This document shows positions 1 through 32,967 of a DNA stretch of 32,967 nt, one piece after another. The position numbers were made by a program, and so were the translations under genes. The DNA is taken from positions 1 through 32,967 of the forward strand of contig CAJCCR010000323.1 of the NCBI GenBank assembly GCA_903960945.1, given 5' to 3'. Origin of the DNA: an uncultured Planctomycetaceae bacterium. Its GTDB lineage: Bacteria > Planctomycetota > Planctomycetia > Gemmatales > Gemmataceae. How positions within the stretch are numbered: position 1 is the stretch's first letter; every line of letters starts with the position of its first letter. Under the pieces are notes generated by a model. The model saw only the letters and a list, made by a program, of their open reading frames with translations, did not search any database and was not told the origin of the DNA.

Positions 1-828
1 ATGGATAGGCGTGTTGTAAAAGTTGGACAATGGGAAGTAGGGCCACAAAAGCCCCTGCTCTGGATTCTTGGCCCCTGCGTTATCGAATCCCGCGAACTTG
101 TTCTTTCTGTCGCAGATAAAATTCTTGATATTAGCAGAAAGCTTAACATTCAAGTCGTTTTTAAATCATCCTTCGATAAAGCCAATCGTAGCTCGGGTAA
201 AACTTTCCGCGGCCCAGGTATCGATGAAGGCCTTAAAATCCTTGACGAAGTCAAAAGCATTACCGGCCTCCCCGTTCTTACCGATATCCATGAAACCGAT
301 CATGCCGCTGCCGCTGGCCAAGTATGCGAAGTCCTGCAAATCCCAGCTTTCCTTGCCAGGCAAACCGATCTTCTCTTTGCTGCAGGCAAAACAGGCAAAG
401 TTATCAATGTGAAAAAAGGCCAGTTCATGGCTCCTTGGGATATGAAAAATGTGGTCAGCAAACTTGACGAAGTTGGCAACAACCGTTTGCTGCTTACCGA
501 ACGGGGCGCAACCTTTGGCTATGGCAACCTCGTTAGCGATATGCGATCCATTCCGCTTATGCAAGACCTCGGGCCACCCGTGATCTTTGATGCAACCCAT
601 AGCGTACAAATGCCAGGCGGTGCAGGCGATCGAAGCGGAGGCGATAGACGCATGGTGCCCTATCTAGCCAAGGCTGCTGTTGCTGCTGGTTGCGATGGTG
701 TGTTTATCGAAACCCATCCCAACCCTGATAAAGCCTTAAGCGATGGCCCTAATATGATCGCCCTCGAAAATCTTTCTGATTTGATTTCAACCTGCTTGCG
801 TATCAGGCAGGCTATTCAATTGCCTTGA
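1..828 (+). CDS. kdsA: 3-deoxy-8-phosphooctulonate synthase (KdsA)
   Basis: Full-length ORF from the first base; KdsA motifs GPCVIES, FKSSFDKANRSS, PVLTDIHE, QIPAFLARQTDLL, NVKKGQFMAPWDM, DATHSVQMPGG, CDGVFIETHPNPDKALSDGPNM. Confidence 0.96.
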   Translation: MDRRVVKVGQWEVGPQKPLLWILGPCVIESRELVLSVADKILDISRKLNIQVVFKSSFDKANRSSGKTFRGPGIDEGLKILDEVKSITGLPVLTDIHETDHAAAAGQVCEVLQIPAFLARQTDLLFAAGKTGKVINVKKGQFMAPWDMKNVVSKLDEVGNNRLLLTERGATFGYGNLVSDMRSIPLMQDLGPPVIFDATHSVQMPGGAGDRSGGDRRMVPYLAKAAVAAGCDGVFIETHPNPDKALSDGPNMIALENLSDLISTCLRIRQAIQLP

Positions 829-858
829 TTATCTATGTAACTTCTTGACGGAATTATC

Positions 859-2802
859 ATGAGTACCATTCCAGATAATGCTTTTCCTGAAGAATCCAAA
901 AAAAGCAAGACCTTGCTGGTTTCTATCATTGCAGGAATCATCTTGTTTGCTGGTACCTTGCTTTTCTTCACCTTTAGTTCAAACCCCGTGAAAAAAGATT
1001 CCGACAAGATTAACACTGCAAACGCCCCCGAAGATTCCTCGTTAAAATCTGCTCAGGAATTGCTCACCAACGATAATGATTTGAACTCTTGCAAAACAGC
1101 CTTGCAACAAATCAATAATCATCTTGCAACTCATCCCAACGAAAAACCAGCAACTTTCTCGCAGGAAAAAAGAGAGATTTACTCTAAGTTTGGCATGAAT
1201 GATCAGCAATTTAATGAAATTGATAGCCCCACCTTTACCCTTCTTGACCCGCACTATCTTGAAGAGCGATTGATGTTTCGGGATATCGCCCGTTTTCTTG
1301 AACCGCCCGCTATAGGTGTCAAACAAGTCAAAGCCTCTATCAGCGAAGTTTCTACTCATGCATTTATGTGGGTGGTTCGGGAAATGCGACTCACACCGCG
1401 ATCGAACAACGCAGTTCCTCCCATCTATGCCTTGCGTAGAGGTTGGGGCAGTAGTTATGAACGCTCTCTTACTTTTCTTGCATTGCTCGAACAGTTTCTT
1501 TATGTGGGAGAAAAACTCGAACAACCAGCGGGATGTATGCTTCTTCTCCCAGGCAAAGATCCCAATGCTCCTCCTAGAATTTGGTTGGGAGTTGTCGATG
1601 AGTCAGGCAATGATCTTTACTTGTTTGATCCTATTTTGGGTATCCCTCTTCCCGGGGGAAAAGATGGTAAGCCATTGCTTCTTACCGAATTAAAAGCAGA
1701 TCCGAAAAAAATTAGAGTCCTCGATTCTGAACAAGCCCCTTACGATGTGCAACCCGAACAAATTTTGAAAATCGCACCCTTTATCGTACCTTCCCTTTCT
1801 TCCCTTTCACCTCGCATGAAACTTCTCGAAGATAAATATCTTCCTTCAGGCGCCAAGGCCAGACTTTCTACTGATCTGGAATCGTTGATCATGAAAATCG
1901 AAAAAGCTTGTAGGCCATCGCTTGGTGCCTCATCTAAAGTTTTTTTGATGAATCAAGCAGTTGAATCTCTTCGCATGTTTCTATCTGCAGGTAATGGCGG
2001 ATTCGCCTCTCCACAAATCCTTCAAGCTTATCAAATCGAATTAATTCCTCAGACCGCAATACCCCCACAACTTCAAAAAGTCCCTCACCCTATCATTCTT
2101 GAAAACATAGGTAATATGCTTTCTAGGCCATTTATCAATTCTGCGCTTGAACCCAAACTGCCCCGAGATCAAATGCTTCATGCCCGCTATGCAAAAGCGG
2201 TGCCTGATCTTGTTCGCGAGGGCGATGAACTCCGAATTCAACTGCGTGGTGCAGAAACAGATCCTAATCTTCCCCAGCGAATCAACAACTGGATGGAAGC
2301 TGCAAAGCAAGTTTTTACTAGCTTCGACACAATCATGCAAAACAAGGATAAAACCCCTGAAGACCTTACGATGATTAATCTCGAAATCCGAACCCTATTC
2401 CAAAAAGGTGAAAAAGACCTTGGAATGATGATCGCTGGCTCCATAGGCAGGCCAAGAGGCGAACAAATTTCCTGGCTGCTCGCACTTTGTAAACACGAGC
2501 TCGCAGAACAACAACAACGCAGATTCGATATCCAATCCAAATCCACTGAACCAACCCAATTGGCCCAACAAGATAGACTCAATAAGTGGAAGGATTGCGA
2601 AAGCGCTTGGCGCAGATATTTAGAGGAATTCCCCGTAGGCGCAGGCGCACCCCATGGCAAGCTCCTTTGGGGCTACGCTTTAGCAAACCTAGGCGATAAA
2701 GAAGCTGCAATCAATGCTTGGCAAGATGTTTCTAGGCCGATGGCAACTCAGGAAAAAGCCGCCAGACTCTTCCTCGCCAAATCCCTCAAAGATAAGAAAT
2801 AA
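859..2802 (+). CDS. Membrane-anchored protein with transglutaminase-like region and C-terminal TPR-like segment
   Basis: N-terminal TM helix (LLVSIIAGIILFAGTLLFFTF); WVVREMRL...RRGWGSSYERSLTFLALLEQ...YLFDPILGIPLPG resembles a transglutaminase-like core; C-terminal helical repeat (LLWGYALANLGDKEAAINAWQDV). Confidence 0.6.
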   Translation: MSTIPDNAFPEESKKSKTLLVSIIAGIILFAGTLLFFTFSSNPVKKDSDKINTANAPEDSSLKSAQELLTNDNDLNSCKTALQQINNHLATHPNEKPATFSQEKREIYSKFGMNDQQFNEIDSPTFTLLDPHYLEERLMFRDIARFLEPPAIGVKQVKASISEVSTHAFMWVVREMRLTPRSNNAVPPIYALRRGWGSSYERSLTFLALLEQFLYVGEKLEQPAGCMLLLPGKDPNAPPRIWLGVVDESGNDLYLFDPILGIPLPGGKDGKPLLLTELKADPKKIRVLDSEQAPYDVQPEQILKIAPFIVPSLSSLSPRMKLLEDKYLPSGAKARLSTDLESLIMKIEKACRPSLGASSKVFLMNQAVESLRMFLSAGNGGFASPQILQAYQIELIPQTAIPPQLQKVPHPIILENIGNMLSRPFINSALEPKLPRDQMLHARYAKAVPDLVREGDELRIQLRGAETDPNLPQRINNWMEAAKQVFTSFDTIMQNKDKTPEDLTMINLEIRTLFQKGEKDLGMMIAGSIGRPRGEQISWLLALCKHELAEQQQRRFDIQSKSTEPTQLAQQDRLNKWKDCESAWRRYLEEFPVGAGAPHGKLLWGYALANLGDKEAAINAWQDVSRPMATQEKAARLFLAKSLKDKK

Positions 2803-2887
2803 AAGCACTAGAAAGGTTGTTCAATTCTTGGCTTTTAATATTTGTGGATTTCACGCTTTTGCTGGAATGACGGCCGGTGGTTCCTAA

Positions 2888-3084
2888 GCCCCGAAGGGGT
2901 GAAATGTGATAGCCCGGGGTGGAGCGGAGCGCAACCCCGGGTAACAATCGAGCCCTCAAATAAGCCCTGAAAGGGCGGAATAATCAGCTACCGAGGTCTT
3001 TCGCCCTTTCAGGGATGGGGGGTTTTATGGCGGCTTTTTCCCAGGGCGTTGCCCTGGGCTATCTCATTTCGCCCTTTCAGGGCG
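2888..3084. repeat. Cluster of GC-rich palindromes (REP-like intergenic element)
   Basis: CCCC-GAA-GGGG (2889-2899); CCCGGGGT...ACCCCGGG (2913-2941); GCCCTGAAAGGGCG (2964-2977) and its reverse-complement copies at 3002-3015 and 3070-3084; CCCAGGGC-GTT-GCCCTGGG (3040-3058). Confidence 0.75.
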
Positions 3085-3176
3085 AATGCAGGTGTACTCA
3101 AGGATTTTCCCTGCCTCTGCGTCTTCGCGGTAAAAGTTCTTAGTTTTGCCTCGAAATCAGAATTAGTTGGCATCTT

Positions 3177-3204
3177 TTGCAGAATTAGATTAAAAAATTA
3201 CTAG
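3177..3204 (+). promoter_or_regulatory. Possible sigma70-like promoter for the 28-aa ORF
   Basis: TTGCAG, 16-nt spacer, TACTAG, about 45 nt upstream of the ATG at 3251; weak consensus match. Confidence 0.25.
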
Positions 3205-3250
3205 AATTACTCTTGGGTCAACAAGGCATTTAAACAAGGAATGATTAAGC

Positions 3251-3337
3251 ATGGCACGTACTTTGAAGCTGAAGACTAGGAAAAAAAGAAACAACATTAA
3301 GAGAAAACGCCAACGCTTTTTGAAAAAGGATCATTAA
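3251..3337 (+). CDS. 28-aa highly basic mini-protein MARTLKLKTRKKRNNIKRKRQRFLKKDH
   Basis: Complete ATG-TAA ORF below the cutoff of the supplied ORF track; AAGGA at 3236-3240 as SD; 14/28 residues Lys/Arg; strong intrinsic terminator 35 nt downstream. Confidence 0.65.
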   Translation: MARTLKLKTRKKRNNIKRKRQRFLKKDH

Positions 3338-3372
3338 TCCTTAGCGCAATCTTCGTTAGCGCCACGATCTTT

Positions 3373-3412
3373 AAAAAGGATCATCCTCGCATTTGACAGG
3401 ATGATCCTTTTT
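3373..3412 (+). terminator. Rho-independent terminator
   Basis: Perfect 15-bp stem AAAAAGGATCATCCT / AGGATGATCCTTTTT with 10-nt loop CGCATTTGAC, followed by TATTTAAA. Confidence 0.85.
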
Positions 3413-3438
3413 TATTTAAAGCCCAGTTATTAATTTGA

Positions 3439-3690
3439 ATGGGTAGCACTTCTAATTTCCGCCTGCTCCGCATTATCAACAGTTCAGGCCAGGTGATTGA
3501 CGAATTCTTCTCTGGTGGGGTTCGAGTTGGCCTTGGGGATGTCAATGGTGATGGATTAATAGATTTGGTCACCGGCGCAGGCCCTAGTGGTGGGCCCAAT
3601 GTGAAAGTCTTCGGCGGCTTGCAACTCGACCTGTTGCTAAGCTACTTCGCTGGCAACCCTGAAGATGAAGACGGCGTGTTTGTAGCCTAA
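3439..3690 (+). pseudogene. Orphan FG-GAP C-terminal module (gene-tail remnant or short standalone ORF)
   Basis: GGVRVGLGDVNGDGLIDLVTGAGPSGGPNVKVFGGLQLDLLLSYFAGNPEDEDGVFVA* aligns to, and stops at the same point as, the C-terminus of the 3314-aa protein (GGVRVAVNDGNGDGIADIITGAGPGGGPQVKVFSFPALDLLFSFYSGEPTNSGGVYVG*). Confidence 0.6.
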
Positions 3691-3863
3691 ACGGCTACAA
3701 ATAACTTAGATTGCGGAAAACAAATGCCCCTCTGGCTTGGTAATTTAAATTTAAGTTTTTCTTTATTTTTTTAAATATTTACTTTTTGTCACTGCATCAT
3801 TAGGCTAAAGTATATTTCCCAGCCTTCGCATTTTATCTATTTTTATCTTGAGGATTTTTAGTA

Positions 3864-6800
3864 ATGAAGTTATTTTCACTAAGAACATGGGATGTTTTCG
3901 ACCGTTTTTTTCAATTGGAATCCATAAAGAATACCCCTCACAGGAAAAAGTCATTAAGGATGGCTTTAGAGCTTCTGGAACCCCGCTGGAATCCAACAGG
4001 CAACATGACAACCTTCCAGTTTGATATCCCAGCAAGTGTGGCCAATCTTGGAGTACAAGACGGGGTTTATTCCAATACTGACCATATTTATTTGGCTGGT
4101 ACGCTTGGTCAACAAACCTTTCAAACTATACCATCAGCGCCGGCAACCGGAAGTTCGGAGCAATTGCAACTTATTACTTTGGTGTCACCTGGTAGCTATC
4201 AGACTTCACAATCCGTAAGCCTTGCTATTCCTTTTCCTGCAAGTACCTTTCCAAATAATGGCGAATTTCGGGGCGGAGAATTAATTGTTTTTGTTGGCGA
4301 TGTAGTTAATGGGTTGCCAATTACACCAGGTAGTAATTCGGTGGGTGCGCCCACGGCAGCAGCAAATCCCTCCACTAATATTGCCCCAGATAATTACGCC
4401 CAGATCGAATTAACTTATATCCCCCAAGGGAATGGCGCTGGGTTAGATATTGATAGTTCTTCGGTGGATAATGTGGGATTCCCTTTTACCTTGACCTACC
4501 CTACTTCAGGCTCTGGTTCTGCTAGTTTTCCTATTAATCCGTTGGGTATCACTCTTAGTCAAAACAACCTTTACAGTACATTTAACACTCTTGTCGAAAA
4601 CGGAACTATTCCGCAGGAATTTCAGCAGTCTTCCACTTTTAACCAACAGCAGGATTCCAGTAATATTCAGATCGTAGCTCCGGGGGATATTCTTTCCCAT
4701 AACGCCACCGCACCAATTATTAATTCGGTGAACCAGGTGTCAACACTAGGCACACTGGATGCAAATTACAATTACTTTTATGTCGTTACTGCCTACAGCG
4801 ATAATGTGATTGAATCTTATAACCTCAATACTTCAACAGGTACTGTTACCGATGGTAGTAGTGGTGTTCGGGGTGAGACCCTGTTGAGCAATTTCTTTAA
4901 CTCAGGCATTTTGGCCTCTGGCAAAAGCAACCAAATCAACTGGAGTCCCTACCTAGACCCTAATACGGCTGGTTACAATATTTATCGTTTCAGTACGCCG
5001 GATTCAACATTTACTCCCAATTCGGATACGGTCTATAACCTTATTGCTCAGATTCCAAATAATTCGAGCAACTCGGTTTCTGTTCCATTTAATGTTCAAT
5101 CTTTTTTAACTGGAGCCACAACTTTAACACCTAGTTCCACAAATGGATTGAGCGTAGGGATGAAGATTTCCGGCGTTGGTATTGCGCCAAACACCACCAT
5201 ACAAGCGATTGGTAGTAATGGACAAATCACCATTTCCATCCGGGCAAGCGGGTCAGGTGGTGGATCTGGAGTTGCAAATTCCCTGACCGCCACTTCCTAT
5301 CAATTTTTGGACACAGGTTCTATTCCGCAGGCAAAACAAATTTCAGGCAGCACCGCAAGTAGTTATGGCTTCAACCCGTTGAGTGAATATTACACGGAAG
5401 AATTGCTAGAATTTTTTAGCCATTATCTTACTCCAAATTCTTTTGCGCTTACCCGTTCGAATGTTGAATGGGCTGGTAATACGGTTTTATATGCTCCTGC
5501 TGGGTCTTGGAACATCAGCAATTCCAACTACATGGCTTTGCAATTGACTGCCCAAAATGGAGATGGGGGCACCATTGCTGCTGGCGATGTATTGAACGTC
5601 TATGCTCCGTTTTTCCAAACCAATACCCGCTATGTAACAATTAATAATAATCCATTGCCGCAAATGCCATCATGGCTTTCCTTGGCTAATGTAAACGGTG
5701 TGCAAGGAATAGGAAATCTCTATGAATCACCTTCACAGATGGTTTTTGGTTGTGATTCTGTATTTGCTTCAAATGGATTGGATCCGGATATAGCTGGTGC
5801 AACCTCTGCTTTGGGCACTTATCTTGGTTCTATCGAAGATTCGATTGCTGCTGCTTTCAATCGTGGAATAGCTTCTAATTTTAGCATTCAGCCCGACAAC
5901 TGGGCTAGTTTTCCGGCCATTTCCGGAAATCCAATTGTTTCTACCTCGGGATCAAGCCAAATAACAAATGAGGTAACTTATTATTACGCTGTTACTGCCA
6001 TCAATGTGCTTGGAGAATCCACGCCTAGTCTAATAGTTCCAGCCACTTTGCTTCCAGGGCAGGTTGCCACCATCAATTGGACGCAAAATCCCAATCCTGT
6101 TCCACCAAGCTTGAGTTTTAATATTTACCGGGGAACTACTCCGGACATTAGCCAGATGGGACTGCTTCTAAATGTGGGCGGAAATACCCTGACATTAACC
6201 GATAACGGTTCTGCTTTATCAAATCCAAGCACCCACCCACCGTTTCAGTATTATGCAGCTAACAGTACTTCGAATTGGTATTCCTATTTCACCCAAACCA
6301 ATAGTTCGGTAGATCCTGTAAATGGTGTCAGTATCAATGGGCTTTCTTATGGTTTTGCCTATGCCGACCAGGGCGGTCTTTCCACCAATGCATTTTTCAG
6401 CACAGGGAATTTTCCCGCGAGCATTGGTGTGCATATGGGTTTGATATCTGGGCCAGAGTTTATTACCCAGCTTCTGGCGGATGCAACTCAAAGTCAGTCC
6501 TATTCCCAGCAAATTCAAGTCAGTGGCAATGTAAGTAATCTTAGTTATTCCATAACCAGTGGGTCATTACCGGTAGGTTTAACATTAAACGCCAATACAG
6601 GCATCATTAGTGGCACCCTTAATCCTACGGCAGCCACTTCCACCTTTACGATTCAGGTAAGCGGTAACGAAGATAATTCACCCTTTGCACCTATATCCCG
6701 TTTGTTTTCGCTGACAGTTAATAGTTCGCAGCCTGCATCACAGCCCCTAACAATTTCTGGGTTGACAGTTCCTACTTCAGGGCCAAGTTATCTAACGCTT

Positions 6801-9800
6801 GAGCCCGTTTCCCTTGGGATAGGTGCTGGTTCAGCCAGCCAGTCTTATACACGAACGATATCAGTTTCAGGGGGCACGGGGCCGTATACTCTTGCACCAA
6901 CTACGAATATTGGGACTGGGCAAGTCCTTTATACGCAGTTTCCTATAAATACAATTACAACAATTAATTCTGTCAATAATGTTTTTACACTTACCACAGT
7001 CAATCCTTTGGCTCTTAGTGCCGGCCAGACTAGCATTACTTTTGAAATAATGGATTCTGCCACGCCAACCCCAAATATCATTACCTTTCAATTGCAAACT
7101 AATATTTTGCCTGGTCTAACCATTACTGTTCCATCAACACCCACTGCTTATGTTGGCATTCCTTATTATCAAAAGCTTAAAACGAACCAAAATCCAACAC
7201 AGGTTCCAGCATACCCTTGGGGAGAATTGACTTATTCCTTGGCAACAGGTTCCAGTCTACCCCCTGGTCTCACCCTAACACCATGGGGTGTCATTCAAGG
7301 CACGCCAACTACTTCTTCGGGTAGTCCGTTTAGCTATACGGTTCAGGTAACGAATCAGGTGACAGGTGTTACGGAAACTGTTACTGCCAGCTTGGCTATG
7401 AATGTGCTATCAAACAGCAGTTATACTGCCCTTGCTGTTACCAATCCGGGAACTTTGCTACCTGTTTTGGGAACTATCTACAACTCTGGCAGTCCATTGG
7501 CAACCATCGCAACGACCGGGGGATCGGGCGGGGTTCAGCTTGAGTTGATTAATGGTCAACTGCCTGCTGGGTTGAGTTTTAATGGGACACAAATTATTGG
7601 GTCTGTTTCTTCACCGGGTGGTGATTTTCCGGTGACCTTCCGTGCAATTGATATTCAGGGGCACATTGCTTTTCAGAATGTCACCATTTCTGTGACATCT
7701 ATAAGCCCACCTTCCACCCAAAGCGGTAGTGTACCAATCCCTTACGATGTTTATCGGGCTACGAGTTCACTCATCATTCCCGGTACCGGTTTTAATGCCA
7801 CCACGCCCGCCAACAATGTATTGACTGTGAGTTCAATCAACACAACCATTCAAAACTCAACAACATTGAATCAGTTGGTGGCCAACCTGAGCAGCATTCT
7901 GCCAGCTTCAGGAACAATCAATTTAAATCTGGCAGTTAATAGCGGTTCGCCAATTACTTCGAATGGTTATGCCAATATCCGCTCCAATCCCACTATTACA
8001 GTAAGCACGGAAAATCTGGCGCAAAATTCCAGTACTCTCCTCATTAGCGGAACCAATTTTGGCACGGGAAATTCCGGAACTGAACCTTTTGGCGGTTATA
8101 GATATTTCATCAATGCCACGAATGTGCCCAACGAAGCCCAGTTAATTTTGACAGACAGTTTAAATAATGTCATTCCATATACCGGTATAGGAAATGGAAA
8201 CTATTCCACCACCATGGAAATTTCTGGGATTAATCTTTCCAATGCTGCTGCAGGTGCTTTGAATGCAAAATTGGTGGTGAATGGGCAAACGATTTTGGGA
8301 CCCACTCCGGTAGGAACCATTGTTGCAGCTAATGCCCCCCCAACGATTAACTTTAACCAGAATAACACCACTTTTCTGACAAACACCGGCCCAACAACTT
8401 ACACGGTGCTAATTACAGGTAGTGGTTTTCAACCTTTTTCCGGTTCATCCGTTACAGTTGATTTAAAAAATGATTCATTCCAGAATATTACGGTTACCAA
8501 TACCCAAGTACTAAATGACAATTCTTTGCTTGTAACATTTTCTGGAACTCTGCCCACCAATCTGTTTGCCCGTATTTTTGTGAATGGTGTTGGAAGCGCT
8601 GCCAATACTACAGATCAGACACTGAATCATTACCCGAGTGGATATGTTCAGTTCGCTTCATTAAACAGTAATGCCGGAGAAATTAATTCAAATCCAGCCA
8701 TAGCGATTAATGGTACGCAATTCATTATTTATGGATATGGATTTGTGCCTTCTTCACTAAATTCAAGTGCCCCAACTAGTGTAAGTAGCTTGCAATATCT
8801 TGTTCCAGACCATGGTTTTTCAAGCATTATTTCAAGCAATTACACCTCGGTTTGTTTGACGCCAAATATTATTTTGGTAACACTTATTAATGGTTCAATT
8901 TCAACCCTTGCTCCGGGCGGGAGCCAGATTCATGCCGTGCTACAAAATCCATCACAAGGCGGTACAAATGGGTTTTTGCTATTTAATGTTGCACCAACAA
9001 TAAACCAAATCCAGCCAACCATAACACCCTACACCGGGTCTTCCCCAAATCCGATTTCCAATAATGGATACACCCTTGCCATTAATGGATCCGATTTTGG
9101 CACTGCTGTAAGTTCTACCGGATCTGTCGGGAACACCTTTGTGCAGTTGTATTTGGGTAATTCCACTACTACGCCTCTTTTCAGCTTTATAAACAGCTTT
9201 TTCAGTACCGCACAAGGTTCAATGAATAATGGAGCAGGTGTGCAGGATGTCGTCATAAACGGCACTACGGCCATGACGGTGAATCTTGCAGGCCCCTTGC
9301 CTGCGGGCGATATCTACGCAGTAGTTACCACGCAGGGAGTATCCAGTTCGCTAACCAAAGTGGCAACCATAGCAAGTTCGGCTTCAACGCCTACCATCAC
9401 AAGTAGCACCCAGAAGATTTCCCTTAACCCTACGCGGATTATAATCAACGGAACTAATTTTGACACTAATGGCAGCAATTTGGTCACTCTTAGTCAGGGA
9501 ACAGTAGTTTCTGTAACTGCCGTTTCTTCTACTCAAATTGTAGCAGTTGTAGATGGTATCACCACCACAGGGTCGTTAAGTGCTTCGGTCGTAGTGAATG
9601 GGGTATCTAGTGGAAACCCTGTTCAGGTTGCTGATGTGGTTGCGGTTGGGCCGGATGTCCAATTTAGTATTGGCACTCTTTCCCCAAGTGCAAACAAGCT
9701 GGTGATAACCGGTTCCAACTTCAGCACCACCAGTGCGAACAACACTGTAACGCTTTATTCTCAGGCGGGTGCGATTGCAAATGCTGTAGCGAGTGTAGTG

Positions 9801-12800
9801 GCCAATAGTGCAACCCAGTTAACAGTAACCCTTGCCCCAAGCTTACTTCAGAATATTCCAGCCGGGCAGTTATATGCTACGGTAAGTGTTAGCAGTACAT
9901 TGAGTGACACGGTTCAGGTTGCCTATGTGACCTCCAGTACATTACCCGCCCCCACCGTTACTACCAATACAGTCAATCTTTCCCAAAATGCATCGACCTT
10001 GGTGATTAATGGCACAAATTTCGACCCAACGGGAACAAATGTTTTAACCCTGACAGATTCCGGCAGTGCCGCTGTGCCTTATGCATCCGTGGTGGTGAAT
10101 TCGCCGACCCAAATCACGGTAAGTTTTAGCTCTGCAATTAGTATTTCAGGTACTCTTTTTGCACAGGTCGAAACGAATGGTGTAACAAGTAATCGCGCTC
10201 AGGTTGCAACAGTTGTTACATCAACCGTACCAACCATCACGCAATCCATTAGTACAATTGCAGCCAACGCAACCAGTCTTACCATTTTTGGTTCTGGTTT
10301 TGACACATCAAGTGGTGGAAGCAATCATCTTGTACTTAGCTCCGGAACTCTCACTTTAGTGCAGGTGATTAGCAGCAGCCAGTTGATCGCTACATTGAAC
10401 CCAGTAGGTGGTTTGTTGGACTCCGGCATACTTACAGCAACGGTAACCGTTAATGGCGAGGGTGCAGGGCCTACTCAGGTAGCCACGGTAAATGCGGTGC
10501 CAGTGATTACGCCTAGCTCCGCCTTTTTGCCAGCTAACGCTTCTACTTTGTTCATTTATGGAACTGGGTTTAGCACCACAACCGGCAATAATACCGCAGC
10601 ATTATCCAGTGGTTCTGGAACAGTGACAGGCGCTACATCTACAAAATTGACAGTAACAATGGTTACTGCCCCGACGGCTGGCAATCTTACTGCAACTGTG
10701 GTATCCAGCGGCGTTTCCAGCCAACCCGTAGTCATCAATTCTGTTCAGCCATTCATTACGCAAAACACATTAGTGATAGATCAGCAAACCGCCACTACGA
10801 TTACCATTAATGGTGTTGGATTTGATTCAGACAAGACCAAGAACAGCGTGGTGCTTTCTTCAGGGGTTGGTGTAGTGACTGCGGCAACATCAACCCAGTT
10901 GACTGTGCAGTTTTCTTCGCAGCCTGTGTTGGGCAACTTGCTCGCCACGGTAACTAGCAATGGAGTTGCAAGCACTCAAACCCAGATTGCCACTGTGGGC
11001 ACTAAAAAGATAACACTTGCCACTCCGGCTGCCGGGGCTGTCGATGGGCAAGCCTTTGCCACACAGCCGGTCATTACCTTTTTGGATGCTTCCGGCCAGA
11101 GAATACAAAGCGACAGTACAAGTGTGGTAACCATGGCGGTAAGTACGGGTGCAACTACTGTTGGCACAGTTACAGCCACTGCGGTAAATGGCCAAGCTAC
11201 CTTCGCCACTGTGGGGATTGATGGAACCCCTAGCAGCCAATACACCTTGACCTTTACTTCGCCTAGTTTCCAGACAACTTCGCAATTAATCACCATTTCA
11301 GGAAATACTGCCACTCAGCTTGGTTTTTCTCAGCAGGCGATTGGTGCCAATAGCGGACAGGCATTCACCACCCAGCCGATCATTACGATTTTGGATTCTC
11401 AGGGGCACCTTGTTAGCAATGATAATACCAGTCTGGTATCTATGTCGGTAAGTGATGGTGCAACCACGGTTGGAACCATTACTTTGACGGCGGTAAATGG
11501 CGTGGTGAACTTCACCAATGCAGGTATTTCTGGAACTAGTGGGATTCCATATACCCTTACATTCAGTTCTGGTTCGCTGACACCAGCCACCCAAAGCATT
11601 ACGATCAATCCCGGAGCGCCAACTCAGGTAAGCCTTTTTACGCCTGCTGCTGGGGCGGTTGATAACACTGCTTTTACTACACAACCCGTGCTTCGTATTC
11701 TGGATCATTTCGGGCAGATTGTAACTTCAGATAATTTCACTCAGGTAACGATATCTGTAAATAATAGTGGCGCTTTGATTGGTACTTTTACCAAAACGGC
11801 GGTGAACGGAGTGGTTGCCTTTACCGATGTCGGGATTGATGGAGTATCTGGTGCAAACTACACTCTTACCTATGCAGCAAATGGTTTGACATCTGCACAG
11901 CAATCAATCCAGCTAACTCCCAATGATAATCCAACTAAGTTGGGAATTGTCACTGCTGCAAGTGGGTCCACTAGCGGCCAGGCGTTTACCACTCAGCCTG
12001 TTATTTCCATTCAGAATAATGCAGGTTCGGTTGTGCCATCCAGCGCAATTGTAACCATGACCGTTTCAAACGGTGCTCAAGTAATTGGAGTATCAACGGC
12101 AACGGCTTCCAATGGTGTGGCTACCTTTGGGAATGTTGGAATCAGTGGCGCGACAGGAATTACCTACACCCTGACATTCTCATCAAATGGCCTCACATCT
12201 GTTACCCAGCCTGTTGTGATCAGCCCTTTGGTTCCTTCGAAAATAGGTTTTTCCGTTCAAGCTTCTGGTGCATCAGATGCTAGGCCATTTGTCGTTCAAC
12301 CCGTACTGCTGATTCAAAATTCCGCTGGGCAGACTGTAACCACAGATAATACTACTACGATAACCATGAATGTCAGCACCGGCGCAACCACCATTGGAAC
12401 CATCACCCAAACTGCGGTGAATGGTACCGTTACCTTTAACAATGCTGGAATTGATGGATTGCCGAACACCAATTACACGCTGACCTTTACATCCAGCGGG
12501 CTGACGCCAGCAACCCAACCAATCTATCTGAATCCCGGAGTGGGCACTCATCTGAATCTTTCAACTCTGGCTGCTGGTGCGGTAATCGCAAGCCCCTTCA
12601 CAACCCAGCCTGTTTTGCAGATACTGGATGCGTTTAATCAGGTGGTGACAAGCGACAACAACACTATAGTAAGCATTCAGGTAACCTCAGGCGCCACCAT
12701 TATTGGGTCTGCAACCGCAACCGCTAGCAATGGAATTGTGAATTTCTCGAACAGCGGTTTAACAGGTATTGCAGGGAATTACACACTTAGCTTTGTTTCT

Positions 12801-13808
12801 GCGCCGTTGCTTCCTGCCAACCAGTCGATAACCTTGTCTGTTCCAACGCCAACACCAACACCAACACCAACACCAACACCTAGCCCAACAGCGCCGTTGG
12901 TGGTAGGAACGCCACCACCTTCGTCTGGTGGCTCTAGCACTGTTACTCTTTACGACCCTGTAACCGGCGAACCCACAGGCACAGCGGTTCCTTTCCCCGG
13001 ATTCAGCGGCCCGATCAAAGTTGTTTCAGGCGACTTCAATGGCGATGGCGTTGCAGATATCTTCGCAGCAGCAGGATTCGGCGGCGGCCCAGCTATCGCA
13101 ATCCTTAATTCTCAAACCGGCGAAGTCATTGAATCCTTCTTCGCTTTTGATCCAACCTTTACAGGCGGGGTCTTCATCGCGGTACAAGATGTCAACGGTG
13201 ATGGCATCTTAGACATCATTGCAGGTGCAGGCCCTGGCGGTGGCCCAGAAGTTCGTATCTTCGATGGTAGAACCCTTAATGTTCTTCGATCCTTCTATGC
13301 CTATGACCAATCCTTCTCCGGTGGCGTTAGCGTTGCAACCATCGACTTCAACCATGATGGCATTTTAGATTTAGTTACCGGCGCAGGCCCAGGTGGCGCA
13401 CCTCATGTAAAAATATTCGATGGTGCTACGAACGCAATCCTTAGCCAATGGTATGCCTATCCTGCATCCTTTACCGGTGGAGTTTTTGTCGCAGCAGGAG
13501 ATATCGGAAACGATGGCAACATCGAAGTAGTTACCGGCGCTGGCCCTAGCGGTGCACCTGTTGTTGCAGTCTGGGATCCTTACACTGGCGCATTACTTTC
13601 CCAGTTCATGGCTTACGCAGAATCCTTTACCGGAGGCGTTCGTGTTGCAGTCAACGATGGCAATGGCGATGGCATTGCAGACATTATTACTGGCGCTGGC
13701 CCAGGCGGTGGCCCACAAGTTAAAGTCTTTAGCTTCCCAGCTTTGGATCTATTGTTCTCCTTCTATAGCGGCGAACCAACCAACTCCGGCGGCGTTTATG
13801 TCGGCTAA
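3864..13808 (+). CDS. Giant modular, presumably extracellular protein (3314 aa): N-terminal GH64-like region with Fn3-like insertions, He_PIG-like and IPT/TIG-like repeats, six ~103-aa Ig-like repeats, Pro-Thr linker, five FG-GAP repeats
   Basis: Single uninterrupted ORF; N-terminal LELLEPRWNPTGN; repeated 'LVINGTNFD' IPT-like motifs; 'GQAFTTQPVI' repeats; (PT)n; DxNGDG FG-GAP motifs. Confidence 0.85.
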   Translation: MKLFSLRTWDVFDRFFQLESIKNTPHRKKSLRMALELLEPRWNPTGNMTTFQFDIPASVANLGVQDGVYSNTDHIYLAGTLGQQTFQTIPSAPATGSSEQLQLITLVSPGSYQTSQSVSLAIPFPASTFPNNGEFRGGELIVFVGDVVNGLPITPGSNSVGAPTAAANPSTNIAPDNYAQIELTYIPQGNGAGLDIDSSSVDNVGFPFTLTYPTSGSGSASFPINPLGITLSQNNLYSTFNTLVENGTIPQEFQQSSTFNQQQDSSNIQIVAPGDILSHNATAPIINSVNQVSTLGTLDANYNYFYVVTAYSDNVIESYNLNTSTGTVTDGSSGVRGETLLSNFFNSGILASGKSNQINWSPYLDPNTAGYNIYRFSTPDSTFTPNSDTVYNLIAQIPNNSSNSVSVPFNVQSFLTGATTLTPSSTNGLSVGMKISGVGIAPNTTIQAIGSNGQITISIRASGSGGGSGVANSLTATSYQFLDTGSIPQAKQISGSTASSYGFNPLSEYYTEELLEFFSHYLTPNSFALTRSNVEWAGNTVLYAPAGSWNISNSNYMALQLTAQNGDGGTIAAGDVLNVYAPFFQTNTRYVTINNNPLPQMPSWLSLANVNGVQGIGNLYESPSQMVFGCDSVFASNGLDPDIAGATSALGTYLGSIEDSIAAAFNRGIASNFSIQPDNWASFPAISGNPIVSTSGSSQITNEVTYYYAVTAINVLGESTPSLIVPATLLPGQVATINWTQNPNPVPPSLSFNIYRGTTPDISQMGLLLNVGGNTLTLTDNGSALSNPSTHPPFQYYAANSTSNWYSYFTQTNSSVDPVNGVSINGLSYGFAYADQGGLSTNAFFSTGNFPASIGVHMGLISGPEFITQLLADATQSQSYSQQIQVSGNVSNLSYSITSGSLPVGLTLNANTGIISGTLNPTAATSTFTIQVSGNEDNSPFAPISRLFSLTVNSSQPASQPLTISGLTVPTSGPSYLTLEPVSLGIGAGSASQSYTRTISVSGGTGPYTLAPTTNIGTGQVLYTQFPINTITTINSVNNVFTLTTVNPLALSAGQTSITFEIMDSATPTPNIITFQLQTNILPGLTITVPSTPTAYVGIPYYQKLKTNQNPTQVPAYPWGELTYSLATGSSLPPGLTLTPWGVIQGTPTTSSGSPFSYTVQVTNQVTGVTETVTASLAMNVLSNSSYTALAVTNPGTLLPVLGTIYNSGSPLATIATTGGSGGVQLELINGQLPAGLSFNGTQIIGSVSSPGGDFPVTFRAIDIQGHIAFQNVTISVTSISPPSTQSGSVPIPYDVYRATSSLIIPGTGFNATTPANNVLTVSSINTTIQNSTTLNQLVANLSSILPASGTINLNLAVNSGSPITSNGYANIRSNPTITVSTENLAQNSSTLLISGTNFGTGNSGTEPFGGYRYFINATNVPNEAQLILTDSLNNVIPYTGIGNGNYSTTMEISGINLSNAAAGALNAKLVVNGQTILGPTPVGTIVAANAPPTINFNQNNTTFLTNTGPTTYTVLITGSGFQPFSGSSVTVDLKNDSFQNITVTNTQVLNDNSLLVTFSGTLPTNLFARIFVNGVGSAANTTDQTLNHYPSGYVQFASLNSNAGEINSNPAIAINGTQFIIYGYGFVPSSLNSSAPTSVSSLQYLVPDHGFSSIISSNYTSVCLTPNIILVTLINGSISTLAPGGSQIHAVLQNPSQGGTNGFLLFNVAPTINQIQPTITPYTGSSPNPISNNGYTLAINGSDFGTAVSSTGSVGNTFVQLYLGNSTTTPLFSFINSFFSTAQGSMNNGAGVQDVVINGTTAMTVNLAGPLPAGDIYAVVTTQGVSSSLTKVATIASSASTPTITSSTQKISLNPTRIIINGTNFDTNGSNLVTLSQGTVVSVTAVSSTQIVAVVDGITTTGSLSASVVVNGVSSGNPVQVADVVAVGPDVQFSIGTLSPSANKLVITGSNFSTTSANNTVTLYSQAGAIANAVASVVANSATQLTVTLAPSLLQNIPAGQLYATVSVSSTLSDTVQVAYVTSSTLPAPTVTTNTVNLSQNASTLVINGTNFDPTGTNVLTLTDSGSAAVPYASVVVNSPTQITVSFSSAISISGTLFAQVETNGVTSNRAQVATVVTSTVPTITQSISTIAANATSLTIFGSGFDTSSGGSNHLVLSSGTLTLVQVISSSQLIATLNPVGGLLDSGILTATVTVNGEGAGPTQVATVNAVPVITPSSAFLPANASTLFIYGTGFSTTTGNNTAALSSGSGTVTGATSTKLTVTMVTAPTAGNLTATVVSSGVSSQPVVINSVQPFITQNTLVIDQQTATTITINGVGFDSDKTKNSVVLSSGVGVVTAATSTQLTVQFSSQPVLGNLLATVTSNGVASTQTQIATVGTKKITLATPAAGAVDGQAFATQPVITFLDASGQRIQSDSTSVVTMAVSTGATTVGTVTATAVNGQATFATVGIDGTPSSQYTLTFTSPSFQTTSQLITISGNTATQLGFSQQAIGANSGQAFTTQPIITILDSQGHLVSNDNTSLVSMSVSDGATTVGTITLTAVNGVVNFTNAGISGTSGIPYTLTFSSGSLTPATQSITINPGAPTQVSLFTPAAGAVDNTAFTTQPVLRILDHFGQIVTSDNFTQVTISVNNSGALIGTFTKTAVNGVVAFTDVGIDGVSGANYTLTYAANGLTSAQQSIQLTPNDNPTKLGIVTAASGSTSGQAFTTQPVISIQNNAGSVVPSSAIVTMTVSNGAQVIGVSTATASNGVATFGNVGISGATGITYTLTFSSNGLTSVTQPVVISPLVPSKIGFSVQASGASDARPFVVQPVLLIQNSAGQTVTTDNTTTITMNVSTGATTIGTITQTAVNGTVTFNNAGIDGLPNTNYTLTFTSSGLTPATQPIYLNPGVGTHLNLSTLAAGAVIASPFTTQPVLQILDAFNQVVTSDNNTIVSIQVTSGATIIGSATATASNGIVNFSNSGLTGIAGNYTLSFVSAPLLPANQSITLSVPTPTPTPTPTPTPSPTAPLVVGTPPPSSGGSSTVTLYDPVTGEPTGTAVPFPGFSGPIKVVSGDFNGDGVADIFAAAGFGGGPAIAILNSQTGEVIESFFAFDPTFTGGVFIAVQDVNGDGILDIIAGAGPGGGPEVRIFDGRTLNVLRSFYAYDQSFSGGVSVATIDFNHDGILDLVTGAGPGGAPHVKIFDGATNAILSQWYAYPASFTGGVFVAAGDIGNDGNIEVVTGAGPSGAPVVAVWDPYTGALLSQFMAYAESFTGGVRVAVNDGNGDGIADIITGAGPGGGPQVKVFSFPALDLLFSFYSGEPTNSGGVYVG
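11001..12840 (+). repeat. Six tandem ~103-aa Ig-like repeats within the giant protein
   Basis: Recurring 'GQAFTTQPVI.ILD..GQ.V.SDN...V.M.VS.GAT.IGT.T.TAVNG...F.N.GI.G..G..YTLTFTS' starting near 11001, 11301, 11611, 11926, 12226 and 12536. Confidence 0.85.
12843..12878 (+). repeat. In-frame hexanucleotide tandem repeat (CCAACR)6 encoding a Pro-Thr linker
   Basis: CCAACG followed by five CCAACA units; protein VPTPTPTPTPTPTPSPTAPL. Confidence 0.9.
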
Positions 13809-13865
13809 AGGTTCGCCTGCTATATTACAAAACAAAGGTGTAGTTGGCAGCAATACTAAATAGCG

Positions 13866-15314
13866 TCACGCTAGGATTTTGTCGATAATTTTAGGGCCAT
13901 CTGCGGGGCCGATAAGCCGTGCGTTTAGGCCTTGATAAGGATAGCTGAAAGTTTCTGGATCAAGCCCCATCAGATGCAGGATGGTGGCTTGAAGATCGTG
14001 AACGCCGACTTTGTTTTCTGCGATGTTCCAGCCGAGTTCATCGGTGCTGCCGTAGTTGAAGCCACGCTTGATACCTGCCCCCGCCATCCATGTGGTGAAG
14101 CAGTGAGGATGATGATCACGGCCTAGGAATTTGCTACCACCTCGGGCTTCGTTCATCGAAGTTCTGCCAAATTCGCCACCCCATACGACTAGGGTTTCAT
14201 CGAGCATACCTCTGCGTTCGAGGTCAAGAAGGAGAGCGGTCATTGGGCGGTCGGTTTCTTTGCATTTACGGGGCAGGGCGTTAACGATATCATCGCCCGC
14301 GCTGGTGCCATGGGTATCCCAGCCCCAGTCGAAGAGTTGAACATAACGGGTGCCTCGTTCGATCATCCTGCGGGCGAGAAGGCAGTTGTTGGCGAAGGAG
14401 TTGGTGCCTGGCGTTGCGCCATATTCTTCGATGATTTTTTTTGGTTCGCGCGAGATATCCATGACATCGGGAACAGCGGTTTGCATTCGGAATGCAAGTT
14501 CGTACTGTTCGATGCGAGTGATGGTTTCGGGGTCGCCTAGTTTTTGAAGTTCGATCTCGTTTAGTTCTTTAAGGCTATCAAGGCTTTTGCGCCTGAGGTT
14601 GGAATTCATACCTGCGGGGTTGTTGACAAAGAAGATAGGCTCTGCACCCGATCTGCATTGCACGCCTTGATAGACGGAGGGGAGGAAACCGCTGCCCCAG
14701 ACGCTTTTTCCAGCAGTGGGATCGGTGCCGCCAGAGACGAGAACGACGAAGCCGGGAAGGTTTTGGTTGGGGCTACCCAAGCCGTAGGTTACCCATGAGC
14801 CGATTGCGGGGTATCCTGGTCGGTTCTCGCCGGTGTGCACAAAAAGTTCAGCGGGGGCGTGGTTGAATTCTTTGGTGTACATGGATCGGATGACAGTAAC
14901 GAGGTCAGCAGCGTTTTGGAAGTTGGGGAGGAGTTCACTGATCCAGGTTCCGTTTTTGCCATGCTGGGTGAATTTATGTGGCGAGCCTAAAAGAACGGGG
15001 CGGCCCTTGATGAAGGCAAATCGTTCGCCCTTGATGAGTTCTTCGGGGCAGGGTTTGAGATGGTATTCGAGAAGTTTGGGTTTGAAGTCGAACAAATCTT
15101 GCTGGGGTGGCGAGCCCGACATATGCAGGTAGATAACCGCTTTGGCCTTGGCGGTGTGCATGGGTTTCTTGACAGCGAGTGGCGCACCTGAAGGCGCAGC
15201 GCTGACTTTATTCGAGGCAAAATCTGCCATTGCGATAGCACCAAGGCTGAGGGGGCATTTCTTGAGGAAGTGCCTTCGGGTGCTGGTACGAATGTTTTCT
15301 AATCGGGGATCCAT
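13866..15314 (-). CDS. DUF1501 family protein with twin-arginine-like signal
   Basis: MDPRLENIRTSTRRHFLKKCPLSLGAIAMADF...; HMSGSPPQQDLFDFKP, GGEFGRTSMNEARGG, GRDHHPHCFTTWMAGAGIKRG typical of DUF1501; start reassigned from 15374 to 15314 because of the signal sequence. Confidence 0.9.
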   Translation of the reverse strand: MDPRLENIRTSTRRHFLKKCPLSLGAIAMADFASNKVSAAPSGAPLAVKKPMHTAKAKAVIYLHMSGSPPQQDLFDFKPKLLEYHLKPCPEELIKGERFAFIKGRPVLLGSPHKFTQHGKNGTWISELLPNFQNAADLVTVIRSMYTKEFNHAPAELFVHTGENRPGYPAIGSWVTYGLGSPNQNLPGFVVLVSGGTDPTAGKSVWGSGFLPSVYQGVQCRSGAEPIFFVNNPAGMNSNLRRKSLDSLKELNEIELQKLGDPETITRIEQYELAFRMQTAVPDVMDISREPKKIIEEYGATPGTNSFANNCLLARRMIERGTRYVQLFDWGWDTHGTSAGDDIVNALPRKCKETDRPMTALLLDLERRGMLDETLVVWGGEFGRTSMNEARGGSKFLGRDHHPHCFTTWMAGAGIKRGFNYGSTDELGWNIAENKVGVHDLQATILHLMGLDPETFSYPYQGLNARLIGPADGPKIIDKILA

Positions 15315-15316
15315 AA

Positions 15317-18300
15317 TTAACTCCGGGTAAGGATACCATCGAGATTTAGGAGAACATTGCAGAGGGTGGTCCATGCTGCGAGTTCATCAATTTTCATATT
15401 TGTTGGAGCAGCGCCTAGGGGCATTTCTGCAAGCAACTTAGCGCTTGGCAGGTCTGCTTTAAATTGAGCCAGAGAATCGTTGTAAAGTTTTGCAAGGCTT
15501 TCCGTTTGCTTGGCAGAGGGTGTAGAACCTTGGGCAAGTTTCCAGGCGAAGTTTAGTTTTTCATTGAAGGTTGTTCCACCTTCGGTGAGAACTTTACGCG
15601 CCATGCCTTGAGCAGCTTCAACGAATACTGGGTCGTTTAAGGTAACAAAAGCTTGTAGGGGTGTAGAGGTGTTGATTCTTCGGACGGTGCAAAACTCTCT
15701 GCTTGGTGCATCGAAAGTTTGCATGGAAGGGTAAGGAACGGAACGACGCCAGAAGGTGTAAAGGCCTCTGCGGTATTTATCTTCGCCCAAGCTGGTGGCC
15801 CAGTTTCGTTCGCCATTGAACGCGGCTTGCCAAAGGTTTGCTGGTTGAGGAGGGTAGACAGAGGGGCCATAGATTTTGGGGCTGAGTAGTCCACCTATCA
15901 TAAGGGCTTGATCGCGTAAGATTTCCGCATCAAGTCGATGGCGGGGTGACCTACCTAGGAGTAGATTGCGGGGGTCTTTTTGGATCATCATCGGTGTGGA
16001 TGCTGCGGATTGTTTGTAGGTTGCACTGGTCATGATGAGCTTGAGCATTGCTTTGATATCCCAGCCTGAATCGATGAATTCGAGTGCGAGGAAATCGAGG
16101 AGTTCAGGATGGGTTGGAAGCGAGCCTTGGGTGCCGAAGTCTTCTTCAGATTCAACGATGCCTCTTCCGAAGATAAGGCCCCAAAGGCGGTTGGCTTCGA
16201 CTCTGGCAGTGAGTGGGTTATCGGAGTCGACAATCCACTTTGCGAGGTCGAGTCGGTTGGGTTCGCCGTTGGTTTTAAGAGGATGAAAAGCCGCGGGAAC
16301 GCCAGCGTTTACCGGGGTTCCTGGAGTGAGGAAGTTACCTTTGACGAGGATGGTGGTTTTGCGTTTCTTGGTGTTGTCCAACTCTTGCAGGATGGGAACA
16401 GCGGTAAGTTTTGGCTGAACCTTTTCAAGCTTAGCGAGTTCAGTTTGAAGCGGGGCAAGTGAGGGAGCAATACTGCGGAAGTAGTCTGCGAGTTTTTTTT
16501 GTTCATCCGGATTTTTGGTTAAGCTGTTGAGCAAAGGCCGTATCTCTTTGGGCAATGCTAATCTTCGAGATAGGGCAGTATCGGTAAGAGTTTCGATTTT
16601 GAAATCGCTTAGGTTAAGTTTCTGGCCCTTGGCATCTACGAGTTTGAAGAAGAAGGTTCCTGCGGGTGCGGGCTTTTCAAGTGTGAATATCGATTGCGAT
16701 GCGAGATCAAAGGGATCAGCGATCATTAATTCTGCCTGACCTGCGGGCTTAAGTTCGGTGCTAGGGTTCGGAACAGCAGGCTGTTCGATTTTCCATATAG
16801 GGTTACGGGATTCATCGAGAAGTAAGACACGATAGCCGGAAATTCTAACGCTGGTTCCACCATCGGTGCGGTTCCAAATCACAACCTTATCGACTGGGGA
16901 TACTTGAGGAAGTTGGACCTCCCACCAAGGGTTGTTTTCGGTTTTGGTATGAGTGGTGGACTTAGCAACATTGTAATCGCCATTGGTATTACCATCGATT
17001 GCAAGCTTGGAAGGGCCCTCATAATCGGTGCTGGATTGTGTTGCAGTGCCTTTGATGGCGATGTTGGTGCCGTTGGAGAAAACTTGAACTTCAGCAAGGG
17101 AAAGCATCTTAGCGTTGCCTGGCAATTCGATGCGAACGAATCGTGCCTTGGGGGCTTGGTTTTTGAAGGGCTCAGGGCCATTGCTAAGAGCGAGCTTTGC
17201 ACTTGGGGGAAGTGTATTTCCTTTCATGCCCGAAATTTTAAACCCAGTGATGTTGGATTTGGATTGAATGGAGGCTTCTGAAATGCCATCGGTGTTGGTG
17301 GGCTTTAAAGATGCAATAGTACCTGGGTCGGTAAGGTTGAAGGAGTTACGCCATTGGGTTTCTTCTGCAGAGATGTTGACCTCGGAGATGCGTTTTTTTA
17401 GCTCTGCAATGCGTGATTGAATCACTTCGACTTCTGCGCGTTGAAAAAGTGTGGGGATCATCTTGGTGGGATATTCATCGCCCTTGTCGCTATCTGCAGT
17501 CTGGTTCAAGATGCCATAGAAGCTGTAATATTCGCGTTGGCTGATCGGGTCGTATTTATGGCTATGGCATTTGGCACAACCAAGGGTTAGGCCCATCCAA
17601 ACCTGGCTGGTGGTATCTGCACGATCCTTCACCGCTGCGACGCGGAATTCTTCATCATCGGTTCCACCTTCGGTATTGGTCATGGTGTTGCGATGGAAGG
17701 AAGTAGCGAGCAATTGATCCTCGGTAGCGTTGGGCAGAAGATCGCCTGCGAGTTGATCGATGGTGAATTGATCATAGGAAAGATTGCGGTTGAAGGCATT
17801 GATGACCCAATCGCGGAAGGGCCATGCGTTAAGGCGCAAAGGGTCGGAGCCATAGCCTCGGGAATCTGCATAGCGGGCGAGATCGAGCCAATGGCGGGCC
17901 CATTTTTCCCCAAACCTTGGCGAGGCAAGAAGGCGATTCAACTGGGTATCGTAAGCAGCGGGGCTTTTGTCTTCCAGAAAGCGATCCATTTCTTCGGGGG
18001 TGGGTGGTAAGCCGATGAGATCTAAACTTAGTCTGCGTAGTAGTGCGACCTTCTGCGCTTCAGAAGATATTTCCATACCTTGGGATTCAAGTTTGGATTG
18101 GATGAAGAGATCAATTGCGTTATTGATGCTGGATTGATTCTTGATGATGGGCAGGGAAGGGCGGGTAGGTTTATTGAAGGCCCAGTGGGTGTGCTTAGCG
18201 GTTTCAACCTTTTCATCGGGCCAAGTTGCCCCGCTGGCTATCCAGCTTTTAAGTAGGGCGATTTCTTTATCAGTCAACTTTGCACCTTTAGGGGGCATGA

Positions 18301-18577
18301 TTTTGCCTTCCCTGCCCACGGTGATCATTTTAATAAGCAAGCTATCTTCGGGTTTGCCTGGGTTGATTGTTTTTTCGACTGAATCGCCTCCTTGAAATGC
18401 AAGGTCTTTGCGATCGAACCTGAGGCCAGCTTTTTGTTTTTCGAGCCCATGGCATTCGATGCATTTAGCCTTCAACAGCGGGGCTATATCGCGCTTGAAG
18501 TCAACTTCTGCACCATTACCAAAGTTGTTGCATAGAAGTAATGCAATTAGGGTGGGTAGGGAGATTATTATTTTCAT
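15317..18577 (-). CDS. PSD1-type cytochrome-like protein (PSCyt1/DUF1549/DUF1553) with embedded F5/8 type C-like domain
   Basis: Signal peptide MKIIISLPTLIALLLCNNFGNGA; KCIECHG haem-binding motif; HWLDLARYADSRGYGSD; LGCAKCHSHKYDPISQREYY; NRLWGLIFGRGIVESEEDFGTQG; start reassigned from 18649 to 18577. Confidence 0.92.
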   Translation of the reverse strand: MKIIISLPTLIALLLCNNFGNGAEVDFKRDIAPLLKAKCIECHGLEKQKAGLRFDRKDLAFQGGDSVEKTINPGKPEDSLLIKMITVGREGKIMPPKGAKLTDKEIALLKSWIASGATWPDEKVETAKHTHWAFNKPTRPSLPIIKNQSSINNAIDLFIQSKLESQGMEISSEAQKVALLRRLSLDLIGLPPTPEEMDRFLEDKSPAAYDTQLNRLLASPRFGEKWARHWLDLARYADSRGYGSDPLRLNAWPFRDWVINAFNRNLSYDQFTIDQLAGDLLPNATEDQLLATSFHRNTMTNTEGGTDDEEFRVAAVKDRADTTSQVWMGLTLGCAKCHSHKYDPISQREYYSFYGILNQTADSDKGDEYPTKMIPTLFQRAEVEVIQSRIAELKKRISEVNISAEETQWRNSFNLTDPGTIASLKPTNTDGISEASIQSKSNITGFKISGMKGNTLPPSAKLALSNGPEPFKNQAPKARFVRIELPGNAKMLSLAEVQVFSNGTNIAIKGTATQSSTDYEGPSKLAIDGNTNGDYNVAKSTTHTKTENNPWWEVQLPQVSPVDKVVIWNRTDGGTSVRISGYRVLLLDESRNPIWKIEQPAVPNPSTELKPAGQAELMIADPFDLASQSIFTLEKPAPAGTFFFKLVDAKGQKLNLSDFKIETLTDTALSRRLALPKEIRPLLNSLTKNPDEQKKLADYFRSIAPSLAPLQTELAKLEKVQPKLTAVPILQELDNTKKRKTTILVKGNFLTPGTPVNAGVPAAFHPLKTNGEPNRLDLAKWIVDSDNPLTARVEANRLWGLIFGRGIVESEEDFGTQGSLPTHPELLDFLALEFIDSGWDIKAMLKLIMTSATYKQSAASTPMMIQKDPRNLLLGRSPRHRLDAEILRDQALMIGGLLSPKIYGPSVYPPQPANLWQAAFNGERNWATSLGEDKYRRGLYTFWRRSVPYPSMQTFDAPSREFCTVRRINTSTPLQAFVTLNDPVFVEAAQGMARKVLTEGGTTFNEKLNFAWKLAQGSTPSAKQTESLAKLYNDSLAQFKADLPSAKLLAEMPLGAAPTNMKIDELAAWTTLCNVLLNLDGILTRS

Positions 18578-18719
18578 GGTAGGTGTTTCCGATGTTGCAC
18601 TTATTCTGATGTTGCAATTAGGCATGCGAATCCATCTAAGTTTTATCATTTCTATTCTAGCATTACTACCTTATGTTTAAACAAGCTATTTTTGTCAAAC
18701 CTTGGTTGGGAGAATTATC

Positions 18720-19526
18720 ATGGAGCATTGGTGGACTACCGGCTTGGGCCGCAAGATTTACGATCTCGAACAACCCCGACGATCTACCATGCCTGTGCAT
18801 CCTTCCCATAAGCCCGGTTATCAATATATGCTTCATAACCGCCATGAAGACACTTATAAGCCTGATCAAAAAGGGCCTCGTTCCAGTGCTTCGGGGGCGA
18901 TTTACATGAAGGAACATACAGGCACGCATATCGATGCCTGGTGCCATCAGGCCGATCATATGCATTTGTGTGGGGGTAAAAAGGTTGATACTTCGGTGCA
19001 ATCAAACCAAGGGTTTTCGTATGGAGCAGTGGAAGATATTCCGATGATCGCCCGCCAAGGATGGTTATTTGATATTCCAGGGTATAGGGGCGTGGAAGAA
19101 TTAGGCAGAGAGGAATATATCTTTCGTGCAGAGTTAGAGCGCATGGAGAAAGAGTTAAACCTAGCACCCAAGCCAGGTGATGTGGTTTTAATTCGAGTGG
19201 GAACTGATCTAAGCTGGCATGATGAAATTCGTTATATGGAATCCGCAGGGATGGCACGGGACGCTGCGCTTTGGGCTGCAGAAAGAAAAGTCTTGGCGGT
19301 GGGGGCGGATAATATGTCGTGGGAACCCAATGGCGCGATTGATCCGGAGTTGGGTTCACTGCCCTGCCATCTAGAGCTTTTGGCACGCAGAGGCATTTAC
19401 ATCATCGAGAATTTAAAACTTGATGAACTAGCGAAAGATAAGGTCAGGCAGTTTTTGTTCATCTGTCTGCCATTGAAATTGATCGGGGCTACAGGTTCGC
19501 CTGTGCGGCCTATTGCCTTGGTGTGA
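18720..19526 (+). CDS. Cyclase family protein (kynurenine formamidase-like, PF04199-type)
   Basis: KEHTGTHIDAWCHQADHMH metal-binding signature, GDVVLIRVGTDLSW, PCHLELLARRGIYIIENLKLDEL; start moved to the ATG at 18720. Confidence 0.85.
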   Translation: MEHWWTTGLGRKIYDLEQPRRSTMPVHPSHKPGYQYMLHNRHEDTYKPDQKGPRSSASGAIYMKEHTGTHIDAWCHQADHMHLCGGKKVDTSVQSNQGFSYGAVEDIPMIARQGWLFDIPGYRGVEELGREEYIFRAELERMEKELNLAPKPGDVVLIRVGTDLSWHDEIRYMESAGMARDAALWAAERKVLAVGADNMSWEPNGAIDPELGSLPCHLELLARRGIYIIENLKLDELAKDKVRQFLFICLPLKLIGATGSPVRPIALV

Positions 19527-19577
19527 AATTACTTAATTGTGCATTGAAGAGAATTGTGATTAATAAGGAGAGAAACC

Positions 19578-20561
19578 ATGTCTGGACCTTACATGCCTAT
19601 TGATCGAAGGAAAGTTCTGGCGGGATCAGCGATGGCTGCAACAGCTTTGCTTACCGGCGCAGGAAAAGAAGAAGCTGCGGTTGCGAAGCCTAGGCGCTAT
19701 GCGATGAAAAAGTCGATCAACCTTTGGGCGTTTCCCTACCCCGATAAAATGAATCTGGAACAGTGCCTTCGCTTGGCTAAGAGTGCTGGATTCGATGCGA
19801 TTGAGTTGAACTATGATCTTGATAATGATCTTTCGCCTAAATCTGGCGCCAAGGAATATGCTGCGATTCGTGCGCTTGCAGACAAGATTGGAATTCAGAT
19901 AAGCGGGCTTTGTTCCTTTCTTTTCTGGCCCTACCCTCTTACCGCGAACGATAATGCCAAAAGAGCCAGAGGTTTTGAACTTGCTGCAAAAATGACCCAA
20001 GCAGCGCATGACCTTGGTGTTGAAAATTTGTTAGTTGTTCCCGGAGCAGTTAACATCCCTTGGCGCACCGATTACGAACCTGTTCCTAATGATGTCTGCG
20101 ATAAGCGGGCTCGCGAAGCCATCGCCAAGCTTTTACCCAATGCTGAAAAGTTGAAGGTGAAGCTTAATATTGAGAACATCTTTTTCAATGGTTATTTGAT
20201 GACACCAGGCGAAATGATCGACTTCGTGGATTCCTACAAATCCGAGTATGTGAAGGTTCATTTCGATACAGGCAACATCATGATGTTCCAGTTCCCCGAG
20301 CATTGGATCAAGATGCTGGGCAAGCGCATTCAAAATGTGCATCTGAAAGAATATACCAAGAAGGGAACTGATTATTCTTTGGAAACTTTCAGGCCCCTGC
20401 TTGATGGTACTACCAACTGGCCCGCAGTGATGGAATCCTTTGAGCAAACGGGTTACAGGGGTTATCTTACCTTTGAATATTTTCATCCGTACAGCCATTT
20501 TCCAGAAGCTTTGATCTATCAGACCGCAGATTCCCTCGACCGTCTTTTGGGAATTAAGTAA
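19578..20561 (+). CDS. Exported TIM-barrel sugar phosphate isomerase/epimerase-like protein
   Basis: Twin-Arg-like N-terminus (DRRKVLAGSAMAATALLTGAG); AKSAGFDAIELNYD, LNIENIFFNGYLMTPGEMIDFVDS, VHFDTGNIMMFQFPEHWIKMLGKRIQNVHLKEY; SD AGGAGA. Confidence 0.87.
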   Translation: MSGPYMPIDRRKVLAGSAMAATALLTGAGKEEAAVAKPRRYAMKKSINLWAFPYPDKMNLEQCLRLAKSAGFDAIELNYDLDNDLSPKSGAKEYAAIRALADKIGIQISGLCSFLFWPYPLTANDNAKRARGFELAAKMTQAAHDLGVENLLVVPGAVNIPWRTDYEPVPNDVCDKRAREAIAKLLPNAEKLKVKLNIENIFFNGYLMTPGEMIDFVDSYKSEYVKVHFDTGNIMMFQFPEHWIKMLGKRIQNVHLKEYTKKGTDYSLETFRPLLDGTTNWPAVMESFEQTGYRGYLTFEYFHPYSHFPEALIYQTADSLDRLLGIK

Positions 20562-20608
20562 GTTGTCTATCAATGCTTTGAATGGCAATAAGTAATGAGG
20601 ATAGAGTA

Positions 20609-20926
20609 ATGAGCGCGAAATCAAGAAAAGATCAGATTTTAGAAATGCTTAAGGATGAGCCAAATGATTCATTCCTGCTTTATGGGTTGGCTATGGAGCA
20701 CCAGAGCGCTGGCGAAGAAGAGCAGGCGCTGAAAGTGTTTGGCGATTTGATGGAATCAAACCCTGATTATCCCCCTGGGTATTTGCAGGCTGGGCAATTA
20801 CTTGCCCGGATGGGCAAAGAAGCGCAGGCCAGAAGTGTGTATGAAAAAGGCATCCAAACCGCCAAGAAAGTGGGGGATGGCCATGCTGCAGGAGAAATGG
20901 AAAGTTTCCTATCTCTTCTCGATTGA
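20609..20926 (+). CDS. Small tetratricopeptide repeat protein
   Basis: SFLLYGLAMEHQSAGEEEQALKVFGDLMESNPDYPPGYLQAGQLLARMGKEAQARSVYEKGI; start reassigned to the ATG at 20609. Confidence 0.8.
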   Translation: MSAKSRKDQILEMLKDEPNDSFLLYGLAMEHQSAGEEEQALKVFGDLMESNPDYPPGYLQAGQLLARMGKEAQARSVYEKGIQTAKKVGDGHAAGEMESFLSLLD

Positions 20927-20986
20927 GTTTCTGTTAAAATCTTGGAGTCAGATTTGTGGAGTTTTCAAACTTAAAGGAGCATTGAA

Positions 20987-21547
20987 ATGAAGGTTTTGAT
21001 TTTTAGAACTTTAGCTGCATCTTTCCTTGCCTTGGCTTTTGCTGTTGTTGCAATTGCTCAAGAAGGCAAAGGTACTGTCATTACCATTGATGGATTAAAA
21101 TCGGTTACCCCTGCAGAATGGAAAGAAGAGCCACCAAGCAACAAAATGCGCTATGCACAATTTGTTCTGCCCAAGGTTGAAGGCGATGCCAAAGATGGCG
21201 AAATAGTTATTTTCAAGGGCCTTGGTGGTTCAGGAAAAGCAAATATCGATCGCTGGAAAGAACAGTTTTCTACTAACGATGGTGGCAAACTAGGCGAAAA
21301 GGATTTCAAGATTACTGAAATCAAAGTTGCAGGAAAGCCAACCTTGTATTTGGATGTGAAGGGTGCTTACAAGTATAAGGCTGCACCGTTTGATCCTAAT
21401 TCTAAAACTGTGCTTATGGAAAACTCTCGGATGTTGGCGGCCCATGTTGATGCTAACGATATTTATCACATTAAATTGACCGGGCCAGCTAAGACCGTCG
21501 AAAAGTACCGCGATGGTTTTGAAAAATGGCTTGCGAACTTCAAGTAA
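20987..21547 (+). CDS. Secreted hypothetical protein
   Basis: Signal peptide MKVLIFRTLAASFLALAFAVVAIAQ; SD AAGGAG upstream. Confidence 0.75.
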   Translation: MKVLIFRTLAASFLALAFAVVAIAQEGKGTVITIDGLKSVTPAEWKEEPPSNKMRYAQFVLPKVEGDAKDGEIVIFKGLGGSGKANIDRWKEQFSTNDGGKLGEKDFKITEIKVAGKPTLYLDVKGAYKYKAAPFDPNSKTVLMENSRMLAAHVDANDIYHIKLTGPAKTVEKYRDGFEKWLANFK

Positions 21548-21575
21548 GCTTCTTTTCTTTAATCTGATGATCACC

Positions 21576-21604
21576 AGAGCGGCATGGGTTATACCTGCCG
21601 CTTT
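21576..21604 (+). terminator. Intrinsic terminator downstream of the secreted hypothetical gene
   Basis: AGCGGCA (21578-21584) pairs with TGCCGCT (21596-21602), followed by TTATTCTTTTT. Confidence 0.65.
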
Positions 21605-21625
21605 ATTCTTTTTAAGGTTGCAACA

Positions 21626-22657
21626 TTGCAGGATATATTCTTCAAGTACGAACTGCCCCCAGAATTAATTGCGCAACACCCGCCGCAAAAGCGTGAACAA
21701 TCAAAGTTGATGCTCGTGGATCGAAAAACATCTAGCATCACCCACCATTCCTTTTCTGATCTTCCCTCCTTTTTAAGAAAAGATGATTTGCTGGTGTTGA
21801 ATGATACCCAAGTGGTGAAAGCCCGATTGTATGGCAAACGCAAAGCCACGGGCGGGAAATGGGAAGGGTTGTATCTAAAGACATTGGAAAATGGCTTATG
21901 GGAAATGATGAGTTATACGCGGGGTTGGCCATTGCCTGACGAAACCATCACGGTTGAACCCGGGCCATTGGAGTTGTTGTTGGTGCAGAAAAATGCAGGG
22001 GGGATCTGGCATGCCAAACCAAGTATAGAGGGGAATGCCCCTGCGATTCTTGAAGCACATGGGAAGGTCCCATTGCCGCCATACATTCGTAAGGGAAAAG
22101 CTTTGGAGGAAGATACGCAAAGGTATCAGACGATTTATGCAAAACATCCGGGCGCGGTAGCAGCACCCACCGCAGGCTTGCATTTTACTGAAGAACTTTT
22201 CGCAACCCTTAAAGCCATGGGTGTTGATAAATCTTTCGTTACCTTGCATGTTGGGCCTGGTACTTTTAAACCATTGCCCGAGACGCTTCCGGAAAACTAT
22301 CAGGTTGACCCAGAGTTTGGTGAACTTCCTAAGGTAACCGTGGATGCTTTAAATAAAACTAAAAGTGTTGGGGGAAGGGTGGTTGCTGTGGGCACCACTT
22401 CTACACGATTAATGGAAAGTGCAGTTTCGCAAAGTGGGATGAACCCTTGGCGGGGCTGGGCAGATTTAACCATTGATCCCGCTTATAAGTTCAAAGTGAT
22501 AGATGTGCTGGTAACTAATTTTCATTTGCCTTGCTCTACTTTGCTTTTACTTGTGGGTGCATTTGCAGGTGACGATCTAATCCGCAAGTCCTACGATGAG
22601 GCTATCAAAAATAAATATCGCTTTTTTAGCTATGGCGATGCCATGATCATTGTTTAA
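21626..22657 (+). CDS. queA: S-adenosylmethionine:tRNA ribosyltransferase-isomerase (QueA)
   Basis: YELPPELIAQHPPQKREQSKLMLVDR, DLLVLNDTQVVKARL, AAPTAGLHFTEELF, FVTLHVGPGTFKPL, GTTSTRLMES, VTNFHLPCSTLLLLVGAF; TTG start at 21626 preferred. Confidence 0.95.
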   Translation: MQDIFFKYELPPELIAQHPPQKREQSKLMLVDRKTSSITHHSFSDLPSFLRKDDLLVLNDTQVVKARLYGKRKATGGKWEGLYLKTLENGLWEMMSYTRGWPLPDETITVEPGPLELLLVQKNAGGIWHAKPSIEGNAPAILEAHGKVPLPPYIRKGKALEEDTQRYQTIYAKHPGAVAAPTAGLHFTEELFATLKAMGVDKSFVTLHVGPGTFKPLPETLPENYQVDPEFGELPKVTVDALNKTKSVGGRVVAVGTTSTRLMESAVSQSGMNPWRGWADLTIDPAYKFKVIDVLVTNFHLPCSTLLLLVGAFAGDDLIRKSYDEAIKNKYRFFSYGDAMIIV

Positions 22658-22703
22658 TAGTTCAAAATCATTGGTGTTAACATTTACAAAAGGAGGATGA
22701 ATT

Positions 22704-23084
22704 ATGAAGAAGATAGGTATTTTGGTTTTATTGCTGGTGGGAACAATTGCATTGGCAGCGGATTACACCAAGGATGATGTTGATGTGATCAAAGCAAAGG
22801 TTCAAAAAGGTGAAGTGGTTTTGATTGATGTGCGCGAGAAAAACGAATGGGACGAAGGCCATGTTTCAGGAGCCAAGCTTCTTTCTTTAAGCAAGATTTC
22901 AAAGGGTGCCACAAAGGCGGAAATTGAATCTGTCGTGGGTAAGGATAAAGTTATTTACTTGCATTGCAAGGCGGGGGTTCGTTGCATGAAAGCTGCGGAG
23001 ATACTTGAAAAACAAGGTTTCAAAGTACAGGCGATTGATCTTCCTGTAGGGGAATTAATCAATTCGCTTGGTAAGGCAAAGTAA
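22704..23084 (+). CDS. Periplasmic/exported rhodanese-like domain protein
   Basis: Signal peptide MKKIGILVLLLVGTIALAA; VLIDVREKNEWDEGHVSGA; active-site loop HCKAGVRCMKAAEIL; strong SD AAAGGAGG. Confidence 0.9.
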   Translation: MKKIGILVLLLVGTIALAADYTKDDVDVIKAKVQKGEVVLIDVREKNEWDEGHVSGAKLLSLSKISKGATKAEIESVVGKDKVIYLHCKAGVRCMKAAEILEKQGFKVQAIDLPVGELINSLGKAK

Positions 23085-23167
23085 TCGAGCAGATTGTTTT
23101 TCTTGGACTCTTGATCCCACATGGCTTAACTTTACGACATAGACATTTTTTTACTTTGGAGGTTTCA

Positions 23168-24406
23168 ATGATACGAATTAGTTTCTCTATTCTTTTTTCT
23201 GCTTTTGCGATTTCCTCTGCCATTGCTGCAGAACCCGCAAAAGATTATTTCTTTCAACCCAAGGATCGGATTGTTTTTCTTGGTGATAGCATCACCGAGC
23301 AATACCAGTATTCCAATGCGATTGAATTGTATTTGACCACCCGTTTTCCTGATGCCAACTTTTTCTTCTTGAACGCTGGTATCGGTGGCGACACCGCCAA
23401 CGGGGGATCTAATCGTTTTAAAAATCATGTTCTTGATGAAAAGCCCACGAAGGTAACCATCAACTTTGGAATGAATGATGGCGGGTATGGGAAGTTCAAC
23501 CCCCAGTCGAATAAAGTGTTTGTTGAAAAGACTGCACTCATGCTAGACATGGCAACCAAGGCTGGCGTAAAAGTTGCGTTGCTTTCGCCCAATGCTGTTG
23601 ACCCACGCAACAAATCCAACGGGGTTGAATATGTTGAAACCCAGAAGCAATTTTATGCTCCGTTGAAGGATATTGCTGCTAAGTTTGAATTCCCATTTGT
23701 GGATCAGTATGCAATCACTCGGGCAGCACAAGATAAAATGCTTGTTGATGATCCCAAGGCTGAAAAAGCAAAGCCTTATCCAGATGGTTTTCATACTGCA
23801 GCCCCAGGTGGGATGCTCATGGCTCATGCAATCCTTACTGGCCTAAAGTCCCCCGCATTGGTCAGCGATGTTTCTTTTGATGCTGCAAGCAAAAAAGTTA
23901 CCGGCAAGAATTGCACTGTAACTGTAGTTGATGGTGATGCCATTAGTTTTGAACGCAAGGACGAAGCTTTGCCTTGGGCGGTGCAGAAAGATTGGCTGCC
24001 TATGTTGCCCTACACCAATGAGCTTAAGGATTTGAACTGGTATGGATTGCAGGTAACTGGCCTGAAGGAAGGCAGTTATGCGATTAAGATTGATGGCGTT
24101 GAAGTTGCTAAGTTTTCGGGTGAAGAACTTGCAAAGGGCGTTAACCTTGGAAACCTTACTGCAGGTCCAATTTGGGATCATGCAGACAAGGTATACAAGG
24201 CTATTGAAGCTAAGAACCGAATTGTAGCAGGTCGGTTCCGGGGCGTAATCCTTGCTAATGTTCCTGAATGGCTAGCAGACGTTGCCAAGGAACGAAAGCC
24301 TATGGAGTTGGAAAAACGCATGGCTCAAATTGTTGAAGCACAGAAAGCTGTAAACGAATTGGTAAAACCAAAGAGCCATAAATGGGAAGTTGTTGCAGTG
24401 AAGTAA
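23168..24406 (+). CDS. Exported SGNH/GDSL-family hydrolase-like protein
   Basis: Signal peptide MIRISFSILFSAFAISSAIAA; GDSITEQ block, NAGIGGDTA, NFGMNDGG, DGFH; start at 23168 after GGAGG. Confidence 0.88.
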   Translation: MIRISFSILFSAFAISSAIAAEPAKDYFFQPKDRIVFLGDSITEQYQYSNAIELYLTTRFPDANFFFLNAGIGGDTANGGSNRFKNHVLDEKPTKVTINFGMNDGGYGKFNPQSNKVFVEKTALMLDMATKAGVKVALLSPNAVDPRNKSNGVEYVETQKQFYAPLKDIAAKFEFPFVDQYAITRAAQDKMLVDDPKAEKAKPYPDGFHTAAPGGMLMAHAILTGLKSPALVSDVSFDAASKKVTGKNCTVTVVDGDAISFERKDEALPWAVQKDWLPMLPYTNELKDLNWYGLQVTGLKEGSYAIKIDGVEVAKFSGEELAKGVNLGNLTAGPIWDHADKVYKAIEAKNRIVAGRFRGVILANVPEWLADVAKERKPMELEKRMAQIVEAQKAVNELVKPKSHKWEVVAVK

Positions 24407-24430
24407 AAGCTGCGATAAAAGGATGATTAT

Positions 24431-24467
24431 AAGAAGGGGCTTGAAGGTAAACTTCAGGCTCCTTCTT
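24431..24467 (+). terminator. Intrinsic terminator after the SGNH hydrolase
   Basis: 16-bp stem (two G-U pairs) AAGAAGGGGCTTGAAG / CTTCAGGCTCCTTCTT with GTAAA loop; moderately T-rich tail. Confidence 0.75.
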
Positions 24468-24598
24468 TCATTTGGCGAGATTGTTATACTGTTTGCAATC
24501 GTTTGTTGCATGTGCTAGCTTAGGAATGTGTATCAATCCTGCCTATGTTTTTAATATTATTTATCCCGCTATTAATTCGTTTATTGGAGTAGTGCACC

Positions 24599-25609
24599 AT
24601 GAGATTTATTCCCGCAACTTTCGCGGCAATCCTTGGATTGCTTTGTATTTCGTCTAATGAAGCTAGGGCGCAAAATGCTACGCCTATTCGTGCTGGTATG
24701 ATCGGGCTTGATACCTCGCATGTTCCAGCGTTTGCGAAATTATTCAACGGGCCAAAGGCTGTGGGGGATCTTGCTGGAATCAAAATCGTTGCGGCCTACC
24801 CCGGTGGTACAGACTTTGGCCCAAGTAAGACTCGGGTTGCAAAATTCACCGAGGATATCCGTGGAATGGGAATCGAAATCGTTGATACCATCCCCAAGTT
24901 GCTTGAAAAAGTTGATGTGGTATTTCTGGAAAGCGTGGATGGGCGCATTCATTTACAGGAAGCTATACCTGTTATCAAGGCAGGCAAACCATTGTTCATT
25001 GATAAGCCTGCAGCAGGTTCCCTTGCAGATGTAATTGCCATCTTTGATTTGGCAAAGCAGAACAAAGTTCCTTGTTTTTCAAGTTCCTCGGTACGCTTTG
25101 GTGCAGGCCTGCAAGAGCTGAAAAAGAATGAGTCCCTTGGTGAAATAGCAGGTGCAGATACTTGGGGGCCTTGCTCTTATCAAGAAGGTACACCTGATTT
25201 GTTCTTTTACGGAATCCATGGCGTGGAAGCTTTGTACACCCTTATGGGAACCGGATGCGAAACGGTTGCGCGAACCCAGGCTACCGATGCCGATGTTGTT
25301 ACAGGAGTTTGGAAGAATGGCAGAGTAGGAACTTACCGCGGATTACGAAAGAATAAAGCTGATTTTGGGGCAGTAGCTTTTGGTACTAAGGGAATCGCCC
25401 CCATGCTTAAAGGGGATGGTTATGAACCTATGTGCCGCGAGATTGCAAAGTTCTTTAAAACTAAGGTTGCCCCTGTCAGCCCGGAAGAAACCATCGAGAT
25501 TTTTGCCTTCATGGAAGCCGCAGATGAAAGCAAACGCAATGAGGGCAAACCTGTTGCAATCAAAGATGTGATGGCCAAGGCCAAAGCACAAGCTGCAGGC
25601 AAAAAATAA
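24599..25609 (+). CDS. Sec-exported Gfo/Idh/MocA-like oxidoreductase
   Basis: Signal peptide MRFIPATFAAILGLLCISSNEARAQ; VDVVFLESVDGRIHLQEAIPVIKAGKPLFIDKPAAGSLAD. Confidence 0.82.
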   Translation: MRFIPATFAAILGLLCISSNEARAQNATPIRAGMIGLDTSHVPAFAKLFNGPKAVGDLAGIKIVAAYPGGTDFGPSKTRVAKFTEDIRGMGIEIVDTIPKLLEKVDVVFLESVDGRIHLQEAIPVIKAGKPLFIDKPAAGSLADVIAIFDLAKQNKVPCFSSSSVRFGAGLQELKKNESLGEIAGADTWGPCSYQEGTPDLFFYGIHGVEALYTLMGTGCETVARTQATDADVVTGVWKNGRVGTYRGLRKNKADFGAVAFGTKGIAPMLKGDGYEPMCREIAKFFKTKVAPVSPEETIEIFAFMEAADESKRNEGKPVAIKDVMAKAKAQAAGKK

Positions 25610-25681
25610 AAACCTTTTGTACGAACCCCTGTCGAAAATCGAACATTACTCATTGTTGTTTTAGAATTATCAGGAGCAGAC

Positions 25682-27133
25682 ATGAACTCGATTACCCGCA
25701 GAATTTTTCTTGAAGATACCATGCTAGCTTCTGCTGCACTTGCTGCAGCAGCGACTCCCCTTGCAATTCATGCTCAAGAGAAATCCACTGGCAAGCCTTC
25801 CAATAAAGTTCGGGTTGCGATTCTGGGCAATCGCATCCGGGGTAAGCAACATGCTGCAGAGTTGGCTAAAGTTCCAGATGTTGAAATAGCTTATTTGTGC
25901 GACCCTGATACTTTACTTTCAGCAGAGCTTGCAGCTATTGTTGAAAAACAGCAGGGAAGCGCGCCTAAAACAACCCAAGATATGCGCAAGGTTTTCGATG
26001 ATAAATCCATTGATGCAGTGTTTATCGCCACGCCAAATCATTGGCATGCTCTTGCTGCAATCTGGGCCATGCAGGCAGGCAAAGACGCTTATGTCGAAAA
26101 ACCTGTAAGCCATAATATTAGCGAGGGCAGGCGTATTGTTCAGGTTTCACGCAAGACCAATCGCATATGCCAGGGCGGCACTCAGAATCGTTCAAACATG
26201 GCCCTTGCCGAAGCTGTTGAATACATGAAGGCCGGGAAACTTGGAGAAGTCAAACTTGCCCGTAGTATCATCTATGGCGGCAGAGGTTCAATAGGACCCA
26301 AAGGTACCTACGAAGCACCAAAAAATGTTGATTATAATCTATTTATGGGCCCTGCTGTTCTTGAGCCACTTACCCGCAAAAACCTTCATTATGATTGGCA
26401 TTGGGATTGGAACACAGGCAATGGCGAACTAGGGAATAACAATATTCATTCCATTGATATTTGCCGCTGGGGTTTGGGCCTTGATGGCCTTTGTAATTCC
26501 GCAATCAGTTATGGTGGCCGGTTTGGTTATGTTGATGCAGGCCAGACTCCTAACACGCAGGTTTGTATTTTTGATTATGGTAGCAAAACGATTGTTGCAG
26601 AAACGCGTGGTTTAAAGAGCGAACAATACCGTGAAGGGTTCACGGGCGGCTGGTTGTTTCATGGTGCAGAAGGTTCCATTGCGGGAAATTCTTTGTTCGA
26701 TAAAGAAGGTAAAATGGTCAGTACTTTTACCGCTAAGCGTAAGAGCGAAAACCACTTTGCAAACTTCATCAATGCGGTGCGTAGTAGAAAAAGAGAGAGC
26801 CTTAATGCAGAGATTCTAGAAGGGCATCTTTCAACAGCATTGTGCCATATTGGTAATATCTCTTGGAGATTGGGTCAGGAAAGTTCTGTTGCAGAAGTGC
26901 GCGAACAAGTTGCGAAAATGAAAGTTCACGATAATGTTTCAGAAACATTGGATCGCACCCTGAAGCATTTGGGCGATAACAAGGTAGATTTGGAAAAGAG
27001 CAAAATGACTTTGGGTGTGAAGCTTGAGGTATCACCAAAAAGCGAAGAATTCGTGGGCAATGCATCTGCTAATAAGTTTCTTACACGGGAATATCGCAAG
27101 CCTTTTGTTGTACCAACGGAAGTAGGAATCTAA
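25682..27133 (+). CDS. Exported (Tat-like) Gfo/Idh/MocA oxidoreductase
   Basis: TRRIFLEDTMLASAALAAAATPLAIHA; DDKSIDAVFIATPNHWHALAAIWAMQAGKDAYVEKPVSHNISEGR; HWDWNTGNGELGNNNIHSIDICRWGLGLDG. Confidence 0.92.
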   Translation: MNSITRRIFLEDTMLASAALAAAATPLAIHAQEKSTGKPSNKVRVAILGNRIRGKQHAAELAKVPDVEIAYLCDPDTLLSAELAAIVEKQQGSAPKTTQDMRKVFDDKSIDAVFIATPNHWHALAAIWAMQAGKDAYVEKPVSHNISEGRRIVQVSRKTNRICQGGTQNRSNMALAEAVEYMKAGKLGEVKLARSIIYGGRGSIGPKGTYEAPKNVDYNLFMGPAVLEPLTRKNLHYDWHWDWNTGNGELGNNNIHSIDICRWGLGLDGLCNSAISYGGRFGYVDAGQTPNTQVCIFDYGSKTIVAETRGLKSEQYREGFTGGWLFHGAEGSIAGNSLFDKEGKMVSTFTAKRKSENHFANFINAVRSRKRESLNAEILEGHLSTALCHIGNISWRLGQESSVAEVREQVAKMKVHDNVSETLDRTLKHLGDNKVDLEKSKMTLGVKLEVSPKSEEFVGNASANKFLTREYRKPFVVPTEVGI

Positions 27134-27159
27134 GTTTTACAATCAATTCAAGATGCTAC

Positions 27160-28380
27160 CTATTTAGCAGCGGATATTGTGCCACGAAGAAAATACGTTG
27201 GCATAGGCCCCTTCCCTTTTACTTCAATGATACCACGGCTTTCAAATTCAAACTTATCCGCTATAAGTTTATATGTGTGTTCACTTATATGAATCTCTTC
27301 CGCCATGCCATGGCTTTCCATTCGGGCTGCGGTATTCACGCAATCGCCCCAAAGGTCGTAGATGAATCTAGATTTTCCAATCACTCCTGCAACAATTGGC
27401 CCGGAGTTTATGCCCACTCGCATTCTCAGTGATTGATTGTTTTTTTTGTTGAACTCTGCCAAACAGATTTTGAAATCTAATGCGAAATTTGCAAGCTGTT
27501 CTGCATGATTTTTAATCGGCGTTGGTACTCCTGCTGCCACCATGTAGGCATCGCCTATCGTTTTAATCTTTTCCACATTGTGTTTGATTACTAACCCGTC
27601 AAATAAAGAAAACAACTTGTCTAATAGTTCGACCAGTTCAACCGGAGATAATTTTTCAGACAAGGATGTAAACCCCATGATATCAGCAAAAAAAACACTC
27701 GCTGAATCAAATCGTTCTGCGATCGTCTCCTCTTTGTTTTTAAGTTTTTCCAATATTGCATGGGGGAATACATTTGCCAGCAGCTTCTCACTTTTGCTGT
27801 TGGCCTTCTTTAATTCCGCTTCCGTTTGGTGAATAATCCATTGGTAGTGCAGGGTATCAAAAACTGAGATACCAAGGGCGATTACAATGTTGATTACATT
27901 GCACACGTAAAGAACATCATTATTACCGTCCCAAGGTGTTTCGTTGCTCCATCGAGAAAGAATTACGAATTCTATAACGGCTGCAACTGCGATGGTCATA
28001 CTTAAATAGATTTTCCTAGGAAGCAGAAAACTCATGCCCACCAAGGTGAATAAGAAATACTGGTTGCCGAACCCCCATCCAACATAGTGGCTGCAAAATC
28101 CTGCATGTAACATTATTTCAGCAGTAAATAAAATCCATGCAGTTGAAAACATCATTTGCCGAATGCAATATAAAACAAAAGCCCATGCGATAACGCTAAA
28201 GACATTAATCAGCGCCATTTCCGGTACATTCATCCATAAAAATAATGGGATGTATAGAATGTGGATCAACATTGCAAAAGGAATATTGGCGGACGCTATC
28301 ACATACAACCTTGACGAAGCATTATCTAGATCTTTGGGCGCTTCAAAATAACTTTTAAAGAAGGTTTGCATGTTCATCAA
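27160..28380 (-). CDS. Membrane-bound class III adenylate/guanylate cyclase
   Basis: Multi-TM N-terminus; ASVFFADIMGFTSLSEKLSPVELVELLDKLFSLFDGLV...KIKTIGDAYMVAAGVP...RVGINSGPIVAGVIG...YDLWGDCVNTAARMES. Confidence 0.93.
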   Translation of the reverse strand: MMNMQTFFKSYFEAPKDLDNASSRLYVIASANIPFAMLIHILYIPLFLWMNVPEMALINVFSVIAWAFVLYCIRQMMFSTAWILFTAEIMLHAGFCSHYVGWGFGNQYFLFTLVGMSFLLPRKIYLSMTIAVAAVIEFVILSRWSNETPWDGNNDVLYVCNVINIVIALGISVFDTLHYQWIIHQTEAELKKANSKSEKLLANVFPHAILEKLKNKEETIAERFDSASVFFADIMGFTSLSEKLSPVELVELLDKLFSLFDGLVIKHNVEKIKTIGDAYMVAAGVPTPIKNHAEQLANFALDFKICLAEFNKKNNQSLRMRVGINSGPIVAGVIGKSRFIYDLWGDCVNTAARMESHGMAEEIHISEHTYKLIADKFEFESRGIIEVKGKGPMPTYFLRGTISAAK

Positions 28381-28570
28381 CCAACCCCAGCGATGTTTTT
28401 GTTTTAAAGTAACAACTATAAAATCATTTCATCATTCAAAATTATACACGCATCTATGGTAATGTATACTTGCCATTTAATTTTGGTGTTAGGTCTTGGC
28501 ATAACATTCTGTTAGTAAATAGAATGTTTGTATCGGCAAAGTTAACTTCTTTAATTTCGAAAGCTTTAAA

Positions 28571-28963
28571 ATGGATTGGATGACTTGGTACAACAGTTTA
28601 AATAAACCCGAGTGGACTCCTGCTCCAAAAACCATTGGAACCATTTGGCAGATTCTTTACCCAGTCATTATTGTTTCTTTTGGATATGTATTTCTTCAAG
28701 CCTATAAAGGCAAAGTCTCGTGGTATGTGGCTCTTCCCTTTGCAATTAATCTGGTTGCTAATATTTTGTTCACACCCATTCAATTTGGAATGCGGAATAT
28801 GCCATTGGCAGCCTTTGATATAGTTATTGTCTGGGGTACCCTCATCTGGTCTATGGCTGCAATATGGCCTTATTCTTTATGGGTGATGCTGGCGCAAATT
28901 CCGTACTTTGTGTGGGTTTCGATTGCAACCGTACTTCAGATCTACATTACTTTCTCGAATTAA
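28571..28963 (+). CDS. TspO/MBR family (tryptophan-rich sensory) protein
   Basis: WYNSLNKPEWTPAPKTIGTIWQILYPVI, NLVANILFTPIQFGMRNMPLAAFDIVIVWGTLIWSM, multiple TM helices rich in Trp. Confidence 0.82.
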   Translation: MDWMTWYNSLNKPEWTPAPKTIGTIWQILYPVIIVSFGYVFLQAYKGKVSWYVALPFAINLVANILFTPIQFGMRNMPLAAFDIVIVWGTLIWSMAAIWPYSLWVMLAQIPYFVWVSIATVLQIYITFSN

Positions 28964-29353
28964 TCATTCAATTTTCATGCCTTGCACCCGCAACGCATCT
29001 GGGTCTGGCCCCACGATTACAATAAATGTTTTTTTGCTTTTTAATTCTTTGTAAGAACAATAAGTTAGGACTTTTGTTTTCTCATCCTTTTCTTCTTTTT
29101 CGAAAGTGACTTCCTTTTTGAGGAATGGATTTGATGCAACAGTTGATTGAAACTGCGCCTTACCCATGTAAGATTTAAACTCTGCCGAAGTGCTGTTCCA
29201 GGCATCTTCTGTTTTTCCAGCAGAGACCATCTTTAAAAAAGAATCAGATATGGTTTTCTCATTGCTATCGCCTTCGGGTGCTTTGTTTCCACATGCAAAC
29301 AAGTTAGTGATTAGTAGCAGGAAAAGTAAGGTGCGGGAGATTTTAGATAACAT
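28964..29353 (-). CDS. Small lipoprotein of unknown function
   Basis: Lipoprotein signal MLSKISRTLLFLLLITNLFAC with LFAC lipobox; 12 nt downstream of the DUF1559 gene. Confidence 0.75.
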   Translation of the reverse strand: MLSKISRTLLFLLLITNLFACGNKAPEGDSNEKTISDSFLKMVSAGKTEDAWNSTSAEFKSYMGKAQFQSTVASNPFLKKEVTFEKEEKDEKTKVLTYCSYKELKSKKTFIVIVGPDPDALRVQGMKIE

Positions 29354-29365
29354 GATAAGGTTCCT

Positions 29366-30367
29366 TTATTCGTTGTTGATATCACTGCCAGCCCTGGTTC
29401 CCAAGGCACGCCAAACGGTCAGGCTTACAGCATTTGTAGTGGGGCGTACAGAGCCATCCATTAGCAGGCTGTTGACAACGCCGTTATGAAAACTTCTTGC
29501 AGTGATGGCGGCATAGGTTGGTAGGGTGATGGATTCACCATCGCGCATCGAGGTTAAATCAATATCGTAGGTGATGCCGCCGCTAACATAGGGAACATTA
29601 GTATTGGGTGTAAAAGTAGTGGTGAAACCAGTTTCATGAACATCACCCTCAACCCATTCCGTATGGCCATTTTGATCAAATGTTCCCCCAAGGTAGGCAG
29701 TCAATGCTGTAACATTTGCAGGCGCAGGTACATTTAAGGTGGTAGGTTTATTGGAATCCCAGAGGTTGGCTTGGTAGGCCTTGGTTTCTGAAGCCCCAAG
29801 AGTGTTGGACATACCATCGGTAAAGTCTGAAGGTTTCATTTTACGATTGGGTGCAAAAGCGCCATCGCCTGCAGTATCTGTTGCGGGGTCATAAATAAAC
29901 CAAGTACCTTCGTTGAAACAGTAATTTAAAGGGTAATATGTTATTTGTGGCGTGATGCGCGAGCGATCGTTTACTTCGCTGGGGCAGATATAGGAACCTA
30001 GTCTTATTGCCGCGACATCAGGCCTGGTAGTAAAGTTGTTAGGGGCGGTTTTCCAATCGATTAGATTGTGAAGGCTTGCTTGTTCTAGATAAGGGAGAAG
30101 TCTGGCATGAGCTGACCACGGTTGCGAAAGAGCTCCTTTGGGCATTTCTGAAACACAGGGAAAGTAGTCCAAGGCTGTCAGGTGATTTTGTAATGCCAGC
30201 CCTAGTTGCTTGAGATTGTTCTGGCACTTAGCCCTGGCGGCTGCTTCTCTCACCTTTTGCACTGCAGGCAATAGCAGCCCTATGAGTATTGCAATGATTG
30301 CTATTACCACTAAGAGTTCAATTAGTGTGAAAGCAGTTCGAATTGATTTAAATTTAGACAGCTTCAT
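29366..30367 (-). CDS. DUF1559 domain protein with prepilin-type N-terminal methylation motif
   Basis: [54 protein letters not shown]-terminal [39 protein letters not shown]. Confidence 0.95.
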
Positions 30368-31859
30368 GATATTCCTTTTTGGTTGAAGAATTCTCTTTTT
30401 TTAAAACCTCTGGCAATTCTGAAATAACAGCAATTGAAATTATTGCCTGGGTGCCAACATCTCGTTTGCTTTCGAATGTAAGAGCAGCGCCTATCGCAGT
30501 GGTTGCCCGCTTGGCGATTGCCAGCCCCAAACCTATTCCGGGGATTCCAAGCCTACGAACTTCTTCTGTGCGAAAGAAGGGTTCGCCCAAGTTTTGTAAT
30601 TCAGCAGCTTCGATACCGCAGCCATGGTCTTCGATTGTCAGTTGTAACCTTGCCTCGTGGAGGTTTGTTTTTATGGTTATGGCGCTGCCAAGAGTGCTGT
30701 ATTTGCAGGCATTATCTAGAATATTATCCATGATTTGATTAAATAATCCAACATGAATATTTACCAGACATGGCGATGTATTGTTTGCATGAAAAATAAA
30801 GTCTTGGAATCTTTCATGGTCAGACCAACCATTAATCCATTCTTGAATCCAAGAGGTTATTTCAACCTGCTTCATTTCAAACGCAGCAATTTCATCGGGA
30901 CGCGCAAGAAACAAAAGGCTTTCAATAATCTGCTTAAGTTGCAGCCCTCGTCTCTTTGCCAAATTTAAAACCCGGTGATATTCATGTGCAGGCCTGTCTT
31001 GTTTCAGTGCTACTTCCACTTGTCCAAGTAATGCTGCAAGTGGTGTTCGTAATTGATGTGCGGCATCAGCGCTAAAGCGACTTTGGCGATCAAAAGCAGT
31101 TTGTAGCCTGGCAAGAAGATCGTTAAAAGTATGGCCAAGCCCTTCAAGTTCATCACCTGTTTTAGGCACGGAAAGCCTAGCGCTAGGGTCACTGCCCAAA
31201 GATTTTCCCGATGCAGACATAATTGTGACGGGTATTAAAGCTTGTTTGCAAATTAAGCGGGCAAATAGCGCCCCTATGATCCAGACAACGAAGCCCGCAG
31301 CAAGCAACACTCTTGCGGTCAGCCATAAAGTAGAAACGATTGGCTGTTGGGAAACTGCAACAGAAAGTGTAAAAGAAGTGCTTAAATAATAAGGTGCTCG
31401 GTTAAAGTTTGATTTACCTGCAATGTCCAAGTTCATTTCTTGGTGCAAATCGGGCATGTTAGTGTGTTTGTTTGATACAATTATTTCAGGAATAAAATTA
31501 CCTGCTCGAATTGCTTGAATGCTTACCGACCAAGGGGATCCAGCATTCCACGAGTCTCCCCCCAGCATATTATCTGAATAATCCACTAATTTTCCTGAAC
31601 TATCATGAACGCTCCATCTAACTTGATCGAATCCGCTACCTTGGCCTAAAACAATTTTTCTTTCATTAGGTTCCCATTCCACATCAGTGGGGTGAACTTC
31701 TATTGCAGCCACCAAAGCGTGAAATGCAGCAATAGATTGGGCATCTGCCTGCCTGTACAAGTAATACCATTCAATGCCAAATACCAGTGCAGAAAAACCA
31801 GCGAGAATAATTCCAAGCCAGATTAAAAATAGCATGCTCAGCCGATTGACGATGGTCAT
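30354..31859 (-). CDS. Sensor histidine kinase (HAMP + HisKA + HATPase_c)
   Basis: Two TM segments; [24 protein letters not shown] (H box); [11 protein letters not shown] (N box); [34 protein letters not shown]. Confidence 0.95.
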
Positions 31860-32551
31860 TGATTTTCCCCATTGGGGAACTGATTCGAAAGAACATATCC
31901 TTTGCCACGAACGGTGAATAGAAGCCTTGGGCCATGCGATTCGAGTTTGTGCCTTAATTCCATGATGTGAAATTCGATGGTGTTGGATAATCCATCATAC
32001 TGGTCTTCCCAAACTTGCTCGTAGATTCTGGTGCGCGAGAGAATTTCCCCCGGATGGCGTAGAAATAAAACTAGCAACGCTTGTTCCTTTGCAGTCAAAA
32101 TAAGTGTTTTTCCATTGCGTTGACTTCGTTGGCTGGCCAAATCGATGCTTATATCTTCATAGTTAAGGATAGTTCCAATCGTCAATTGGTTGCGTCTTGA
32201 AAGAGCCCGTACCCGCGCCAGTAATTCTTCAAAAGCAAAAGGTTTGCAAAGGTAATCTTCTGCACCGCAGTTTAGGCCTCGTACACGATCCGGAACAGAA
32301 TCTCGTGCGGTTAGGAAAAGAACAGGAGTGGTTTTTCCAGCTTGTCTATATTTTGTCAAAAGAGAAATGCCATCCATTCCAGGCAACCACCAGTCAAGCA
32401 GAATTGCATCCCAAGATTCGGTGGTTAAGCGGTGCCATCCGTCTATCCCATCTGCCGCATGCTCTACCGTATAACCTTCTTCTCGAAGGCCCCGTATGAT
32501 GAAATCTGCAATATCAGTTTCATCTTCAATGATTAAAATGCGGATACCCAT
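31856..32551 (-). CDS. OmpR/PhoB-family response regulator
   Basis: ILIIEDETDIADFI, AILLDWWLPGMDGISLL, PVLFLTARD, GAEDYLCKPFAFEELLARVRAL; C-terminal winged helix (TAKEQALLVLFLRHPGEILSRTRIYEQVWEDQYDGLSNTIEFHIMELRHKL, VRGKGYVL). Confidence 0.95.
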   Translation of the reverse strand: MGIRILIIEDETDIADFIIRGLREEGYTVEHAADGIDGWHRLTTESWDAILLDWWLPGMDGISLLTKYRQAGKTTPVLFLTARDSVPDRVRGLNCGAEDYLCKPFAFEELLARVRALSRRNQLTIGTILNYEDISIDLASQRSQRNGKTLILTAKEQALLVLFLRHPGEILSRTRIYEQVWEDQYDGLSNTIEFHIMELRHKLESHGPRLLFTVRGKGYVLSNQFPNGENQ

Positions 32552-32697
32552 GTTTGCAAACTTTTTTAAAGTAAGGTAATACCCTTAAACGCAAAATGCG
32601 TGGCTATTTCCAATTGATCATTAAATATAACATAGCAAGTGTTCTTAAGTTCTTTATTAGGCCAAGATAAGATATTTCTTATAATTGAAAATAATCT

Positions 32698-32967
32698 TCA
32701 CGATTTGAAAATGAACATGGATTGATTTAAGGTTTTCCAAAGCCCCCAGAGAATTGGTATCCCTACCAGCAGCCAGAATGATCCAAGCAAAAACCATTCG
32801 TTTTTATTAGTTGTAGTTTCAAATGGAATTGCAGAAAAATTGCTGGGTTTTGGTTTGGCAATTGTTCCACTTTGCACGGTTGGGCTTTCAATTAAAAACC
32901 ATTTTGCACTCACAGGTTTAAGTAGAAAATTGCATACCATGCCGCCAAGGAGAAGTGATGAAAGAAT
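32698..32967 (-). CDS. C-terminal part of a membrane transporter, probably MFS (oxalate/formate antiporter-like); 5' end outside window
   Basis: Frame stays open to the window edge: ILSSLLLGGMVCNFLLKPVSAKWF..., then a TM helix EWFLLGSFWLLVGIPILWGLWKTL; the GG.(V/I)CN.L.KPV pattern recalls MFS OFA-family ends. Confidence 0.5.
   Translation of the reverse strand: MLSSLLLGGMVCNFLLKPVSAKWFLIESPTVQSGTIAKPKPSNFSAIPFETTTNKNEWFLLGSFWLLVGIPILWGLWKTLNQSMFIFKS

Follow-up and report, generated by a model that had tools for sequence, protein, structure and literature searches.

A short open reading frame (ORF) of extreme composition in a planctomycete contig raises two questions, namely whether it is a gene and, if so, what its product might do. 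The ORF lies on the plus strand of a 32,967-nucleotide stretch of DNA (the window; contig C323 of a 4.67-Mb genome) and runs from an ATG at 3251 to a TAA ending at 3337, stop included. Its 28-aa product, MARTLKLKTRKKRNNIKRKRQRFLKKDH, contains 14 Lys or Arg residues and one acidic residue, giving a net charge of +13 and a pI of about 12. The preliminary description had reported a complete 28-aa ORF with 50% Lys/Arg, and this reading holds. Such an ORF is far outside chance, since 200 simulated windows (Markov-1) yielded none that reached both 25 aa and 50% Lys/Arg; the second most basic ORF in the window itself has 35%.

The ORF was compared across seven genomes of the genus (G000–G006), the window's own genome (G000) included, and was found in all six congeneric species in which the locus is assembled. 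Three of these (G001, G003, and G005) encode a protein identical to that of the window, and every difference between the genes is synonymous. The version in the more distant G004, MAHTLKRKTRIKRQNIKRKRQRFLKKDR, shows 85% identity to the window protein, and the two genes differ at 20 nucleotides, distributed 1:4:15 over the three codon positions, so that 15 of the 20 changes fall at third positions. The plus frame retains 23 of the 28 residues and is the best conserved by far, the other five frames all keeping fewer. Five amino-acid changes were observed where 12.1 would be expected at random (random-substitution test, p about 5e-5). This pattern of substitution indicates that purifying selection acts on the amino acids of the protein and leaves synonymous change free, and the ORF is, on these comparisons, almost certainly a translated gene under selection. 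In G002 (locus L046, contig C143), the contig stops within the gene; its version as far as the contig end, MARTLKLTTKKKKNNIKRERQR, carries four changes in 22 aa, including K19E, which may reflect relaxed selection or else a sequence error at the end of the contig. No match to the gene was obtained in the seventh species, G006, because the contig breaks off within the upstream gene, leaving the locus unassembled there.

We examined the signals surrounding the gene. A plausible Shine–Dalgarno sequence had been proposed, and an AAGGA is indeed present at 3236–3240 (plus strand), 10 nt before the ATG; AAGG(A/G) is retained in G004, although a 4-nt indel separates it from the start codon. Farther upstream, a block at 3167–3195 (plus strand) consisting of TTGGCA (3167–3172), a 17-nt spacer, and TTAAAA (3190–3195) reads as a putative sigma-70-like promoter and is preceded by an AT-rich stretch at 3154–3166. 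A generic promoter scan left this block unflagged. The segment AAATCAGAATTAGTTGGCATCTTT (3154–3177) has 22 of 24 bases in common with G004, and the flanking sequence has diverged. Downstream, an intrinsic terminator is predicted at 3373–3418 (plus strand), beginning within 36 nt of the ORF. Its arms, 3373–3387 and 3398–3412, form a perfect 15-bp stem, six T follow in a row, and the fold has −20.5 kcal/mol (z = −7.1), in agreement with the near-perfect terminator described earlier. The position of the terminator is kept while its sequence has changed, since G004 has a different stem, of 13 bp, at the matching place. The conserved unit around the gene spans about 210 nt, with the promoter-like block and the terminator included. 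With this terminator after it, the conserved promoter-like block before it, and the upstream gene ending at 2802, we infer, with good support, that the gene forms its own transcription unit, as had been suggested. Conservation of the frame in relatives had been proposed as a check on the locus: the frame is kept, the third-position bias is strong, and both the Shine–Dalgarno sequence and the terminator position are conserved, so that the check speaks for a gene.

A 210-nt unit bounded by promoter-like and terminator elements could also specify a small RNA in which the ORF is incidental. This explanation is highly improbable given the 15 of 20 differences at third positions, the conserved Shine–Dalgarno sequence, the conservation of the frame in a distant genus (G026, described below), and the lack of any Rfam match over 3251–3337. 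A second RNA-based explanation is that the ORF encodes a leader peptide, with translation of its Lys/Arg-rich codons controlling termination downstream and hence the next gene. A short ORF of this composition with a terminator within 36 nt would suit such an attenuator, as would the end of the ORF (3320–3334): 14 of its 15 bases recur in the left arm of the terminator (3370–3384), and a 12-base complementarity to the right arm makes an alternative pairing possible. However, this repeat is kept in four close species and missing from G004, and a role of this kind is at odds with selection that acts at the amino-acid level and leaves synonymous sites free to vary. A leader peptide is, moreover, unlikely because the genes downstream differ among G000, G004, G005, and G026; we therefore strongly disfavour the attenuator.

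The gene for the 647-aa protein (859–2802, plus strand) is a syntenic neighbor in the genus and lies outside the conserved unit; the order kdsA, 647-aa gene, micro-protein gene is the same in G001, G003, and G004, and in G002 as judged by the same flank. Several other elements occur around the locus. An Rfam Acido-Lenti-1 RNA (RF01687) matches at 3040–3084 (plus strand) with 43.6 bits, upstream of the micro-protein gene, and lies within a cluster of GCCCTTTCAGGGC palindromes at 2964–2981, 2999–3014, and 3066–3083. This palindrome cluster looks like a REP-type element, and the congeneric loci that were aligned do not show it. On the other side, an 83-aa FG-GAP-like ORF at 3439–3690 (plus strand) resembles repeats of a 3314-aa surface protein at 3864–13808 (57% over 61 aa) and is probably a decayed fragment. 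In G005 (locus L033, contig C154), three tandem genes for a protein of about 400 aa beginning MAHKLFSL, 73–75% identical to each other, lie directly downstream of the micro-protein gene, at 1.5–5.3 kb.

A homologue outside the genus was found in G026, which belongs to a distant genus of Gemmataceae. Its 32-aa protein, MAHSTKRKTQRKRNNIKRRRAIKSERRKNVAA, is encoded by a separate gene at an unrelated genomic place, with AGGAG before the ATG, a promoter-like TTGACG-N16-TAGGAT upstream, and flanking genes that we read from their sequences as a WD40-repeat gene and a kinase-like gene. An HMM built from the genus alone recovered it (E = 2e-4 in a search space the size of a genome), and its alignment gave z = 9.5, a score reached by none of 20,000 shuffles. 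An exact pattern in degenerate codons, in the design of which the G026 sequence took part, matched only the genus and G026 among 84,980 species genomes, and the relatives it recovered are planctomycete metagenome-assembled genomes (MAGs). No convincing further homologue emerged when 398 genomes of the class were searched with two mismatches or 102 genomes of the order with three, nor from profile searches of the order and phylum, and viral contigs yielded no match. Weak matches in other planctomycetes (G054, G063, G036, G099, G101, G085, G086, G730, and others) were rejected as chance, because the core was missing or the match lay inside an unrelated frame, as established by reading them or as judged from the matched bases.

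Among about 100 genomes of the order, the gene was found in two genera only, and the earlier term "lineage-specific" is apt for a gene of one genus and a second, distant genus of Gemmataceae. So scattered a distribution speaks against the protein being essential to ribosomes throughout the family. It points to an accessory factor, to a gene invented recently and then transferred or repeatedly lost, or to relatives elsewhere that have diverged too far to be recognized; the last may apply because short queries limit sensitivity.

Searches for known relatives of the protein gave no match in Pfam, NCBIfam, or PHROGs, and a profile search of PDB chains returned no ribosomal protein at E values of 10 or less. 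The only PDB sequence matches, with profile and single sequences, were MnmG and a bZIP protein, which we regard as chance. AlphaFold modeled the G026 protein as a single helix (residues 3–31, mean pLDDT 90), and Foldseek found no structural match. A helix is predicted almost by default for Lys/Arg-rich peptides, and a single basic helix of bS22 size is weakly diagnostic. The preliminary description had not recognized the protein as bS22, Thx, or bL37, and with no profile or structure match, and no similarity to bS22, eL41, or Thx beyond composition, this judgment stands. The micro-protein gene is previously undescribed.

From its size, charge, and predicted helix, the micro-protein probably binds RNA; that it is associated with the ribosome, one of the two roles suggested earlier, is a more tentative proposal, about which we are somewhat short of evenly divided. 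The best explanation that we can offer, advanced with similar reserve and by analogy, is an accessory ribosome-associated helical micro-protein with a bS22/eL41-like action. The separately transcribed gene would give rise to a highly cationic protein of 28 aa (32 aa in G026), which would fold into one alpha helix upon RNA binding; the helix would then insert in an rRNA groove and neutralize phosphate, as bS22, eL41, and mS38 do, so that the protein would act as an accessory, lineage-restricted ribosome-associated factor. The Lys/Arg composition, the length, the helix, and the failure to detect bS22 or bTHX in the Gemmatales searched count in favor of a ribosomal reading. Against it count the lack of any family, PDB-sequence, or Foldseek match, a similarity to bS22 and eL41 no greater than that of composition-matched shuffles, the location of the gene away from ribosomal genes, the 85% identity to the G004 protein, which resembles that of the neighboring 647-aa protein (82.5%) and is exceeded by kdsA (95%), and the restriction to two genera when about 100 genomes of the order were searched, which is odd for a ribosomal protein. 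We consider it unlikely that the product is a hitherto unknown ribosomal protein of some Gemmataceae, a non-homologous helix filling the bS22/eL41 pocket or another rRNA pocket.

The protein might instead bind nucleic acid away from the ribosome, either as a protamine-like nucleoid peptide or as an RNA chaperone or regulator, rich in arginine, whose targets would be mRNA or sRNA. A net charge of +13 on 28 aa and a predicted helix would fit this function, and the patchy distribution with differing genomic places in the two genera is more readily understood for an accessory factor than for a ribosomal protein. Nothing in the protein, however, singles out DNA or any particular RNA, and no homologue has such a function; we regard this as a less likely alternative. 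Free bS22 and bL37 peptides have antimicrobial activity (PMC10085706), which raises the thought of a cationic antimicrobial or secreted peptide. The micro-protein has no hydrophobic stretch of the signal-peptide kind, a very low hydrophobicity, and a modest hydrophobic moment (0.06–0.36), and no evident immunity or export genes adjoin its gene, making this role very improbable.

For the accessory ribosome-associated reading, the known small basic proteins provide the points of comparison. Since composition-controlled tests do not establish homology, we file the micro-protein in none of bS22, eL41, TIGR04137, or bTHX. TIGR04137, a small basic protein (Chlam_Ver_rRNA) with no assigned function to our knowledge, matched in 57 of 59 relatives, 55 of them above cut-off, and the window's genome is among them; its gene there (G000:C107:7436-7582; L078, L089) is at a contig edge. 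The micro-protein could be a diverged short paralogue that retains only the basic N-terminal half of this family, which is likewise basic and planctomycete and has a similar LKRK-RN-ER-like spacing. The alignment SLKRK...RN[VI]...ER[IF] gave p values of 0.01–0.12 in pairwise shuffles and 0.045 jointly, a weak hint, uncorrected for the several families tried. However, the micro-protein has 28–32 aa compared with about 70 and does not contain the PFGLPKVRV core, no NCBIfam match was obtained at the 50-bit cut-off of the family profile, HMM scores were near zero, and the hhalign probability was 0.3%; such a paralogue is improbable. Weak short TIGR04137 matches, for example in G025, were set aside as not being relatives of the micro-protein.

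bTHX is also tiny and basic, and it is ribosomal, but the micro-protein shares no motif or score with it (shuffles p = 0.75–0.97; no Pfam match). Its profile, PF17070, gave no match over the cut-off in those Gemmatales genomes that were searched; bTHX occurs in some other Planctomycetia. The actinobacterial bL37 offers a precedent for a tiny, basic, lineage-specific ribosomal protein, whereas the micro-protein matches no solved ribosomal chain. bS22, bL37, and bL38 were discovered through unexplained cryo-EM density. A specific peptide is now defined to seek in Gemmataceae ribosomes. It is a candidate by prediction, for whose translation the evolutionary evidence is clean, from a group without detected bS22 or bTHX, and it belongs to an undescribed family of micro-proteins, easily overlooked by annotation pipelines.

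The closest parallel is with bS22, eL41, and mS38, each a basic helix lying between h27, h44, and h45 of the 16S rRNA and the 50S subunit and contacting 23S rRNA (PMC10618245, PMC10085706). PF08213 (bS22/AURKAIP1-COX24, mS38) was above cut-off in none of the 59 relatives, with no Pfam match for the micro-protein, and similarity to bS22 beyond composition was absent (pairwise shuffles p = 0.29–0.61; joint 0.57 and 0.30). Apparent bS22 or eL41 motifs were dropped as no better than composition-controlled shuffles; an eL41-like RKKR..[LI]KRKR gave p = 0.05 for the window protein, 0.23 and 0.41 for relatives, and 0.096 jointly, a weak hint. The core of the micro-protein is NIKR, whereas the bS22/eL41 group has THKRKK or KKKHRK. 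Lys/Arg makes up 44–50% of the micro-protein and 50–65% of bS22/eL41, with positively charged residues given as 55–65% in bS22/eL41 (PMC10085706) and Lys/Arg as 61% in Borrelia bS22 (PMC10618245). In length, the 28–32 aa of the micro-protein fall beside the 28–33 aa of bS22 and the 25–33 aa of bS22 and eL41 together. Such short genes may escape annotation, bS22 itself can be unannotated and hard to find, and a human eL41 query missed the bS22 of C. acnes (PMC10618245, PMC10085706). The micro-protein resembles bS22 and eL41, themselves often unannotated, as a tiny basic product of a small gene with a predicted single helix, and if a non-homologous helix did fill their pocket, the same slot would have been taken through independent inventions in an order without detectable bS22 or bTHX.
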